The notes under the pieces: model-generated
What the model was told of the DNA's origin: nothing
The model's input: only the letters and a program-made list of their open reading frames with translations
The model's database searches: none
Shown: piece by piece, positions 1-64,000 of the stretch
How positions within the stretch are numbered: position 1 is the stretch's first letter
Layout of the letters: each line of letters starts with the position of its first letter
Assembly: GCA_025356095.1 (NCBI GenBank)
Contig: JANXUR010000036.1
Coordinates: 1-64,000, forward strand
Reading direction: 5' to 3'
Source: Acidobacteriaceae bacterium
GTDB lineage: Bacteria > Acidobacteriota > Terriglobia > Terriglobales > Acidobacteriaceae
Length of the DNA: 64,000 nucleotides
Made by a program: the position numbers and the translations under genes

Positions 1-10
1 GAGGTGGCGT

Positions 11-970
11 TTGCCTGCTAAGACCCACCGCCTGCGCGGCTACCTGATGATCGCGGGGGCGACCCTGCTATGGGCGATCTCGGCCAACATAGGCCGGGCG
101 TTGTTTACCGGACGATTGCTGGCAGCGGATCAACTGGCGCATCCGATTGCGGCACTGCCGTTGGCGCAGGTGCGCGCCACGGTTTCTACGTTGGTTCTGG
201 GCGTACTGCTTTTGTGGCGACGCGGATTTCGACCCCTGGTACTGGCTCCGCGCGATGCTGTGCAATGCCTGTTGCTGGGCGCGGCCGGGCTGGCCGCTTC
301 CAACTTCCTCTATTACTACGCCATGCAGACCACCAGCGTGGCTTCGGCGATTATCGTGCAATACACGGCACCGGCTTGGGTGCTGCTATGGGTATCCTTT
401 CGCCATCGCAACTGGCCCTCGTTGAGCAAGGCGGGCGCTGTTGCACTGGCGATAGTTGGTTGCGCGCTGGTGGTGGGAGTAATCGGTGGCAACGGATTGC
501 ACGGCACCACGCTCGGGCTTCTGGCCGTGCTGCTCGCATCGTTCAGCTTCGCCTACTACAGCATCGGAGGGCACGACCTGCTGCGGCGGTACGACCGCTG
601 GCTGGTGGTGTTTTACGCGTTTCTGGGCGCCGCGTTGTTGTGGGCGATCGTCCATCCGCCCTGGCTGCTGTTCACACAAAGCTACTCGCAGCGGCAATGG
701 GCGTTCCTGATTCTGTTTGCTCTGGGCTCATCGCTCGGCCCCTTTGCGCTGTACTTTCTCGGTCTGCAATATGTGGATGCCACCAGCGCCATTGTGACTT
801 GTTGCCTGGAGCCAGTGATGTCCATCCTGTTGGCAGCCGCGATTCTGGGTGAGTCGCTACTCCCGCTGCAAATTGCTGGCGTGGTGGTGGTGCTGAGCGG
901 AATCATTTTGGTGCAGTTGCCCGAACGGGCACAGGACAAGGGGGAACTCGCAGTGGTGCCGATTGACTAG
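11..970 (+). CDS. EamA/DMT-family membrane transporter
   Basis: A 319-residue polytopic inner-membrane protein of the drug/metabolite transporter superfamily. The sequence shows about ten hydrophobic helices arranged as two similar halves, the EamA duplication: the first half runs to about residue 145, and the second ends in a helix containing GVVVVLSGIILVQL. EamA proteins export small metabolites or amino acids; the substrate cannot be told from sequence. The start is a TTG at 11, with GAGG at bases 1-4 acting as a ribosome-binding site. The gene begins at the window edge, so its upstream partners are unknown. Its TAG stop shares the four bases CTAG with the stop of the convergent MFS gene. 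Family assignment is firm; function is open. Confidence 0.85.
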   Translation: MPAKTHRLRGYLMIAGATLLWAISANIGRALFTGRLLAADQLAHPIAALPLAQVRATVSTLVLGVLLLWRRGFRPLVLAPRDAVQCLLLGAAGLAASNFLYYYAMQTTSVASAIIVQYTAPAWVLLWVSFRHRNWPSLSKAGAVALAIVGCALVVGVIGGNGLHGTTLGLLAVLLASFSFAYYSIGGHDLLRRYDRWLVVFYAFLGAALLWAIVHPPWLLFTQSYSQRQWAFLILFALGSSLGPFALYFLGLQYVDATSAIVTCCLEPVMSILLAAAILGESLLPLQIAGVVVVLSGIILVQLPERAQDKGELAVVPID

Positions 971-2301
971 GCCAACTGCCGTCCGCGCGTTTCTGGCAGT
1001 AGCAGTGAAAATGCCGCCGAGATCGCATAGAACACGGCGCACAGGTAAAACGCCGAGTTCAGCCCGTGGCGTTGGCCGATCCATCCGATGATGAAGGGTG
1101 AGAGCGCACTGAGGGTGCGGGCACCGTTGTAGGTAAAGCCAAGCCCCCGGGCGCGCAGCGTGGTGGGATAAACCTCACTACCCACGATTCCCGAGCCGGA
1201 AAACAGGCCCGTGCCAAAGAAAGCCACCAGTGTGCCGAAGATCAGCAGCGCCAGTGGCGAGCGCGCCATGGCGTAGAGCGGCACCATCGCCGCGGCGCAC
1301 AGTGGATACAAGAAGAACGCCTTGCGTCGGCCTATCGCGTCCGCTACCCAGCCAAAGCCGACATAGCCGGGAAACATGCCAAAAAGATTCAGCAGAACCA
1401 GCAGGGTAGTGGTATCCACTACGTTGAGGCCGCGTCCGCCCTGCGCTACGGAGAGTGACAAATAGGGCGGAATCCACGTAAACAAGCCCCACCATGAAAA
1501 CATCGAAAAGAAGTTCATGAACAGCAAAGCCAGTGTGGCGCGGCGATACTGCGGCGAGAATAGCTGCCAGAAGCTGGTATTGCCGGCGGTGGGCGCTTGC
1601 AGGACTCCACCGTCTGCGGCGGCGCGGGTAGCTGCCCGGGCTTCAAGCAGCGCGGCGTTTTGCTTCAGCCACATGGTGGATTCTGGCACATCGCGACGAA
1701 TCCACAGAGTGAGCAGCGCGGGTAGAATGCCGACGAAGAACGCGGCGCGCCAGTTGGCAAAGTGCAGCACCACTCCCGCAGTAAGGGCAGCGAGGGCGTA
1801 GCCGAATGCCCACGAGCCTTGGACCACAGAAAGCGCCTTGGCCCGCAGTTCGGTGGGCCAGGTTTCGGCGACCAGCGTGGCTCCCGTACTCCACTCGCCG
1901 CCCATGCCGAGGCCCAGAACAAAGCGAAAAAACGCCAGCATGGGGATGGTGGTGGTGAGTCCGCAGGCGAAGCTGCATACCGAGTAGGTGAGGACGCTAA
2001 ACATCAGGGCGCGCTTGCGGCCAAAGGAGTCGGCGATAAAGCCGAACAGTATCCCACCGATGCCTGAGGCGAGCAGCGTGAGCGTATTCAAGAAGCCGGC
2101 CTGCGCTTTGCTCATACCCAGCGCCTGCATCACGTGAGCCAGCACCATGGCGTAGAGCATCACGTCGAAGGCGTCGAGCATCCAGCCAAGTGAAGCCGCG
2201 TAGAGGGTACGGCGCTGGCCCGGGGTGGCCTCAAACAAAAAGAAACGAGCGGGTTTGCCGGGCGGGGGCGGGGCAATGCTGTTTAGGTTTGGGCTGGACA
2301 C
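967..2301 (-). CDS. MFS transporter, aromatic acid/sialate-type
   Basis: A 444-residue major facilitator with twelve predicted helices. The N-terminal half carries GWMLDAFDVMLYAMV in the first helix and the loop motif GFIADSFGRKRAL between helices 2 and 3. The stretch GLGMGGEWSTGATLVAE is typical of the metabolite:H+ symporter branch (NanT, aromatic acid and 4-hydroxybenzoate carriers). The substrate is not determinable. The start appears to be a GTG at 2301 without a good Shine-Dalgarno sequence; the next in-frame ATG lies inside helix 1 and is too late. The gene faces and touches the EamA gene tail to tail. The upstream spacer holds a 17-bp operator-like palindrome, suggesting ligand-responsive control. 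Confidence 0.85.
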   Translation of the reverse strand: MSSPNLNSIAPPPPGKPARFFLFEATPGQRRTLYAASLGWMLDAFDVMLYAMVLAHVMQALGMSKAQAGFLNTLTLLASGIGGILFGFIADSFGRKRALMFSVLTYSVCSFACGLTTTIPMLAFFRFVLGLGMGGEWSTGATLVAETWPTELRAKALSVVQGSWAFGYALAALTAGVVLHFANWRAAFFVGILPALLTLWIRRDVPESTMWLKQNAALLEARAATRAAADGGVLQAPTAGNTSFWQLFSPQYRRATLALLFMNFFSMFSWWGLFTWIPPYLSLSVAQGGRGLNVVDTTTLLVLLNLFGMFPGYVGFGWVADAIGRRKAFFLYPLCAAAMVPLYAMARSPLALLIFGTLVAFFGTGLFSGSGIVGSEVYPTTLRARGLGFTYNGARTLSALSPFIIGWIGQRHGLNSAFYLCAVFYAISAAFSLLLPETRGRQLA

Positions 2302-2379
2302 TGGGCAAAATTGTAGCAGGGGGCGGTACGAGGGAAGGCGGGTACATTGGGAAGGCCGCGGAAGCGAAGCAGGCGGCGA

Positions 2380-2407
2380 ATTCCCGATTCGGGAATCATC
2401 TTGTCAA
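2380..2407 (-). promoter_or_regulatory. Operator-like palindrome with -35-like box upstream of MFS gene
   Basis: In the 241-bp spacer 2302-2542, bases 2380-2396 read ATTCCCGA-T-TCGGGAAT, two perfect 8-base arms around one base. On the minus strand a TTGACA lies at 2407-2402, just before the palindrome. A -10 would fall inside the palindrome, but it is a poor match. The layout fits repressor control of the MFS gene, but the promoter is unproven. The rest of the spacer is AT-rich around 2430-2465 (including ATTATAAT) and holds no gene. Confidence 0.4.
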
Positions 2408-2542
2408 GGGCATTTACTTGAGGGAATGCATGTTAAGTACATGATAAATATACGATTATAATTTTCGTGGTTTAGGTACAATCACCCCCGGCTTCCTGCT
2501 ATCCTTTAAATATAGGGCGAAATTGAAGCGAATATTTGCGAT

Positions 2543-3511
2543 CTATCTGCAGGCTGGGGCCAGCCTCAGGTAGCGCTGCGCACGCGTGGCATCGCGCATA
2601 ATCTGGGCTCGCAAGGCTTCAGGGCTGTCGAACTTGCGCTCGTCACGCAGGCGGGAGAGGAAGCAGATTTCCACGATGGTGTTGGGGAACAGATCCACCT
2701 CGCGAAAATCAAGCAGGTGGGTCTCGATGGCGAAAGAGTCCTCGCCAAAGGTGGGGCGATTGCCGACGTTGGTGATGGAGTGGAACCATTCGCTGGTGGC
2801 TGGAGTGGCAAAGCCGTTGGCCAGTCGGGTGCGGGTGATGTAAACGCCGTTGCAAGGCACTAGTTCCTGATAGCGGGCGAGGTTGATGGTGGGGACTACG
2901 AGTTTGCTGCCAATGCCGCGTCCGCGTCCGGGGTTGGCGAGGATGCTGAAGGGTCGGCCGAGCAAGGCGCGGGCACGTTCCACGCGGCCTTCTGCCACCA
3001 GTTCGCGGACCCGGCTGCTGGAAACGGTTTCGCCATGCCAGCGCATCTCGGGATAAACAGTAAGGCTGAAGCCGAATTCCTGGCCCAGTCCGCGCAGGGT
3101 GGCTACATCACCAGCGGCGCGATTGCCAAAGCGGAAGTTGAAGCCTTCGTGCATCTGCGCGACGTGCAGTTTTTCCACCAGAATCTGCTCGACGAATTCG
3201 CGCGGCGAGAGCAGCGAAAGGTCGCGAGTAAAGGGAAGCAGAAGCACGGCATCCACGCCGGTTTGGGCTAGCAAGTTGAGTTTTTCCGGTAGCGGCGTGA
3301 TCAGTTGCAGGGGTACATCTGGCCGCAAGATGCGGGTGGGGTGTGGCTCAAAGGTGAGGACAACGGACTTTCCGCCGATAGCATGAGCCTGTTCGCGAAT
3401 GGCAGCGATGACGCTGGCGTGGGCGCGGTGTACGCCGTCGAAGTTGCCCGCACTAGCGACGCAGGGACCGAACGTAGCAGGGATTTGGTCAAGGGTATGG
3501 AAGATTTGCAT
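2543..3511 (-). CDS. ribF: Bifunctional riboflavin kinase/FMN adenylyltransferase
   Basis: 322 residues, the usual length for RibF. The N-terminal half is an adenylyltransferase: it carries GNFDGVHRAH (the HxGH-like nucleotide-binding motif, residues 23-32) and TFEPHPTRIL. A middle SSSRVRELV matches the ISSTxIR-type loop of the family. The C-terminal half is the flavokinase domain, with GRGRGIGSKLVVPTINL and the NVGNRPTF motif. The enzyme makes FMN and FAD from riboflavin in the cytoplasm. It lies 48 nt downstream of vapC on the same strand and may be partly co-transcribed with it. Ribosome binding is weak (AGGA about 11 nt before the ATG). No FMN riboswitch was seen upstream. Confidence 0.95.
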   Translation of the reverse strand: MQIFHTLDQIPATFGPCVASAGNFDGVHRAHASVIAAIREQAHAIGGKSVVLTFEPHPTRILRPDVPLQLITPLPEKLNLLAQTGVDAVLLLPFTRDLSLLSPREFVEQILVEKLHVAQMHEGFNFRFGNRAAGDVATLRGLGQEFGFSLTVYPEMRWHGETVSSSRVRELVAEGRVERARALLGRPFSILANPGRGRGIGSKLVVPTINLARYQELVPCNGVYITRTRLANGFATPATSEWFHSITNVGNRPTFGEDSFAIETHLLDFREVDLFPNTIVEICFLSRLRDERKFDSPEALRAQIMRDATRAQRYLRLAPACR

Positions 3512-3559
3512 ACGTGTTACTGTCCTAGGCAGACTGCTGGTGTTCGAGTCGGCAGTTGG

Positions 3560-3970
3560 CTATGCCGTGAGCGAGACGGTGACGTCGGAAAATTTCTTGA
3601 AATCAGAATCGAAGGTGGCAACCTTTAGTCCCGTTGCTGCAGCGATTGCGGCAATCAGGCAATCCACAAAATCCAAATCGGTAGCTGCATATCGGGACAA
3701 GGCATCGAGGTGAACGTCAAGCTCTGCGAGATCCACGCCGGGGCTATCCATAAGACCGCTCAGTACGCTTGATGTCCGCGCGCGAGGGTATTGGTAGAAG
3801 GAGCCGAGGAGAAAAACGCATTCTGCCAGAACCGCTGGCAGAACCACCAAATCAAGGTCGCCGCGGTCGCAGGCTTCAAACAAAGCCGACGCCATCGGAG
3901 AATGAGACTGATGATCCTGCACCAGATGGCGAATGATCACATTGGTGTCAACGAGACGGAGCGTGCTCAC
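3560..3970 (-). CDS. vapC: PIN-domain ribonuclease toxin (VapC family)
   Basis: A 136-residue PIN-domain protein. The acidic metal-binding residues are visible: Asp in LVDTNVI (about residue 8), Glu in LAECVFLL (about 50), Asp in DFVDCLIAA (about 100) and Asp in ATFDSDFKK near the C-terminus. VapC toxins are Mg-dependent RNases that cut specific RNAs, often initiator tRNA or 23S rRNA; the target here is unknown. Its ATG overlaps the TGA of the antitoxin gene by four bases, which is normal translational coupling for such modules. The toxin looks intact, with all four acidic positions retained. Confidence 0.9.
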   Translation of the reverse strand: MSTLRLVDTNVIIRHLVQDHQSHSPMASALFEACDRGDLDLVVLPAVLAECVFLLGSFYQYPRARTSSVLSGLMDSPGVDLAELDVHLDALSRYAATDLDFVDCLIAAIAAATGLKVATFDSDFKKFSDVTVSLTA

Positions 3971-4206
3971 TTGATCCGGCCCAAAGCCCGATCCGCAGCA
4001 ATTTGGCGAATTTCGGCGATGGACATGTTCCGTCCCAAGTCGCTCGCAAGGGCTCCCTTAAAAGACATGGTGCCGGGATGGACACGGATCGTGGCCTCAT
4101 TGCCTTTCACGGAGTACTCGAGGCGAACGCCTGGCTTGATTCGCAATGCGGCCCGAACGCCACTGGGGATCGTTGTTTGGCCTTTCTTAGTGACCGTGGA
4201 ATGCAC
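3967..4206 (-). CDS. vapB: AbrB/SpoVT-fold antitoxin (VapB-like)
   Basis: 79 residues. The N-terminal half is a swapped-hairpin AbrB fold (VTKKGQTTIPSGVRAALRIKPG followed by a beta-rich stretch), which binds DNA as a dimer. The C-terminal half (about residues 50-79) is the flexible, charged segment that would wrap the toxin. The start is a GTG at 4206 preceded by GGGAG at an 8-nt spacing; an ATG start is not available. The gene leads the vapBC operon and probably represses its own promoter through the palindrome just upstream. Confidence 0.88.
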   Translation of the reverse strand: MHSTVTKKGQTTIPSGVRAALRIKPGVRLEYSVKGNEATIRVHPGTMSFKGALASDLGRNMSIAEIRQIAADRALGRIK

Positions 4207-4239
4207 TTGGTGATCTCCCTTGGTGTGTAACTATTCCTT

Positions 4240-4274
4240 GCAATAAGCTTATGCCTTACTTTTAGGACATGCAA
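4240..4274 (-). promoter_or_regulatory. vapBC promoter with palindromic operator
   Basis: On the minus strand TTGCAT (4274-4269) and TAAGCT (4251-4246) are separated by 17 bp, an acceptable sigma-70-like pair. The -10 lies inside ATAAGCTTAT (4243-4252), a perfect 10-bp palindrome flanked by GC on both sides. An AbrB-fold antitoxin dimer binding there would block transcription, the usual autoregulation of such modules. A second palindrome, CCTAGCTAGG, lies at 4281-4290, next to the end of the neighbouring hydrolase gene. Confidence 0.5.
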
Positions 4275-4304
4275 GGCGCGCCTAGCTAGGCCGCATTCCA
4301 GACG

Positions 4305-5075
4305 TCAAATCTCGAACTCCAACTTCATGCCGTCGTATGCCAGACGCACATGGGGTGGCAAGGTCGCGTTGGTGGCTTGGTGGGGCAGGTCGTGGCAAAT
4401 GTGGGTAAAGAAGGTGCGCTGCGGTTTCAGTTGCTCGGCAATGGCCAGCGAATGTTCGACGGTGGAATGCGTGGGGTGCGGCTTGTGGCGCAGACCATCA
4501 AGAAATAGAACGTCGAGACCGCGCAGTTGTGCGAGCGATGCGGGCGGAATCTGGCTGAAGTCGGTGAGGTAGGCGGCCGAGCCGAAGCGGAAGCCATAAA
4601 TTTCGGCGTCGCCGTGAATCACGATGACAGGTTCGAAGCGAGCTGCGTAAAGGTCGAAGGGGCCGGTGATGTGCTTGAGCTCAAGCCGGGCGATGCCGCC
4701 GAATTTATAATTCGCGTTGAAGATGTAGGCAAACATACTGCGCAAAAAGTCAGCCATATCAGGCCGCAGGTAGAGGGGTATCGGGTTTTCGCGGTGGAAG
4801 CTAAGGGGGCGCAGGTCATCAATGCCCAGAATATGATCGGCGTGGGTGTGGGTATAAATGACGGCATCTACCTGCTGAATTTTCTCGCGCAGAGCTTGTT
4901 CGCGGAAGTCGGGCGTGGTGTCTATCAACACAGTCCGGCCTCCGTATTCCAGCATGATGGAAGGGCGGGTACGACGGTCGCGGGGGTCGGTCGAGCGGCA
5001 GACGCTGCAATCGCAGCCGATGGTGGGGACTCCCATCGAGGTGCCGCTGCCGAGTACGGTGAGGGTGGCTCGCAT
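4305..5075 (-). CDS. MBL-fold metal-dependent hydrolase, PhnP-like
   Basis: 256 residues of metallo-beta-lactamase fold. The metal-binding motif THTHADH (about residues 75-81) is complete, with a further Asp in LTDFSQ and His residues in LRHKPHPTH and FTHICHD. The N-terminal LGSGTSMGVPTIGCDCSVC carries the Cys cluster found in PhnP-type phosphodiesterases, which bind an extra structural metal. PhnP itself hydrolyses cyclic ribose phosphate in phosphonate use, but no phn genes are nearby, so the substrate here is uncertain. The gene follows the VOC gene on the same strand with a 73-nt gap that contains a 12-bp direct repeat (5116 and 5143). Confidence 0.85.
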   Translation of the reverse strand: MRATLTVLGSGTSMGVPTIGCDCSVCRSTDPRDRRTRPSIMLEYGGRTVLIDTTPDFREQALREKIQQVDAVIYTHTHADHILGIDDLRPLSFHRENPIPLYLRPDMADFLRSMFAYIFNANYKFGGIARLELKHITGPFDLYAARFEPVIVIHGDAEIYGFRFGSAAYLTDFSQIPPASLAQLRGLDVLFLDGLRHKPHPTHSTVEHSLAIAEQLKPQRTFFTHICHDLPHQATNATLPPHVRLAYDGMKLEFEI

Positions 5076-5148
5076 AGTTCAATCCGTGAGCAAAAGGGTC
5101 GTGTTCAAGCTTGGCCGAGTGCTAGTCGGCGAGTGTATTCGGCGAGCG

Positions 5149-5511
5149 CTAGTCATGGTGAAAGTAGAACAAGTTACCGTCTACATCCTTGACGGTGAAC
5201 TGGCGCAATCCCCAAGGCTTTGTTTTCAAAGGTTCCACGATGTTGGCGCCGAACGACTTCAGTTCCAGATGCAACGCATCAATATCTTCGGCAAACAGCC
5301 AGTGAACGGCAGGTTCAAAAGGAGGCATTCTCTTGCGGAAGAATATCGCCACGTCAGAGCGGCTGACGGCACCGATTTCCCCGCCGGGGTAAAGCCAGCC
5401 GATCGCAAAGCCGAGAGCATCTCTGTAATGCTCTTGTGCGCGTTGCACATCCATAACCGGCAGCTCCGGGACGGGTCTGCCCATCGCGGCCAATTTCTCT
5501 CTTGCACTCAC
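5149..5511 (-). CDS. VOC-superfamily (glyoxalase/bleomycin-resistance-like) protein
   Basis: 120 residues with the beta-alpha-beta-beta-beta repeats of the vicinal oxygen chelate fold. It opens with PELPVMDVQRAQEHYRDALGF, and the second half ends in FTVKDVDGNLFYFHHD. Members include dioxygenases, glyoxalase I and antibiotic-binding proteins; with no diagnostic residues the specific role is unknown. It starts with GTG at 5511 behind a strong AGGAGG at 5-nt spacing. It looks like a single-domain, small-molecule-binding cytoplasmic protein. Confidence 0.8.
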   Translation of the reverse strand: MSAREKLAAMGRPVPELPVMDVQRAQEHYRDALGFAIGWLYPGGEIGAVSRSDVAIFFRKRMPPFEPAVHWLFAEDIDALHLELKSFGANIVEPLKTKPWGLRQFTVKDVDGNLFYFHHD

Positions 5512-5601
5512 AGAGACCTCCTTTTACCCAGTGGGTTGCCGCCACTGCAATCCGCTCTTGGGGCGATAAGCGGGCAGACGCGTCGCACCAGAAGCGAACC
5601 T

Positions 5602-6360
5602 CTATCCGCTGATGATGGTGGGGCCGGGCTTGCCGCCGGGCATGCTGCCGGGCATGCTGCCGGGCATGCTGCCGGGCATGCTAAGGATGCCGGGCTTTTG
5701 CCCCTGAGCACCTTGAGCATTTGCTTGAGCCTGCCTAGCCATCGCTTGCGTCACTTCTAAATAGGAGACGCGCAGCTCATAAAGACTGTTGCGCATCATG
5801 CCCTCTTCGTTCTCGGTGGTGTTGCCCTTGGTCTTTTCTTGCAGCAGGGTCAGGGTGTCAATGGTTTGGCGAGCGCCGAGGATATCGAGCCGCGGTTGCT
5901 GGTCCCGCTGATAGACCAGGCCAAGTTGCATCAAGCCGGTCATGTGCATGGAGCCGACCAAGCGCTCAAAGGTCATCTGCAGGTCTTTGACGCCGTCGGC
6001 ACCAATTTCGTTTTCAATCATGCGGTCGAAGGCGACGTTGCTCTGCGAGTAGGCGTTGACGGCTGCGGCGTGCTCTTCGGGAGTAGGCTCAGGAGCTTCG
6101 GGCTCAGATGTGTCGCCAGTCACGGCCGCAGCGTGCGAAACATTGGCAGGTGGGCTGGGCATGACGGCGCTGGGCATAACGGCGCTGGGCATAACGGCGA
6201 TGGGCGTAACGGCGCTGGGCATGACAGCGATGGGCGTGGGCGCGGCAGCTGGTTCCGGAGCCGATTCCTGAGGGGCATCCGGGCGGACGTCGCCCTCAGT
6301 GGTGAACTTGCGACGGTCGTTGACGACGAATCCTGTCTCTTCTTGGCGATCTCTAGGCAT
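5602..6360 (-). CDS. DUF1844-domain protein with repeat-rich ends
   Basis: About 252 residues. The core (roughly residues 100-225) is the DUF1844 domain, with conserved helices such as FERLVGSMHMTGLMQLGLV, and DILGARQTIDTLTLLQEKTKGN before the final helix. The domain is common in Acidobacteria and has no assigned function. The N-terminal VNDRRKFTTEGDVR block is a second conserved motif. Between the two lies a low-complexity linker of repeated AVMPS/AVTPI, and the C-terminus repeats SMPG. Both come from short tandem DNA repeats. ATG at 6360 (preceded by GAAAGAAG) is preferred over the TTG at 6375. It begins 11 nt after the ygfZ stop, so the two are probably co-transcribed. Confidence 0.8.
   Translation of the reverse strand: MPRDRQEETGFVVNDRRKFTTEGDVRPDAPQESAPEPAAAPTPIAVMPSAVTPIAVMPSAVMPSAVMPSPPANVSHAAAVTGDTSEPEAPEPTPEEHAAAVNAYSQSNVAFDRMIENEIGADGVKDLQMTFERLVGSMHMTGLMQLGLVYQRDQQPRLDILGARQTIDTLTLLQEKTKGNTTENEEGMMRNSLYELRVSYLEVTQAMARQAQANAQGAQGQKPGILSMPGSMPGSMPGSMPGGKPGPTIISG
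5641..5688. repeat. 12-bp tandem repeat in DUF1844 gene
   Basis: Three perfect copies of CATGCTGCCGGG plus a degenerate fourth, encoding the repeated Ser-Met-Pro-Gly at the protein C-terminus. The unit is a multiple of three, so copy-number change would keep the frame. Confidence 0.9.
6157..6231. repeat. 15-bp tandem repeat in DUF1844 gene
   Basis: Five copies of a 15-bp unit close to GGGCATAACGGCGCT with a few substitutions. They encode the alternating AVMPS and AVTPI segments of the N-terminal linker, and the frame is preserved. Confidence 0.85.
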
Positions 6361-6371
6361 GGAGGCTTCTT

Positions 6372-7445
6372 TCAATCCTTTTTATTGGTTACGAATGGAG
6401 GCGGCGCAACGGTGAGGGTCGCACCTTCGATTTCTAAAACTGTGGCGGGGGCGCCAAACTCGCGCCGCAAATAGCCGAGTGCTACGGCAAGGTTGCCGGC
6501 AGTTTCGGGCAGTAGCGCGGCGGAGGTGATTTCGCCAATGTCGCGGCCTTCCCGCTGAATAAAGGTGTTGGGCACAGGCAAAGTTCCGATGACGGTGAAT
6601 CCAGTGAATTGGCGGTGGACTTTGCCACGGGAGCGAATGCGCTCTACGATCTCTTGCCCAATGTAGCAGCCTTTGGCAAAGTGCAGGGCACGGGCATCCT
6701 GATTAATCTCTTGCGGGATGTCGCGCTCGCGGATATCGGTACCGTAGAGCGGAATGCCTTGGGTGATGCGCCAGAGTTCCATGGCGTCGCTGCCAGCAGG
6801 GGTAGCCGATTGAGCGACGAGGGCATTGAACAGCGCTTGCTTGGTGGCGGGATGAATCCAGAGCTCAAACTGCTCGCTGGAGTTTGATGCTGGTGTGGCT
6901 TCGCGCCGCAAAACGTAAAGCGGGGTGCCATGCCAGTGGAGTTGGGTGCCGCTGAGTTGAGCCGCTTCCGCTGCCGGGATTCCAGCGGCTGCCAGCACTT
7001 CGGCTGCGCGGGGGCCGGTTACCAGCAGGGCAGACCACTCACCCGTGAACGGGGTGAGCGTCACGTCGTCCATGATGATGAAGTGGTCAAGAAAGGCGTG
7101 AAGCTTGCTGACCTGAGCTTGATCGGTGGTAAGCAGCAGGTGCTGGCCGAAGTGCCAGATGTGGGCATCACCTTGAACGTGGCCCTGAGGGTTCAGAAAA
7201 AAGCCGTAGGTGCCGCGGCCCTCGGCGAGGTCGCGGACGTTGTTGGTCAACATGCCGTTGAGCCAGCGGGTGCGGTCTTCTCCGCTGACGAAATATCCAG
7301 TGCGCCAGTTGGCATCGGTAACTCCGCAGCCCGTAGTGAGCGCAGAATACTCTTGCTGCACCGAGGTGTAAGTGGCGACGGCTTCGCTGCCACAATACAC
7401 CGACATTGTGGGCAGGACGGCCAGACTGGAAGGTGAATGGGGCAT
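6372..7445 (-). CDS. ygfZ: Folate-dependent iron-sulfur cluster protein YgfZ
   Basis: About 357 residues with the glycine-cleavage T-protein fold. The family signature KGCYIGQE is present near residue 255, followed by RIRSRGKVHRQFTGF. YgfZ/IBA57 proteins use tetrahydrofolate to help make or repair certain Fe-S enzymes, such as MiaB and radical-SAM proteins. That suits an organism with several Fe-S enzymes in this window (IspH, HpnJ, KorAB). The open frame extends upstream to 7523, but ATG at 7445 has GGAAAGG six bases before it and starts at the usual family N-terminus. The upstream DNA is a tandem repeat that is unlikely to be coding. Confidence 0.9.
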   Translation of the reverse strand: MPHSPSSLAVLPTMSVYCGSEAVATYTSVQQEYSALTTGCGVTDANWRTGYFVSGEDRTRWLNGMLTNNVRDLAEGRGTYGFFLNPQGHVQGDAHIWHFGQHLLLTTDQAQVSKLHAFLDHFIIMDDVTLTPFTGEWSALLVTGPRAAEVLAAAGIPAAEAAQLSGTQLHWHGTPLYVLRREATPASNSSEQFELWIHPATKQALFNALVAQSATPAGSDAMELWRITQGIPLYGTDIRERDIPQEINQDARALHFAKGCYIGQEIVERIRSRGKVHRQFTGFTVIGTLPVPNTFIQREGRDIGEITSAALLPETAGNLAVALGYLRREFGAPATVLEIEGATLTVAPPPFVTNKKD

Positions 7446-7464
7446 GGTAGACCTTTCCATTATA

Positions 7465-7500
7465 GACGCAGCGGCCAAGACGCAGCGGCCAAGACGCAGC
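7465..7500. repeat. 14-bp tandem repeat in divergent promoter region
   Basis: GACGCAGCGGCCAA occurs twice in tandem (7465-7478 and 7479-7492) plus a partial third copy. It lies between the divergent ygfZ and secreted-metalloprotein genes. The unit is not a multiple of three, as expected for noncoding DNA. Confidence 0.85.
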
Positions 7501-7549
7501 AGGGCATGGCCTCGGCATCCCAAAGCCGTTGGTGTAACGTCTAAGGAGT

Positions 7550-9199
7550 ATGCCGAATCGTCGAAATCGCTTCTTGGGCCTCGTCTCTGTGTGGGTCCTC
7601 ACGCTATTGTGGGCCGTGTTGTGGGGTGAGGGTGCGGTTGCGGAGTTGGCGGGGCAGAACCCGCCTAACGCTTTCACTGCGGAGGGAAGCAAGCCCGACG
7701 CCGCGCCTGCTGCGATTGCCGCGATTGCTGCGGCAGCCGCGCCTACTGGTAAGGCAAGCGTCGAGTACCACATTTCCGCTGAGGAAACGCGTCAGTTGTT
7801 TGACGAGGTTGATCGCATCTTCGAGTTCGTGTCGAAGGACACGGGCTTGCCGCTGAAGTCGCCGGTAAAAAAGCGGATTGTAACCCGCAAGGAGGTTGCG
7901 GACTATGTGGAGACGCAACTGAATCAGGACGAATCGGCCAAGCGGCTGGAGCGGAGTGAGTTGGTGCTCAAGAAGTTTGGGCTGATTCCGCGTGAATTCG
8001 ACCTGCATAAAGCCTTTGTAAAGCTGCTGCAAGATCAAGTGGCGGCGTATTACGACCCCAAGAGCAAGACGGTGAATCTACTGGATTGGGTACCGCTGGA
8101 TCAGCAGGAATCCGTGGTGGCGCATGAGTTGACGCACGCCCTGCAAGACCAGAATTTTGACCTGCTGAAGTATGAGAAAGAGAAGTACGAGGACTTGCCG
8201 CCGAGCGCGCTGGACGTGAGCGTGAAAGAAGTGGCAGCCGATGAGCGGGGTGGCGCACGCGAGGCAGTGGTGGAGGGCCAGGCCATGGTGGTGATGATGG
8301 ACTACCTGCTGCGCGACGAAGGCACCAGCGTGGCGGATGCGCCGTCTTTGGTGGACGCTATGAAGAAGGGCATGGAGACCGGTGACCAGTCTATTGCGAT
8401 GGCTGAGACGCCAATATTCTTGAAGGATTCGCTGACGTTTCCGTATTTTTACGGTCTGGATTTGGTGCGATATTTACTGCAACGAGAGAAGGAAAGCGTG
8501 AAGGAAAAGGGCGGGGAACAGGGGGCGACGAATGCAACGCCAGTGACGCCGTCCGCTTTGGAAGGGAACACCGCCCCGCATATTTCTGGTCTTCCGCTGA
8601 CGGCGGAGCAGAAGGCACGAGCCTTTCGCGAGCCCTACCGGCATCCGCCGGAGACCTCGTATGAGGTGATGAATCCTGAGGCGTGGGCCCGGGGTGAGCG
8701 CTTTCCGGTGATGACGATTGCGAAGTTTTCTGCGTTGCTGAAGGGAAAGTTTGAGCGGTATGATGCCGGCGCGATTGGCGCGTTTGACGCGCATCTGCTG
8801 GCCAAGCAGTATGAGAACAACGAAACCGCCGACCGGGTGGCGCGGGGGTGGCGCGGGGGCTATTACTTTGCGGTGCATCCCATCCATGCTTTGAAACCAC
8901 GCCTGAACCTGATCTTTGCGTCGCAATGGAAGGACGAAGCTGCGGCGGCTATTTTCTCTGGGACGTACGTGCGGGGACTCGGCCAGCGCTACACCAGTGC
9001 GCAACCCGACACTGCGGCGAACGGGGGCCCTGGGGTGCGCCGTTGGAAGACCGAAGAAGGGCCGGTGACCATTGAAACCCAAGGCGCGTTTGTATTCGTG
9101 CTAGAAGGTTTTGATGACGACACTGCCGACGGATTGCGCCAGGCGCTGCACCGTGCGGCGGGATTGCGTGAGGAAGAGAAGGCTGGAGCCGCGCATTGA
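7550..9199 (+). CDS. Secreted HExxH zinc-metallopeptidase-like protein, unnamed
   Basis: 549 residues. A signal peptide is visible at residues 1-32 (GLVSVWVLTLLWAVLWGEGAVA), followed by an Ala-rich linker. The zinc motif HELTH lies at about residues 192-196, in AHELTHALQDQNFDLL. A Glu in AVVEGQAMVVM, about 46 residues later, could be the third ligand, giving a gluzincin-like site. The remaining 300 residues are mostly helical, with no motif I recognise. It is probably periplasmic or exported; the substrate is unknown. AAGGAG lies immediately before the ATG, closer than usual, yet no better start exists before the signal peptide. The gene is divergent from ygfZ. Confidence 0.75.
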   Translation: MPNRRNRFLGLVSVWVLTLLWAVLWGEGAVAELAGQNPPNAFTAEGSKPDAAPAAIAAIAAAAAPTGKASVEYHISAEETRQLFDEVDRIFEFVSKDTGLPLKSPVKKRIVTRKEVADYVETQLNQDESAKRLERSELVLKKFGLIPREFDLHKAFVKLLQDQVAAYYDPKSKTVNLLDWVPLDQQESVVAHELTHALQDQNFDLLKYEKEKYEDLPPSALDVSVKEVAADERGGAREAVVEGQAMVVMMDYLLRDEGTSVADAPSLVDAMKKGMETGDQSIAMAETPIFLKDSLTFPYFYGLDLVRYLLQREKESVKEKGGEQGATNATPVTPSALEGNTAPHISGLPLTAEQKARAFREPYRHPPETSYEVMNPEAWARGERFPVMTIAKFSALLKGKFERYDAGAIGAFDAHLLAKQYENNETADRVARGWRGGYYFAVHPIHALKPRLNLIFASQWKDEAAAAIFSGTYVRGLGQRYTSAQPDTAANGGPGVRRWKTEEGPVTIETQGAFVFVLEGFDDDTADGLRQALHRAAGLREEEKAGAAH

Positions 9200-9232
9200 G
9201 GGAATCTGCGGGGGGGCGGCACTGGCGTCCGC

Positions 9233-9273
9233 TATAATTTTAGTGCGCGGAAATTGAACGCCGCGGTTGGAGG
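9233..9273 (+). promoter_or_regulatory. -10-like box and ribosome-binding site of mtnP
   Basis: TATAAT at 9233-9238 is a perfect -10 match, though no clear -35 stands 17 bp upstream (the region is G-rich). GGAGG at 9269-9273 lies five bases before a TTG at 9279. This fixes the mtnP start there rather than at the earlier in-frame TTG 9267, which overlaps the ribosome-binding site. Confidence 0.4.
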
Positions 9274-9278
9274 TTAGT

Positions 9279-10151
9279 TTGGCAGAAGCTTTGGCACAGG
9301 CAGATATTGGCATTATTGGTGGTAGCGGCTTGTACGGTATGTCGGGATTTACCGATGCGCAGGAAGTACGGCTGCGGACGCCGTTTGGCATTCCGTCCGA
9401 TGCCTATATTGTGGGTACGCTGGAAGGCCGCAAGGTGGCATTTTTGGCGCGGCATGGGCGGGGCCATCGCCTGCTACCTACGGAGTTGAACTTTCGCGCC
9501 AACATCCACGGGATGAAGCAGTTGGGGGTGCAACGCATTCTGAGCGTATCGGCAGTTGGCTCGCTGAAAGAAGAACACAAGCCCACAGACTTTGTAATTC
9601 CTGACCAATTTTTTGACCGGACCCGCGAGCGAGTCTCCACTTTTTTTGGCGGCGGCGTGGTCGCCCACATCGCATTTGGCGACCCAATTTGCCCGGAGTT
9701 AGCCGAGTTAGTGGATGACGCGTGTAAGTCAGCCAATGTAGTAGGCAAGCGTGGTGGGACTTATGTATGTATGGAAGGGCCGCAGTTCTCTACCAAGGCG
9801 GAGTCCAATGTGTATCGCAGTTGGGGTGCCGATGTAATTGGCATGACGAACCTGCAGGAAGCCAAGCTGGCGCGCGAGGCAGAGATTTGCTACGTGACGA
9901 TTGCCATGGTTACAGACTACGACTGCTGGCATCCGGCGCACGACGCAGTAACGATTGACCAGATTGTGGCAGTGCTGCACCAGAATGCTGGAAACGCGCA
10001 GAATGTTGTGCGGCAGGCGGTGAAAGCGATGCCGAAGAGTGCCAGTTGCAAGTGTGGCAGCGCGCTGCAATTTGCCATGTTGACTGATAAGAGCACAATT
10101 CCGGCAGCAACCAAAGAGAAGCTGAAGCTAATTATTGGCAAATATTTGTAA
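9279..10151 (+). CDS. mtnP: S-methyl-5'-thioadenosine phosphorylase
   Basis: 290 residues of the trimeric purine-phosphorylase family. Phosphate-binding [11 protein letters not shown] opens the protein, [22 protein letters not shown] follows, and [27 protein letters not shown] is the substrate-binding segment with the conserved Met. The Asp in VTDYDCWH is the catalytic purine-binding residue of MTA phosphorylases. The enzyme phosphorolyses methylthioadenosine to adenine and methylthioribose-1-phosphate in methionine salvage. The same family includes inosine/guanosine phosphorylases, but the MEGPQFST and DYDCW motifs favour MTAP. It is followed by a PfkB sugar kinase after a heptamer repeat. 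Confidence 0.93.
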
Positions 10152-10195
10152 GAAGTGTCGGTAAGAAGAATTGGCGGCTATCGCCACATTTGGCG

Positions 10196-10223
10196 CCTGA
10201 AACCTGAAACCTGAAACCTGAAA
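10196..10223 (+). repeat. Four perfect CCTGAAA heptamers before a start codon
   Basis: CCTGAAA is repeated four times without a mismatch at 10196-10223, ending five bases before the ATG of the kinase gene. No Shine-Dalgarno sequence is seen between or within the copies, so the repeat occupies the ribosome-binding position. Confidence 0.9.
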
Positions 10224-10228
10224 CTACT

Positions 10229-11152
10229 ATGAGTATTCTCGCGGTTGGCACCATTGGTCTTGATACGATCGTTACTCCTTCCGGACAGCGCGAGAATATT
10301 CTCGGCGGTTCGGTCACTTATTTTGCCCTTTCGGCCAGTTACTTTACGGATGTTCGCGTAGTGGCTGTGGCCGGTGCGGACTTTACCCCTGAACTAGAGT
10401 CGGTGCTGACGAAATGCAAAGTGGATACGCGGGGCATAGAGCGAACTGCGGGGCAAACCTTTCGCTGGGGTGGAGACTACACGAGTAACCTGAACGAAGC
10501 GCAGACCACGTTCACTGAGTTGAATGTGCTGGCGGAGTTTAATCCTAAGATTCCCGCTGAATATTTGGACAGTAACTTTTTGTTTCTGGGCAACATGGTA
10601 CCGGCGAATCAGGCACAGGTGCGCCGCTTGATGAAGGATGCCTGGCTAACTGGCTGCGACACCATGAACTACTGGATTCAGAGCGCGCCGGAAGAGTTGG
10701 CAAAGACACTGAATTTGGTGGATGTGCTGCTCATTAATGACGGCGAAGCGAAAATGCTGGGCGAAGAACCGAACTTGATGCGCTCAGCGCAGCGGATTCT
10801 GGCGATGGGTCCGAAGGCGCTGGTAGTGAAGCACGGCGAGTATGGCGCCACGATTTTCTTTCGTGAAGGTGCGTTTGGAGTAGGGAGGCATCCATTCCGC
10901 GCGCCAACGTTGCCGCTCGCCGAAGTGCAAGACCCCACCGGTGCGGGCGACTCTTTTGCGGGTGGATTTATGGGCTATATTGCATCGCAAGGCGAGATCA
11001 ATCGCGAAGTGCTGAAGCGGGCGATGTTCTATGGTGGAGTGATGGGATCGTTTGCGGTGGAGCGCTTTGGGACCGAGCGGTTACAGCAACTAACTCGCGC
11101 GGAGATTGACGAGCGGTTTGCAATCTTCCGTGAACTGACCCACCTTGAGTAA
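10229..11152 (+). CDS. PfkB/ribokinase-family carbohydrate or nucleoside kinase
   Basis: 307 residues. The N-terminus reads AVGTIGLDTIVT, then ILGGSVTYFALSASYF, the Gly-Gly substrate-binding motif. The C-terminal signature DPTGAGDSFAGGF contains the catalytic Asp and the anion hole of the PfkB family. It phosphorylates a sugar or nucleoside hydroxyl; the substrate is not clear. Its place directly after mtnP suggests a role around methylthioribose or purine ribosides, which is inference. The last 8 bp overlap the following membrane-protein gene. No usual ribosome-binding site is present, only the heptamer repeat. Confidence 0.88.
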   Translation: MSILAVGTIGLDTIVTPSGQRENILGGSVTYFALSASYFTDVRVVAVAGADFTPELESVLTKCKVDTRGIERTAGQTFRWGGDYTSNLNEAQTTFTELNVLAEFNPKIPAEYLDSNFLFLGNMVPANQAQVRRLMKDAWLTGCDTMNYWIQSAPEELAKTLNLVDVLLINDGEAKMLGEEPNLMRSAQRILAMGPKALVVKHGEYGATIFFREGAFGVGRHPFRAPTLPLAEVQDPTGAGDSFAGGFMGYIASQGEINREVLKRAMFYGGVMGSFAVERFGTERLQQLTRAEIDERFAIFRELTHLE

Positions 11153-12899
11153 GCGGTCGAGTTTCGCCGCGACTGCGGCTGTCACTTCTGCGGTGCGCGG
11201 TGAAGGCGGAGTGGGACGTTGGCTTACGCGTGATGAGTGCTACGTACTAGGATGGGCCGCCGCGGCTTCGCTGGCGGCTTTTCTATGGTTCTTTCTGCGC
11301 GGCGAAGTGATGCTGTACGGCGATGCGACCGCGCGCATCAATCAGGCGCGGCGCGTGTTCGATTCGCTGACTCCGGGGTTGCTGCAACTTGGCAGCGTTT
11401 GGCTACCGCTGCCAAAGCTGCTACTGGTGCCATTGGTAGTCAACGACTGGGCGTGGCGCACGGGCGCGCTAGCCGGGCTACCTTCTATGGTGGCGTTTGT
11501 GTTTGGAACGTTAGGTATTTTTCGCCTACTCAGCCAAGGGATGGAGCGCAGCGGTTATTCGGCTGACCGAGTACGGCTGAGCGCGTGGACGGGGGTTGCG
11601 GTGTTTGTGGGTAACCCCAACTTACTGTATCTGCAGTCGAGTGCGATGTCAGAGATGTTAAGTTTGGCCCTGTTTGTGTGGGCGGTGGTGTGGCTGGCGG
11701 AGTTCGACTTTCGCTGCCGTGTGGGGGTGCCAGATAGGCAGGCAGCCAGCCGAAGCTTGCTTTTGAGTGCTGTGTGTTTGGCGATGGGTGTACTTACTCG
11801 CTATGATTTTTGGTTTTTCGCGCCATTCTTCGGCCTGTGGGCGCTTGTAGTTGTGTTGCGGACAGCGGGGGCTTCGCGTGTTTCCGCCGATGCCTCGTTA
11901 AAGTGGTTCTCCGCACTGCGGCCGTGGCTGCTGGCACTCAGTATTGTTACGCTGGCAGGTGCGCTGTGGTTAGGGCTGAATTGGAGCGTGTACGGCAACG
12001 CGCTGGAGTTCGCCAATGGGCCATATTCGGCCAAGGCGATTCAGCAGCGCATGTTGGCCTTGGGTGAGCGGCGGCATGCGGGGGATGGCCAGATTTGGGA
12101 GGCAACGCTGGTGTATGTTCAGGCTGCACGGGCGAACTTTGCCGATGGTCCGCTGGGAGCGGCGGGATGGTTTTTTGCAGTGGTGGGAGCCATGTGGGCA
12201 GCGCTGCAACGGCGAGCTTATGTGGCGTGGCTGCTTTGGCTTCCGCTGGTGTTTTATGCGCTTTCGATCGCGTATGGCAGTGTGCCCGTGTACGTGCCCG
12301 GGGATGGCAGCGGGAATCTCTACAACGTACGGTATGGCACGGCGCTGATTCCGGCGGCGTCGGTCAGTGTGGGGTGGTGGTCGGCTGCCATTTGGCGCAT
12401 CTGGGAACGACCAAGCATGAGCCGTTGGCTGCGCGGGAGTCTGTGCGTGGTGATGTTGCTGGTGGTCGTCATGTCGTATGTGGGGGTAGCTCGCAGTGGC
12501 CCGGTATGTTTTCGCGAAGCGGCGGAGGCTTGGCCGAGTTGGCGGGTTATGGATGAGCGGGTTGGGAGCGCGATTGCGGCGCTGCCCCCGCGCTCCCGCA
12601 TTATGATGGCGGTGGCATTGCAAGGGCGCGCGGTGCAGGCTTCGGGGCGTAACTTCCGTGAGTTTGTGTATGAAGATAGTCAGCCCGTGGGGTTGCATTT
12701 GGCAGTTCACCCTGTCGGGTTATGGGACATTGCATTGGCTGATCCGTTAGATGTAAGAGCGAGTGTGGATTACGCTATCGGCTTTGAGGGCGATCTGGTG
12801 GATAAGTCGGCACGGGTGCACGGTCTGCCCGTGGTGCGGACGATCGAGTCGCCGGGGTGGCCAAAGGCGACGGTGTACGCTGCGAGGGCGGGGCGGTAG
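11145..12899 (+). CDS. Multi-spanning membrane glycosyltransferase-like protein
   Basis: 584 residues with about ten to twelve transmembrane helices. The first periplasmic loop, after helix 1, carries YGDATARINQARRVFDS, where an Asp-Ala pair is followed by Arg. This resembles the acidic loop motif of GT-C glycosyltransferases (ArnT/PMT type), which take sugars from polyprenyl phosphate. A soluble C-terminal domain begins near residue 450. GLLQLGSVWLPLPKLLL is a recognisable feature shared with related bacterial membrane proteins. The donor and acceptor are unknown. The gene begins with TTG inside the end of the kinase gene (8-bp overlap), so the two are translated together. Confidence 0.6.
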   Translation: MSKRSSFAATAAVTSAVRGEGGVGRWLTRDECYVLGWAAAASLAAFLWFFLRGEVMLYGDATARINQARRVFDSLTPGLLQLGSVWLPLPKLLLVPLVVNDWAWRTGALAGLPSMVAFVFGTLGIFRLLSQGMERSGYSADRVRLSAWTGVAVFVGNPNLLYLQSSAMSEMLSLALFVWAVVWLAEFDFRCRVGVPDRQAASRSLLLSAVCLAMGVLTRYDFWFFAPFFGLWALVVVLRTAGASRVSADASLKWFSALRPWLLALSIVTLAGALWLGLNWSVYGNALEFANGPYSAKAIQQRMLALGERRHAGDGQIWEATLVYVQAARANFADGPLGAAGWFFAVVGAMWAALQRRAYVAWLLWLPLVFYALSIAYGSVPVYVPGDGSGNLYNVRYGTALIPAASVSVGWWSAAIWRIWERPSMSRWLRGSLCVVMLLVVVMSYVGVARSGPVCFREAAEAWPSWRVMDERVGSAIAALPPRSRIMMAVALQGRAVQASGRNFREFVYEDSQPVGLHLAVHPVGLWDIALADPLDVRASVDYAIGFEGDLVDKSARVHGLPVVRTIESPGWPKATVYAARAGR

Positions 12900-13072
12900 T
12901 TCGGGCGATGTGTGCAGTGTGTTGAAGACAGAAAGGCGTTACTACGCCCACGCGTGCAAGGAGCCCTGACCAAAGTAGAGGGTGGAGGGCGTGCCCAGCT
13001 ATAGGCGGACTTAGGGCACCGTGGGTAGCACACGCGGAATGCTAAAATCGCGCTAGCGTTTGGTGGGTGACT

Positions 13073-13771
13073 ATGGGTGTGGGCATGAGCGATATGTTGC
13101 GCGATATGCCGCTAGTATTCACTGCTACCATGCCACGGTTGCTGCTGGCGGCAGTGTTGGGCGGCATTATTGGAGTGGAACGTAGCTGGCGGCGGCGTCC
13201 GGCAGGCATTCGCACCAATATGTTTATCTGTTTTGGCGCGGCGCTTTTTACGGCGCTCAGCGAACAGATTGCGGTAGCCGCCCATCAGGATCCGACGCGG
13301 ATTGCCGCCCAGATTATTACAGGTATTGGATTTTTGGGCGCGGGCGCGATTCTGCATGAACGCGGATCGGTCACTGGGCTTACAACAGCATCCACTATTT
13401 TTGTGGTGGCGGGCGTCGGCATGGCCAGCGGGGCGGGGCTGTATTCCACCGCGATCTTCGCCACGTTGCTGGTTTTGCTGGCGCTGGTGGCGCTGGGCTG
13501 GCTTGAAGTGGAATTGAATCTGCGCACGATCCGAATGGTGTACGAGGCGCGCGGCAGCAGTGTGGAAGAAATCAGCGTGGAATTGAATACGGTATTGGAA
13601 CCGGAACGCAAGCTGGCGGGCGATGTCGCGACGGCGCAAGCCAAGGATCACTGGCGGGTGCAGTTCACGGTGGAAGGAACTCATCGTGAGCAACAGCACA
13701 TTTTGGCGCGCTTGCAGGCCTCGAGCAAGTTGAGTGCCGTGCTGCAAGTGGGCGCGCGAGAAAGCGAGTAG
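13073..13771 (+). CDS. MgtC/SapB-family membrane protein
   Basis: About 232 residues. Four hydrophobic helices contain the family motifs LGGIIGVERSWRRRPAGIRTNM and GIGFLGAGAILHE, then GLTTASTIFVVAGVGMASG. A C-terminal soluble domain (about 155-232) looks ACT-like. MgtC proteins help cells survive low Mg2+ and modulate membrane potential; the exact biochemistry is unsettled. The start is ATG 13073 with GGTGG about six bases upstream; GTG 13067 is possible. It lies 6 nt before dapF. The 167 bases before it show no gene. Confidence 0.88.
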   Translation: MGVGMSDMLRDMPLVFTATMPRLLLAAVLGGIIGVERSWRRRPAGIRTNMFICFGAALFTALSEQIAVAAHQDPTRIAAQIITGIGFLGAGAILHERGSVTGLTTASTIFVVAGVGMASGAGLYSTAIFATLLVLLALVALGWLEVELNLRTIRMVYEARGSSVEEISVELNTVLEPERKLAGDVATAQAKDHWRVQFTVEGTHREQQHILARLQASSKLSAVLQVGARESE

Positions 13772-13777
13772 CGCGAG

Positions 13778-14647
13778 ATGGCAACATTATTGGTGATTCC
13801 GTTTGTGAAGGCGGCGGGCTGCGGCAATGATTTTTTGCTGATTGATTCTAACTTTGCGCCAGACGCCCCCGCCGAGTTGCGGGCCTTGAGCCGGATGCTA
13901 TGCGATCGCAACCGCGGCATCGGTGCCGACGGCGTGGAGTGGATGTTTCCTGATGCGGAGTATGACGTTCGCGCGGTGTTGATCAACGCGGACGGTAGCG
14001 AGGCAGAAGTTTCTGGCAATGGCACGCGTTGCGTGGCGGCGTGGTTGGCCGACCAGCGCGGGCTAGAGCGGGTGCAGGTGCGAACTGCGGCGGGAGTGAA
14101 GAGCTGCGTACTGACGGCGCGCGCCGGTTGGGAGTTCGAGTTTGAGTCGGATATGGGGCGGCCGAAATTGGAAGACGCTCTGGAGTTAACCTTGACGACG
14201 CAATCCACGCCGGTGTCCCTACCAAGCGCTCCGAACCAGCCGCGCCAAGTACATGGCACGCGGCTTTCCATGGGCAACCCGCAATATGTGGTGTTTGTAA
14301 CTGAGTTTCCTGAGTCATGGGCGGCGCTGGGGGCGCGCATTCAGGCGCAAGCCGAGTTTCCGCATGGAGTGAACGTAGATTTTGTGCGGATTGTAGATCG
14401 GCACACGGTAGAAGTGCGCTTCTTCGAACGTGGTGCAGGCGAGACGTTGTCGTCGGGGACCGGTTCATGCGCGTCGGCAGTGGCGGCGATTAGCGCGGGT
14501 CACTGTCATTCGCCGGTGCGAGTAATGGGCCAAGGCGGCACACAGACGGTGCGATGGGAGGGCGAAGTATTTTTGCGCGGGCCAGCGACGGTGATTGGCC
14601 GCGGTGAGTTTTTTGTGGCTTCCGCTGTATGGGAGCCTGCGCAGTGA
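13778..14647 (+). CDS. dapF: Diaminopimelate epimerase
   Basis: 289 residues. Both catalytic cysteines are in their motifs: SGNGTRCVAAWL (about residue 83) and SSGTGSCASAVAA (about residue 231). The N-terminus has GCGNDFLLID, as in other DapF enzymes. It interconverts LL- and meso-diaminopimelate, giving meso-DAP for lysine and peptidoglycan. The gene heads a run (dapF, LD-carboxypeptidase, mpl, plsC) in which three successive members act on DAP or DAP-containing peptides. It is joined to the next gene by a GTGA overlap. Confidence 0.95.
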   Translation: MATLLVIPFVKAAGCGNDFLLIDSNFAPDAPAELRALSRMLCDRNRGIGADGVEWMFPDAEYDVRAVLINADGSEAEVSGNGTRCVAAWLADQRGLERVQVRTAAGVKSCVLTARAGWEFEFESDMGRPKLEDALELTLTTQSTPVSLPSAPNQPRQVHGTRLSMGNPQYVVFVTEFPESWAALGARIQAQAEFPHGVNVDFVRIVDRHTVEVRFFERGAGETLSSGTGSCASAVAAISAGHCHSPVRVMGQGGTQTVRWEGEVFLRGPATVIGRGEFFVASAVWEPAQ

Positions 14648-15609
14648 CCACTGCGAACCAAGTGCTGAAGCCTCCAGCACTAAGGCCGGGAGACACCATC
14701 GGAATTGTAGCTCCGGCAAGCCCCATGTGGCGCGACCTGCTGGCGCTGGGTTGCCGCACGCTGGAGGAGATGGGGTACCAGTGGAAGTATCTGGATTCCA
14801 TATTTGCAGAAGAATTGTTTTTTGCAGGGTCAGCAGAGCGGCGGGCGCGAGAGATTGAATCCATGTTCGAGGACGACTCGGTGCAGGCGATTGTTTGCGC
14901 GCGCGGAGGGTACGGCTCAAACTACTTGCCACCGCTGTTGAATTTGGAGAAGCTGCGGTCACATCCCAAGATTTTTGTCGGCTACAGCGATGTGACTACA
15001 CTGCTGAACTACATGACGGAAGCGACCGGGCTGGTGACGTTCCATGGACCGATGATTGCGAAGGATTTTGCTGCGGTGGGTGGGGTGGACGTGGGCTCGT
15101 GGCTGGGGGCGCTGAGCGGCGAAAGTTTGCTGGATGTGACGTTGCCGACGACGCATAAATTGCGCGCGCTGCAAACGGGTGAAGCGGAGGGGCGGTTGTG
15201 CGGCGGGTGCCTTTCGATGTTGGTGTCGTCATTAGGCACGCCGTATGAAGTCCAGACTGAAGGCTCCATTCTGCTGATTGAGGATGTTTCGGTAAAGCCG
15301 TATCAGGTGGACCGGATGCTGATGCAATGGAAGCATGCGGGCAAACTGGACCGGGTGCGGGGGCTTGCCTTTGGTGAGATGCTGCACTGTGAGGCGCCGC
15401 CAGATCAAAAAAGTGAGCTAAGATTCACGCTGGAAGAGGTGGTAATGCGCGTGGTAGGTTCGCTCGGGGTTCCGGTAGTGTACGGGCTGCCCTTTGGTCA
15501 CGTAGCTGGCGCACAACTGACGTTGCCGATTGGCGCGCGGGTACGGCTCAGCGCCGGTGTGGAGGCAATTCGGATTCAAGCTCTGGAGAGTTCGGTGCGG
15601 CGAGCATAA
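14644..15609 (+). CDS. ldcA: LD-carboxypeptidase (peptidase S66, LdcA-like)
   Basis: About 321 residues. Motifs of the S66 fold: LRPGDTIGIVAPASP at the start, CARGGYGSNYLPPLL, the nucleophile serine in GYSDVT (about residue 117), a Glu in ILLIEDV and the His in YGLPFGHV near the C-terminus. LdcA removes the terminal D-Ala from the muropeptide tetrapeptide in the cytoplasm, leaving the tripeptide for reuse. The start is placed at GTG 14644, overlapping the dapF stop (GTGA). The longer frame from 14629 would add five residues. Its product is the substrate of the next gene, mpl, so the order follows the recycling pathway. Confidence 0.9.
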   Translation: MTTANQVLKPPALRPGDTIGIVAPASPMWRDLLALGCRTLEEMGYQWKYLDSIFAEELFFAGSAERRAREIESMFEDDSVQAIVCARGGYGSNYLPPLLNLEKLRSHPKIFVGYSDVTTLLNYMTEATGLVTFHGPMIAKDFAAVGGVDVGSWLGALSGESLLDVTLPTTHKLRALQTGEAEGRLCGGCLSMLVSSLGTPYEVQTEGSILLIEDVSVKPYQVDRMLMQWKHAGKLDRVRGLAFGEMLHCEAPPDQKSELRFTLEEVVMRVVGSLGVPVVYGLPFGHVAGAQLTLPIGARVRLSAGVEAIRIQALESSVRRA

Positions 15610-15675
15610 CTGCACCCGTCGCAAACTGATAGACTCACGATTTCCAATTTGTTTTTGTGGTTCTCGCTTTTTCGC

Positions 15676-17157
15676 ATGGATAATCCTCTGCCTCGACATA
15701 TACATCTGATGGGAATCTGCGGCACCGCTATGGCATCGCTGGCGGGCATGTTGCAGACGCGTGGGCATCGGGTGACGGGCTCAGATGCGGCGGCGTATCC
15801 GCCAATGTCAGAGTTTTTGGCGGGCATTGGTATCACCATTGCGCAGCCGTATGCCGCAGCGAATCTCGTGCCTCGGCCGGACTTGGTGGTGGTAGGCAAT
15901 GCTATTTCACGCGGCAATGTCGAACTGGAGTTGGTACTGAACCAGCGGATTCCCATGGCCTCCATGGCGGAGTTGCTGCGCGAGGAGTTTCTGCAGCAGA
16001 GGGAAGTGATCTGCGTTTCGGGCACGCATGGCAAGACGACCACTACCTCTATGCTGGCTTGGATATTTTCCGTAGCGGGTCGGGACCCATCTTTCTTGAT
16101 CGGCGGCATCGCGGAGAATTTTGGCTCGAGCTTTGCGGCGAGCGAGGTTTCGCGCGGCGGCAAATCTGGCGGCGAATTCATTATTGAGGGCGATGAGTAT
16201 GACACAGCCTTCTTCGACAAAGGCCCGAAGTTTCTGCACTATTTTCCGACCACGCTGATTTTGACTTCAGTTGAATTTGACCACGCGGATATTTATGCGG
16301 ACCTGCCTGCGGTAGAGACTGCCTTCAAGCGGCTGGTGAATTTGATTCCGCAAGGCGGGCGGATTGTGGCCTACGATTCGGGTGATGCTGCGGGAGCCAG
16401 TGTGCAGCGCTGTCTGGCGAAGGCGTTTTGCCCGGTGGAGCGGTATGGTTTTGACGAAGCTGCGCACTGGCGCATCACGGATCTGCAATTTGAATCCGCG
16501 GCGACGACTTGGCGCGTACAGAAGAGTGGCAAGGCTTGGGGAGAGTTCCGCTTTGCGCTCGCGGGGCGCTACAACGTGCTGAATGCCACGGCGGCAGCGG
16601 CGGTGGCGGACGCCTACGGCATTCCGGCAGAGAAAATCGCCGAGGCATTGGCCAGTTTCCGTAGCGTCAAGCGGCGGCTGGAAGTGAAGGCAGAGGTGGG
16701 CGGAGTGACGATCATTGACGACTTCGCGCACCATCCTACCGCCATAGCGGAGACGCTGACGGCGCTGCAAGAACGCTATCGCGGACATCGGCTGTGGGCG
16801 GTGCTGGAGCCGAGGTCGAACACACTGCGGCGCAAAGTGTTTCAAGCCGAGCTTGCCGCGAGCCTGGCGTTGGCGGATGGGGTGATTGTGGCCGATGTGT
16901 TCAAGGCAGAAGCGATTGCGGAGGCGGAGCGCTTGAGTGTCGCCGAACTGATTGCACAGATTGAACACGCGGGCAAGCCAGCACGCTGCCTAGCCGACGC
17001 CGACGCGATTGTTGCGACGCTGACTCAAGAGGTGCGCGCGGGCGATGTGGTGGCGATTCTTTCTAACGGTGGCTTTGGCGGGATTTACCACAAGCTACCC
17101 GCCGCGTTGCGCGCGCGGTTTGCCGGAGCTGAGAATAGAGCGGGAGGGCACGCTTGA
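15676..17157 (+). CDS. mpl: UDP-MurNAc:L-Ala-gamma-D-Glu-meso-DAP ligase (Mpl)
   Basis: About 493 residues of the Mur ligase family. Residues near 116 carry the ATP loop GTHGKTTTT. GDEYDTAFFDKGPKFLHY is diagnostic of Mpl and distinguishes it from MurC, and the C-terminal domain has a typical LEPRSNTLRR. The enzyme ligates recycled tripeptide onto UDP-MurNAc, bypassing MurC, MurD and MurE. The N-terminal HLMGICGTAMASLAGML is the UDP-binding Rossmann segment. ATG at 15676 fits the family start; the frame from TTG 15649 adds an unlikely hydrophobic leader. Its last bases overlap plsC (TTGA). Confidence 0.93.
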   Translation: MDNPLPRHIHLMGICGTAMASLAGMLQTRGHRVTGSDAAAYPPMSEFLAGIGITIAQPYAAANLVPRPDLVVVGNAISRGNVELELVLNQRIPMASMAELLREEFLQQREVICVSGTHGKTTTTSMLAWIFSVAGRDPSFLIGGIAENFGSSFAASEVSRGGKSGGEFIIEGDEYDTAFFDKGPKFLHYFPTTLILTSVEFDHADIYADLPAVETAFKRLVNLIPQGGRIVAYDSGDAAGASVQRCLAKAFCPVERYGFDEAAHWRITDLQFESAATTWRVQKSGKAWGEFRFALAGRYNVLNATAAAAVADAYGIPAEKIAEALASFRSVKRRLEVKAEVGGVTIIDDFAHHPTAIAETLTALQERYRGHRLWAVLEPRSNTLRRKVFQAELAASLALADGVIVADVFKAEAIAEAERLSVAELIAQIEHAGKPARCLADADAIVATLTQEVRAGDVVAILSNGGFGGIYHKLPAALRARFAGAENRAGGHA

Positions 17158-17861
17158 TTCGCGCTGCACTTATGGTGGGTTTCTGGGCGATTGCCATGCC
17201 GCTTGCCGCGCTGGTGGGCTTTCCGATTGCGTGGGTGCAAGGGCATCCGGGGGTACTGTATCGCTTTGTGATGTGGGGGTGCCGCGCGGGTACTTGGATT
17301 AGCGGCGCGCAGGTGACAGCGGAGGGTCGAGAGCACTTAGTGGCCGGGCAGTCCTATATCTTTATGTCCAATCATGTGTCAAATCTTGACCCGCCGATTG
17401 AAATTGCGCTGATCCCGGGGCGGACTTCGGTGCTGGTGAAGAAGGAGCTATTCAAGATTCCGGTGCTGGCGCAGACGATGCGCATTGGGGACCTGATTCC
17501 TGTAGATCGCGGCAATCGCGAGGCAGGGGTGCAGTCTGTGCGCGATGCGGCGCGGGTGATGCGCAAAGGCCTCAGTATGATGGTTTATCCGGAAGGCGGC
17601 CGCAGTTGGGATGGCAAGTTACTACCCATGAAGAAAGGGCCGTTCTATTTAGCGATTGAGTGCGGCATACCCGTGGTTCCTATGACGATTGTAGGGAGCC
17701 GCGAGGTGATGAGTAAAGGTAAATTCGAGTGCCACCCCGGCCCGGTGCGGGTAGTGTTTCATCCGCCGATTCCACCGGACGAGTTCGGCTCGAAAGACGA
17801 GCTGATGGCGAGAGTAAAGGATGTGATTGCCAGCGCGCTGCCGGAAGAGGAGCGAGGGTAG
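17154..17861 (+). CDS. plsC: 1-acyl-glycerol-3-phosphate acyltransferase
   Basis: 235 residues. A membrane helix occupies the N-terminus. The acyltransferase catalytic block is SNHVSNLDPP (the HX4D motif, about residue 76), the second block is around VPVDRGNRE, and the third is VYPEGGRSWDG, followed by PVVPMTI. PlsC transfers an acyl chain to lysophosphatidic acid to make phosphatidic acid. It starts with TTG overlapping the mpl stop codon, a strong sign of coupled translation in the dapF-ldcA-mpl-plsC run. It converges on lpxD, with a 77-nt gap. Confidence 0.9.
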   Translation: MIRAALMVGFWAIAMPLAALVGFPIAWVQGHPGVLYRFVMWGCRAGTWISGAQVTAEGREHLVAGQSYIFMSNHVSNLDPPIEIALIPGRTSVLVKKELFKIPVLAQTMRIGDLIPVDRGNREAGVQSVRDAARVMRKGLSMMVYPEGGRSWDGKLLPMKKGPFYLAIECGIPVVPMTIVGSREVMSKGKFECHPGPVRVVFHPPIPPDEFGSKDELMARVKDVIASALPEEERG

Positions 17862-17938
17862 CGCAAGCAGGGGGCACGCCGAACCATATTGGCCGGTTCA
17901 TATAGATCATGTGCAAGCGATTTGCCCTGCACTCGCGT

Positions 17939-18964
17939 TCACTTGCCGCGCAGCTTCTTCGCCAGCTCCGGCAGTTTCTGGAACAGCGCCACTGACCGAA
18001 GCCAGATTCTGTTATCAAACGCCGGGGAGCCGCTGACGACTGCTCCCGGTGCGACGTCATGGCCTACGCCGCTTTGGGCGGTGACGATGGCACCATCGCC
18101 AATCTTCAGGTGGCCGACGACGCCGACTTGCCCGGCGAGAATCACGTTGTTTCCGACCTCGGCTGAGCCGGCGACCCCGACCTGCGCGCACAGCAGTGTA
18201 TCTTCGCCGATGGTTGCTCCGTGGCCCACTTGGGCGAGGTTGTCAATTTTCGATCCACTGCCGATGCGAGTTTCTCCGACGCTGGCGCGGTCCACGGTGG
18301 CGTTGGATTGCACCTCAACGTTGTCGCCGAGAACGGTGGGGCCGGTCTGCGGAATCTTGTGCCAGTGGCCCATATTGCCAGTGAGGCCGTCTTTTGCAAA
18401 GCCAAAACCGTCGCCGCCGATGATCACGCCATTCTGCAAGATCACGTCGTTGCCAATGCGGCAGAACTCGCGCACCACCGCGTGAGCATGGGCGAAGAAG
18501 CGATGGCCAATGTGTGCGCCGCGATAGATCACCACATGGGGCAATAACACGCAGTCGTCGCCTATGGTTACATCGGCGGCAACCACGGCGTAAGCCCCGA
18601 TGTGGGCACCCGCACCAATTTTTGCGGAAGGGTCAACCACAGCGGTGGGATGAATTCCGGGCGGGTATTGCGGCGCGTCGTAGAACAGTTCGAGCGCGCG
18701 GGCAAAGGCGTAGTAAGGATTCTTGGTGCGCAGTGTCGCCACCGCGACTTCAGGAAAGTCTGGTGAGACGATGACGGCCGAGGCTTTGGTAGTTCGTGCC
18801 AGGGGCGAATACTTGGGGTTGGAGACGAAGGTAATCTGGCCATTGGCAGCCGCTTCGATGCCAGCCACGCCGGTGATGAGGGTGTCGGCTGAGCCGTGGA
18901 GCGATACTGCTGAATAGGTGCCAAGCGCTGCCGCTACTTCGCCGAGGGTCAGAGACTTTGCCAT
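17939..18964 (-). CDS. lpxD: UDP-3-O-(3-hydroxyacyl)glucosamine N-acyltransferase
   Basis: 341 residues, the standard LpxD length. The N-terminal uridine-binding domain (about 1-100) ends in YYAFARALELF. The remainder is a left-handed beta helix of hexapeptide repeats, with GGDGFGFAKD and, near residue 240, IDNLAQVGHGATIG containing the catalytic His. The C-terminus is a helical extension. LpxD adds the second acyl chain in lipid A synthesis, so the organism makes lipopolysaccharide. No other lpx genes are adjacent. The gene is transcribed 24 nt after a small unknown protein gene. Confidence 0.95.
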   Translation of the reverse strand: MAKSLTLGEVAAALGTYSAVSLHGSADTLITGVAGIEAAANGQITFVSNPKYSPLARTTKASAVIVSPDFPEVAVATLRTKNPYYAFARALELFYDAPQYPPGIHPTAVVDPSAKIGAGAHIGAYAVVAADVTIGDDCVLLPHVVIYRGAHIGHRFFAHAHAVVREFCRIGNDVILQNGVIIGGDGFGFAKDGLTGNMGHWHKIPQTGPTVLGDNVEVQSNATVDRASVGETRIGSGSKIDNLAQVGHGATIGEDTLLCAQVGVAGSAEVGNNVILAGQVGVVGHLKIGDGAIVTAQSGVGHDVAPGAVVSGSPAFDNRIWLRSVALFQKLPELAKKLRGK

Positions 18965-18988
18965 GTTGACGAAAGTTTACTACCCCGG

Positions 18989-19465
18989 CTACTGAAACAG
19001 CAGTGGCTCTTGCGCGGCGTCGGCTGCGGCGCGGCGTTTGGCCTTGGCGGCACCGACCACGCTCAGCACGGTGATCGAATCCAACGCTTGCCGAGGCACA
19101 AAGATGCGCTGCGTGTTCGACCGCAGATCGGGTGGAATGAGAAAGTAGCCTTCCGGCGGGTTTTGGAGCAAATCAGCGGGCATCACGCCTTCCAGCGTGT
19201 CGGTGTCTTTGAACTTCAGGCGCACCCAAATGCCCTCGGTGCGAGGTCGGGAGCTGAAGGTTTTGCGGTTCAGGGCGCTGGTTTCTCCAAACTCGCGGAC
19301 GAAGAACACTGCTTTTACGTCGCTAAGTTCAATGCCTACAACGTTTCCTGAGGTGTTTAGCAATTCCAGCTTGCCTTCGACCAAGAAAGAAGTGGGCGAC
19401 ACGTAGCCGTGCATGGAATCACGATCTACCTTGCGGACGACGACCTTCTTGTGGGTAGAAGACAT
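18989..19465 (-). CDS. Unknown conserved-looking beta-rich protein
   Basis: 158 residues with no motif I can name. The sequence begins KKVVVRKVDRDSMHGYV, continues with alternating hydrophobic beta strands (GIELSDVKAVFFVREF, GIWVRLKFKDTDTLEGVMP) and ends with a Lys/Arg-Ala tail. No signal peptide or membrane segment is seen. It shows a PilZ-like or SH3-like strand pattern only by impression. It sits 24 nt before lpxD, as the first gene of that pair, and may share its promoter. The 278-nt region upstream (19466-19743) holds only a 7-bp stem hairpin (AACCACT, loop CGTA, at 19614-19631) and no gene. Confidence 0.6.
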   Translation of the reverse strand: MSSTHKKVVVRKVDRDSMHGYVSPTSFLVEGKLELLNTSGNVVGIELSDVKAVFFVREFGETSALNRKTFSSRPRTEGIWVRLKFKDTDTLEGVMPADLLQNPPEGYFLIPPDLRSNTQRIFVPRQALDSITVLSVVGAAKAKRRAAADAAQEPLLFQ

Positions 19466-19743
19466 GCTCTCTTGTAAATAGCAGAAAATTCTGGCTTTGC
19501 GAATGTTGAGTGTGGTGCACGGGGCCGGAAAATGGCTTTGGTGTCACAACGCACATTCACTGTGGCGAAAATATGACAGACGTGTTAAACTACCGCGTTC
19601 GCCAAGCCCCCAAAACCACTCGTAAGTGGTTCAAAAGGCGTGGCTTATTGCAAGTTTTGGACCAGCGGCCCGAGGTCGTGGGCAACTGGCTGTGGAAATC
19701 TACAACGGGGCAGCAGCCGCCCGGAATTGGCAACTGACATCCC

Positions 19744-21711
19744 ATGGCAGATTATATTTACACACTCAAATACCGGTTGACCCCAGAACAGTTTCAGGGC
19801 ATCAACTTGGTGCAAGAAGTCGCCGGTCACGCCGACTTTAACCTTTACCTGACCGGCGGGGCGATTCGCGATTTGATCGCGGGCACTAGTGCACCGATCC
19901 GTGACCTTGATTTCACCGTCCAAGGGAACGCGCTCAAACTGCAGAAAGATTTTGAGCGCCATGGAGCCATAGTGGTTGCGTCCGACGAAGCGACCCACAC
20001 CCTGCATTTGGCGCTGCCCGGCAAAGTACGCGCGGAAGTGAGCATGGCGCGCACCGAGACGTATGTGTCGGCAGGCAAGCCTGCGGTAATCCACGCAGCT
20101 ACCATTGTGGACGATATGCGGCGGCGTGATTTTACCGCCAATGCCATGGCGATTTCGCTCAACCAAGGCTCGCGCGGGTTGCTGATTGACCCGGCGAACG
20201 GCATTGCTGACATCGAGGCGAAGGTGCTGCGGCTGGTTTCCAACTATGGTTTTGTCGAAGACCCGGCGCGCCTGATTCGCGCCACGCGTTTTGCCACGCG
20301 TTTTGGCTGGACGCTTGAAGAGAAGACGCAGGCACGCTACGATTCGGCCAAAGAGAATGGCTACATTGACCATGTGCGAGACTCGCATCTTGCCGTCGAG
20401 ATCGAGCAATTGGTCTACGAAGAAGACCCGTTGGCGGTAATTCGCGCCTTTGACGAGCAGGGTTGGCTGAAGATACTGCATCCGCATTGGAGCTTGAGCA
20501 AGATTGATGTTGACGGGCTGGAGAAAATGCTGGCGCAGCGCAAGCGCATGGCTGAGATGGGCTACCGGTCAGAGAATTCGCCCGGAACGCTTTACTTTCT
20601 GACTCACAAACTCGCTGACAACGACGTTGCAACGATTCGCCGGAAGATTCCGCGCAAGGATCTGGTGGAAGCTGGCAAACAGGTTGAGGGCGAAGCCAAG
20701 GAACTGGCGCGTGAGCTTTCCAGCAAAGAAGCGGCGCATCCTTCAGGCGCGTGGACAATTTTGGCAGCGGCCCGGCCGGATCTGGTGCAATTTGTTGCGG
20801 CGACCTCGCGGCAGGCGTCTGTGGTGGAGAAGATCGAGAAGTTTCTGGGCGAGTGGCGTGAGTCGCTGAAGAAACTGCCGCAGACCGAGATGATTGAATT
20901 GAACATTACCAGCGCCATGCCGGACTATGCCAACGTGGCGCATCAGATTTTCTTGCAGGTGATTGATGGCAAACTGAGTACACCGGCCGAGATCATGAAG
21001 TTCTTGAAGCCGCTGGCGCCACCGCCACCGCCGCCGCCTCCGGCGTCGGGCGGCAAGCGCGGCCGGGCGAAGGCCGCAGAAGCTGCGGCTGCAGCGAGTG
21101 CAGCTGCGGAGGCGGCGAAGTTGGCGGATCAGCCAGCAGCTAAAGCTGGCAAGGGCAAGAAAGCGGAAAAGGCGGCGAAAGCGGCTGCCGCCGCTGCTGC
21201 GCTTGCAGTTGTTGCGCCCGTGGTGGAAGCTGCAACGGCAGGCACGGCGAAAGCGGCGAAAGCGGCTGCGAAGCCAGCTTCCGCGAAGGCTGCGGAATCC
21301 GTTGCACCCAAGAAGGATGAGGCGAAGGAGCCCAAAGCGAAGGCGGCGACAAAGCCGATGGCCAAGCCTGCAGTGAGGCCAGAAGCGAAGAAGGTGACCA
21401 AGCCGGTCAGGGTCGCGGCCAAGCCGGAAGCGAAGAAGGCCCCCGCGAAGTCGGCGGTGAAGGTGGCCGTGAAGTCGGCGGTGAAGGTGGCGGTGAAGGT
21501 AGCGGTGAAGAAGCCCGTGGCGAAACCGGTGAAGGTTGCAGGGAAGCCCGCGGCGAAAAAGGTTGTAGCGAAACTTCCTGCGAAGCCGGCAACCAAGCCG
21601 GTAACCAAGTCTGCACTAAAGCAGGTAAAGAAGGCTGCGCCAGCCAAGCCAGCCAAGCCCGCCAAGCCGGCAAGGAAGGCTAACAAAGCCAAGGCTGGCA
21701 AGAAGCGTTAA
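19744..21711 (+). CDS. CCA-adding/poly(A)-polymerase-type nucleotidyltransferase with histone-H1-like tail
   Basis: 655 residues. Residues 1-420 form a class II tRNA nucleotidyltransferase: YLTGGAIRDLIAG, IRDLDFTVQGN (the paired catalytic Asp), then DDMRRRDFTANAMAI and EDPARLIRATRFATRFGW. Such proteins repair or add the tRNA 3' CCA, or polyadenylate RNA. Sequence alone does not settle which. A polyproline stretch (about 425-432) leads into about 220 residues of Lys, Ala and Pro (KKAEKAAKAAAA, KPVKVAGKPAAKK), basic and disordered like a bacterial H1/AlgP tail. The tail would bind nucleic acid. A good terminator follows. The tail is repetitive in DNA and may be length-variable. Confidence 0.8.
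   Translation: MADYIYTLKYRLTPEQFQGINLVQEVAGHADFNLYLTGGAIRDLIAGTSAPIRDLDFTVQGNALKLQKDFERHGAIVVASDEATHTLHLALPGKVRAEVSMARTETYVSAGKPAVIHAATIVDDMRRRDFTANAMAISLNQGSRGLLIDPANGIADIEAKVLRLVSNYGFVEDPARLIRATRFATRFGWTLEEKTQARYDSAKENGYIDHVRDSHLAVEIEQLVYEEDPLAVIRAFDEQGWLKILHPHWSLSKIDVDGLEKMLAQRKRMAEMGYRSENSPGTLYFLTHKLADNDVATIRRKIPRKDLVEAGKQVEGEAKELARELSSKEAAHPSGAWTILAAARPDLVQFVAATSRQASVVEKIEKFLGEWRESLKKLPQTEMIELNITSAMPDYANVAHQIFLQVIDGKLSTPAEIMKFLKPLAPPPPPPPPASGGKRGRAKAAEAAAAASAAAEAAKLADQPAAKAGKGKKAEKAAKAAAAAAALAVVAPVVEAATAGTAKAAKAAAKPASAKAAESVAPKKDEAKEPKAKAATKPMAKPAVRPEAKKVTKPVRVAAKPEAKKAPAKSAVKVAVKSAVKVAVKVAVKKPVAKPVKVAGKPAAKKVVAKLPAKPATKPVTKSALKQVKKAAPAKPAKPAKPARKANKAKAGKKR
21040..21708. repeat. Low-complexity Lys/Ala/Pro-coding repeat region
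   Basis: Imperfect GCNAAG/AAGCCN-rich coding repeats make the basic tail of the nucleotidyltransferase. The local strongest periodicity is at 21450-21525, where GTGAAG-GCGGTG-type units recur (KVAVKSAVKVAVK). Large apparent opposite-strand frames here are composition artefacts. Confidence 0.8.
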
Positions 21712-21754
21712 CGACCGGGGTCGGAAGTAGCAGCGCTGGGCTGGATGGGCTTTG

Positions 21755-21787
21755 AAATCTGCGGCGGCAAAGTCGTCGCAGATTTTT
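21755..21787 (+). terminator. Rho-independent terminator
   Basis: AAATCTGCGGCG pairs with CGTCGCAGATTT (12 bp with one G-T wobble) around the loop GCAAAGT, followed by a T run. It stands 44 nt after the nucleotidyltransferase stop codon. Confidence 0.8.
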
Positions 21788-21814
21788 ACGGTCATCATGC
21801 AACTCGGCCATGTT

Positions 21815-21920
21815 GATCATGAAGTACGATCTGAATCACGAGCTGAAGTGCGAGCTGAATTGCGAGCTGATGACGATCTGGATGACGAGCTGATTGCGAG
21901 CTGGTGACGAGCTGCGATGC
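21815..21920. repeat. Degenerate 11-12-bp tandem repeat upstream of dnaE
   Basis: About nine units of the form GAGCTGAATTGC or GATCTGGATGAC (11-13 bp each) fill 21815-21920, between the terminator and dnaE. An ATG at 21797 opens a 36-codon frame through most of it (charged, acidic and basic residues, ending at 21907), but with a weak ribosome site. Some GAGCTG cores are spaced 11-12 bp, about one helical turn. Function is unknown. Confidence 0.85.
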
Positions 21921-22010
21921 ACCCCGACCTGTTTCGCCTAGCGCTCCTGTGCCCTTGTCGCTGTTCCACGGTTAAAATCCTCAGCCGTTTGCAGTAGTCT
22001 GGAATTCACT

Positions 22011-25541
<3,531 letters not shown>

Positions 25542-25559
25542 GTTTTGCCCTGTTAATTT

Positions 25560-26420
25560 ATGGACACTCCCCAAAGCACAAAACCGCACACGCAAGGTGA
25601 GATTTCGACTGCGGTTCCGAATGAAGCATGGCTGCGCACAGAAGTGGCACGACATCCCCAGCGTCCTTACACGCTGGATTACGTAGACCGCATCTTCACC
25701 GACTGGAGCGAGATTCATGGGGACCGAGGTTTTGCCGACGATCCGGCCATTGTCTGCGGCATGGCCCGATTCCACGGCGACGACGTGCTGGTAGTCGGTC
25801 ACCAAAAAGCTCGCGACACCAAGCAGAAGGTTTATCGCAATTTTGGAATGCCGAATCCTGAAGGCTACCGCAAGGCGCTTCGGGTGATGAAGATCGCAGA
25901 AAAATTCCGCCGACCCATTTTTACTTTTGTGGATACGCCCGGAGCCTTTCCCGGTTTAGGCGCGGAAGAGCGTGGACAGGCTGAGGCCATTGCCCGCAAT
26001 CTGCGTGAAATGTCGCGGATGAAGGTGCCTGTCATCACCACCGTCACCGGGGAAGGTGGCAGCGGAGGCGCACTGGCCATTGCCATTGCAGACATTGTGC
26101 TGATGCTTGAAAACTCCATCTACTCGGTGATTTCGCCGGAGGGCTGTGCTTCCATCATGTGGCGCGATGCCACCAAACGCGACCTCGCCGCGCAGGCAAT
26201 GAAGATTACTGCTCAAGAGCTGCTGCCTATGGGCATTATTGATGGCATCGTTCCCGAGCCCGAAGGTGGTGCGCACCTTAACCATGAGGCCATGGCGACC
26301 ACGCTGGATGGTGTGCTGGCTAGGCACTTGGCGGAACTGAAGAAGCTTTCGGTGGATCAGTTGCTGGCCCAGCGGTATAAGAAGTTCCGCACCATGGCGC
26401 AGTACTTTAACGTGGAATAG
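25560..26420 (+). CDS. accA: Acetyl-CoA carboxylase carboxyltransferase alpha subunit
   Basis: 286 residues. The crotonase-like core carries [58 protein letters not shown] and [13 protein letters not shown]. It forms the carboxyltransferase with AccD to make malonyl-CoA for fatty acids. Compared with E. coli (319 residues), the N-terminal coiled helix before the RHPQRPYT motif (about 35 residues) is missing, although the conserved core is complete. The start is not at issue: ATG 25560 is close to dnaE, and no longer in-frame extension upstream fits. It is probably co-transcribed with dnaE. Confidence 0.95.
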
Positions 26421-26529
26421 GGCTGGCCTCTGCGCCGACAGCCGCATGCCTCGCACCCGCTTGGCAGGTTTAATCATCCGGTTGATTGCCATCTGACACA
26501 GAAACAGGCCGTTAATCCAGACTGAAACC

Positions 26530-26590
26530 GTTGCGGCACGGTTGTGGCAAGGTTGTGGCACGGTTGTGGCACGGTTGTGGCAAGGTTGTG
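26530..26590. repeat. 11-bp tandem repeat upstream of korA
   Basis: Five copies of an 11-bp unit (GTTGTGGCACG or GTTGTGGCAAG, first copy GTTGCGGCACG) at 26530-26584 are followed by a decayed sixth. The period is close to one helical turn. The array is the main feature of the 295-nt accA-korA spacer and lies 35 bp before a TATAAT box. Confidence 0.9.
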
Positions 26591-26624
26591 ACGCCCCGCG
26601 CGGGAATTTCCTCAGCCATCGCCG

Positions 26625-26630
26625 TATAAT
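26625..26630 (+). promoter_or_regulatory. TATAAT -10-like box upstream of korA
   Basis: A perfect TATAAT, 86 nt before the korA start. No TTGACA-like box lies 17 bp upstream, so activation via the adjacent 11-bp repeat array is plausible but unproven. Confidence 0.4.
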
Positions 26631-26715
26631 AATGGGTTGCCCTTCATCGCCGAATACGGCCGGTAACGCGCGGGTTGCGTAATCATGTGTGGTTGCGCGC
26701 ATCATAAGGAACATC

Positions 26716-28548
26716 ATGGCTACCACTGAAGTTGCGGTTTCGCCACACTTGGCGGCGGATCGCTCGCCCATTGTCAACGACTTAAGCCTGCAAGTGGGCA
26801 CCGTTAACGGTTCCGGCTCGCAAAGCTCCAACAGCGTGCTGCTACGCACCATTTTCCAGATGGGGGTGCCGGTCAGCGGCAAGAATCTTTTCCCTTCGAA
26901 TATTGCGGGCCTGCCCACGTGGTACACCATCCGCGCCAGCAAACATGGCTACGTGGCGCGCAAGCGCGAAGTAGACTTCCTTGTCGCCATGAACGCGGAA
27001 ACCGCCAAAGAAGATGTGATGACCCTGGAGCCGGGCAGGGCCGCCATTTATGACGAGCCTCTGAAGCTGAACGAACTGCGCGATGACGTGACGTTTTACC
27101 CGGTGCCGTTTGACAAGTTGACTGCTACGGTTTGCCCCGAAGCCAAGCTGCGCAAGTTGGTAAAGAACATGGTTTATGTGGGCGTGGTGGCGAACCTGCT
27201 GCATCTTGATATGGCAGAGGTGGAAAAGGCTATTCGCAGCCAGTTTGCCAAGAAGAAGAAGGCTGCAGACATGAACTGGTCTGCCGCGCAGGCGGGCTAT
27301 GACTACGCTGTTGCCAATCTGACAAAGCAGGACCCTTATAAGATCGAGCCTATGGATGAGAACCAAGGCAAAATTATTGTGGATGGCAACGGAGCGGCCG
27401 CGCTCGGTGCAATGTTTGCCGGTGTCACGGTAGTTACTTGGTATCCGATTACGCCGTCCTCTTCCTTAGTGGAACAGTTGATTGATTACATGAACCAGTA
27501 CCGCATGACGCCGGAAGGCAAGGCGACCTTCGCGATTGTGCAAGCGGAAGATGAACTGGCTGCCGTCGGGATGGTATTGGGGGCAGGCTGGGCCGGTGCA
27601 CGGTCTATGACTTCCACCTCCGGCCCCGGCATCTCGCTGATGGGCGAATTTGCTGGCCTTGGCTACTACGCCGAAGTGCCGGGAGTCATCTGGAACGTGC
27701 AGCGCACCGGCCCATCCACCGGATTGCCTACGCGCACCCAGCAAGCTGACTTACTCTCGACCGCGTTTTTATCACACGGTGACACGAAACACATTATGCT
27801 GCTGCCGGGTTCGGTCAAGGAGTGCTACGAGTTTGCGGGCGAAGCATTTGATGCTGCAGAGCAATTTCAAACGCCGGTGTTTGTACTGTCAGATCTTGAC
27901 TTAGGCATGAATAATTGGATGAGCGATAAGTTTGAATATCCGACGAAACCGTTGAATCGTGGCAAGGTACTGCATAAGGCTGAGTTAGAGCAGTTAGCCG
28001 AGTGGGGCCGCTACGCCGATGTAGATGGGGATGGCATCCCCTACCGAACGTTGCCGGGGACGGATAGCCCACGCGCGGCCTACTTTACTCGGGGCAGCGG
28101 CCACAATGCTAAGGCGCAATACACCGAGCGCTCTGACGACTACGAAAATAACATGGCGCGGCTGAGCCGCAAGTTCGAGACGGCGCGCAATTTTGTGCCC
28201 CAACCAATGATTACTGGCGAGGGCAATAAGGTTGGCATTCTGGCTTTTGGGTCGTCAAATTTTGCTGTGCTGGAGTCGCGTGACCAGTTACGCACTGAAG
28301 CGGCGCTTGAGGCTGATTATATTCGGGTACGGGCATATCCTTTCCACAAGAGGGTGGCGGAGTTTATAAATGCGCACGAGCATGTGTATGTAGTAGAACA
28401 AAATCGCGACGCGCAAATGCTAAGTCTGTTGAAGCTTGATTTGGACGTTGCTCTGCTGCCCAAATTGCGCAGCTACGCGTACAGCGATGGTATGCCGCTG
28501 GACGCACGCTCGATCACCGACTTTATTAAAAATCAGGAGGGCAAATAG
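26716..28548 (+). CDS. korA: 2-oxoacid:ferredoxin oxidoreductase, gamma-alpha fused subunit
   Basis: About 610 residues. The N-terminal 190 form the gamma domain (VGTVNGSGSQSSNSVLLRTI, a nucleotide-binding-like opening). The alpha domain starts near residue 215 with GNGAAALGAMFAGV and YPITPSSSLVEQL, the signature of KorA/PorA. MTSTSGPGISLM follows. With KorB it oxidatively decarboxylates a 2-oxoacid, probably 2-oxoglutarate, to the acyl-CoA and reduces ferredoxin. The start is ATG 26716, with AAGGA five bases upstream; the longer frame from 26689 is unlikely. It ends directly at the korB start. Confidence 0.9.
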   Translation: MATTEVAVSPHLAADRSPIVNDLSLQVGTVNGSGSQSSNSVLLRTIFQMGVPVSGKNLFPSNIAGLPTWYTIRASKHGYVARKREVDFLVAMNAETAKEDVMTLEPGRAAIYDEPLKLNELRDDVTFYPVPFDKLTATVCPEAKLRKLVKNMVYVGVVANLLHLDMAEVEKAIRSQFAKKKKAADMNWSAAQAGYDYAVANLTKQDPYKIEPMDENQGKIIVDGNGAAALGAMFAGVTVVTWYPITPSSSLVEQLIDYMNQYRMTPEGKATFAIVQAEDELAAVGMVLGAGWAGARSMTSTSGPGISLMGEFAGLGYYAEVPGVIWNVQRTGPSTGLPTRTQQADLLSTAFLSHGDTKHIMLLPGSVKECYEFAGEAFDAAEQFQTPVFVLSDLDLGMNNWMSDKFEYPTKPLNRGKVLHKAELEQLAEWGRYADVDGDGIPYRTLPGTDSPRAAYFTRGSGHNAKAQYTERSDDYENNMARLSRKFETARNFVPQPMITGEGNKVGILAFGSSNFAVLESRDQLRTEAALEADYIRVRAYPFHKRVAEFINAHEHVYVVEQNRDAQMLSLLKLDLDVALLPKLRSYAYSDGMPLDARSITDFIKNQEGK

Positions 28549-29613
28549 ATGGCGACCACGACTGTTCCGCCGCAAGCGCCCGAGCCAGTTCCCGGGCCGA
28601 AGAAGAATCGAATTGGCCTACAAGTGCTGGACTACCGAGGCAGCAAGACCACGCTCTGTGCAGGTTGTGGCCACAACGTAATCTCCGAGCGCATTATTGA
28701 TGCCATGTATGAGATGGGCATTCAGCCCGAGCGACTGATGAAGCTGAGCGGCATTGGCTGCTCGTCGAAGACGCCAGCATACTTTTCCGCACGGTCATTC
28801 TCGTTTAACTCTGTGCATGGCCGCATGCCCGCCATCGCCACCGGCTCAATCTTGGGGAACACTTCCATGATGGCTTTGGGAGTAAGCGGCGATGGTGACA
28901 CGGCATCTATCGGTATGGGGCAGTTCGTGCACCTGATGCGCCGCAACTTGCCGATGGTTTACATCATCGAAGACAACGGCGTTTATGGGCTGACCAAGGG
29001 ACAATTCTCGGCAACAGCAGACGTGGGATCTAAGTTAAAGTCAGGCGTGATCAACGACTTGCCCGCGATTGATACCTGCGCGTTGGCTATTCAACTCGGC
29101 GCCACGTTTGTTGGCCGCAGTTTCTCGGGCGACAAGCAGCAGTTACTCGCGATGTTGAAGGCTGCCTTGGCGCATCGTGGCACGGCCATGCTGGATGTGA
29201 TCTCGCCCTGCGTGACCTTCAACGATCATGAAGGGTCCACTAAGTCTTATAAGTTCATGAAGGATCACGAAGAGCCCATCCACGATGTGAAGTTCATTCC
29301 CCACTTTGAAAATATCGAAGTAGATTATGAGCCGGGAACCACGACGGAAGTAACCATGCACGATGGGTCGAAGTTACGGTTGCGTAAGCTTGAAGAAGAC
29401 TACGACGCGACCAACAAAATTCAAGCGGTATCGCGGCTAATGGAAGCGCACGAAAAGCAGGAAGTGCTGACCGGCGTACTCTACATTAACACCGAGGCGC
29501 AGAACTTTGTGGAGATGCTGAACATGGTGCCGGAGCCGCTGTCGTCGTTGCCCGAAAGCGTGACGCGTCCACCGCAGAGCGTGCTGGATGAAGTGATGGC
29601 AGAGTTGATGTAG
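28549..29613 (+). CDS. korB: 2-oxoacid:ferredoxin oxidoreductase beta subunit
   Basis: 354 residues. CAGCGHNVI and IGCSSKTP hold cysteines that bind the 4Fe-4S cluster. GDGDTASIGMGQ followed by NNGVYGLTKGQFS is the thiamine-diphosphate/Mg motif (here the pair is EDNGVYGLTKGQ). It pairs with KorA to transfer electrons from the thiamine intermediate to ferredoxin. No delta (ferredoxin-like) subunit is encoded nearby, so soluble ferredoxin would be the acceptor. It starts immediately after the korA stop, behind AGGAGG, and a strong terminator follows. Confidence 0.93.
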   Translation: MATTTVPPQAPEPVPGPKKNRIGLQVLDYRGSKTTLCAGCGHNVISERIIDAMYEMGIQPERLMKLSGIGCSSKTPAYFSARSFSFNSVHGRMPAIATGSILGNTSMMALGVSGDGDTASIGMGQFVHLMRRNLPMVYIIEDNGVYGLTKGQFSATADVGSKLKSGVINDLPAIDTCALAIQLGATFVGRSFSGDKQQLLAMLKAALAHRGTAMLDVISPCVTFNDHEGSTKSYKFMKDHEEPIHDVKFIPHFENIEVDYEPGTTTEVTMHDGSKLRLRKLEEDYDATNKIQAVSRLMEAHEKQEVLTGVLYINTEAQNFVEMLNMVPEPLSSLPESVTRPPQSVLDEVMAELM

Positions 29614-29658
29614 GTGGCGATTTAGGGCAGAAGAGCTGTGCTTAGGTTCACATCAGTG

Positions 29659-29694
29659 CTCCGTCCAAGCTTTGCTTGGGCGGAGTTCTTGTTT
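29659..29694 (+). terminator. Rho-independent terminator of korAB
   Basis: CTCCGTCCAAGC and GCTTGGGCGGAG form a 12-bp stem with one wobble around a TTT loop, followed by a T-rich run. It lies 45 nt past the korB stop. Confidence 0.85.
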
Positions 29695-29707
29695 AAGCGC
29701 CAACCTG

Positions 29708-29920
29708 CTACTTGCGGTTGCCGGCCACAGCTATCCCCAAGCCTGCCAGCACTAGCACAATACTAAGCGTGCGCGGAACGGGTTCTGAGTGCGTGGTTTG
29801 CACGCCAATGTTCGCGTCCCCGATCTTCAATCCGGCAGTTTCTGTTTTGGGCAGGTTTACGAAAAACGAAGCAATTCCAAGTACCGCAACCAGCAATCCA
29901 ACGGGAACCAAGGTCTTCAT
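29708..29920 (-). CDS. Small two-helix membrane protein
   Basis: 70 residues. Two hydrophobic helices (LVPVGLLVAVLGIASFF and LSIVLVLAGLGIAVAG) flank a short soluble stretch with acidic and polar residues. Similar small proteins of unknown function occur in other bacteria; I do not recognise a named family with certainty. It starts 51 nt after the ybgF stop on the same strand and could be part of that transcript. It lies between the korB terminator and ybgF. Confidence 0.6.
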   Translation of the reverse strand: MKTLVPVGLLVAVLGIASFFVNLPKTETAGLKIGDANIGVQTTHSEPVPRTLSIVLVLAGLGIAVAGNRK

Positions 29921-29971
29921 GGAGCGTCTCCTGTCTTCATGATAGTACGCCTCGTGCGTTGCAATCCGCGT

Positions 29972-30811
29972 TTATCGTTTTTTCCCTACACCAACGCCCA
30001 TTTTGCGCAGCTTATCCTTAGCCTGAATGGCTTCTGGGCTGCGCGGATAGCGTTGCAGCACGAACTGCAAGGCGACCACGGCTTCGTCGTTCTTACCGAG
30101 TTCGGTCAACGCGTAGCCCTTCTTTAGTTGCGCCGCTGCCGCCTTATTGCCGCCGGGGAAGTCACTTAGTACCTTGTCGTATCCAGCAAGCGCATCTTCG
30201 AACTTGCTATCTTTGTAGGCGATCTCTGCTAGATAAAACTCGGCGTTTCCAGCGAGGTCAGTCTTACTGTAGTACTTGATGTAGTCGCTGAACTGTTGCG
30301 CAGCTAAGTCGGGATGCCCACCGTTCAAGTCGCGCAGGGCATTGTCATAGAGCGTTTGTGGCGGCGGCGCGGCGGCGGCTTCCTTCTGAGTCTGCGCTTG
30401 TGCCTGCGCCTGTGCCAGCGTTTGCGCCTGCATGGATTGCTGTGCGGACTGCACATCCTCCATCTGCTTGCTGAGTTTGGCCATGCGCGCTTTTAGCTCG
30501 TCAATACTGTCGTTCAGTGCCTGAATCTGGCCAGAGAGTTGGTCGCCGCGCGTGGCACCGTCTGCGCCCTGTTGCGCGAAGGTCTTCTGGATGGAGTCCA
30601 TCGCCGCTGACATCTTATTCACTGCGTCGGTGTTTTGCTGGACGAGCGTGGTCAGCGACCCCAGGCGTTCGTCATTGCTGCGTTGCAGGGCGTTGAGTTG
30701 ATTGAGCACCTGATCTACTTGCGTTTGCAGTTGAACCATTTCCTTGCTGGCGGCGAAGGAGGGAGTTCCTAAGACAAACGTGAGCGCGAGAAGGGCGATT
30801 TGTTTTTTCAT
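29972..30811 (-). CDS. ybgF: Tol-Pal system periplasmic protein YbgF/CpoB
   Basis: 279 residues. A signal peptide is followed by a coiled coil (about 25-130, with QTQVDQVLNQLNALQ and a Gln-Ala-rich segment QAQAQAQTQ). TPR repeats then run from about residue 150, with LYDNALRDLNGGHPDLAAQQFSDYI. CpoB coordinates peptidoglycan synthesis with outer-membrane constriction in the Tol-Pal machinery. It follows pal after 229 nt and is probably the last Tol gene. The Gln/Ala stretch is coded by short repeats. Confidence 0.9.
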   Translation of the reverse strand: MKKQIALLALTFVLGTPSFAASKEMVQLQTQVDQVLNQLNALQRSNDERLGSLTTLVQQNTDAVNKMSAAMDSIQKTFAQQGADGATRGDQLSGQIQALNDSIDELKARMAKLSKQMEDVQSAQQSMQAQTLAQAQAQAQTQKEAAAAPPPQTLYDNALRDLNGGHPDLAAQQFSDYIKYYSKTDLAGNAEFYLAEIAYKDSKFEDALAGYDKVLSDFPGGNKAAAAQLKKGYALTELGKNDEAVVALQFVLQRYPRSPEAIQAKDKLRKMGVGVGKKR

Positions 30812-30927
30812 AGTTGGTTCCTGGCTAAATAAAATCCTGCTACATTGGCGCCAGCTATCTGGGCCATAGTCTATGCAACTATCTACCCACCACCTACTTA
30901 GAGGGGTGAACGGACTGCCGCCGCGAA

Positions 30928-30959
30928 GCGGCTGTTACCTTTAGTAACTCGGCAGCCGC
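30928..30959. other. Hairpin in pal-ybgF spacer
   Basis: GTTAC, loop CTTTA, GTAAC forms the top, and GCGGCT pairs with AGCCGC below it with a short bulge. The whole spacer 30812-31040 has this and the next hairpin but no gene. They may end or process the pal transcript before ybgF. Confidence 0.5.
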
Positions 30960-30996
30960 CAATTTCAAGTTAACACGATTGTGTCGGGCGAGCGAG

Positions 30997-31031
30997 CACC
31001 TAAGGATGGGCGAGCAGCCCGCCCTTAGGTG
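30997..31031 (-). terminator. Stem-loop after pal
   Basis: CACCTAAGG (30997-31005) pairs perfectly with CCTTAGGTG (31023-31031), with an inner GGGC/GCCC. It begins 10 nt beyond the pal stop codon. There is no T run after it, so it may attenuate or stabilise mRNA rather than end it. Confidence 0.5.
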
Positions 31032-31040
31032 GAATTAATC

Positions 31041-31829
31041 CTACTTCTGGTAAGTAAAATGCCCTCGTCGGTTAAGCTGCCAGCACTCTTCTGTACTCTC
31101 AGCGCAGAATGGCTTTTCTTTGCCGTAGCTTGTGGTTTGGATGCGGTTGGCAGTGATGCCAGCGCGTGCCAGCGCTTCTTTCACAGCCGTGGCCCTGCTT
31201 GCGCCTAGCGCAAGGTTGTATTCCGTGGAGCCGCGTTCATCGCAGTAGCCCTCCACGATAAAGCGGATCGCGGGGTGCTGCTGCAAGAACTGGATGTCTA
31301 GCTTCAGGGCCGCCTGTTGGTCGTCTCGAACTTCGGCCTTATCATAATCGAAGTAGATATCTTGAACACTCTGGGTGAAGATCGCTTCTTCCGACTGGTT
31401 CGATGCCACCGACGCCGGTGGAGCGGCGGTGACTGCAGCAGGAGTTACGGTGAGGCGTGCGGTTGCTTCGGTGGTGCCGCCAGCGCCGGTAGCGACCAGG
31501 TGATAGGTGGTCGAGGCGCTAGGAGATACCGTCTGTGACCCACTTACCGCGACAGTGCCTAGCGGGTCAATTGTTACCGTCTCAGCGCCAGTAGCCTGCC
31601 AAACCAGCGAGGCGGACTGGCCCTGTTGAATGCCAGCCGGATTCACTTTGAGTGTTGCTGTTGGTGCGGCAGGGCCATGTGGCATGGGCGGAGGCACGCT
31701 GGCCTGGGTTTCTTTCTTATGGCAGGCCGCAGCAAAAATAAGTAGGGATGCAACTGCGCCTGCAAGAAAAAGGCGGCTGAATTTGGAAGCGTTCGCCGAG
31801 TAAAAGCTCGGAGTCTTATGCGGGGTCAT
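31041..31829 (-). CDS. pal: Peptidoglycan-associated lipoprotein Pal
   Basis: 262 residues. A lipoprotein signal with lipobox FAAAC lies near residue 35. An Ig/PKD-like domain occupies about residues 45-130 (AGIQQGQSASLVW, TVSPSASTTYHLV). The OmpA-like C-domain starts near IYFDYDKAEVRDDQ and contains GYCDERGSTEYNLALGASRA, the peptidoglycan-binding loop. Pal anchors the outer membrane to peptidoglycan and works with TolB. The C-terminus holds two Cys (PFCAESTEECW), a possible disulfide. The extra domain is unlike E. coli Pal, which has none. Confidence 0.93.
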   Translation of the reverse strand: MTPHKTPSFYSANASKFSRLFLAGAVASLLIFAAACHKKETQASVPPPMPHGPAAPTATLKVNPAGIQQGQSASLVWQATGAETVTIDPLGTVAVSGSQTVSPSASTTYHLVATGAGGTTEATARLTVTPAAVTAAPPASVASNQSEEAIFTQSVQDIYFDYDKAEVRDDQQAALKLDIQFLQQHPAIRFIVEGYCDERGSTEYNLALGASRATAVKEALARAGITANRIQTTSYGKEKPFCAESTEECWQLNRRGHFTYQK

Positions 31830-31939
31830 CTGTTTTAACCTTCCTCGGCAGGTGCGCTGCTCGCGTGCCCGCCGATGTTCGTCACTTGAAAGTATCAGTT
31901 ACTATGCGTAGTGTCGGTGCAAATATACTCAATGTCAGT

Positions 31940-33343
31940 CTATTTCCAGCTCCAGTTGGGCTGGCTGTTGGCACCGGTAGTCGTCAACATGCGCGGCTCC
32001 GAACCATCTGCCAGCATTGTCCAAATCTGCTCTACTCCAGAGCGGTTCGATTGAAATGCAATGTGTCTGCCATCTGGCGACCACGACGGGAAGTCATTCC
32101 GTCCGCCCGTGTGAGTCAACTGTATCCAGCGCTTGCTGGCAAGATCCATCACGTAGATATCTTGAGATCCCGGTGCTCCAGGGCCGTACTTTCGAATCCA
32201 CGCAAAGGCGAGTAACTGCCCGGTGGGCGACCACGAGGGCGAAACCGCATAGCCTTCTTCCGTGACGCGCTGCAGGTTACTACCATCGGTATCCATAAGA
32301 TAGATCTGAGGCAGGCCGGTGCGCCCGCTGACAAAAGCAATCTGGCCTCCAGTGCGGGGGTTGAAGACTGGCGAAACGTCTGGCCCTTTGGCTGCAGTAA
32401 GTTGCTTGCGATTATTACCACTGGTATCGGCCAAGTAGATCTGGCTTTGTCCGCTCTGGGACGAAGAGTATGCCAACTTACTGCCATCCGGGGACCATGC
32501 GGGCGATAAGTTGGTTCCACCCCAGCGCGGAAAGGCGACCATGCGCCCTAGCTCGAGCGAATACATCATCAAGCTGGGGCCGCCATTCACGAATGAACTA
32601 AAGGCAACCCGGTTGCCGTCGGGCGAGATCTTGGGGCCAAGCGAAATGGAATTGAAATCGGTTAGGCGACGCTGGCTTTGGCCGTCGTAGTCCATCATCC
32701 AAACTTCTTTTGTTCCGCTACGCGTACTCGCAAAAAACAACTTACTCTGCGCGATGCCGGGCGTGCCGCCGCCCAAGCGTACTAAGATGTCGTCGGCGAA
32801 CTTATGCGCTAATGTGCGCGCACCATTTGCAGACGCTTCCTCTCGATAGACCTTGCCGAGTACTTCGGCCGACTGGGCATTCTTGGCGTCATACAGCCAA
32901 CCGTGGGCCACGAGTCCCGTGGCATCAGCGCCGAGATTGCCGAATGCGATCATGCCGGCATTTACTGGCGCGCCAGCCCACAACGATAGCTTGAGGTCAC
33001 TGGGATAGCTGGGTATTTCAAGCGGATAAAAGCTCTTGGAAACCATTTCGAACAGGCCGGCGGTAGCTAGATCGTTCCACAGGGTAGTGTTGAAGGTTTG
33101 TACTAAATCGAGATTGCGAGGGTCGGTTGTGCTGGCCTTGAATTCGGGCGCGGCGAGCCGCAGCTTATCCACTCCAAGTCCCGTGCCAGTGCGAATCCAA
33201 TCCTGTGCGGCGATGGGCAGCGATGCGGCTAGCAAGGTCGCGACGAACGCGGCGCGCGACAAGCGGCGACGCAGTTGCGCAAATCGGTTCGCCGTGCTGG
33301 AAGAATCTTTTGTGTTTGCCGAATTGTTAATGCTTATAGTCAA
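31940..33343 (-). CDS. tolB: Tol-Pal translocation protein TolB
   Basis: About 467 residues. The N-terminal alpha/beta domain has a signal sequence (RAAFVATLLAASLPIAAQ) and continues in DWIRTGTGLGVDKLRLAAPEFKA. The C-terminal domain is a beta-propeller with repeated PSWSPDGRHIAFQSNRSG and similar. TolB sits in the periplasm and bridges Pal with the Tol inner-membrane complex. I place the start at TTG 33343, with GGAG seven bases upstream. This gives a 17-bp overlap with the preceding tonB/tolA gene. The open frame continues upstream to 33529 but would put 62 odd residues before it. Confidence 0.93.
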   Translation of the reverse strand: MTISINNSANTKDSSSTANRFAQLRRRLSRAAFVATLLAASLPIAAQDWIRTGTGLGVDKLRLAAPEFKASTTDPRNLDLVQTFNTTLWNDLATAGLFEMVSKSFYPLEIPSYPSDLKLSLWAGAPVNAGMIAFGNLGADATGLVAHGWLYDAKNAQSAEVLGKVYREEASANGARTLAHKFADDILVRLGGGTPGIAQSKLFFASTRSGTKEVWMMDYDGQSQRRLTDFNSISLGPKISPDGNRVAFSSFVNGGPSLMMYSLELGRMVAFPRWGGTNLSPAWSPDGSKLAYSSSQSGQSQIYLADTSGNNRKQLTAAKGPDVSPVFNPRTGGQIAFVSGRTGLPQIYLMDTDGSNLQRVTEEGYAVSPSWSPTGQLLAFAWIRKYGPGAPGSQDIYVMDLASKRWIQLTHTGGRNDFPSWSPDGRHIAFQSNRSGVEQIWTMLADGSEPRMLTTTGANSQPNWSWK

Positions 33344-34109
33344 ACCAAAACTCCACAGAAACCTTGTCGCCGCGATATCCGGCAGGCAGAACATCGAACG
33401 AATCCACCCTTTGCACTGCGCGAAGGCCGGACTGATCCAGCGAGGGCACGCCACTCGATTGCGAAATACGGACGTTGCGCGCCTGCCCGTTGCGTCCAAT
33501 ATCGAATGTAACGTAAACCCGGCGACCATCGTGAATCGTTGGGTCTACTTCATACCTTAACCAATTTTCGGTGATCTTTTGTTGCACACCACGCACATAC
33601 CAGGCATAAAGGGTGCCAAAGTCGCCACCTGTACCTGTGATGCCAAAGCCGCCCTGCGCGCCGCCTGCATGAAATGCTCCATAGGGGCCACTCACAGGGC
33701 CGCCCTTGCCAAACGGGATGAGGTTTGCTGGAGGGGCTGGCTGATTGGGCACAGGCTTGGCGGGCACGGTAGAGGGGCGAAGCGCCGGTGCTGGTTTTAG
33801 TCGGGTTTCACGCTCTGGAATCGGAATGGCCTTGGGTTCCGGCGGCGCGAGTTGTGGCTCAGACTGGGAGAGTCCCGTGGAGTCATTCGCCAACACGTTT
33901 TCAGCAGCTTGCTGCGGCGCGGGCAATGGAATGCCGGTGACCAGCGTGGCGCTGATGGCTTCACCCGTCTGGTCAATGCTGCCCCAACGCGGGCCGTCGC
34001 TGCGATTGAGCAGGGTTGCCCCCAAAAGCACAACTGCTGTCAAGCCGCCGTGCAGCAGCAGGGAGGCAGCGAGGCCGGAGCTCCAGGCGAGTTCTCCCGA
34101 GCGAGTCAT
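33327..34109 (-). CDS. TonB/TolA-like periplasm-spanning energy transducer
   Basis: 260 residues. One N-terminal helix (LAASLLLHGGLTAVVLLGATLL, with the SLLLHG motif of TonB), a Pro-rich linker (about residues 85-135), and a C-terminal TonB-type domain with VYVTFDIGRNGQARNVRISQSSG. In this position it serves as TolA, carrying the proton-motive force from TolQR to the outer membrane. It follows tolR by 3 nt and overlaps the tolB start. Gly-rich repeats sit between the linker and the C-domain. Confidence 0.85.
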   Translation of the reverse strand: MTRSGELAWSSGLAASLLLHGGLTAVVLLGATLLNRSDGPRWGSIDQTGEAISATLVTGIPLPAPQQAAENVLANDSTGLSQSEPQLAPPEPKAIPIPERETRLKPAPALRPSTVPAKPVPNQPAPPANLIPFGKGGPVSGPYGAFHAGGAQGGFGITGTGGDFGTLYAWYVRGVQQKITENWLRYEVDPTIHDGRRVYVTFDIGRNGQARNVRISQSSGVPSLDQSGLRAVQRVDSFDVLPAGYRGDKVSVEFWFDYKH

Positions 34110-34112
34110 CCC

Positions 34113-34562
34113 CTACTTGACTCCGCTGGTACCGGGCGCTGTGGGTTCAATCGGACGGGTCACAATGCTCACGTTGCTAAAGCCAGCCTGTTTCACCGCG
34201 TCCATCACTGTGGCAAAGGCACCAAAAGGAACGTTCTGGTCAGCGCGCAGATATACGGCTTGGTTCTGCGGATCACGAATCCTCTGATGCAGGCGCGTGC
34301 CGATTTCGTTAATGTTAATGGGGTCATTGCCCAGAAACACGCGTTGCTGACGGTCAATGGTCAGCACCAGCCTCTCTTCTGTGATTTCCTTCACTGTCTT
34401 GGTTTGAGGCACGGAAACGTCTATACCCGACTGCAAGATTGGGGCCGTCACCATAAAAATGATGAGCAGCACCAGCACCACGTCCACCAGTGGCGTGACG
34501 TTGATATCAGCGAGTGCGGTGCGGGTGCGGCCATTGAGGCCGCGTGGGCCGGAAAGAGTCAT
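34113..34562 (-). CDS. tolR: TolR/ExbD-type membrane protein
   Basis: 149 residues with one N-terminal helix. LADINVTPLVDVVLVLLIIFMVTAPI is the canonical TolR/ExbD opening, with the essential Asp in the helix (DVVLVLLIIFMV). The rest is the periplasmic dimerisation domain. TolR with TolQ forms a proton-driven stator. Its ATG shares a base with the tolQ TAA (TAATG). The sequence is complete. Confidence 0.95.
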   Translation of the reverse strand: MTLSGPRGLNGRTRTALADINVTPLVDVVLVLLIIFMVTAPILQSGIDVSVPQTKTVKEITEERLVLTIDRQQRVFLGNDPININEIGTRLHQRIRDPQNQAVYLRADQNVPFGAFATVMDAVKQAGFSNVSIVTRPIEPTAPGTSGVK

Positions 34563-35335
34563 TATCGGCGCACCTCAGGCATACGCGGCACCGGTCGCGG
34601 GCCGGGTTCACGCAGGTCGAGTGCATTGATCAGTTCAAGTCCGAAGTCGTCGGCCTTGCCTGCAAACTCGCGCAGCGACTGGTTGAAGATGTTGTACGCA
34701 ATGAGCGCGGGGACCGCCGCGAACAAGCCCGCGGCGGTAGTGATGAGAGCTTCTGAGACACCGGGAGCCACGGCCCGGAGGGTGGCCGCGCCTGCGGTAC
34801 CGAGGCCGTGAAAGGCGTCCATGATGCCCCACACGGTGCCAAACAGGCCGATAAACGGAGTGACGGCGGCCGTAGTGGCGAGCCAAGCCAAGCCGGACTC
34901 AAACGCGGCGATTTCTTCTGACGCGCCGATGCGCACGGCACGTTCAATGGCGGCGGGATTGCCCGGGCCTTGGCGCTCGTACTCCTCCCACGCACGCTCG
35001 AAGACGCCGACCAGCGGGCTGGGACGAAACTGCTCGGCCACGGCCGCAATCTCCTCCACGCGGTTGGCTTTGCGAAAGGCGCGGATAAAGCGGCCGCTCT
35101 GGGTGCGGGCACGGCGGAACAGGCCCCACTTGCCGAAGATGATGGCCCACGAGACAACACTCATGATCGCCAGCAATAGCAGCACGGAGCGGGCAAGCCA
35201 GCCGGTTTGCAGAAGGAGGTCAAAGATTTCTCCGCTAACGATGGCGGCAGGCGGAGGGAGCATGGCAGCGAAAGCAACAAGAGAAGGGAGCATGGCTGTT
35301 GCCATTATAGGAGCACGAAACTTCAGGAATTCCAC
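34562..35335 (-). CDS. tolQ: TolQ/ExbB-type proton channel
   Basis: 257 residues as read, three helices. The MotA/TolQ/ExbB signature is visible as AAVTPFIGLFGTVWGIMDAF, with the third helix in ITTAAGLFAAVPALIAYNIF. It forms the proton channel driving Tol-Pal. The start is uncertain: GTG 35335 has only a weak AAGAAG, and ATG 35305 or 35293 are possible. Helix 1 begins about residue 45 in the longest version. It heads the tolQ-tolR-tonB/tolA-tolB-pal-ybgF run and is divergent from recN. Confidence 0.93.
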   Translation of the reverse strand: MEFLKFRAPIMATAMLPSLVAFAAMLPPPAAIVSGEIFDLLLQTGWLARSVLLLLAIMSVVSWAIIFGKWGLFRRARTQSGRFIRAFRKANRVEEIAAVAEQFRPSPLVGVFERAWEEYERQGPGNPAAIERAVRIGASEEIAAFESGLAWLATTAAVTPFIGLFGTVWGIMDAFHGLGTAGAATLRAVAPGVSEALITTAAGLFAAVPALIAYNIFNQSLREFAGKADDFGLELINALDLREPGPRPVPRMPEVRR

Positions 35336-35447
35336 GTTGGGTGCTTCTTGCTGTCTGCGGTGCCTCTGCGGTTACTAAGTTTTGCGTATTGTGAGCCCAG
35401 TCCGTGCTATCCTCTCCCCAATCCGGCTGCTACGGAGATGGCCTGCC

Positions 35448-37157
35448 TTGTTACGTGAACTGCGACTCGAACATTACGCCGTGATTGATGACGTGCAGGT
35501 GGAGTTCGGCCCTGGGCTGAACTTGCTGACCGGCGAAACTGGCGCGGGCAAATCCATTCTGATTGACGCACTGGCTCTGCTGCTAGGCGAAAAAGCCTCG
35601 CCCGATGTGGTGCGCCATGGCGCGTCGCGAGCCTTGCTGAGCGCGGTCTTCGAGGGGGAAGGCGACACGGAGCGCAGTGTACATCAGGTGCTTGATGCCA
35701 ACGGCCTCGACTCCGAGGAGGGTTCCGTCATCCTGCGTCGGGAGATTTCGGCAAGTGCGAAGGCGCGTGTGTTCGTCAACAATCAGGCAGCAACCGTGGG
35801 AGTACTGAAGCAGCTCGCCCCTTATCTCGCAAACATCCACGCGCAAAACGAAACGCTGGCGAATTTTGACGGTGCGACTCGTCTTGAACTTCTCGACGAG
35901 GCCGGGGGCTGCTCTACCGAGGCGACGGCGTCTGCCTTCGGGTTGTGGAAGCAACACCGCGACCACATTGCCGAACTGGAGCGCGACGAAAAGGGTCGCC
36001 TGCAACTGCTGGATTTGTGGGCATTCCAGAAGCACGAAATTGAAGAAGCACGCCTGACGGCTGGCGAAGACGACAAGCTGGAAGCCGAAAAGCGGGTGCT
36101 GGCCAACGCCGAAAAGATCTATGCCGCAGCGATGGGTGCCTTTGATCTGCTGTACGAAGGTGAGAATTCGGCGGCGGCTCGGATGCGCGGCGCCATCAAA
36201 CATCTGCAAGAGCTAGCCCGCTTCGAACCGCGTTTTGCCGAGACAGTGCAAGCGCTGGAATCGGCGCGCATTAGCGTTGAGGACGTCGGTTCGTCGCTGC
36301 CAGACTATGCGGGGGGCGTGGAGGCCTCGCCGGAGCGGCTGCAAGAGATTGAAGACCGGCTGGCGCTACTGGACCGGCTGAAGCGCAAGTATGGCCCGCA
36401 CCTGGGGCACGTGATCGCACTGGGCGACGAGATGGCGCTCAAGGTGAGTGAAATGGAGAACAAAGACGAGACGCTGGCTCGTCTGCGTCAGGAGCTGGCG
36501 ACATCCGGCAAGGCTTATCTGCGCGAAGCGTCTGCGCTTTCGGACAAGCGCAGCGATGCGGCACGCAAGCTGGAAAAGCGGGTGGAGGCCGAGACCAACG
36601 ATCTCGCCATGAAGGTGCGTTTTGAGATTGAAGTGCAGCGTTCTGTGGACGAAGCTGCTTGGAGCGCGCGTGGCTGCGATCAAGTGGTTTTCATGATCTC
36701 CACCAACCCCGGTGAGCCGATGCGCCGGTTAGAGGATATTGCCTCGGGCGGGGAACTTTCGCGGGTGATGCTAGCGCTAAAGGTAAGCGTGGAGCAGGTA
36801 AGTACAGCCCAAACAACCGCCAGGAAAAAGAAGAAGTCACCTAGCCAACGCACGCTGGTGTTTGACGAAATTGATACGGGCATCGGGGGCCGGGCGGCGG
36901 AGGCAGTGGGCCGCAAGCTCAAGGAACTCTCGCAGACTGCCCAAATCCTTTGCGTCACCCATTTGCCGCAGATTGCCGCTTTTGCCGACCAGCACTACCA
37001 GATCCAAAAGCTCGAAGTGGTGGGACGAACCCAGACTTCAGTCCGGTTGTTGACGGCTGCGGAACGAACCGAAGAGATTGCCCGCATGTTGAGTGGGGCT
37101 AAACTGACGGAAACGTCGCTCAAACATGCTGAGCAAATGCTCAAGACGGCTCATTGA
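35448..37157 (+). CDS. recN: DNA repair ATPase RecN
   Basis: About 569 residues. The N-terminal Walker A GETGAGKSIL lies near residue 30, and the C-terminal half contains the signature SGGELSRVMLALK and the Walker B LVFDEIDTGIGG. Between them is a coiled-coil arm. RecN is an SMC-like protein that holds DNA ends together in double-strand break repair. The frame opens at 35382. TTG at 35448, preceded by GGAG and matching the family N-terminus (LRELRLEHYAVID), is the likely start. A 224-nt gene-free spacer separates it from ispH. Confidence 0.93.
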   Translation: MLRELRLEHYAVIDDVQVEFGPGLNLLTGETGAGKSILIDALALLLGEKASPDVVRHGASRALLSAVFEGEGDTERSVHQVLDANGLDSEEGSVILRREISASAKARVFVNNQAATVGVLKQLAPYLANIHAQNETLANFDGATRLELLDEAGGCSTEATASAFGLWKQHRDHIAELERDEKGRLQLLDLWAFQKHEIEEARLTAGEDDKLEAEKRVLANAEKIYAAAMGAFDLLYEGENSAAARMRGAIKHLQELARFEPRFAETVQALESARISVEDVGSSLPDYAGGVEASPERLQEIEDRLALLDRLKRKYGPHLGHVIALGDEMALKVSEMENKDETLARLRQELATSGKAYLREASALSDKRSDAARKLEKRVEAETNDLAMKVRFEIEVQRSVDEAAWSARGCDQVVFMISTNPGEPMRRLEDIASGGELSRVMLALKVSVEQVSTAQTTARKKKKSPSQRTLVFDEIDTGIGGRAAEAVGRKLKELSQTAQILCVTHLPQIAAFADQHYQIQKLEVVGRTQTSVRLLTAAERTEEIARMLSGAKLTETSLKHAEQMLKTAH

Positions 37158-37381
37158 TCCGTCTTGAAATCTGCGGAAATGGATGCACCAGCCCGACCTG
37201 GGCAGACTTCGGGAATGTGGCAGCTAAACCGCACGTCCCGCTCCCTGCACCATCCTGCCAACCGCTGCCAAATCCCCTGCATCCAATGGGTTAGCCTGCG
37301 CTCTCGACTTGGGGCAGTCTATCCTAGTAAACTATTGATTCATTTAACTTTGGGGATTCTTTACCCGCACGAGGCCTAGCT

Positions 37382-38365
37382 TTGTCTGATACCGGGAAGA
37401 CCGTCCTATTGCTGAAGCCGCGCGGCTTTTGCGCTGGCGTCGTTCGCGCCATTGATATCGTCCGGATTGCCTTGGAAAAATTCGGGCCACCCATCTACGT
37501 CCGCAAGGAAATTGTGCATAACCGCTTTGTGGTGGAAGACTTACAGAGCAAGGGCGCTATTTTCGTGGACGAGTTGACTGAAGTGCCAGCCGGTGAGCGG
37601 GTCATTTACAGCGCGCACGGGGTTTCTCCAGAGGTACGCGACAATGCCAAGCTGCGCGGTTTGCGGGTGGTGGATGCGACCTGTCCGCTGGTCACCAAAG
37701 TTCACGTGGAAGCAGTGAAGTTCGCCAAGGACGGCAATTCGCTAATCCTGATTGGCCATCGCGATCATGACGAAGTGGTGGGCACGCTAGGCGAAGCGCC
37801 CGAGGTGACGCAGGTGGTGGGTTCCGTCGAAGAAGTGGCCTTGCTACAGGTACCGGACCCCGAACGTATTGCTTATCTGACCCAGACGACGCTGAGCCTA
37901 GACGAATCGGTGAACATCATCGCTGCGTTGCAGGAAAAATTCCCCGAGATTCGTGGCCCGCAGGCCAAGGATATTTGCTACGCGACCGAAAATCGGCAGG
38001 TAGCGGTGAAGCATGTGGCCGAAGAGGCGGATCTGCTGTTGGTGGTGGGTTCAGAGAACTCTTCTAACTCGAACCGGCTGGTGGAAGTCTCGCGCAACTT
38101 GGGTACCAGTTCGTACCTGATTGACAGTTTCAAAGACATTCAGCCGGAGTGGCTGGTTGGGGTAAAGACGGTAGCCCTGACCGCCGGAGCCTCTGCACCG
38201 GAGTGTCTGGTGGAAGAAGTGGTGCAATTTCTGCAAGAACAAAACGGTTTCACCCAAGTGCGGGAAGTGGAAGTGATGCCGGAAAATGTGCGTTTTGGCT
38301 TGCCGCCAGAGATTGTGGAAGCCATTGCCAGCGCACCGGTAGAAACCGCTGTACACGCGGACTAA
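37382..38365 (+). CDS. ispH: 4-hydroxy-3-methylbut-2-enyl diphosphate reductase
   Basis: 327 residues. The three Fe-S ligand cysteines are visible: KPRGFCAGVVRAI (about 15), VDATCPLVTKVH (about 100) and AKDICYATENRQ (about 200). IspH makes IPP and DMAPP at the end of the MEP pathway. Direct adjacency to shc (19 nt) links precursor supply to the hopanoid genes. It starts with TTG. The 37158-37381 spacer before it is AT-rich near 37320-37350 but has no clear promoter. Confidence 0.95.
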   Translation: MSDTGKTVLLLKPRGFCAGVVRAIDIVRIALEKFGPPIYVRKEIVHNRFVVEDLQSKGAIFVDELTEVPAGERVIYSAHGVSPEVRDNAKLRGLRVVDATCPLVTKVHVEAVKFAKDGNSLILIGHRDHDEVVGTLGEAPEVTQVVGSVEEVALLQVPDPERIAYLTQTTLSLDESVNIIAALQEKFPEIRGPQAKDICYATENRQVAVKHVAEEADLLLVVGSENSSNSNRLVEVSRNLGTSSYLIDSFKDIQPEWLVGVKTVALTAGASAPECLVEEVVQFLQEQNGFTQVREVEVMPENVRFGLPPEIVEAIASAPVETAVHAD

Positions 38366-38384
38366 GTCCGAAGGAGTGCATACG

Positions 38385-40370
38385 ATGAGCGAAGCTTTCT
38401 CTCCCTCTCGCCCGCACAGCGAGCGAAAGCAGTCTCCGTGGGAGGCATTGTTGAGAGGCGTGTCCTCGGGCATCGAGAGCGCGCAGAAATATTTGTTCTC
38501 GATTCAGCACGAAGATGGTTACTGGTGCGGTGAGCTGGAAGCCGATACCACGCTTGAGTCCGACTACATCATGCTGCATACCCTGCTGGGCACGGGGAAT
38601 CCGGAACGGTTCCGCAAGGCCTGCAACTGGATTCTTGCCCACCAGAATGAAGACGGCGGTTGGCCGATTTATGAGCTGGGCCCCTCAGAAATCAGCGCCT
38701 CGGTCAAGGCGTATTTCGCACTGAAGCTGAGCGGCTACACGGCTGAGAGTCCAGCGCTGGAACGCGCCCGCCGCAAGATTGTGGCGATGGGCGGCATTAC
38801 TCGCTGCAATACCTATACCAAGATTTATCTGTGCTTCTTCGGCCAGTATGACTATGATGCCGTGCCAGCGATTCCGCCGGAGATGGTGCTGTTTCCGAAC
38901 TGGTTCTGGTTCAACATCTACGAGATGTCCTCGTGGTCGCGCGGCATTTTTATGCCGCTGGCCATCGTCTATGCCAAGAAGCCGTTCAAGAAGATCTCAC
39001 CAGAGATGGCGATTGACGAGCTCTTCGTGGGGGGCAAGGAGAAGGCGAATCTTCATCTGCACTGGGACACTCGCCGCATTGTCAGTTGGCGCAACTTCTT
39101 TCTGGCGGCAGATCGTCTGACCCATTGGCTGGAGCGCTTTCATGTGCGTCCTCTGCGTTCGGTGGCGATCAAGGCGACCGAGAAGTGGATGCTGGAGCGT
39201 TGCGAAAAGAGCGACGGCCTGGGTGCGATTTTCCCAGCCATGATGAACTCGATCATCGCGCTGCGGTGTCTTGGCTATTCGGTGGACGACCCACTCTTCA
39301 TCCGCGCCATGGATGAACTGGAGCAACTTGGAATTGAAGAGGAAGACACCTTCCGGATGCAGCCTTGCAAATCGCCGGTATGGGACTCGGTGTATGCCAT
39401 GTTCGCGTTGAGCGAGAGCGGTGTGGATCGGACGGAGCCCAAGCTGGTGCAGGCCGCCGACTGGGTGTTGAAGAAGCAGGTGACTCACCCCGGCGACTGG
39501 TGCGTCAAGAATCCTGGAGTGGCTCCTGCAGGCTGGTATTTTGAGTTCAACAATGAGTTTTATCCGGATGTGGATGACACCGCGCAGGTTTGCCTCGCGT
39601 TGAACCTGATTGACCATCCCAACGAGCGTTACCAGAGTGATAGCTTGCAGCGGGCGATTGATTGGGTGTTTTCGATGCAGTGCAAGAACGGCGGCTGGGC
39701 TGCGTTCGACAAGGACAACACCAAGATGGTCTTTCAAAATATTCCGTTCGCTGACCACAATGCCATGCTCGATCCGCCGACGGTGGACATTACGGGCCGG
39801 GTGCTGGAGATGCTGGCTGCGCGGGGCTACACCCGCGCCGACAAGCGCATGCGGCGGGCCATAGACTTCATCGTCCGCGAGCAGGAGCAAGACGGTTCGT
39901 GGTTCGGCCGTTGGGGCTGCAACTACGTTTATGGAACCATGCTGTGCCTGCGTGGTTTAGAAGCCATTGGGGTGGATCGCAACGAACCCTACATGCTGCA
40001 AGCGGTGGAGTGGCTGCGCATGGTACAGAATACCGACGGTGGCTGGGGCGAAACGCTGGGTTCGTATGACAACCCGGTGTTGCGCGGCGTAGGGCCAAGC
40101 ACAGCCTCGCAGACGGCGTGGGGCGTGATGGGGCTCGTAGCTTCGGGCGATTTGCGCAGCGAGAGTGTGCACCGCGGAGTGGAATGGCTGCTGAAGAATC
40201 AGTTGCCCAGCGGCTCGTGGAAGGAAGTTCCGTACACGGGTACTGGCTTCCCGCGGGTTTTTTACCTCAAATATCACATGTACGCGGAGTACTTTCCGTT
40301 GCTGGCGCTGGCAGCGTATCGTCGCGCCATGGGCATGGTGGCAGGCAGCGACAGCGCACGCTCGGCGTAA
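38385..40370 (+). CDS. shc: Squalene-hopene cyclase
   Basis: About 661 residues. The catalytic acid motif DVDD is at about residues 395-398 (PDVDDTAQVC), and QW-type repeats such as QNEDGGWPIYE, QCKNGGWAAF, QDGSWFGRWGCNY and QNTDGGWGETL are spread over the two alpha-barrels. It is a monotopic membrane enzyme turning squalene into hop-22(29)-ene (diploptene) and diplopterol. ATG 38385 follows AAGGAG by 8 nt; the in-frame start at 38376 overlaps that site. It is the second gene of the locus. Confidence 0.97.
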   Translation: MSEAFSPSRPHSERKQSPWEALLRGVSSGIESAQKYLFSIQHEDGYWCGELEADTTLESDYIMLHTLLGTGNPERFRKACNWILAHQNEDGGWPIYELGPSEISASVKAYFALKLSGYTAESPALERARRKIVAMGGITRCNTYTKIYLCFFGQYDYDAVPAIPPEMVLFPNWFWFNIYEMSSWSRGIFMPLAIVYAKKPFKKISPEMAIDELFVGGKEKANLHLHWDTRRIVSWRNFFLAADRLTHWLERFHVRPLRSVAIKATEKWMLERCEKSDGLGAIFPAMMNSIIALRCLGYSVDDPLFIRAMDELEQLGIEEEDTFRMQPCKSPVWDSVYAMFALSESGVDRTEPKLVQAADWVLKKQVTHPGDWCVKNPGVAPAGWYFEFNNEFYPDVDDTAQVCLALNLIDHPNERYQSDSLQRAIDWVFSMQCKNGGWAAFDKDNTKMVFQNIPFADHNAMLDPPTVDITGRVLEMLAARGYTRADKRMRRAIDFIVREQEQDGSWFGRWGCNYVYGTMLCLRGLEAIGVDRNEPYMLQAVEWLRMVQNTDGGWGETLGSYDNPVLRGVGPSTASQTAWGVMGLVASGDLRSESVHRGVEWLLKNQLPSGSWKEVPYTGTGFPRVFYLKYHMYAEYFPLLALAAYRRAMGMVAGSDSARSA

Positions 40371-40503
40371 GGAGAGTTCACGGCGCAGGCTGCTTGAGGG
40401 CAGTCTGCGCATTTTCTTGTGGGCGGATGGTGCGACTGAATAGGCAGTGACTGCGAAAAATGAATGGCCGGGTTTGACCGGAGGAGTGCTCAGGCTTCTG
40501 CTC

Positions 40504-41955
40504 ATGATGACAAAGATGCGCCAAAACGAAGAGACCTTGCGGTGGGTGCGACGGTACGTTGCTCCAGTGCTGGTCGGGTGGATGCTTGCTGCAGCGAGCT
40601 TATCTGCGCAGGTGTATCCCACTCCAACTGAGGCCAAGAAGGTTCCACTGCCCACTTCGGTTTGCGCGCCCTGTATTGAGGCTCACATGGAGTTTCTGGC
40701 CAGCGATGCACTCCGTGGCCGGGGTAGCGGCACTGCGGACGAACTCGTCGCGGCCACCTACATCGCGGCGCAGTTGCACGCCTATGGGCTGACGCCTGCA
40801 GGGGACAAGGGCACCTACATTCAGAAAGTAACCATCGTGAAGCGAGGGTTCAGCGCTCCGCCGGAATTGCGGGTCGGTGACGGCAATAAGGCCTCGGTCT
40901 GGCTGCATGGCAAAGATATGCAAGTTCGCATGCTATCGGACGCGGCGTTTGCCGGGCCTTTGCAAAAGCTCGATGCGGCAGCAGAGCCTGCGCTGGTGCA
41001 TCCCGGAGCAGTGGTTTTCGTGACTGGAGACAACACCAAAGTTCGGCATGCCCGGTTTGGGTTCGTCGCTAAGGGCGCATTCGCGGTGCTCTACGAAGGC
41101 ATGGACGACAAGGTGGAAGGCCTGCCGCAGGTGATGCCGCGTCCGGAGGGTACGGCGCTAGAGAAGGGGCATTTCAATCTGATTAGGCTGGGTGCTGCTA
41201 CCGCGACCGCCTTGCAAGCGCTGCCGGATGGGACTTTGCTAACGTTTGGTGGCACATTGAAGCCGGAAGAGCATTCTTCCACATGGAACGCAGTTGGCAT
41301 GATTCCCGGTGGCGACCCGGCGCTGAATCTGGACGCTATCCTGCTGAGCGCGCATCTGGATCACCTTGGCGTGGGCGAGCCGGTGAAGGGTGACGCCATC
41401 TACAACGGAGCGGACGACGATGCTTCGGGCACCACGGCGGTGCTGGAACTGGCGCGGGTGTTGGGTGCAGGGCCAAGGCCCAAGCGCACAATCATCTTTG
41501 CGCTGTTCGGCAGCGAGGAGTCTGGAGGTCTGGGGTCGGATTATTTTGCTAGCCATCCTCCCTTGCCCCTGCAAAACATTGCTATGAATCTGAACTTTGA
41601 AATGATCGGTCGTCCCGACCCGAAATATAAGCCGGATGAACTGTGGCTCACGGGTTGGGAGCGGTCGAATCTGGGGCCGACGCTGGCCGTGCATGGGGCG
41701 AAACTGGTGGCCGACGCGCGGCCTGAGCAAGAGTTCTTTGCCCGGTCGGACAACTATGGCCTCGCGAAGAAAGGCATTGTGGCGCATACCGTCTCCAGCT
41801 TTGGCTTGCACGCGGACTATCACCAACCCAGTGACGACTTGGCAAAGATTGACTTTGACCACATGACGCGAGCGATCGCGAGTATGGTAGAGCCCCTGCA
41901 ATGGCTGGCTAATGCCGACTTTGCGCCCGCATGGAACCCGGGAGGGAAGCCCTAG
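40504..41955 (+). CDS. Secreted M28-family zinc metallopeptidase
   Basis: About 483 residues. A signal peptide ends near LAAASLSAQ. The catalytic domain shows LLSAHLDHLGVG (first ligand), NGADDDASGT (bridging Asp) and LFGSEESGGLGS (catalytic Glu). A PA-like insert precedes this. M28 enzymes are aminopeptidases or glutamate carboxypeptidases acting outside the cytoplasm. No hopanoid role is known for one, yet it sits between shc and hpnA with its stop codon abutting the hpnA start. The start is uncertain (GTG 40447 and ATG 40516 are options). Confidence 0.8.
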   Translation: MMTKMRQNEETLRWVRRYVAPVLVGWMLAAASLSAQVYPTPTEAKKVPLPTSVCAPCIEAHMEFLASDALRGRGSGTADELVAATYIAAQLHAYGLTPAGDKGTYIQKVTIVKRGFSAPPELRVGDGNKASVWLHGKDMQVRMLSDAAFAGPLQKLDAAAEPALVHPGAVVFVTGDNTKVRHARFGFVAKGAFAVLYEGMDDKVEGLPQVMPRPEGTALEKGHFNLIRLGAATATALQALPDGTLLTFGGTLKPEEHSSTWNAVGMIPGGDPALNLDAILLSAHLDHLGVGEPVKGDAIYNGADDDASGTTAVLELARVLGAGPRPKRTIIFALFGSEESGGLGSDYFASHPPLPLQNIAMNLNFEMIGRPDPKYKPDELWLTGWERSNLGPTLAVHGAKLVADARPEQEFFARSDNYGLAKKGIVAHTVSSFGLHADYHQPSDDLAKIDFDHMTRAIASMVEPLQWLANADFAPAWNPGGKP

Positions 41956-42942
41956 GTGAAGGCGTTTGTGACGGGCGCTACGGGCTTTCTGGGTAGTCAT
42001 GTGGCCAAGGTGTTGGCCGAACAGGGCGCGTCCCTACGGTTGCTGGTGCGGGCTACCAGCGACTTGCGGAACATCGCGTCGCTCGCCGCCGAGCACGTAA
42101 CCGGAGATTTGCGGCAGCCGGATTCTCTGCGTCGCGCCATGGCTGGGTGCGATGCCGTTTTTCACGTGGCCGCCGACTACCGCCTGTGGGTGCGCGATCC
42201 GCAGGAGATGTACCGTTCGAACGTGGAAGGGACGCGCGCGATTTTGGCGGCAGCCCGCGAGGCTGGCATTGAGCGCGTCGTTTATACCAGCAGCGTGGCG
42301 ACCATGGGGTTCACTCAGGATGGACCCGTTGTGGACGAAAATTCTCCGGTGTCGCTCGCGAGTATGATTGGTCACTATAAACGGTCGAAGTTTATGGCGG
42401 AGCAAGTGGCAATTGACGCTGCCCGGGCGGGGCAGCAAGTGGTGATCGTAAATCCCACCACGCCAATCGGTGAAGGTGACCTGAAACCCACGCCCACGGG
42501 CCGCATCGTGCTGGACTTCCTGAAGCGCAAATTCCCGGCCTACGTGGATACCGGGCTGAATCTGGTGGATGCCACCGAATGTGCTCGTGGACATCTAATG
42601 GCTTATGAAAAGGCGCGCCCGGGGCAGAGGTATATTTTGGGCGGGGAAGACCTTACACTGAAAGGTTTACTGGATAAGCTGGGCGGAATAACGGGTTTAC
42701 CCTCGCCCACCGTAAAGGTGCCGTTTTTTGTGGCTTTCGGCGCCGCAGTGGTAGATGAAGTCTTTACGGGGTATTTGCGGGGCAGGGAGCCGCGAGCCAC
42801 CATGGAAGCAGTTCGGATGGGTCGGAAGAAGATGTTCGCGTCCTCTGCCAAAGCGGAGCGGGAACTGGGTTGGAAGATGGTGCCAGTGGAAGGTGCATTG
42901 CGGCGCGCTGCCGCGTGGTATCGGGGGAATGGCTATGTGTAG
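41956..42942 (+). CDS. hpnA: Hopanoid-associated NAD-dependent sugar epimerase HpnA
   Basis: 328 residues of extended short-chain dehydrogenase fold. The Rossmann motif is TGATGFLGSHVA, and the catalytic YxxxK is in GHYKRSKF. The sequence around YTSSVATMG and NPTTPIGEGD resembles HpnA. Named for its place in hopanoid clusters, its reaction is not settled. It begins with GTG immediately after the peptidase stop codon (no gap) and overlaps hpnG. These features point to tight co-translation. Confidence 0.88.
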   Translation: MKAFVTGATGFLGSHVAKVLAEQGASLRLLVRATSDLRNIASLAAEHVTGDLRQPDSLRRAMAGCDAVFHVAADYRLWVRDPQEMYRSNVEGTRAILAAAREAGIERVVYTSSVATMGFTQDGPVVDENSPVSLASMIGHYKRSKFMAEQVAIDAARAGQQVVIVNPTTPIGEGDLKPTPTGRIVLDFLKRKFPAYVDTGLNLVDATECARGHLMAYEKARPGQRYILGGEDLTLKGLLDKLGGITGLPSPTVKVPFFVAFGAAVVDEVFTGYLRGREPRATMEAVRMGRKKMFASSAKAERELGWKMVPVEGALRRAAAWYRGNGYV

Positions 42943-43642
42943 AGTTGCGATCCTTACCGCGTTGCCGATGGAGTTGCAGCCGCTGGTAAAGGGTTGGGCC
43001 CGAAGTGTGCGCCGCATGAATGACCGGGATTACACGGTCTACGAGACGCAGGAAGTGGTGGCGATGGCAGGCGGGATGGGCGCGGAAGCCGCGCGGCGGG
43101 CCACTGAAGCCATCATACAGACCTTCGCACCCCATGAAATTATCTCTGCCGGACTGTGTGGGGCGCTAGTGCCCGAGTTGAAAGTGGCGGAAGTTCTTTG
43201 GCCGCGGGTAGTAATGAACTCGCGCGACGGCACCCGGCAAGATCGCAGCGGCGGTTACGGGGTGCTGCTCAGTCATCCGGCCGTGGTTGATTGCGAGGGG
43301 AAAAAATTGTTGGCAACGCAATATGGCGCGCAGATTGTTGACATGGAGGCGTCTGCGGTGGCGAGGGGATGTTCGTGGCGGGTGGTGGACTTCCGGGCGG
43401 TGAAGTCGGTTTCAGACGACCTTCAATTTTCATTGCCGCCGATGGATCGGTTTGTGGGGTCGGAGGGTGAGTTCAAGACTTTCGCCTTTGTGCTGACAAC
43501 GCTGGTGCATCCCACCTGGTGGCTTCCGGTGATTCAACTGGGGCTTAATTCTGCGCGGGCAGCCCGCAGCCTGGCGGAAGCGCTGCGGGTGTATCTTTCC
43601 AACGTGGAAGCCGGACCGGCTCCCACCACGGAGGCAACTTAG
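42935..43642 (+). CDS. hpnG: Adenosylhopane-processing phosphorylase HpnG
   Basis: About 235 residues with a purine nucleoside phosphorylase-like fold: VAILTALPMELQPLV at the start, AGGMGAEAARRATEAI, SAGLCGALVPELKVAE, and QIVDMEASAVARGCS, which holds the base- and ribose-binding residues. In known hopanoid producers HpnG removes adenine from adenosylhopane. The start ATG 42935 follows GGGGG by seven bases and lies in the last 8 bp of hpnA (an earlier ATG lies at 42929). HpnH, its usual partner, is not in this window. Confidence 0.85.
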   Translation: MCRVAILTALPMELQPLVKGWARSVRRMNDRDYTVYETQEVVAMAGGMGAEAARRATEAIIQTFAPHEIISAGLCGALVPELKVAEVLWPRVVMNSRDGTRQDRSGGYGVLLSHPAVVDCEGKKLLATQYGAQIVDMEASAVARGCSWRVVDFRAVKSVSDDLQFSLPPMDRFVGSEGEFKTFAFVLTTLVHPTWWLPVIQLGLNSARAARSLAEALRVYLSNVEAGPAPTTEAT

Positions 43643-43645
43643 ACG

Positions 43646-44785
43646 GTGGACATGACTGATTCCACTCTTCTGGATGTAGCACCTGCGCAGCGCGTGCGGC
43701 CCATTCCTGCCACTATGCTGGCGGCGGTGTACCACGGTGTAAACGACGTGCGACTGGAAACGGTTCCGGTTCCGGTGATTGGCAGGGGCGAGATTCTGCT
43801 GCAAGTGGATACCTGTGGGATTTGCGGCACGGACTTGAAGAAGATTGCCACCGGATCCCACTCCGCACCGCGCATTTTCGGGCATGAAACGGCGGGGACA
43901 GTCGCTGCGGTGGGCGATGGAGTAGTGCGCTTCAAAGTCGGAGACCGGGGAATGGCGTTCCACCACATTCCGTGTCGCGACTGCTTCTATTGCCAGCGCA
44001 AAGTGTTTGCGCAGTGCCCCACCTACAAGAAGGTAGGATGTACGGCTGGGTTTGAGCCTAGCGGCGGCGGCTTCGCGGAATACGTTCGCGTAATGGATTG
44101 GATCGTGAGCGACGGTGGAGTGGTGCCCATTCCCGACGAAGTGAGCTTCGAGCAGGCTTGTTTCGTGGAACCGGCGAATACCTGCATCAAAGGGATTATG
44201 AGCATGGGGCTGCAAGCCGGAGATCAGGTGCTGGTGATTGGGCAAGGGCCCATCGGTATCATGCTCTCGGTTTTGGCGCGGCGGGCGGGTGCCCGTGTAA
44301 TAACTTCCGACCTTTACTCGCAAAGACTTACAATGGCTGAAAGGGAATTTGGTCTCGGCTGTCATGTGGATGCCTCGCGAGAGGATACGGTGTCGCGCGT
44401 TCGCGAATGGACGGATGGCCGTGGTGCCGATGCTGCGATTCTTGCAGTTGCCGGAAACAGCCTGATACAAGTTGCACTGGATGCAGTACGGCCGGGCGGT
44501 AAAGTGATGTTGTTTGCACAAACGCAGCGCAGCGAGGCCACCATTGACCCTTCTGCGGTTTGCGTGGACGAAAAGACGCTGCTGGGCTCCTATAGCGCGT
44601 CGGTGGATTTACAGGACGACTCTGTTCGATTTGTGTTCAGCCGAGAGATGAATCTCGAACGGCTGATCAGTCACCGTTATTCCCTCACCGATGCAGTAGA
44701 GGCTTTGCGCGTAGCGGCACATCCGCAACCGGACACACTGAAGATCGTGATCCAGCCGGGACTGACCGCGAAAGGAAGTGCTTAG
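43646..44785 (+). CDS. Zinc-dependent medium-chain dehydrogenase 1 in hopanoid operon
   Basis: 379 residues. Catalytic zinc motifs: CGICGTD and GHETAG. Structural zinc cysteines: CRDCFYCQRKVFAQC. The Rossmann motif GQGPIGIMLS follows. It resembles threonine/sorbitol-type alcohol dehydrogenases. The substrate is not evident. It sits between hpnG and hpnC, with GGAGG 11 nt before a GTG start. A plausible job is oxidoreduction of the sugar part of a ribosylhopane; this is inference only. It is followed at once by a second dehydrogenase. Confidence 0.8.
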   Translation: MDMTDSTLLDVAPAQRVRPIPATMLAAVYHGVNDVRLETVPVPVIGRGEILLQVDTCGICGTDLKKIATGSHSAPRIFGHETAGTVAAVGDGVVRFKVGDRGMAFHHIPCRDCFYCQRKVFAQCPTYKKVGCTAGFEPSGGGFAEYVRVMDWIVSDGGVVPIPDEVSFEQACFVEPANTCIKGIMSMGLQAGDQVLVIGQGPIGIMLSVLARRAGARVITSDLYSQRLTMAEREFGLGCHVDASREDTVSRVREWTDGRGADAAILAVAGNSLIQVALDAVRPGGKVMLFAQTQRSEATIDPSAVCVDEKTLLGSYSASVDLQDDSVRFVFSREMNLERLISHRYSLTDAVEALRVAAHPQPDTLKIVIQPGLTAKGSA

Positions 44786-45834
44786 TGAGTCATTCGATGA
44801 ACGCGGCAGTTCTCTACGGCAAGGAAGATGTAAAAATCGAGCGGGTACCGATTCCTCGCCTAGGTGAGGGTGAAGTTCTGATTAAGGTGCAGGTGGCCCT
44901 GACCTGCGGCACGGATTTGAAGGTGTATCGGCGCGGCTATCATGCGCGCATGATTGTGCCCCCCGCGCTCTTTGGGCATGAACTTTCCGGAGTGATTCAA
45001 TCGGTCGGCCCCAACGTGAAGGACTTCCGCAAGGGCCAGCGGGTAGTGGCGTTGAACTCAGCCCCATGTGGCCGCTGCTTTCACTGTTCCCGGCATCAGG
45101 AAAACCTTTGCGAGGATCTGCTGTTCAACAACGGAGCTTACGCCGAGTACATCAAAGTGCCCAGGCGCATCGTTGAGCGGAACATGCTGGCAATTCCCGA
45201 TGGCGTCAGCTATCAGGACGCCGCCATGGTGGAACCGCTGGCCTGCGTGGTGCGCGGATTGCATGAAACTGGCGCAGAGATCGGCGATACGGTGGTGGTC
45301 ATCGGAGCCGGGCCTATCGGACTGATGTTCATGCAGGTTGCGAAAGTTTCGGGCTGTGATGTGGTAGCAGTGGTGAAACACGATAATCAGGTGAACGCGG
45401 CCAAGCGCATGGGCGCGAGCCAGGTGGTGCAACTAGGCAAGTCCGCCGACCCGATTGAATCGATCCGCTACTTGACCCCGGGGCGTCGCGGTGCAGACGT
45501 GGTGATTGAAGCTGTGGGCCGCCCGGAAGCGTGGGAACTTGCTACCGAGATGGTGCGTAAGGGCGGTACAGTGAACTTCTTCGGCGGGCCTCCGGCGGGC
45601 ACCAAAGTGCAGCTCGACACCAACCGTCTGCATTACTCCGAGGTAACGTTGAAGGCGACCTTCCACCACACGCCGGATATGGTGCGTAAGGCGTTTGCGC
45701 TGATTGTGGAACGCAAGGTGCAGGGCACGGATTACATCACGGGCGAGGTTCCGCTTTCCCGCCTGCAGCACGTATTTTCGCAGATGCTGCAAGCTGGGCG
45801 AGAGATCAAGACCGCCATCATCCCCTGGGAATAG
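44785..45834 (+). CDS. Zinc-dependent medium-chain dehydrogenase 2 in hopanoid operon
   Basis: 349 residues. CGTDLKVYRRG and FGHELSG are the catalytic-zinc positions; CGRCFHCSRHQENLC is the structural-zinc set. GAGPIGLMFMQ is the nucleotide-binding loop. It shares the family of the previous gene but is only moderately similar, so a heteromeric pair or consecutive steps are possible. The GTG start overlaps the previous stop by one base. The gene ends 14 nt before hpnC. Confidence 0.8.
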   Translation: MSHSMNAAVLYGKEDVKIERVPIPRLGEGEVLIKVQVALTCGTDLKVYRRGYHARMIVPPALFGHELSGVIQSVGPNVKDFRKGQRVVALNSAPCGRCFHCSRHQENLCEDLLFNNGAYAEYIKVPRRIVERNMLAIPDGVSYQDAAMVEPLACVVRGLHETGAEIGDTVVVIGAGPIGLMFMQVAKVSGCDVVAVVKHDNQVNAAKRMGASQVVQLGKSADPIESIRYLTPGRRGADVVIEAVGRPEAWELATEMVRKGGTVNFFGGPPAGTKVQLDTNRLHYSEVTLKATFHHTPDMVRKAFALIVERKVQGTDYITGEVPLSRLQHVFSQMLQAGREIKTAIIPWE

Positions 45835-45848
45835 GCGGCGGACGCTAC

Positions 45849-46811
45849 ATGACCGTTTCCGCCGAACCAGTAAACCCGACCACCCAACCTGCCGCAAACG
45901 CAGCAGGTTGGGAGCGCCTGCCGCCCCAATACGCCATTCCGGCACGGCCCCCGAGTCTGGCGGAAGCGCAGCACTATTGCCGCCGATTGGCGCGCAGTCA
46001 TTACGAGAATTTTTCGGTGGCATCGTGGTTTCTACCCAAGCGCTTTGAGCGCCACTTCTACAGCGTTTATGCCTATTGCCGCATCTCCGATGATTTGGGC
46101 GATGAAGTGGGCGACCCCGCACTTTCGCTGGCGCTGCTGAAGCAATGGGAGGGCGAGCTGGATGCTTGCTACGCGGGGTTCACTCGCCATCCAGTATTCG
46201 TGGCGCTGGCTGAGACCATCCGCGAGTGTGATATTCCCAAAGCGCCGTTTGCCAATTTGCTCACGGCATTCCGGCAAGATCAGCATGTGACGCGTTACCA
46301 AACCTTTGCCGACCTGCTGCGCTATTGTGAAAACTCTGCGAACCCCGTGGGGCGGCTGGTGTTGTATGTTTGCGGCTATCGTGATGAAGAGCGGCAGCGG
46401 CTTTCGGACTACACCTGCACGGCGCTACAACTGGCCAACTTTTGGCAAGATGTGAGCGTGGACTGGCAAAAGGGCCGCGTTTATCTTCCGCTGGAAGATC
46501 TAGGCCGCTTCGGCGTAACCGAATCGCAGATTGCAGAGGGCCGATTTTCTTCCACGTTTGCTGATCTGGTGCAGTTTGAGGTGGCGCGCGCACGGCAGTG
46601 GTTCGCCAGCGGCCAGCCACTGGTTCCCATGCTCGACCGCGAGTTGGCGGTGGATATTGATCTATTCAGCCGGGGCGGTCTGGCCATTTTGGAAGCCATC
46701 AAAAAGCAAGGCTACAACGTGCTGGCGCGGCGTCCGCAAGTGAGCAAGGGCCGCAAGTTGGGCTTGCTGGCGCGTGCCGTGAGCGGTCTGGCATTGGGGA
46801 AGCTGCGATGA
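45849..46811 (+). CDS. hpnC: Hydroxysqualene synthase HpnC
   Basis: 320 residues of the squalene/phytoene synthase family. RRLARSHYENFSVASWFLP is characteristic of HpnC. The first Asp motif is ISDDLGDE and the second ANFWQDVSVDW. HpnC turns presqualene diphosphate into hydroxysqualene; HpnD acts before it and HpnE after it. The ATG overlap with hpnD (4 bases) indicates coupling. The protein lacks the extra insert seen in the next gene. Confidence 0.93.
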   Translation: MTVSAEPVNPTTQPAANAAGWERLPPQYAIPARPPSLAEAQHYCRRLARSHYENFSVASWFLPKRFERHFYSVYAYCRISDDLGDEVGDPALSLALLKQWEGELDACYAGFTRHPVFVALAETIRECDIPKAPFANLLTAFRQDQHVTRYQTFADLLRYCENSANPVGRLVLYVCGYRDEERQRLSDYTCTALQLANFWQDVSVDWQKGRVYLPLEDLGRFGVTESQIAEGRFSSTFADLVQFEVARARQWFASGQPLVPMLDRELAVDIDLFSRGGLAILEAIKKQGYNVLARRPQVSKGRKLGLLARAVSGLALGKLR

Positions 46812-47770
46812 GCGCCGCCACGGAAGTCCCCGCGCAGCCAGTGTTTTCACCCACCAAATCGCAGCTCGACTTGGCCTACCTGATGTGCAGCGGGATCGCC
46901 CGCACTGCGGCCAAGAATTTTTACTACGGCTTTATGGCACTTCCGCGCCGCAAGCGGCTGGCATTGTGTGCGGTTTACGCGTTTATGCGCAAGTGCGACG
47001 ATATTTGCGACGACCCCAAGCTTCCGCTGGAAGAGCGGCGGGTTCTGCTGGGTAAATTTCTGGCTGGATTGCATGCGGCGCAAGCAGGCGAGCCCACCGA
47101 TGATCCCATCTATCTTGCCCTAACCGATGCCCAGCGCCGGTTCAGCATTCCCGCAGAACTGCTGGATCAGTTGGCCCAAGGCACGGCGATGGATTTGGAA
47201 GAAGAAGCGGCGGGCGCGGGAGTGGTTCATCGCAGCGGGCTTCCTGTGTTCCCCGTGTTCATGACCTATCGTACTTTCGAGGACCTGTATCCATACTGCT
47301 ACCGGGTAGCGTCGGTCGTCGGGCTGGTTTGCATCAAGATATTTGGCTACCAAAACCCCGAGGCGGAGCCTCTCGCCGAGCGTACGGGAATCGCCTTCCA
47401 GTTGACGAACATTTTGCGTGACCTGAAAGAAGACGCGTTGCAGTGCCGTGTGTATCTACCGCAAGATGAATTGCTGCGCTACGGTCGCACCGCGCTTGAG
47501 CTGCGCAATGGAGCCGATGCTGTGCTATGGCGTCCGCTCATGGCGATGGAGGCGGCACGGGCGATGGAGTTCTACCGGTCCGCCGAGAAGCTTATTCCCT
47601 TGGTGAACCCCGACAGCCGCGCGGCGCTGAAGGTGCTGGTCACCATCTACCGCCGGTTGCTGGAGAAAATGCAGCAGCGCGGCTACGATGTTTTTAGTCG
47701 GCGCATACGTCTAAGTACGAATGAAAAGTTGAGCATTTTGTTGCAAGCCCTATGGCGGCGCACGGCATGA
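46808..47770 (+). CDS. hpnD: Presqualene diphosphate synthase HpnD
   Basis: 320 residues. Asp-rich motifs are KCDDICDD and TNILRDLKED. The start YYGFMALPRRKRLALCAVYAF is typical. HpnD condenses two farnesyl diphosphates into presqualene diphosphate. Compared with what I know of the family, there is an extra stretch of about 17 residues between the MDLE helix and the YRTFEDLYPYCYRVAS helix (AAGAGVVHRSGLPVFPV). The end overlaps hpnE (ATGA). Confidence 0.92.
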   Translation: MSAATEVPAQPVFSPTKSQLDLAYLMCSGIARTAAKNFYYGFMALPRRKRLALCAVYAFMRKCDDICDDPKLPLEERRVLLGKFLAGLHAAQAGEPTDDPIYLALTDAQRRFSIPAELLDQLAQGTAMDLEEEAAGAGVVHRSGLPVFPVFMTYRTFEDLYPYCYRVASVVGLVCIKIFGYQNPEAEPLAERTGIAFQLTNILRDLKEDALQCRVYLPQDELLRYGRTALELRNGADAVLWRPLMAMEAARAMEFYRSAEKLIPLVNPDSRAALKVLVTIYRRLLEKMQQRGYDVFSRRIRLSTNEKLSILLQALWRRTA

Positions 47771-49257
47771 GTGCCGCGAAGCTGGAATCTTCCCCGCTCG
47801 GCAATCCCAAGGTAGCGAGCAAGGTAGCGAGCAAGGTCGCGAGCAAGGTCGCGAGCAAGGTAGCGATCATCGGTGGCGGCCTTGCCGGTCTCGCGGCCGC
47901 ATGTGCGCTGGCTGATGCGGGTGCGAAGGTTATCCTCTACGAGCGCCGACCCTACCTTGGTGGTCGAGCTTCGTCGTACGAGCACCCCGGCACTGGCGAA
48001 GTAGTGGACAACTGCCAGCACATCCTGCTTGGCTGCTGCACCAACCTGATTGACTTCTACCGCCGCATCGGTAGCGCGGACAAGATTCGATGGTACCGGC
48101 GGCTTACATTTTTGGAGCCCGGTGGCCGGGCTTCGCAGATTGAGCCGGGCCTGCTGCCTGCGCCGATGCACAACGGATTTTCGTTCCTCACGGCGCCCAT
48201 GCTGTCGCTTGGCGATAAACTGGGCATTGCCCGCGCGCTGCTAGCTCTGATGCCGCGATTGCCCGAGGATGACGGGCGTCCGTTTTCGGAGTGGCTGCAA
48301 CGTCACGCGCAGACCGCGAACGCCGTCAAGCGTTTTTGGGAGCCGGTGCTGGTGAGCGCGCTCAACGAAGATCTCGACAAGACCTCGACTGCGTACGCAG
48401 GCCTTGTCTTCCGCGACTCCTTTTTGAAGTCGGCGCGGGCGGGGGAAATGGGTGTGCCGATGGTGCCGCTCACCGACCTCTATGCTTCTGCCGCAAGCTA
48501 CATTCAACAGCGCGGGGGCGAAGTTCGAATGCGGGCATCGGTGAGTGGCATTGTGCCAACTGCCGACGGCGTTTGCATTGCCCTATCCAGTGGCGACGAA
48601 CTCGCCGACTATGCGATTCTCGCGGCACCGTTCGGGTCGGTCGCGAAGTTGCTGCCTCCGGGACTCGGGGCCGATGATCTCCGCGCCAAGGCTGCCCACT
48701 TTGAGCCTTCGCCCATTACGGGCATCCACCTGTGGTTTGACCGCGAGATTACGGAACTCGACCACGCCGTGTTACTCGACCGCACGATCCAGTGGATGTA
48801 CCACAAGTCGCGGATTCAGCGCGGCTACCGTGAGGCAAACACAGGTGCTCCCAACGAGCCGGGTAGCTACGTCGAGTTGGTAGTCAGCGCCTCGAAGAGT
48901 TTGGTGGAAATGCCGCGGCAGGAAGTGATTGACCTGGCTCTGCGCGAGTTGGCGGAGTTTTTCCCCATCGTCCGCGAAGCCAAGCTGCTGAAAGCGACCG
49001 TCGTAAAAGAAGTTCACGCCACGTTTTCGCCATTTCCGGGCTGCGATGAATATCGCCCGGCACCGGTTACGGTGTGGCCGCGCATCTTTCTAGCTGGCGA
49101 CTGGGTGCAGACCCACTGGCCTGCCACTATGGAGGGTGCGGTGCGCAGCGGCTATTTGGCGGCGGAAGCGCTGGCCCGAGCGGCTGCCATTGCACCCGGC
49201 AGCTTCCTCGTCGCCGATCTTCCGGCGCGCGGCCTGATGCGGCTGTTCCCGGAATAG
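47767..49257 (+). CDS. hpnE: Hydroxysqualene dehydroxylase HpnE
   Basis: About 496 residues of an FAD-dependent amine-oxidase/phytoene-desaturase fold. [20 protein letters not shown], followed by [16 protein letters not shown], is the nucleotide-binding region. The C-terminus carries [22 protein letters not shown], the second FAD motif. It reduces hydroxysqualene to squalene, the substrate of Shc. The N-terminus has an unusual KVAS-repeated leader (residues 15-34) before the FAD motif. ATG at 47767 is coupled to hpnD; an alternative is 47752. It ends the locus. Confidence 0.93.
47809..47868. repeat. 12-bp tandem repeat in hpnE 5' end
   Basis: Five copies of AAGGTAGCGAGC or AAGGTCGCGAGC encode Lys-Val-Ala-Ser four times, then KVAI. 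The repeat lies just before the FAD-binding motif. The unit is divisible by three. Confidence 0.92.
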
Positions 49258-49363
49258 CTTATCCACTACCTTCCCAAGCGCTCCCTGCAAAATTGCCCGA
49301 TTCTCCGGTACGATGTTGGGTGGTAAGAATTCCATTCCAATCCCCCACTGTATCCGAGGCCCT

Positions 49364-49849
49364 ATGCCCGATTTTTCTCTGAACGTAAATGGCAGTGACC
49401 GCAAAGTAAGCGTTGCCGCCAATACCCCGCTGCTTTGGGTGTTGCGCGACACCCTGGCCATGACTGGCACCAAGTTTGGCTGCGGCGCTGGATTGTGTGG
49501 GGCCTGCTCGGTACACGTGGAAGGCGAACTCGTCCGCTCATGCTCGGTGGCGATTAGCGAAATTGGTAGCAAAAAGGTCACGACGATTGAAGGCCTTTCG
49601 GCGGACCGTTCGCATCCGCTGCAGAAAGCGTGGATTGCGGAGGATGTGCCGCAATGTGGATACTGCCAGAGCGGACAGATTATGGCCGCCGCCGCGTTGC
49701 TCGCCAAGTCGCCCTCGCCGACGGAAGAGGAATTGACGGCAGGGATGTCGCGCAATCTATGCCGCTGCGGCACCTATGACCGCATTCGCAAGGCGATTCA
49801 TCGCGCCGCCGGACAACCGGCTGCCGCGAATGGTGGAGGTGCCCAGTGA
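49364..49849 (+). CDS. iorA: 2Fe-2S subunit of isoquinoline-1-oxidoreductase-type molybdoenzyme
   Basis: About 161 residues. The ferredoxin-like N-domain has [13 protein letters not shown] plus a distal RSC, and the helical C-domain has [10 protein letters not shown] and [10 protein letters not shown], eight cysteines for two clusters. It transfers electrons for the molybdenum subunit (next gene). ATG at 49364 is chosen over 49313, as it gives the family N-terminus. The pair lies 107 nt after the hopanoid locus and seems a separate unit. The true substrate is not known; aldehydes or N-heterocycles are usual. Confidence 0.88.
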
Positions 49850-51984
49850 GCCCGGTCTCTCGTCGTGAATTGCTGCTCGGTGGTGCCGCTGCGGGTGCGG
49901 GACTCGTCATCGGAGTCTATGCTTCGAAGTTTGGTTCGGTCACCGGATTTTCAGCGGGCCATGAAGCTTTCAGCCCCAACGCTTATTTGCGCATACTGCC
50001 AGACAACACCGTGACCATTATGGTGGCTCGCTCAGAAATGGGTCAAGGCGTACGCACCGCACTGCCCATGATTCTTGCCGAAGAACTGGGGGCTGACTGG
50101 CCCACGCAGGTGAGGATTGAGCAGGCTGGCGCCAGCACGCTCTTTGGTGACCAGACGACGGGCGGCAGTTTCAGTATTCACAGCCTATGGGATCCCATGC
50201 GCAAGGCCGGGGCCCAGGCGCGCGAGATGCTGCTGGCGGCGGCAGCCCAGCGCTGGAGCGTTCCTGCCGGCGAGTGCAAGGCAGAGAAGGGAGCTGTGAG
50301 CCACGAGAAGTCGAAACGCAGCGCGACGTTTGGCGAGTTGGCCGATGCTGCTGGCCGTATGCCCGCGCCCAGCGAGGCTCCACTCAAACGGCCCGAAGAG
50401 TACAAGATCGTTGGGACTCATGCCGCGCGACTGGATACTCCCTCAAAGATCGATGGCAGTGCGCAGTTCGGCATTGACGTCCGCGTGGAAAACATGAAGC
50501 ATGCGCTGCTGGCACGCACGCCCACGATTGGCGGTAAGGTCGTCAGCTTTGATGATTCCGATGCCAAAAAAGTAGAAGGGGTGCGCCTGGTAAGCAAGAT
50601 TGGCGACTCAGCCGTAGCCGTGATTGCAGACAGCGTGTGGGCCGCCATGGAAGGACGCCGCGCACTGAAGGTCACGTGGGACGATGGCCCCAACAAGAAT
50701 CTTGGCATGGCCGCGATTTGGGACGGCTTGAAGCAGGCTTCGTCTAAAAAAGGCGCGCCGCTCTATTCCACGGGTGACTTCGCCAAGGCTTCCGGACGGA
50801 TGGTGGAAGCCACTTATCAACTGCCTTTGCTGGCCCATGCGCCAATGGAGCCGGGTAACACCACGGCAGTGGTACAGCACGGAGGCTGCGAGTTGTGGTC
50901 ACCCACGCAGGTGCCTCAGGACGTGCGTGACTCGGTTGCGATTGCGCTTGGCCTGCCCTCTGACAAGGTGAAAGTGAACGTCACGCTGCTGGGAGGGGGG
51001 TTCGGTCGTCGGCTGGAACACGACTATGCCGTGGAAGCCGCACTGGTGGCAAACAGTATGCCCGGCACGGCAGTGCAAACGTTATGGACGCGCGAAGACG
51101 ATATGCAGCACAGTCCTTATCGCCCCATGAGCCTGCACGTGATGAGTGCCAAACTCGACGGCGCTGGCTGGCCTGTGGCCTTTCAACACAAGATTATCGG
51201 GCCGGGCATCAGCACGCAGAAGGGATTTCCCTTGATGGGCGGTCTGGATCCGGATTTAGCTTCGGAAGCGGCGTTCCTGTATCCGATTCCCAACGTAACG
51301 ATTGAGCATGTTGCTACAGAAACGCCGGTGCCGCTCGGTTGGCTGCGCTCAGTGTGGGGCATGCAGATTGGCCTAGCGACGGAGGCGTTTCTTGATGAAG
51401 TAGCTGCCGCCGGAGGCAAAGACCCTCTGGATCTGCGGCTGCATTTGCTGCGCGAAGATCGCGAAATTCATATTGGGGACGACCATTGGCAGACCGCCCG
51501 TTTGCGCGAGGTGATCAAGCTGGCTGCGGAAAAATCGGGCTGGGGCAAGCCGCTGCCAGCGGGAGTTTATCGCGGCATCGCGTGCTGGGCTTGCTTTAGT
51601 ACCTATTCTGCGGAAGTGGTAGAGCTTTCGATGGAGGGTGATTTACCCAAAGTGCACCGCGTAGTCGCCGCGATTGATTGCGGCACTGTGGTCAATCCCA
51701 ATATTGTGGATCAGCAGATGCACAGCGGCGTTGTCTTTGGGATGTCTGCGGCGCTGCGCGGCAAAATTACAATTGAGGGTGGCCGCGTTCAGCAAGCCAA
51801 CTTCGACGACTACGAACCGCTGCGTATGAACGAATTCCCTAAGATTGAGGCCTATTGGGTGAAGAGTGGTGAGGCACCGACCGGCATCGGCGAGCCTACT
51901 GTGCCACCGCTGGCTCCGGCGCTGCTGAACGCCATGTACGCAGCCACTAAGAAGCGGGTGCGGGCCGTGCCGGTTATGGGGTAA
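49846..51984 (+). CDS. iorB: Molybdopterin-binding subunit, isoquinoline/aldehyde oxidoreductase type
   Basis: 712 residues. The N-terminus begins [19 protein letters not shown], a twin-arginine signal (periplasmic location likely). Molybdopterin-binding motifs typical of the xanthine-dehydrogenase family include [13 protein letters not shown] and the C-terminal [15 protein letters not shown]. It starts with GTG overlapping iorA by four bases. No XdhC-like chaperone is nearby. The enzyme hydroxylates an aromatic heterocycle or oxidises an aldehyde. Confidence 0.88.
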
Positions 51985-52049
51985 AGCGCTGCATCCTCAC
52001 CCTAATTCGCAAGAGGCGCGGAAGAGGGTGGGGCACCAGATTTTCAACC

Positions 52050-52070
52050 AGTCGCAGGCGAGATGCGACT
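52050..52070 (+). other. Hairpin after iorB
   Basis: AGTCGCA, loop GGCGAGA, TGCGACT, a perfect 7-bp stem in the iorB-52111 spacer. It lacks a T run, so its role as a terminator is uncertain. Confidence 0.45.
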
Positions 52071-52110
52071 TGGTAGCTAACCTCCGCGCGGGTTGCACGT
52101 CAGAACCGAT

Positions 52111-52761
52111 ATGAATTCGTCACGAGTAGTCGCCTTCACCTGTCTCGCGATTCTTTCGCTGCCTTTGGCGCTGCTTGCACAGGCCCAAACGGCGGTTCCG
52201 GTAGCTGAGGCTGGCGGGGTTCCGCTTGCGGCTTCCACGGCGCAGTCGCTTACAGAAGCTGGCTCGCCCGAACTGTATCGGCGCTTTATCGGCCAGTGGA
52301 GCGGAACGCTGGCGTACCGCGACTACTCCGATGCGGCCAACGCCGACAGCGGCAAGCGAGTTACCCTGCCCACCACGCTGGAGGTTACACTGAGCCCGCA
52401 AGGTGGCGCCATGATCTTCCACTACACCTACGACGATGGCCCCGGCAAGATCGTGCAGGAGAACGAAACGGTGTGGATGAACGCCACGCAAAGCCGCTAT
52501 CTGGAAGTGAATGCGGATGGCAAAGAGCGCAGCGAATATCACGCCACCGGCTTCAGCGGTCTGCAAGGGGATGCTCCCGCGCACGTGGTGTTAGAAGGCA
52601 AAGGCGAAGAGAACAGCAAGCCAGTGGTCGTTCGCACCACCCTAGACATCAGCTACCGTACTTTCACAATTCTGCGCGAGACCAAGCTGGCGGGGAAAGA
52701 CTTCCTTTTTCGCCATCAGTACAAATTCGAGCGTTTGGCGGCGGCAAAGTCAGTGCAGTAG
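52111..52761 (+). CDS. Secreted protein of unknown function
   Basis: About 216 residues. A signal peptide (FTCLAILSLPLALLAQAQ) is evident. The mature part starts with LYRRFIGQWSGTLAYRDYS, then beta strands, giving the look of a lipocalin-like or DUF1579-type fold, but I cannot name it. There is one hydrophobic region only (the leader), so the protein is probably periplasmic. ATG at 52111 is preferred over the earlier frame start at 52093. It is convergent with lemA across a strong hairpin. Confidence 0.7.
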   Translation: MNSSRVVAFTCLAILSLPLALLAQAQTAVPVAEAGGVPLAASTAQSLTEAGSPELYRRFIGQWSGTLAYRDYSDAANADSGKRVTLPTTLEVTLSPQGGAMIFHYTYDDGPGKIVQENETVWMNATQSRYLEVNADGKERSEYHATGFSGLQGDAPAHVVLEGKGEENSKPVVVRTTLDISYRTFTILRETKLAGKDFLFRHQYKFERLAAAKSVQ

Positions 52762-52790
52762 AGCATTCGGCTGTGGTAGGTGCTTCAGCC

Positions 52791-52827
52791 CATCCTGACG
52801 CCGCGAAGAGCGCGCGGCGTCAGGGTG
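52791..52827. terminator. Long perfect hairpin between convergent genes
   Basis: CCTGACGCCGCG (52794-52805) pairs with CGCGGCGTCAGG (52813-52824) with a 7-nt loop; the stem extends to 15 bp at 52791-52827 with one wobble. It lies between the convergent unknown-protein and lemA genes and could serve both directions. It has no T run. Confidence 0.6.
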
Positions 52828-52869
52828 GGGAACCGATTCACAGGGGATCGGTCAGAAGCGGAGAGCAGA

Positions 52870-53448
52870 TTACTTCGCGGGCGAATCAAAGCTCACTTTA
52901 GGCACAATCTTTGCGCCTTCGTCGGCCTTGAAGTAGGGCTTGATGGTGCGGCCTGTGAAGCCCGCGACGATGCTGCCGGGGAACTGCTGCACGGCGGTGT
53001 TGTACGTCTTCACCACTTCGTTGTACTTATTCCGCTCGACCGATATACGGTTTTCCGTGCCCGCTAATTCATCTTGCAAGCGCAGAAACTGCTCATTGGA
53101 CTTAAGCTGCGGATAGTTTTCCTGCAACAGCAGCAGGCGTCCAATGGCGCCGGAAAGCTGGCCGTTGGCGGCCATCTTGTCGTCTGGGCTTTGCGCGCCG
53201 AGCAGGGCCGAACGCGCTTTGGCGATGTCGCCGAAGACGGTGACTTCCTGCTTGGCGAATCCCTTTACGGTTTCCACCAAGTTAGGGATGAGGTCCGCGC
53301 GGCGCTGCATGGCGGTATCCACTGAAGAGAACGCGCTCTGCACGTCTTGATCTTTCTGAATCAAGCCGTTGCTCACGCCGACAAACCACATGCCGCCCAC
53401 GATAATGATGGCGACTAACACCAACACTGCAATCAAACCTTTTGACAT
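52870..53448 (-). CDS. lemA: LemA-family membrane protein
   Basis: About 192 residues. An N-terminal transmembrane helix (LIAVLVLVAIIIVGGMWFV) is followed by NGLIQKDQDVQSAF, then the LemA helices (RRADLIPNLVETVKGF). The function in bacteria is unclear; LemA often sits beside TPM-domain proteins, as here. ATG at 53448 has AGGAG seven bases before it. The frame extends to 53538, but this includes a repeat-derived segment. Confidence 0.9.
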   Translation of the reverse strand: MSKGLIAVLVLVAIIIVGGMWFVGVSNGLIQKDQDVQSAFSSVDTAMQRRADLIPNLVETVKGFAKQEVTVFGDIAKARSALLGAQSPDDKMAANGQLSGAIGRLLLLQENYPQLKSNEQFLRLQDELAGTENRISVERNKYNEVVKTYNTAVQQFPGSIVAGFTGRTIKPYFKADEGAKIVPKVSFDSPAK

Positions 53449-53464
53449 AAATCGCTCCTGAGAA

Positions 53465-53511
53465 CAGTTTCGAGATTCTGGTTTCGAGTTGCTGATTTCG
53501 AGTTTCGAGTG
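53465..53511. repeat. TTTCGAG-containing repeat upstream of lemA
   Basis: The motif TTTCGAG occurs four times (TTTCGAG-ATTCTGG-TTTCGAG-TTGCTGA-TTTCGAG-TTTCGAG), spaced by 0 or 7 bases, upstream of the lemA start. The units are 7 bp. On the minus strand the core reads CTCGAAA. Confidence 0.8.
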
Positions 53512-53558
53512 CGCGGCGGCTGACGCCGTTTGCTGCAAAAAACCAACTGATATGGTGC

Positions 53559-54287
53559 CTACATCTTTGGCTCATCCAGCGCTTCATCCACCGCTTTGGT
53601 CACACGTTCAATCGCCGCCAGATAGTTGCTGGCAGTTAGCGCGAGGTCGAAGTCAGAAGTATCAGCCTTCCTCTCGCGGATATTCAATAGATGTTGAAAG
53701 CTCGTGACGTCCAGTGCAAAGCGGGCGCGGATGCGTTCCACCGTCTGGCGCCGTCCTTCAGGTAGCGGCTCTCCCAGTGCCAGCAATCCGTGGCGGAACA
53801 GGGTGAGGAACGAGGGCAGCGTGTGCAGCAGCAGTTGCCACAGCTTGGCCGGGTCGGCCGCTTCTTCCAACATACGCTTACGAAGGTTAAACAGCCGCGC
53901 TCGCAATTCATATTCCACCTGCGAGCGGTGATAGTGCATCGGAATCACTGTCTTGCTGATGTGGTCGGGGCCAAACAAACAACGATGGCTGTGCTGCATG
54001 TCTAGAAATTCGATGGAAAACACATCCACCGAGTTGCGAAACTCGTCCGCCGTTACCAGCAGAGGTACAGGGTGCTTCTGTGCTACCCACCATGCAATCG
54101 CAGGACGCAAAGTCGCGAGCGACTCATACGAGGTGCTGTTCAAAAAGCAGATCAGATTGACATCGGAGTAGGCATCGCTTTCCAGCGACGCGGCCGAGCC
54201 GTAGAGCGCCACGCTCTCCAGTATGCCACCCGCCGCATTTTGCAGCCGCTCAATGAACTCTTGAATCTGATGGAGTGGCGTTGTCAT
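53559..54287 (-). CDS. Nucleotidyltransferase-fold protein with altered active site
   Basis: 242 residues. LYGSAASLESDAYSDVNLICF resembles the nucleotidyltransferase motif GS(10)DxD, but the second acidic residue is Asn (DVN). The rest is helical (a possible substrate-binding domain). Such proteins include aminoglycoside and tRNA nucleotidyltransferases, and antitoxin-like or inactive forms also exist. I cannot name a substrate. It is inserted between lemA and the TPM gene, which are commonly adjacent, and the strand is the same. Confidence 0.55.
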   Translation of the reverse strand: MTTPLHQIQEFIERLQNAAGGILESVALYGSAASLESDAYSDVNLICFLNSTSYESLATLRPAIAWWVAQKHPVPLLVTADEFRNSVDVFSIEFLDMQHSHRCLFGPDHISKTVIPMHYHRSQVEYELRARLFNLRKRMLEEAADPAKLWQLLLHTLPSFLTLFRHGLLALGEPLPEGRRQTVERIRARFALDVTSFQHLLNIRERKADTSDFDLALTASNYLAAIERVTKAVDEALDEPKM

Positions 54288-54342
54288 AAGTAGTGCGCCT
54301 CACGTCTGTTTATCATCTAAATCCGCAAACATCAATACACTG

Positions 54343-55140
54343 CTACCAGCTTCCGCTAGCCCCGCCGCCGCCTGAGTCACCACCGCCAAATCCACTAAAG
54401 CCGCCACCACCGCCGCCGCCAAAGCTGCCACCGCCCCAACCGCCGCCGCCGCCGCGGCCTCCTCCGGTCAGCAGCCACCAGAATAGAATGGCGCGGCCCG
54501 TACGGGTGCAAATCATGATTAGAAAAATAATCGCGCCAATAATCAGCAGCACCGGATTGATGGGCTTGCTCTGGCGATAGTGTTGTGGCACAGGCGCTGC
54601 ATCTTCTGTGGCGGTGCCGTCGTCGCCCGCAGTAATGACGCTGCCTACCCGGCCCACCAGCAAACGAACGGCCGAGTCGTAGTCATTCTGCTTGAGGTAG
54701 GGCACCGCTTCGCGGCCAAATCCGCCCACTTTGCCATCGGGCAGAATCGGCTCCAAACCATACCCGACCTCAACACGGTACTTGCGGTCTTCGGTGGCGA
54801 ATAGAATCAAAACTCCGCGCTTTTCCTTCTTGTCGCCTACGCCCCACTGCCGGAACAGACTGTTTGTATAGCCTTCCACGTCCTCGCCGTCGAGCGACTT
54901 GACGGTGACGAGTGCAATCTGTGCCTGCGTTTTCTGCTCTACCTGATAGCAATAGGCTTCCACTTGGGAGCGGGTATCGGCAGAGAGCACCCCGGCGAAA
55001 TCGTTTACATAGCCGGTCGGTTTGAGCGAAGCGCGCGGTTCCGCGAATGCGGCAAGCCCGAGCGCAGCCACAACGCTAAGAAGAAGAAGGCCGCGATGGA
55101 TCCGGAAAGTTCGAAGAGAGCGCTGAATGCGGCTGGTCAT
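54343..55140 (-). CDS. TPM-domain membrane protein (YgcG-like)
   Basis: 265 residues. A signal or N-terminal helix, then a TPM domain with PTGYVNDFAGVLSADTRSQVE and GVLILFATEDRKYRVEVGYGLE (about 30-150), a hydrophobic helix near 190-210 (LIIGAIIFLIMICT), and a Gly-rich C-terminus (GGGGG-type repeats from GGN codons). The TPM family is linked to thylakoid or membrane protein turnover. It is usually paired with LemA. The C-terminus is low complexity. Confidence 0.85.
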   Translation of the reverse strand: MTSRIQRSLRTFRIHRGLLLLSVVAALGLAAFAEPRASLKPTGYVNDFAGVLSADTRSQVEAYCYQVEQKTQAQIALVTVKSLDGEDVEGYTNSLFRQWGVGDKKEKRGVLILFATEDRKYRVEVGYGLEPILPDGKVGGFGREAVPYLKQNDYDSAVRLLVGRVGSVITAGDDGTATEDAAPVPQHYRQSKPINPVLLIIGAIIFLIMICTRTGRAILFWWLLTGGGRGGGGGWGGGSFGGGGGGGFSGFGGGDSGGGGASGSW

Positions 55141-55231
55141 GCGTCAACAGGATTGTACAAGAAGAGATACGCAAGCTGTGGGGCTTGGTTCCGCTCCTTC
55201 AGATTATTGCAAATATTGCAGGAAGTGGAAA

Positions 55232-55612
55232 TCAGATCGCCATAATCGCGACGCCAGCAGCCACGCAGGCGGCGGCAATCCAGCGCCGGGCATCCACTTT
55301 CTCTTGCAGGAAGATGCGAGCCGCGAACGCATTGGCCATGAAGGTAAGGGAGGCGGAGGCGGGCGCGACCAGACTGACGTCAGCCCAGGAAAGCGCCAGC
55401 AGGAGGCTGAAAAATCCAAAAGCCATGGCGGCGATGCCAAGAAAGAAAGTCGGCGTCTGAAAGATACGTTTGAAAACCGCCAACAAGCCGTGTTGCTGGT
55501 GCAACTTGCCCAAGTCGCCGACTCGCTTCATGGAGTAGGCCTGTAACACATCGCCTGCCGAGCCGAAAACGATAATCGCAAGTATGAATCCCCAAGTGTA
55601 AAGTGCCTTCAC
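55232..55612 (-). CDS. Half-size EamA-family membrane protein (ArnE/F-like), copy A
   Basis: 126 residues with four transmembrane helices. The motifs SAGDVLQAYSMKRVGD and LALSWADVSLVAPASA match the next copy. It begins inside the stop of copy B (ATGA). Half-size EamA pairs such as ArnE and ArnF translocate lipid-linked sugars across the inner membrane. The position after hpnJ suggests a hopanoid or glycolipid substrate, an inference. The protein is complete, not a frameshifted half of a full transporter, since both members have their own start and terminal helix. Confidence 0.7.
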   Translation of the reverse strand: MKALYTWGFILAIIVFGSAGDVLQAYSMKRVGDLGKLHQQHGLLAVFKRIFQTPTFFLGIAAMAFGFFSLLLALSWADVSLVAPASASLTFMANAFAARIFLQEKVDARRWIAAACVAAGVAIMAI

Positions 55613-56028
55613 GAGCGCACCTCGGGTGCGGGATTTTCGCCACCGTGTTGGTGCGTGGTGTTGTGGGGACTCTGCGCGACAAATCCTACTCCAGCCGCGA
55701 TAAGAAACACTCCCAGCCAGCGCAGGGGCGTCACCTGCTCGTGGAGAAAGACTTTGCCGAACACCGCCACCAGACAGTAACCGATGGAAGTTGCTGGAAG
55801 CACGTAGGTAAGGTCAGCCCAAGAAAGGGCCGTCAGGTAGCAACTGAAGAACCCAAGCAGCAGTAAGATTCCCACCAACACAAATGGGTTACTGACGGCA
55901 TGGAATACCGTGAAGAGATTGGAGAGCGAAATCTCGCCTACCTGCTTCATCCCAGCCGATAAAACAGTATCGCCGGCGGAGCTGAAGAACGCCACGCCGG
56001 CGAGGATCATCCCTCTGCGAAAATTCAA
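55609..56028 (-). CDS. Half-size EamA-family membrane protein (ArnE/F-like), copy B
   Basis: 139 residues with four transmembrane helices. It shares SAGDTVLSAGMKQVGE and LTALSWADLTYVLPATS with copy A, so the two arose by duplication. The C-terminus is polar and His-rich (HNTTHQHGGENPAPE). It lies 47 nt after the hpnJ stop and overlaps copy A. A heterodimeric transporter or flippase is the simplest reading. Confidence 0.7.
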   Translation of the reverse strand: MNFRRGMILAGVAFFSSAGDTVLSAGMKQVGEISLSNLFTVFHAVSNPFVLVGILLLLGFFSCYLTALSWADLTYVLPATSIGYCLVAVFGKVFLHEQVTPLRWLGVFLIAAGVGFVAQSPHNTTHQHGGENPAPEVRS

Positions 56029-56075
56029 GAAACCAGCCTCAGTGGTAACGCAAGGTGACGCAAACTCAGGTGCAT

Positions 56076-57563
56076 CTAGTCGGAGCCGACGTGAGCGCTG
56101 GCTACTGCGGAGATCGCATTGGCGTCATCGCGCCGCTTGGCCTTGACCCACTTGTTGCGTTCGCGGCGCAGCTTCAGGAACGACTTAGCTTCCTTATAGA
56201 GGCGTGCGCGGTCTTCCTTGGTAAATGCCGCTTTGTACAGAATGCGAAAAGCCGCCTTGGGTCGAAAGTAATATTCGTCGTAGAAGCGGTGCACGGCTTC
56301 AATCACGTCATCGGCGGGCAGACCGGGGTACTCGATGTGAGCCATCTGGTGGCCGTCATCGTCCACCATGCTTTCGGCGGTCAGGTAGCCTTTTTCTTTC
56401 ACGAACTCATACAACTCGGTGCCGGGGAAGGCGTGCGCGACCGAAACTTGAATGGTCTCGCAATCCAGTTCTTTGGCGAAGTTGATGGTTTCGCGAATCG
56501 TGTCGTGCGTCTCACCCGGTAAGCCAAGAATAAAGTCGCCATGGATCACCAGACCGAGCTTGTGCGCATCTTTGGTGAACTGACGGGCACGCTCGACGGT
56601 GGCACCCTTCTTGATGTTCTTCAGAATCTGCGCGTTACCCGATTCGTAACCCACGATCATCAGGCGGCAACCTGCGTCTTTCATCGCCTTCAGTGTGTCG
56701 TAGTCAGTGGTGACGCGCGAAGTGCATGACCAAGTGAGCCCCAACGGCTTCAGTTTTTCGCAAAGCTCGATGGTGCGCGCTTTTTGGATGTTGAAGGTGT
56801 CGTCGTCAAAGAAGAATTCCTTCACGAACGGCCAATATTCCTTGGCTTTCTTCATCTCAGCGACAATGTCGTCTGCCGAGCGCTTGCGCCACGGATGGCC
56901 GCTAAGCGTCTGGGGCCACAAACAGAAAGTGCATTGCGCCGGGCAGCCGCGCGTAGTGTAGAGCGACACGTACGGATGCAGCAGAAACGGAACATTGTAG
57001 CGACGCACATCGAGGTCGCGATGGTAGATATCGGTGGCGTGCGGCATGGCGTCGAGGTCTTCAACGGGAGGCCGGTCAGGCGTGGCGACGATCTGGCCGT
57101 CTTTGCGGTAGTTGATCCCGGCAATTTCCGCCAGTGGCTTACCGTTGGCAAATTCCACGGTAGCGAAGTCGAACTCACGGCGCACCACAAAATCAATATG
57201 CGGGCAATCGTTCAGCGCACGGGCGGGGGCTACCGTTACTGGCGGGCCCACGAAGGCGATCTTGATGGCCGGATTCGCTTCTTTGATCTTGCCCACCAGC
57301 AGCAGGTCGCCGGGCCAACCGGCAGTACTGGTGAAAAGCACCAAAAATTCGTACTGCTTGCAAATTTCAATGGTCTCTGCCGCCGTCACCTTGTGGGAAG
57401 GGGCATCCAGCAGCCGCGAGTCTTCCAGCATGCCCGCCGGATAGGCCAGCCATACCGGATACCAGTAGGATTCGATCTCACGAGTTGCAGGCCAGCGTGA
57501 GCCAGCACCACCATCAAAATTCTCAAACGACGGAGGATTTAGGAACAATGTTTTCAATGGCAT
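56076..57563 (-). CDS. hpnJ: Hopanoid-associated radical-SAM protein HpnJ
   Basis: 495 residues. The N-terminus KTLFLNPPSFENFDGGAGSR is characteristic of HpnJ. A cobalamin-binding-like domain covers about the first 180 residues, and the radical-SAM motif CPAQCTFC (CX3CX2C) lies near residue 210, followed by FFFDDDTFNI and GLPGETHDT. HpnJ is needed to form the cyclitol ether of bacteriohopanetetrol in producers such as Burkholderia. HpnI and HpnK, often neighbours elsewhere, are not in this window. It heads a unit with the two half-size EamA proteins. A 256-nt spacer, 57564-57819, separates it from tolC and shows no gene. Confidence 0.88.
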   Translation of the reverse strand: MPLKTLFLNPPSFENFDGGAGSRWPATREIESYWYPVWLAYPAGMLEDSRLLDAPSHKVTAAETIEICKQYEFLVLFTSTAGWPGDLLLVGKIKEANPAIKIAFVGPPVTVAPARALNDCPHIDFVVRREFDFATVEFANGKPLAEIAGINYRKDGQIVATPDRPPVEDLDAMPHATDIYHRDLDVRRYNVPFLLHPYVSLYTTRGCPAQCTFCLWPQTLSGHPWRKRSADDIVAEMKKAKEYWPFVKEFFFDDDTFNIQKARTIELCEKLKPLGLTWSCTSRVTTDYDTLKAMKDAGCRLMIVGYESGNAQILKNIKKGATVERARQFTKDAHKLGLVIHGDFILGLPGETHDTIRETINFAKELDCETIQVSVAHAFPGTELYEFVKEKGYLTAESMVDDDGHQMAHIEYPGLPADDVIEAVHRFYDEYYFRPKAAFRILYKAAFTKEDRARLYKEAKSFLKLRRERNKWVKAKRRDDANAISAVASAHVGSD

Positions 57564-57819
57564 AGGGATACTTTCAATTCTAACATTCCGGCCTCATTTC
57601 GCCGCCGGAAAGGTTGGCGGCACAGGTACTTGCGCCGATTGGCTCTACTCCCAGAAAATCGGGAGGAAATGATGGCACTCCCAAATTCTAGGCTACTGAG
57701 TTCCAGCGCTAGGCACAAACAGCCAAGGCCAGAAGGCGCGTTCCGCACAGGGAAGTGAGCATTCCGGGGATTAAACGGAGACCACACTCTTTTGTTGATT
57801 CCTTGGAGTCTCTAGTCGC

Positions 57820-59148
57820 TTAGGGCTGGCTGCCGACCCAAGCCTCAAGCTCGCCCGTGGCGCGCAACAATTGCACCCGGGCCCGCGTCAGGTCAAATTC
57901 GACATCTACCAGCGTGTCCTTGCGAAAATCGGCCTGCTGGTGAGATGCCTGAAGCTCCTTGAAAGTCGCGGTTCCGGCCTCGGCGCGTTGCATCGCCGCC
58001 TCAGACTCGGCCTGCGCCACCTCAGACTCCAGTCCGGCGACATCCCGCATCGCCGTCAGTTGCAGCACTGCTTGCCTCAGCCGGGCAGTCTCTTCAGCAA
58101 TGCGGTTGCGGATGACGTCCGCCTCTTGGCGCGCCCTGGCAGCATCTGCATCCGCGCCCTGAGCGCGCGCCTTCTGTTGGGCGTTGAAGATGGGCACACG
58201 CAGAGCGATGCCAATGTTGCCGTTGTGTCGCTGGAACTTTGTGAAAAACTCGTCGTAGTTGTTGGACTTGGAGAGCAAAGCGTACTGCCCCACCAGATCG
58301 AAAGATGGCAGCAGGGCACGATGCTCACCCTTGGCACGGATCGCCTCAGCGCTGGCGTGTTCGTCGGCGGCTTTGATGGCGGGGCTGGATGACACTGCCT
58401 TCTGGCGGGCATCCGCATCCGCATCCGCCTCGTGCAGTCCGGGGATGGAACTGGTGACGGTTTCAATTCCTGCCTCGGGCTGGCCCGTGAGCCATGCCAG
58501 ATGCGAGCGCAGCACACCGCTGGAACCATCGGCTTCTGCTCGCAAAAGCCGCAACCGGGCGGTGGCCAGCTTCGCCTTCTTGGCTTCAATCGGGGCGTCT
58601 ATGCCTTCGTGGATGCGCGCGTCCATATGGCTCTCCGCCTGCAGGGATTCGGCTTCCTGCTGCTGCAAGAGCGCGAGCTTGCGAGTCCATTTATCGAGCT
58701 CCGCGTAGGTAAGCACCGTATCTTGAATGGCCTCAATACGCTGCTCGTCGCTGCGAAAGCGGCTTGCGTTCCACTCCAGTCGGGCAGCCTTCACAAACTG
58801 GCGCTGTGCCGGGTTGAACACGGTGGCCGAACTGTTGACGTTTACAATCGAAGGCCCGGCACCGCCGATTAGCGGGAAGCCATACGAGTAGCCCGCACCC
58901 GAGCCTACTGTTAGTTGCGGAATGAACGAATCCTTCACTTCCTGATACGATTTTTCTGCTTTGAGGCTACCGGAGGCGGCAATGGCCATCGCCGGACTGT
59001 GCCCCAGAGCCAGTACGATGGCTTGTTGCAGTGTCATCGGCTCGGCATGGGCGGCGGCTGCGGTGGCCAAGAAAACGAAGCTAAGTGCTAAAAATTTAGC
59101 AGAGCAGCGTGCACGATCTGCAAACCAATCCAGAGATGGCAGGCGCAT
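57820..59148 (-). CDS. TolC-family outer-membrane efflux protein
   Basis: 442 residues. A signal peptide (FLALSFVFLATAAAAHA), then MTLQQAIVLALGHSPAM, and long helices of an OEP domain in two repeats. ADADADARQKA is a Glu/Asp-Ala repeat coded by GCATCC hexamers at 58409-58428. TolC proteins form the outer-membrane duct of type I secretion or efflux. It is the last gene of an adaptor-TPR-TolC run. No inner-membrane pump is adjacent. Confidence 0.9.
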   Translation of the reverse strand: MRLPSLDWFADRARCSAKFLALSFVFLATAAAAHAEPMTLQQAIVLALGHSPAMAIAASGSLKAEKSYQEVKDSFIPQLTVGSGAGYSYGFPLIGGAGPSIVNVNSSATVFNPAQRQFVKAARLEWNASRFRSDEQRIEAIQDTVLTYAELDKWTRKLALLQQQEAESLQAESHMDARIHEGIDAPIEAKKAKLATARLRLLRAEADGSSGVLRSHLAWLTGQPEAGIETVTSSIPGLHEADADADARQKAVSSSPAIKAADEHASAEAIRAKGEHRALLPSFDLVGQYALLSKSNNYDEFFTKFQRHNGNIGIALRVPIFNAQQKARAQGADADAARARQEADVIRNRIAEETARLRQAVLQLTAMRDVAGLESEVAQAESEAAMQRAEAGTATFKELQASHQQADFRKDTLVDVEFDLTRARVQLLRATGELEAWVGSQP

Positions 59149-59156
59149 AGTTGCGG

Positions 59157-60137
59157 TTAGCCCCTTCCCTGAAGTTTTCTCAATGATTCCTGCGCGGGAT
59201 GAAAGTCTCTTGCCAATGCCACCGCTGCCTTGTATTCCTGCGCGGCACCGGCCTTGTCACCCTGCTTTTCCAGCAATCGGCCTAGCACCCAATGCGCCCG
59301 GAAAATCGAATGATCTTCACTGGGCTGACCGCTAGCCAAGTACGTTCGCACCCACAGGGTTGCGAGCGGCAAATTCCGGTTCGCTTTGCCCAGCACTGTA
59401 GCCGATTCCAACAACACGCCCGACGACTTACCCTGCGCCAGCGCAGCCGCTTTGTTCAGCGCCGCATCCAAGTCGTCCCAACGTTGCCGCTTGGAGTAAA
59501 ACAGCGCCAGATTCAGCCACTGGCCGGCGGGCTCTTTCGCCGATTGTGTTGCAGACTTGTACGCCTGTTCCGCCTTGGCATCGTCCTTATCATTCTCGGC
59601 GAGGCGTCCGCGGATGTATTGCGCTATGCCGGGGTCGAGTGCGGCCACTGCTTCGGCTTGGCCGCGAGCCTTGTCTGCGCCGCCACCAACGATCCCGGGT
59701 GCTTCCATGTAGAACTCAGCCAGATCGGAGTGCGCGTCCACGTTGTGGCCATCAAGCTGTACTGCCTTTTCGAAGCTGTCGCGTACCCGCCGGGCTAGGC
59801 CCAACTGTGAAAAAACACTGGCTCGCTGAGCTTTCTCGCCGTAGGCGCGGCCCATCCACATCTGGAATTCACTGCGGTTTGGGTTCAGGTGAATCGCCGC
59901 TTCACAGGCCGTCACGGCGTCGTCCCAGCGTTCCACCGAATAATAAGCGCGACACAGCAGGTTGTGCGCCGGGGCATCATTTGGGTAGGTGCGCACCTGA
60001 CTCTGCAGCGTCGAGATTGCATCATCCACGCGACCCGCCACCAATAGTTCACGAGCCGACTGCGCCTGCGCGGAAGTTATGAGCCCGATGCTGCCAGCCA
60101 GCAAGGACAGAACGATGCGTTTTAGGAAGCGATTCAT
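59157..60137 (-). CDS. Periplasmic tetratricopeptide-repeat protein
   Basis: 326 residues. A signal peptide (IVLSLLAGSIGLITSAQAQ) and several TPR-like repeats, for example ELLVAGRVDDAISTLQSQV and APAHNLLCRAYYSVERWDDAVTACEAAI, with a helix-turn-helix pattern to the end. It presumably assembles proteins in the periplasm. It sits between the adaptor and TolC genes, with 5 and 8 nt gaps, so it is likely part of the same complex, a layout unlike standard RND or ABC operons. Confidence 0.8.
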   Translation of the reverse strand: MNRFLKRIVLSLLAGSIGLITSAQAQSARELLVAGRVDDAISTLQSQVRTYPNDAPAHNLLCRAYYSVERWDDAVTACEAAIHLNPNRSEFQMWMGRAYGEKAQRASVFSQLGLARRVRDSFEKAVQLDGHNVDAHSDLAEFYMEAPGIVGGGADKARGQAEAVAALDPGIAQYIRGRLAENDKDDAKAEQAYKSATQSAKEPAGQWLNLALFYSKRQRWDDLDAALNKAAALAQGKSSGVLLESATVLGKANRNLPLATLWVRTYLASGQPSEDHSIFRAHWVLGRLLEKQGDKAGAAQEYKAAVALARDFHPAQESLRKLQGRG

Positions 60138-60142
60138 CGAAG

Positions 60143-61399
60143 CTACTCCACGACCTGAACTTTGAGGCCGTCATGCAAGGGCTTGTTGTTCGTAGATCCA
60201 AGCGCCACTCGCGATCCGGGGTCGAGTCCTTCGGTCAGTTCATACTGGGTTAGATTCGACAAGCCGGTTTGTACGTTGTGTCGGCTGAGCGTGCCATTTT
60301 GAATGACGTACACATAGCGCACACCGTCATCCTGGCGCATGGCTTCGCGCGGCAATACCATCACGTTGTCATGCTGGGCCGTCACCACGGTTACCGTGAC
60401 GTTTACGTTCGGCAGCAACTGCAAGTCTGCGTTTTCCACCTGCACGGCAATTTCGCCGACGTTGCGGCTGCCGCGCAGTTTCACCACGGAGGGCAGCGCC
60501 GCCAGCTTGCCCTGCCACTTGCGGCCGGGCAGGGCGTCCCATGTGATGTTTACGGGCTGGCCCGTGCTGAGGCGACCCAAGTCCGGTTCGTCTATAAAGG
60601 CGCGAACCAGCATTTGCTTGAGCGGCGCTTGCTGCAGCAGCAAATCGCCGCCGTTGACGAATGCGCCTTGCTTGGCTGCGACCTGGTAAACCACGCCTTC
60701 ACGCGGCGCGCGGATGATGCATTTGGCTAGCGCCTCATTGGCGGCGGCGTAGTTGGCTCGCGCCTCCGAAGCCTGCGCGTCGGCGCGTTCCAAATCGCCA
60801 GCAGCAAAGCGATCTTTTTTCTTGTGGCCCAGCAGGTTCAGGTCGGTGTCAAGCCGCGCCAAATTACTCTCCGCCTCGCGCACTTCTCCGGCGGACGCGG
60901 CACCTTGCTGCTGCAAGCGCTTCAAGGCCTCGAGATTTTTGGCTGCGGTTTCGCGCTCGGCAGTGGTCTTGGTGAACTGCGCCCGGGTTACGAACACTTC
61001 CTCTTGCGTGCCGCCCTGATGCACGGCAGAGGCTTCCGCTTCTGCGCTTTTTAATTGCGCCACTGCGCGAGCCAGCGCAGCTTGCGCGTCGGCAACGTCC
61101 AGTTCCATCAGCAACTGTCCGGCTTTCACGCGGTCGCCTTCTTGCACCAGCAGCCGCCGCACCGTGGTGTTGTTCGGCGCGTGGGCCTCAAAGTTATCCA
61201 CGGTTTCAACTTTGCCATTCGTGGAAATCACACTGGTGATATTAGCGTGCGAGATGGTGGCCGCCCGCACCGGCACTGGCACCTCGCCGCTGCTGCGGAT
61301 CCAGAGAAAAGCCAGTAGGGCGAGCGCCCCGACCAAGGCAAGCGCCCGGCCCGGATAACGCTGCAATAAGTTCGGTTGCGGCTGCGTGCTATCTGCCAT
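60143..61399 (-). CDS. Periplasmic adaptor (HlyD/MacA-like membrane-fusion protein)
   Basis: 418 residues. An N-terminal membrane helix (ALALVGALALLAFLWI), a biotinyl-lipoyl-like domain split by a coiled-coil hairpin (about 75-215), and a beta-barrel and membrane-proximal domain (ISVISTNGKVETVDNFEAHAPN, KCIIRAPREGVVYQVAAKQGA). It is the first gene of the tripartite unit. The usual inner-membrane partner (RND or ABC) is not found between it and QueF. The next gene upstream, queF, is divergent. Confidence 0.88.
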   Translation of the reverse strand: MADSTQPQPNLLQRYPGRALALVGALALLAFLWIRSSGEVPVPVRAATISHANITSVISTNGKVETVDNFEAHAPNNTTVRRLLVQEGDRVKAGQLLMELDVADAQAALARAVAQLKSAEAEASAVHQGGTQEEVFVTRAQFTKTTAERETAAKNLEALKRLQQQGAASAGEVREAESNLARLDTDLNLLGHKKKDRFAAGDLERADAQASEARANYAAANEALAKCIIRAPREGVVYQVAAKQGAFVNGGDLLLQQAPLKQMLVRAFIDEPDLGRLSTGQPVNITWDALPGRKWQGKLAALPSVVKLRGSRNVGEIAVQVENADLQLLPNVNVTVTVVTAQHDNVMVLPREAMRQDDGVRYVYVIQNGTLSRHNVQTGLSNLTQYELTEGLDPGSRVALGSTNNKPLHDGLKVQVVE

Positions 61400-61550
61400 G
61401 CTAGAGTCTTAGTCCCCTTTTACCTTACCATTTTGGGTCGCGCTCGGGGGCTTCGCCCCAGCTAGCCGAGTGCTCGGTATCTGAAGTTGCTGCCCGGTTT
61501 GCTGGCAGACAGTTGAACTCGTCGCCAGATCAGGGCGGTAAAATAGGGTC

Positions 61551-62015
61551 ATGCCAACTCCTACCCTCGGTCGCGCCGTAAAATTGGACCGCTCACGCAA
61601 GCCTGCGGCAACCAGACCGCGCTATACCGAAGACCACGCTAAGTCTGGGTTAGATGCGGATTTCCCGGCTATCGAAACCTTTCCCAACCAATTTCCGGGG
61701 TACGAGATTCTGATTGACATCCCGGAGTTCACCTCAGTATGCCCCAAAACTAGCCTGCCCGATTTTGGCGAGTTGACGGTGCGCTATATGCCTGATGGCC
61801 GCTGCTTGGAGCTGAAGTCGCTGAAGGAATATCTGTTTACCTACCGCAATCTGGGGATTTTCCAGGAAAACATCGTGAATCAGGTGCTGGAAGACGTGGT
61901 AAAGGCTGCCAAACCGGTGTGGGCTGAGGTGGAAGGCGAGTTCCGACCTCGTGGCGGAATCGGCACCAGCGTCTTTGCGCGGTATCCGCGCCCCAAGGGG
62001 AAAGCCAGATTCTAG
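61551..62015 (+). CDS. queF: NADPH-dependent 7-cyano-7-deazaguanine reductase
   Basis: 154 residues, the short unimodular (type I) form. The nucleophilic Cys is in TSVCPKTSLPDFG, with the nearby Asp, and ELKSLKEYLF is the QueF signature. It reduces preQ0 to preQ1 for queuosine-modified tRNA. TAAAAT lies 7 nt before the ATG, which would fit a -10 driving a leaderless mRNA. No preQ1 riboswitch was seen in the 151-nt spacer, which has only a GGGGC-TTC-GCCCC hairpin (61447-61459). Confidence 0.93.
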   Translation: MPTPTLGRAVKLDRSRKPAATRPRYTEDHAKSGLDADFPAIETFPNQFPGYEILIDIPEFTSVCPKTSLPDFGELTVRYMPDGRCLELKSLKEYLFTYRNLGIFQENIVNQVLEDVVKAAKPVWAEVEGEFRPRGGIGTSVFARYPRPKGKARF

Positions 62016-62063
62016 AGTTGACCCTTGGGTTTAGTCAGTTATGCAGTTCCGTTGAGCAAGACA

Positions 62064-62128
62064 GCTCTGTTGACTCGCTATCTTGGCCCGCTCCGTTGAC
62101 TCGCTCCGTTTACTCGCTCCGTTGGCCG
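62064..62128. repeat. 13-bp tandem repeat between queF and MFS
   Basis: Units close to GCTCCGTTGACTC occur in phase at 62064, 62077 (decayed), 62090, 62103 and 62116, about five 13-bp copies. They lie in the 297-nt spacer and do not code for protein. Confidence 0.8.
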
Positions 62129-62238
62129 GTGAGCTGCCAAGGAGCGCTGTGCAAGGTTATCGGGGCCTAAGGGGAACTGGTTGGCTGGGGGAGGGGAGAC
62201 CCGCGATTTTAATTTGTGACCGGAAATATAAGTATACG

Positions 62239-62266
62239 AAGTATATTACTATAGTAATATTTACTT
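62239..62266 (+). promoter_or_regulatory. AT-rich operator-like palindrome upstream of MFS-glycosyltransferase genes
   Basis: ATATTACTATAGTAATAT (62243-62260) is a perfect 18-bp palindrome; AAGT and ACTT extend it with a two-base bulge. It is strikingly AT-rich for this DNA and stands 30 nt before TATAGT (62296-62301), a -10-like box 11 nt before the ATG. It is likely the binding site of a dimeric regulator. Confidence 0.6.
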
Positions 62267-62312
62267 TTGGGACTCGATTGCGCCCTGCTGCATGGTATAG
62301 TCCCGCTCAACC

Positions 62313-63635
62313 ATGCATAGTCGAGCTTACGCCATTACCGCGCTGCTGTTGCTGACGGCGCTCAACTTTTTGAACTACATGGACCGGTTCATTCTGCCGC
62401 CGGTGCAGACGCTGGTGCAGGCCGAAATCCATGGCTCGGACGCCCAGTTTGGTCTGCTGACTTCCGCCTTCATTATCGTCTACATGCTGACCGGGCTCTT
62501 CGTCGGCCCCCTGAGCGATCGCTATTCGCGCCGCATGATTCTGGTGACGGGTGCACTCTTGTGGAGCGTAGCCACCATGCTGACGGCCACCGCGCACAGC
62601 TATTGGGGCCTGCTGATTCCACGCTCGCTGGTCGGCATTGGCGAAGCCACCTTCATCATCATCGGACCGACCTATATTGCGGATATTTTCCCGGAAGCCA
62701 GACGGGGGCGCATTATGGGTATTTTCTATCTGGCGCTTCCGGTAGGGGCGGCTCTGGGGTTCATCCTAGGGGGCTGGCTGGGGCCCACGCACGGCTGGCG
62801 CTTTCCCTTCCTCATCGGCGGCCCGCCGGGCATTGCTCTGGCCATCGCCCTGGCCTTTCTGCCCGAACCCAAGCGGGGAGGGCAGGATGCAGGCCGCGAA
62901 TCAGTGCAGCCGGATGGCTCCAGTGCCTCTCTGCAGCGGCAGACGCTGGTGGGCCTCATCCGCAACCGCGCTTATTGGACGGCGACCCTTGGGATGACTG
63001 CGATGGTATTCGCGCAGGGTGCGCTTTCGGTGTGGATGCCCACCTACCTCTCACGCGAACGCGGGTTTAGCGTGGGCGATGCGGGCAAGGTATTCGGTGT
63101 GCTGTTGGCGGTAGGCGGATTGCTTTCTGCGTTACCCGGCGGTTGGCTGGGCGACAAGCTGCTGCCTCGCTTCAAGGGCGCACACTATCTGGTCTCTGCG
63201 GTCAGCCTGCTGCTGGCGGCTCCGGCCATTCTGGCGGCGCTGTATTCGCCTGAAAAATGGCTGCTGCCCAGCATCGGTATTGCGCTGTTTTTGCTGCTGC
63301 TGAACACCGCCCCACTGAACGCGGCCGTGATCAACTCAGTGGATGCGCCCATTCGCGGGACGGCACTGGCGGTAAATCTGCTGGTGATTCACTTGTTTGG
63401 CGACGCCGCTTCGCCGACTCTGGTCGGCTGGGTTTCAGACCGCTGGTCGCTTGGCACAGGTTTTTCGCTGATGGTGGTGGCGATTGTCGTCTCGTCTGGG
63501 ATACTCTTTTATGGGATGAGATTCGCGCCAGAGCCTTCGTTTGGTGACGCCAAGTCCGGCCATTCTGGCCAGTCAGGCCAGTCAGGCCATTCCGGCCATT
63601 CCGGCCATTCCGGCAATGAGGCCTCGGCTGGATGA
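62313..63635 (+). CDS. MFS transporter, Spinster-like, with SGH repeat tail
   Basis: 440 residues with twelve helices. NFLNYMDRFILPPV in helix 1 and GPLSDRYSRRMIL are typical of the Spinster/hexuronate-like branch, which includes sphingolipid and organic-anion carriers. The C-terminal tail is SGHSGQSGQSGHSGHSGHSGN, due to a 9-bp repeat, and could bind metal through its His residues. Its stop overlaps a family-2 glycosyltransferase start (ATGA). The substrate is unknown; a lipid or glycoside fits the partner gene. Confidence 0.85.
   Translation: MHSRAYAITALLLLTALNFLNYMDRFILPPVQTLVQAEIHGSDAQFGLLTSAFIIVYMLTGLFVGPLSDRYSRRMILVTGALLWSVATMLTATAHSYWGLLIPRSLVGIGEATFIIIGPTYIADIFPEARRGRIMGIFYLALPVGAALGFILGGWLGPTHGWRFPFLIGGPPGIALAIALAFLPEPKRGGQDAGRESVQPDGSSASLQRQTLVGLIRNRAYWTATLGMTAMVFAQGALSVWMPTYLSRERGFSVGDAGKVFGVLLAVGGLLSALPGGWLGDKLLPRFKGAHYLVSAVSLLLAAPAILAALYSPEKWLLPSIGIALFLLLLNTAPLNAAVINSVDAPIRGTALAVNLLVIHLFGDAASPTLVGWVSDRWSLGTGFSLMVVAIVVSSGILFYGMRFAPEPSFGDAKSGHSGQSGQSGHSGHSGHSGNEASAG
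63555..63617. repeat. 9-bp tandem repeat in MFS C-terminus
   Basis: Seven copies of TCCGGCCAT or TCAGGCCAG variants encode Ser-Gly-His/Gln. The unit is divisible by three and ends four codons before the stop. Confidence 0.92.
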
Positions 63636-64000
63636 CGGTGGCTGTCTGGATTGTGGGATGCTTGCTGGCGCTGGCATGGCTTTCGCGGGTGGCAGACGCG
63701 GGAATGGGCATGCGCTCGATCGCGAATATCGCCGAGCCGCAATGGGCCGCGCGTCCCGACGAGTTTATCGAGTGGCCCCGCGTCAGCATCATTGTGCCAG
63801 CGCTAAATGAGCAAGAAACCATTGCTGCTGCCCTCACGCAGTTACTGCATCTCGACTACCCCAATTACGAAGTGATTGCGGTCAACGACCGCTCGACCGA
63901 CGCCACCGGTGCATTGATGGCGCAGGTCGCGGCCTCGCCGGAGGCACATGGCTGCCTGCAAGTGGTCACGGTGACCCACCTGCCTGCTGGCTGGCTGGGC
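63632..64000 (+). CDS. Family 2 glycosyltransferase, truncated by window end
   Basis: The first 123 codons of an open frame that runs off the window. One N-terminal helix (VAVWIVGCLLALAWLS) is followed by VSIIVPALNEQETIAAAL (the GT-A opening) and AVNDRSTDATG (nucleotide-sugar-binding Asp). The end LPAGWLG recalls the PPGWxGK segment in HpnB-type glycosyltransferases. Being next to an MFS carrier and close to hopanoid genes, HpnB is a candidate, but the visible part is not decisive. It overlaps the MFS gene by four bases. Confidence 0.75.
   Translation, partial: MTVAVWIVGCLLALAWLSRVADAGMGMRSIANIAEPQWAARPDEFIEWPRVSIIVPALNEQETIAAALTQLLHLDYPNYEVIAVNDRSTDATGALMAQVAASPEAHGCLQVVTVTHLPAGWLG

What the first reader, a model, noticed from the sequence alone, without database searches (positions are those of the whole stretch)
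43646..45834. Two zinc dehydrogenases as candidates for the ribosylhopane-to-bacteriohopanetetrol step
Both genes lie between hpnG, which acts on the adenosylhopane side chain, and hpnC, with a one-base overlap between them. To my knowledge the reductase turning ring-opened ribosylhopane into bacteriohopanetetrol lacks a firm assignment. Medium-chain zinc alcohol dehydrogenases reduce aldehydes to alcohols, so the chemistry fits. The pair may act as one enzyme or in successive steps.
Basis: inference. Interest (0 to 1): 0.75.

Follow-up and report, generated by a model that had tools for sequence, protein, structure and literature searches.

The report
Tandem dehydrogenases of hopanoid lipid synthesis
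Two neighbouring zinc dehydrogenase genes in a soil-bacterium lipid operon travel with the genes for hopanoid (bacterial sterol-like) side chains across two phyla, so they are good but unproven candidates for the still missing enzyme that makes bacteriohopanetetrol.

Summary
Two intact medium-chain zinc dehydrogenases (ADH1 379 aa, ADH2 349 aa) share one base at 44785 and sit between hpnG and hpnC in an acidobacterial hopanoid operon. The neighbours were already published as 'ug1' and 'ug2' (PMC5462960), without a proposed reaction. New here: (1) all 80 nearest database loci carry ADH1 directly followed by ADH2. (2) ADH1 tracks hpnH: 23 of 24 Acidobacteriota genomes with ADH1, and 14 of 17 Armatimonadota, where the pair lies away from shc-hpnH-hpnG. 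Acidobacteriota with hpnC but no hpnH nearly all lack it (1 of 34). (3) ADH1 always has an acidic residue at the coenzyme site (NAD type; 106/106) and ADH2 always lysine, arginine or asparagine (NADP type; 100/100). So the pair is very probably dedicated to C35 hopanoids. That it makes BHT fits the chemistry and the gap still stated in 2025, but is unproven. Many lineages with hpnH, hpnG and hpnA lack the pair, so another enzyme must work there. Opposite coenzymes equally suggest side-chain inversion. I put BHT formation by ADH2 (NADPH type) at about 0.4.

The parts
43646..44785 (+). ADH1: zinc medium-chain dehydrogenase, NAD-type signature (D222); matches the position of 'ug1' of PMC5462960
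   Evidence: Pfam PF08240/PF00107; Zn ligands C57, H80, E81 and structural C110, C113, C116, C124 invariant in 106 orthologs, D/E at 222 in 106/106; AlphaFold pLDDT 92
44785..45834 (+). ADH2: zinc medium-chain dehydrogenase, NADP-type signature (K198); matches the position of 'ug2' of PMC5462960
   Evidence: Pfam; structural Cys, H65, E66 invariant and K/R/N at 198 in 100/100; catalytic Cys41 is Asp in 28/100; AlphaFold pLDDT 93.6
42935..43642 (+). hpnG-like nucleoside phosphorylase/nucleosidase (adenosylhopane to ribosylhopane)
   Evidence: TIGR03468 5e-25, 88 bits, below cut-off 187; overlaps hpnA by 8 bases
41956..42942 (+). hpnA, hopanoid-associated SDR; rival candidate for the BHT step
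   Evidence: TIGR03466 485.6 bits, over cut-off
45849..46811 (+). hpnC
   Evidence: TIGR03464 346.5 bits, over cut-off
46808..47770 (+). hpnD-like presqualene diphosphate synthase
   Evidence: TIGR03465 225.9 bits, best hit, below cut-off 278.6
47752..49257 (+). hpnE
   Evidence: TIGR03467 490.9 bits, over cut-off
38376..40370 (+). shc, squalene-hopene cyclase
   Evidence: TIGR01507 762.5 bits

Best explanation
ADH1-ADH2 is a dedicated two-enzyme redox module of the C35 hopanoid side-chain pathway in Terriglobia-type Acidobacteriota and in part of the Armatimonadota. HpnH adds 5'-deoxyadenosine to hopene and HpnG removes adenine, giving ribosylhopane (established pathway). The open-chain aldehyde is then reduced at C35 to bacteriohopanetetrol, most likely by ADH2, which has the NADPH-type coenzyme site (inferred). 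ADH1, with the NAD-type site, most likely oxidises a hydroxyl of the same polyol chain, either as a tailoring or inversion step or as the reverse of the reduction (inferred, weaker). Shown here: intact active sites, tandem conservation, co-occurrence with hpnH, and opposite coenzyme signatures. Not shown: substrate, direction and product.
For: Tandem in 80/80 nearest loci, with hpnG before and hpnC after in nearly all that have room. Acidobacteriota: 23 of 24 ADH1 genomes have hpnH against 17 of 125 others (Fisher 3e-15); the 4 families with ADH1 all have hpnH among 11 of about 61 families (about 6e-4, my count). Among hpnC genomes, ADH1 in 23 of 28 with hpnH but 1 of 34 without. Armatimonadota: 14 of 17 against 16 of 134 (Fisher 4e-9), while other MDR paralogs show no link to hpnH (7/56 against 9/78, my count). 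There the hpn locus is shc-hpnH-hpnA-hpnG and the pair lies elsewhere. The only genes recurring beside it are hpnC, hpnD and hpnE. Coenzyme residue: D/E in 106/106 ADH1, K/R/N in 100/100 ADH2. Nearest solved relatives are ketose reductase, xylitol and sorbitol dehydrogenases. BHT enzyme still unassigned.
Against: Seventeen of 40 hpnH-bearing Acidobacteriota genomes and 16 of 30 Armatimonadota lack ADH1, and hpn loci of pair-less acidobacterial lineages show no MDR gene nearby. Chloracidobacterium makes BHPs and lacks ug2 (PMC5462960). One reduction needs one enzyme, yet two are nearly always kept. Polyol dehydrogenases usually act on secondary alcohols (general knowledge). In the f26 (gp18/Bryobacterales) loci examined, hpnG is not beside the pair. 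Fisher tests ignore shared ancestry.
Confidence: 0.4

Rival explanations
1. Redox inversion or tailoring: ADH1 oxidises one side-chain hydroxyl with NAD+ and ADH2 reduces the ketone with NADPH from the other face, giving an epimer or another modified bacteriohopanepolyol. BHT itself is made by another enzyme.
For: Nearly always two genes, in tandem, with opposite coenzyme signatures in two phyla. Polyol-dehydrogenase branch prefers secondary alcohols (general knowledge). Absence from many hpnH/hpnG lineages suits a lineage-specific extra step. Periodate/borohydride analysis used on acidobacteria (PMC5462960) cleaves the chain, so it does not report the full stereochemistry.
Against: No unusual BHT stereochemistry is known to me from these bacteria; coenzyme type is predicted from one residue.
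Confidence: 0.3
2. HpnA, the SDR beside HpnH/HpnG, reduces ribosylhopane to BHT, and the ADH pair does something else.
For: HpnA sits next to HpnH in most loci with and without the pair, in both phyla. Proposed in PMC5462960.
Against: PMC5462960 cites evidence that hpnA is not essential for BHT in Burkholderia cenocepacia and that BHT producers such as Rhodopseudomonas lack it; no HpnA hit near hpnH in G053 (L089).
Confidence: 0.15
3. The pair serves squalene supply (hpnCDE) rather than the side chain.
For: ADH2 directly precedes hpnC; in Armatimonadota the pair adjoins hpnCDE in 6 loci and hpnG in none of those read.
Against: 33 of 34 hpnC genomes without hpnH lack ADH1; squalene synthesis by HpnCDE needs no such enzyme (Pan et al. 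2015, as cited in PMC5462960).
Confidence: 0.07
4. General alcohol/polyol metabolism genes that happen to sit in the operon.
For: Generic MDR fold; the more distant tandem relatives in G117 and G070 lie in genomes without detected hpnH.
Against: The ADH1-like members of those pairs fall outside the supported ADH1 clade; association with hpnH persists when unlinked.
Confidence: 0.08

Closest known systems
'ug1' and 'ug2' of acidobacterial hopanoid clusters (Sinninghe Damste et al. 2017, PMC5462960)
   Same: Position: ug1 after hpnA-hpnG, ug2 (Zn-binding alcohol dehydrogenase, about 350 aa) before hpnC. These are almost certainly the same genes (locus tags not compared).
   Different: That paper gave no reaction, no coenzyme analysis, no tandem-pair concept and no occurrence outside Acidobacteria; it suggested hpnA for the BHT step. 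Main text only was read.
Polyol dehydrogenase branch of MDR: ketose reductase 1e3j, xylitol dehydrogenase 7y9p, sorbitol dehydrogenase 1pl6, threonine dehydrogenase 2dfv
   Same: Fold (TM-score about 0.77-0.89), catalytic and structural zinc sites, about 25-30% identity.
   Different: Below every NCBIfam equivalog cut-off; own clades tied to hpn genes.
Ribosylhopane reductase activity of Methylobacterium organophilum extracts (Bodlenner et al. 2015, title as cited in PMC12583986)
   Same: The reaction proposed for ADH2.
   Different: Gene unknown; the paper itself was not held.

Membership tests
Zinc medium-chain dehydrogenase/reductase (MDR) superfamily | ADH_N and ADH_zinc_N domains | tested here: met
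   Pfam over cut-off for both; structure matches
Zinc medium-chain dehydrogenase/reductase (MDR) superfamily | Catalytic Zn ligands and four structural Cys | tested here: met
   Invariant in 106 ADH1; in ADH2 all but catalytic Cys41, which is Asp in 28/100; Cys in the window
Threonine 3-dehydrogenase, scyllo-inosose 3-dehydrogenase and other named NCBIfam equivalogs | Score over curated cut-off | tested here: not met
   Best 152 of 450 needed (ADH1), 182 of 458 needed (ADH2)
ug1/ug2 of PMC5462960 | Zn alcohol dehydrogenase between hpnG and hpnC in acidobacterial clusters | tested here: met
   sequences of that paper not compared
Ribosylhopane reductase (BHT synthase) | Converts ribosylhopane to BHT with NAD(P)H | not testable with these tools
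   Needs enzyme assay
Ribosylhopane reductase (BHT synthase) | Co-occurs with hpnH/hpnG | tested here: inconclusive
   Strong one way (ADH1 implies hpnH, 37 of 41 genomes), weak the other (37 of 70 hpnH genomes have ADH1)
Opposite-coenzyme redox pair (inversion) | One NAD-type and one NADP-type partner, conserved | tested here: met
   by signature residue only, not by assay

The most novel reading that the evidence does not exclude
A conserved NAD-type/NADPH-type dehydrogenase pair inverts or otherwise remodels the hydroxyls of the C35 hopanoid side chain while also making BHT. It would be a previously unrecognised two-enzyme step shared by Acidobacteriota and Armatimonadota, yielding BHP stereoisomers specific to pair bearers.
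Probability: 0.2. Interest if true: 0.75.

Novelty: new member of a known kind. Interest (0 to 1): 0.5.

Why it matters
BHT and its derivatives are parents of the most widely used bacterial molecular fossils, and the enzyme that makes BHT was still unassigned in 2025 (PMC12583986). The pair gives two concrete genes, a coenzyme prediction for each, and a labelled-coenzyme test. If the pair sets stereochemistry, it would also give a genetic marker for BHT isomers from soil Acidobacteriota and Armatimonadota.

Tried and rejected
Neighbours of the divergent tandem pairs in G046, G057, G117 and G070 were read for an ancestral function: no shared theme. Genes after hpnG in pair-less lineages were checked for a replacement reductase: luciferase-like monooxygenase, PLP enzyme, FMN dehydrogenase, squalene synthase, glycosyltransferase; no MDR and no single substitute. 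Fold search gave only generic MDR relatives, no substrate hint. The split of ADH1 (with hpnG) from ADH2 (with hpnC) in genera g3 and g6 first looked like functional separation; other lineages keep the pair together, so it looks like rearrangement at one break point. My first reading that f26 lacks hpnG was dropped: hpnG-like nucleosidases lie on other contigs but cannot be told from MTA or futalosine nucleosidases by model scores. G007 is not an independent loss test, because the whole hpnA-to-hpnE block is missing. The careful tree did not finish; the quick tree is used. No Proteobacteria were searched for the pair directly: the one genome-contig scan kept only its 80 best hits.

Full report
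WHAT IS THERE. The two ORFs are real and intact. ADH1 runs 43646-44785 and ADH2 44785-45834, both GTG starts on the + strand, sharing one base. The run is tight: hpnA and hpnG overlap by 8 bases, hpnG-ADH1 gap 3, ADH1/ADH2 overlap 1, ADH2-hpnC gap 14, then hpnD and hpnE overlapping. ispH, shc and an M28 peptidase gene lie upstream on the same strand. HpnH is on another contig. HpnG is recognised but scores below its model's cut-off; so does every Acidobacteriota match surveyed.

WHAT THE PROTEINS ARE. Both are zinc MDR enzymes of the polyol-dehydrogenase branch. AlphaFold models are confident (pLDDT 92 and 94), and the nearest solved structures include butanediol dehydrogenase, ketose reductase, xylitol, sorbitol and threonine dehydrogenases. 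No NCBIfam equivalog cut-off is reached. Across 106 ADH1 and 100 ADH2 orthologs the zinc sites are kept, except that the catalytic Cys41 of ADH2 is Asp in 28 sequences. At the end of the second Rossmann strand ADH1 always has Asp or Glu, as human sorbitol dehydrogenase has Asp. ADH2 always has Lys, Arg or Asn there, usually followed by Arg. The aligned NADP(H) ketose reductase also lacks the acid. By this standard signature ADH1 is NAD-type and ADH2 NADP-type. This is a prediction from sequence.

CONSERVATION OF THE PAIR. A scan of GTDB species genomes kept the best 80 of 537 confirmed relatives; all 80 have ADH1 followed at once by ADH2. Most are Acidiferrales (subdivision 2), with the order shc-hpnH-hpnA-hpnG-ADH1-ADH2-hpnC-hpnD-hpnE. 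A few are Armatimonadota. In a quick tree the hopanoid-associated ADH1 form a supported clade of 32 rows. ADH2 together with more distant relatives form a supported clade of 37 rows.

CO-OCCURRENCE. In 149 Acidobacteriota genomes, ADH1 orthologs (50% identity or more, with a clear gap to 37%) are in 24; 23 of these have hpnH over cut-off. HpnH is in 40. Of 28 genomes with hpnC and hpnH, 23 have ADH1. Of 34 with hpnC alone, 1 does (a 93%-complete MAG). Of 12 with hpnH alone, none does. In 151 Armatimonadota genomes, ADH1 orthologs (44% or more) are in 17, of which 14 have hpnH and 13 shc, against 16 of 134 others with hpnH. There shc-hpnH-hpnA-hpnG form one locus in most genomes read and the pair lies on other contigs or far away. 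Six of the pair loci adjoin hpnCDE, and these are the only genes that recur beside it. This is association without linkage to the side-chain genes in a second phylum. The Fisher values (3e-15 and 4e-9) overstate independence; at family level in Acidobacteriota the chance is about 6e-4 by my count.

WHAT IS NOT EXPLAINED. Lineages with hpnH, hpnA and hpnG but no pair exist in Acidobacteriota, and none of the loci read has an MDR gene beside these genes; 16 Armatimonadota genomes with hpnH lack ADH1 too. If they make BHT, another enzyme does it. Chloracidobacterium makes BHPs and lacks ug2 (PMC5462960). So the pair cannot be the general answer to the missing BHT step; at most it is the answer for its own lineages.

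MECHANISM. Ribosylhopane in its open form is an aldehyde at C35; BHT needs one hydride there. ADH2, the NADPH-type partner, is the better reductase candidate. That the Methylobacterium extract activity used NADPH is from my memory; the paper was not held. ADH1, NAD-type, would more naturally oxidise. The near-constant presence of both, with opposite coenzymes, fits either two separate steps or an oxidation-reduction inversion of one hydroxyl. I cannot choose between these by sequence.

NOVELTY. PMC5462960 already reported the two neighbours as unknown genes ug1 and ug2. My literature searches found no proposal that they make BHT, in an open-licence library only. New here are the occurrence in Armatimonadota, the tandem-pair unit, unlinked co-occurrence with hpnH, and the coenzyme contrast.

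VERDICT. Observation confirmed. Dedicated hopanoid role about 0.85. BHT formation by the pair, most likely ADH2, about 0.4.

Noticed in passing
L151:7351-8085, L163:7225-8031 and at least 15 other Acidiferrales loci (L154, L158, L161, L162, L169, L171-L176, L178-L181): Between shc and hpnA lies a 245-270 aa HpnH-like gene; in the two read in full the radical-SAM CxxxCxxC motif is missing. Its retention across species suggests a changed function; whether another intact hpnH exists in these genomes was not checked.
   Followed up: partly
ADH2 of L128, L130, L143, L151 and about 24 others: Catalytic zinc ligand Cys41 of ADH2 is replaced by Asp in one Acidiferrales group (28 of 100 sequences), which includes nearly all loci with the shortened HpnH.
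   Followed up: partly
L088 and L113, after hpnG: In pair-less family f44 hpnG is followed by a luciferase-like monooxygenase gene and, in L113, a PLP-dependent decarboxylase-type gene: possible other side-chain enzymes.
   Followed up: no
L245-L255: Armatimonadota hpn loci keep an ispH-like gene (about 31% identical to window ispH) between hpnA and hpnG in 10 of 11 loci.
   Followed up: no
L092 (G007:C102): A same-family genome keeps ispH-shc-hpnH but the whole hpnA-hpnG-ADH1-ADH2-hpnCDE block is missing there.
   Followed up: partly
window 42935-43642: HpnG of the window and of all surveyed Acidobacteriota scores far below the TIGR03468 cut-off, so automatic annotation is likely to miss it.
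   Followed up: partly
window 49313-51984: A [2Fe-2S] subunit and a molybdopterin-binding oxidoreductase subunit follow hpnE on the same strand.
   Followed up: no

Follow-up and report, generated by a model that had tools for sequence, protein, structure and literature searches.

Among described systems, close counterparts of the two small membrane proteins considered here include ArnE and ArnF, the undecaprenyl-phosphate-aminoarabinose flippase, which belong to the SMR superfamily and have been reported as a glycolipid flippase that moves a lipid-linked aminosugar (PMC9574504). The same review proposes that a lateral portal accommodates the lipid tail, and records that in the SMR lipid subtype the central Glu of TM1 is often Asn instead. 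On the hopanoid side, HpnI, HpnK and HpnJ modify the hopanoid itself in successive steps, HpnN carries hopanoids to the outer membrane, and the function of HpnL itself has not been established (PMC12583986). In the titles, abstracts and term counts of the open-licence literature surveyed, no report associated a protein pair of the type described below with hopanoids, and no passage of polar hopanoids across the inner membrane was described, only their later HpnN-dependent transfer to the outer membrane.

The stretch analysed (the window) comprises 64,000 nucleotides of an Acidobacteriaceae genome, and represents a hopanoid cluster, since beside hpnJ it contains ispH and, on the forward strand, shc for squalene-hopene cyclase (38376-40370; TIGR01507, 762.5 bits), hpnA (41956-42942; TIGR03466, 485.6 bits), hpnC (45849-46811; TIGR03464, 346.5 bits), an hpnD-like squalene synthase gene (46808-47770; TIGR03465, 225.9 bits, below the equivalog cut-off of 278.6) and hpnE (47752-49257; TIGR03467, 490.9 bits). 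Two zinc-type alcohol dehydrogenase-like genes, named tdh1 and tdh2 by eye, occupy positions 43646-45834 between an hpnG-like gene and hpnC, a position kept across many loci.

The hpnJ gene (56076-57563, reverse strand) encodes a B12-binding radical SAM hopanoid-tailoring enzyme of 495 residues with both a B12-binding (PF02310) and a radical-SAM domain (PF04055), the TIGR03471 score of which (749.5 bits against an equivalog cut-off of 577.6) places it within the HpnJ family. Downstream on the same strand lie the genes for two half-EamA subunits, each with four TM helices: E1 (55609-56028; 139 residues) and E2 (55232-55612; 126 residues), which scored 28.8 and 35.6 bits, respectively, against the Pfam EamA (PF00892) gathering cut-off of 28.2 bits. 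The stop of E1 and the GTG start of E2 share the four nucleotides GTGA (55609-55612), and the arrangement anticipated by the original prediction, hpnJ followed by two overlapping half-EamA genes, was thereby confirmed. A likely ribosome binding site for E1 (GAGG, 56037-56040) is located 8 nt upstream of a TTG start codon from which the N-terminus is homologous to those of its relatives; scans for promoters and terminators returned nothing above chance level. Both of the motifs predicted to be shared by the subunits were present in each: SAGD in TM1 of E1 (55969-55980), including Asp20, whose spacing along the sequence corresponds, judged by eye, to that of Glu14 in EmrE, and in TM1 of E2 (55550-55561), where Asp21 is the equivalent residue; and ALSWAD between TM2 and TM3 of E1 (55813-55830), with Ser69 and Asp72 invariant in 96 sequences, and, by alignment, between TM2 and TM3 of E2 (55379-55396). 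Comparison of the E1 and E2 family profiles gave a 99.9% probability of homology across 122 columns, so the two subunits are paralogues.

Like this pair, ArnE and ArnF are encoded by adjacent, overlapping four-TM genes for proteins of ~110-140 residues, the operon of which also encodes a glycosyltransferase and a deacylase, and the motif HExVSPxRW near TM4 of the pair has a counterpart, HEPVSPRHW, in ArnE. The predicted ArnE/ArnF-like character of the pair nevertheless stood only in part: hhalign returned probabilities of 91-92% against ArnE for both subunits, whereas similarity to ArnF was undetectable for either (0.3-0.6%), and scores of 19-21.5 bits against the NCBIfam ArnE and ArnF models fell far below the respective cut-offs of 92 and 99. 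A one-to-one correspondence, in which one subunit would be related to ArnE and the other to ArnF, was consequently rejected, both being weakly ArnE-related and neither ArnF-related. The systems differ further in the central residue of TM1, which is Asp in E1 and E2 of the window but Gln in ArnE and ArnF of E. coli, and in pathway, that of the pair being hopanoid and that of ArnE/ArnF being undecaprenyl-phosphate-based.

AlphaFold2 models of the single subunits (pLDDT 81.4 for E1 and 84.4 for E2) found their best PDB matches in Gdx-Clo and EmrE, with Z scores of 10.7-12.2 over ~102-109 residues, although the corresponding Foldseek E-values were only ~0.1 and Z scores of 11-12 are attainable by helical bundles generally. 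With that caveat, the models display, at Z scores of 10.6-12.2 to Gdx-Clo and EmrE, the EmrE-type four-TM fold of the SMR lipid subtype; the Asn at the centre of TM1 associated with that subtype is absent from the window, both subunits having Asp. Taken together with the family evidence, they support an EmrE/Gdx SMR-like fold for both E1 and E2. An acid-x6-Met-Lys/Arg arrangement occurs in TM1 of most members of both families, with the spacing of Glu14, Met21 and Lys22 in EmrE. In contrast to these likenesses to EmrE and Gdx, sequence identity is only ~14-18%, Pfam assigns the pair to EamA, and its context is one of lipid synthesis.

These structural matches bear on the reading that E1-E2 exports cations or drugs in the manner of SMR transporters and is carried along with hpnJ by hitch-hiking or through a shared stress response. 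EmrE and Gdx are the closest solved folds, and the acidic residue of TM1 is kept, a feature shared with proton-coupled SMRs but not with ArnE/ArnF: in 96 sequences of each family the position was Asp in 81, Asn in 14 and Glu in one for E1, and Asp in 73 and Glu in 23 for E2. The existence of stand-alone pairs (see below) lends this reading further support. Against it, the Pfam search that assigned EamA to both subunits yielded no SMR match, linkage of the pair to hopanoid genes survives reordering in several families and travels with hpnK-hpnI when hpnJ is elsewhere, and HpnL-type genes replace the pair in its slot; an exporter of this kind is accordingly judged a distinctly unlikely identity for E1-E2.

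The strong excess of Lys and Arg in loops 1 and 3 of E2 (bias -8 in the window; family mean ~-9, range -12 to -6) makes an N-out/C-out orientation likely for this subunit, and the bias of E1 is near neutral (-1.6 without and +1.0 with the C-terminal tail). The paired heterodimers of the SMR superfamily have subunits of opposite Arg/Lys bias, about +4/-4 (PMC9574504). In a phylogenetic tree in which many branches were weak and that of ArnF was very long, E1 and E2 fell on opposite sides for most families, and the first and second halves of stand-alone pairs fell mostly on the corresponding sides; the separation of E1 from E2 across most families indicates that the pair is old.

Every one of the 80 named acidobacterial loci has E1 on the strand of hpnJ and downstream of it, at a distance of no more than ~260 bp in 78 of them, and E2 was the next gene wherever the contig permitted, except in L113, where no E2 was found after E1. 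The gap between E1 and E2 was -4 nt in 70 of 99 pairs, a count in which some places appear under two locus identifiers. At one locus hpnJ and E1 are separated by an inserted PIN-domain-like toxin gene (L070:11764-12180), recognised by inspection. The adjacency of hpnJ, E1 and E2 is not a matter of chance.

An even sample of the phylum (297 genomes, of which 48 carried hpnJ at E <= 1e-100 and 249 did not), with pair presence counted from match tables at an E1 profile score of ~120 bits or more, established that co-occurrence extends far beyond the window genome, as the original prediction proposed should be checked: both halves were present in 43 of the 48 hpnJ-bearing genomes compared with four of the 249 lacking it (Fisher p ~2e-41, a value that ignores kinship of the genomes and so overstates their independence). 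Other phyla were represented by 20 hpnJ-bearing plasmid records, with the gene neighbourhood read for three of them, and the plasmid collection contained no match to E2.

Linkage of the pair was common to seven family-level groups of differing gene order: hpnJ-E1-E2 in the family of the window and the 80 named loci; hpnJ-E1-E2-hpnI in families f2 and f50 (L131, L132, L136); hpnJ-hpnK-E1-E2-hpnI in families f32 and f10 (L123, L127, L128, L129), with hpnI on a separate contig in G051; hpnK-E1-E2-hpnI in G291 (L145/L154), where the contig has no hpnJ; and hpnK-E1-E2 in G267 (L146). The pair is therefore associated with the whole HpnI/HpnK/HpnJ glycosylation branch, and not with hpnJ alone.

This pattern bears directly on the proposed substrate, which the original prediction had taken to be a cyclitol-ether hopanoid; that identification was not supported, linkage of the pair to hpnI and hpnK being as strong as that to hpnJ and the window genome being without canonical hpnK. 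HpnI is encoded in that genome (G000:C117), its score of 314-315 bits exceeding the cut-off of 310, and canonical hpnK was found neither there nor in the other genomes of the window family included in the tree. The sole HpnK-like protein of the window genome (G000:C93:42319-43185, equivalent to L184:7319-8185) scored 206 bits against a cut-off of 232.6, and is a paralogue placed outside the canonical HpnK clade with a support of 100/100; families f32 and f10 possess both this paralogue and canonical HpnK, the gene for the latter scoring over the cut-off and adjoining hpnJ. A 2017 survey recorded the same gap in hpnK, in subdivision 3 as well as in subdivision 1 (PMC5462960). That the window genome makes the cyclitol ether through the published pathway was accordingly not accepted, and, canonical hpnK being missing, a cyclitol-ether substrate is not established.

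Inspection of pair-less genomes that carry hpnJ disclosed what takes the place of E1-E2. The orders hpnI-hpnJ-hpnK-hpnL and hpnJ-hpnK-hpnI-hpnL were recorded in G029 and G278, respectively; since the scores of these hpnL genes (112 and 152 bits) lie under the TIGR03476 cut-off of 195.65, the label HpnL-type rests on similarity and position. A third genome (G192) is compatible with the same pattern, but its hpnJ/hpnK and hpnL are at the ends of two contigs. In G208, hpnJ and hpnI flank an unrelated gene and no match to the pair or to HpnL was detected, and in G030 the HpnJ match was low (347 bits, under the cut-off) and no shc was detected. Among Proteobacteria, Mycetohabitans has overlapping hpnI-J-K-L genes, Paraburkholderia graminis has hpnJ-hpnI-hpnL, and Methylobacterium bullatum has hpnL close to hpnI-hpnJ-hpnK. 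The window genome yielded no HpnL match at 1e-5, and the pair occupies the place of HpnL in most of the sampled hpnJ-bearing Acidobacteriota. Like the pair, HpnL (TIGR03476; LPG_synthase_TM) is a membrane protein with its gene among hpnI/J/K, and its family is termed flippase-like; unlike the pair, it is a single protein of ~350 residues from another Pfam family, E1 and E2 matching EamA instead. Exchange with HpnL-type genes in a common slot fits a flippase role for the pair, a plausible reading that this exchange strengthens.

The same exchange helps to assess the suggestion that E1-E2 transports nothing and instead anchors HpnI and HpnJ to the membrane or assists their assembly. Direct translational coupling and closeness to the enzyme genes would suit such a role, whereas the conserved polar residues within the helices and the transporter fold would not, and HpnI and HpnJ are also encoded where HpnL replaces the pair. 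An anchor or assembly factor is thus regarded as highly improbable.

Half-EamA genes also occur in other settings. Stand-alone E1-E2-like pairs were located away from hpn genes in four genomes (G215, G169, G201 and G074; loci L171, L172, L173 and L174) in which no shc, hpnI or hpnJ was detected, and two further genomes contain a second pair apart from their hpn genes (L175, L176). Strict specificity of the pair for hopanoids was consequently rejected, and relatives of the pair must serve other purposes too. Five genomes that have hpnI and shc but no hpnJ match (G037, G066, G196, G274 and G235) carry a single half-EamA gene beside hpnI or behind hpnK, the placement in G196 and G274 being judged from coordinates; the four single forms that were read have Gln at the TM1 position, like ArnE. 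Clusters of the form hpnI-(hpnK)-single half-EamA-DegT aminotransferase-SDR were observed in hpnJ-less acidobacteria (L177, L178, L179, L180), an organisation that suggests an additional sugar modification of hopanoids not yet described. In a sixth genome with hpnI and shc but no hpnJ match, G203, the EamA-DegT-SDR group and hpnI are on different contigs.

Such clusters raise the alternative that the pair, while belonging to the hopanoid module, moves some other cargo that it needs, for example a lipid-linked or free aminosugar or another head-group donor, in place of the finished hopanoid. In favour are the occurrence of a single half-EamA gene followed by DegT aminotransferase and SDR epimerase genes in hpnJ-less lineages (G066, G235), the lipid-linked aminosugar cargo of ArnE/ArnF (PMC9574504), and the inclusion among EamA/DMT proteins of nucleotide-sugar transporters, to one family of which (PF04142) E1 gave a weak match. 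The stepwise action of HpnI, HpnK and HpnJ on the hopanoid (PMC12583986) means, however, that there is no known requirement for an additional carrier; moreover, the protein that replaces the pair in its slot belongs to the flippase-like LPG_synthase_TM family, and casual inspection noticed no DegT or SDR genes beside the pair in hpnJ-bearing loci. A cargo other than the hopanoid therefore appears unlikely, and a flippase for HpnI-branch hopanoids is the best explanation of the pair, on account of its exchange with HpnL, its EmrE/Gdx fold and its membership of the superfamily that includes ArnE/ArnF.

Upstream of hpnJ on the reverse strand are genes for a TolC-family outer membrane factor (57820-59148; PF02321), a neighbour conserved in many loci, a TPR protein (59157-60137) and an HlyD/MacA-like periplasmic adaptor (60143-61399; TIGR01730, 139 bits), and this HlyD-TPR-TolC group precedes hpnJ in many loci. 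At L131:10645-15515 a MacB-type permease gene, recognised by inspection, lies between those for TPR and TolC, and MacB-type permeases were also present near hpn genes at L133:3618-9277 and L119:334-2812. HpnN, which resembles the proposed pair in being concerned with hopanoid trafficking but is a large RND protein carrying hopanoids to the outer membrane (PMC12583986), was over its cut-off in none of 41 hpnJ-bearing genomes. At the level of a guess, the HlyD-TPR-(MacB)-TolC system may provide an onward route for hopanoids to the outer membrane as an alternative to HpnN.

With regard to the role of E1-E2 itself, HpnI, HpnK and HpnJ presumably work at the cytoplasmic face, and for this reason the products of the HpnI branch would need to be turned over. 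It is reasonably probable that E1-E2 is an SMR/DMT-fold heterodimer that transfers polar hopanoids, the products of the cytoplasmic HpnI/(HpnK)/HpnJ branch, across the cytoplasmic membrane from its inner to its outer leaflet. E1 and E2 would form a small heterodimer, probably antiparallel, in which E2 is fixed N-out/C-out, and by analogy the dimer would grip the polar head and leave the hopane within the bilayer; the dimer and its antiparallel arrangement, like the transport, its substrate and its direction, are features that we infer. A broader and more tentative proposal, which we consider possible though somewhat less than evenly likely, is that the pair and HpnL are unrelated dedicated flippases for sugar-bearing hopanoids, swapped in most hpnJ-bearing Acidobacteriota, and that together with the linked MacA-TPR-(MacB)-TolC genes they may form an export route in place of HpnN. 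If true, hpnI/J/K loci in general would encode their own flippase.

The flipping of sugar-bearing hopanoids across the inner membrane thus has a good candidate in E1-E2. The presence of two unrelated candidates, E1-E2 and HpnL, in one slot makes the question of hopanoid flipping directly testable, and cultured relatives that carry the pair are available in Silvibacterium and Acidobacterium, among them Silvibacterium bohemicum and Acidobacterium sp. S8.
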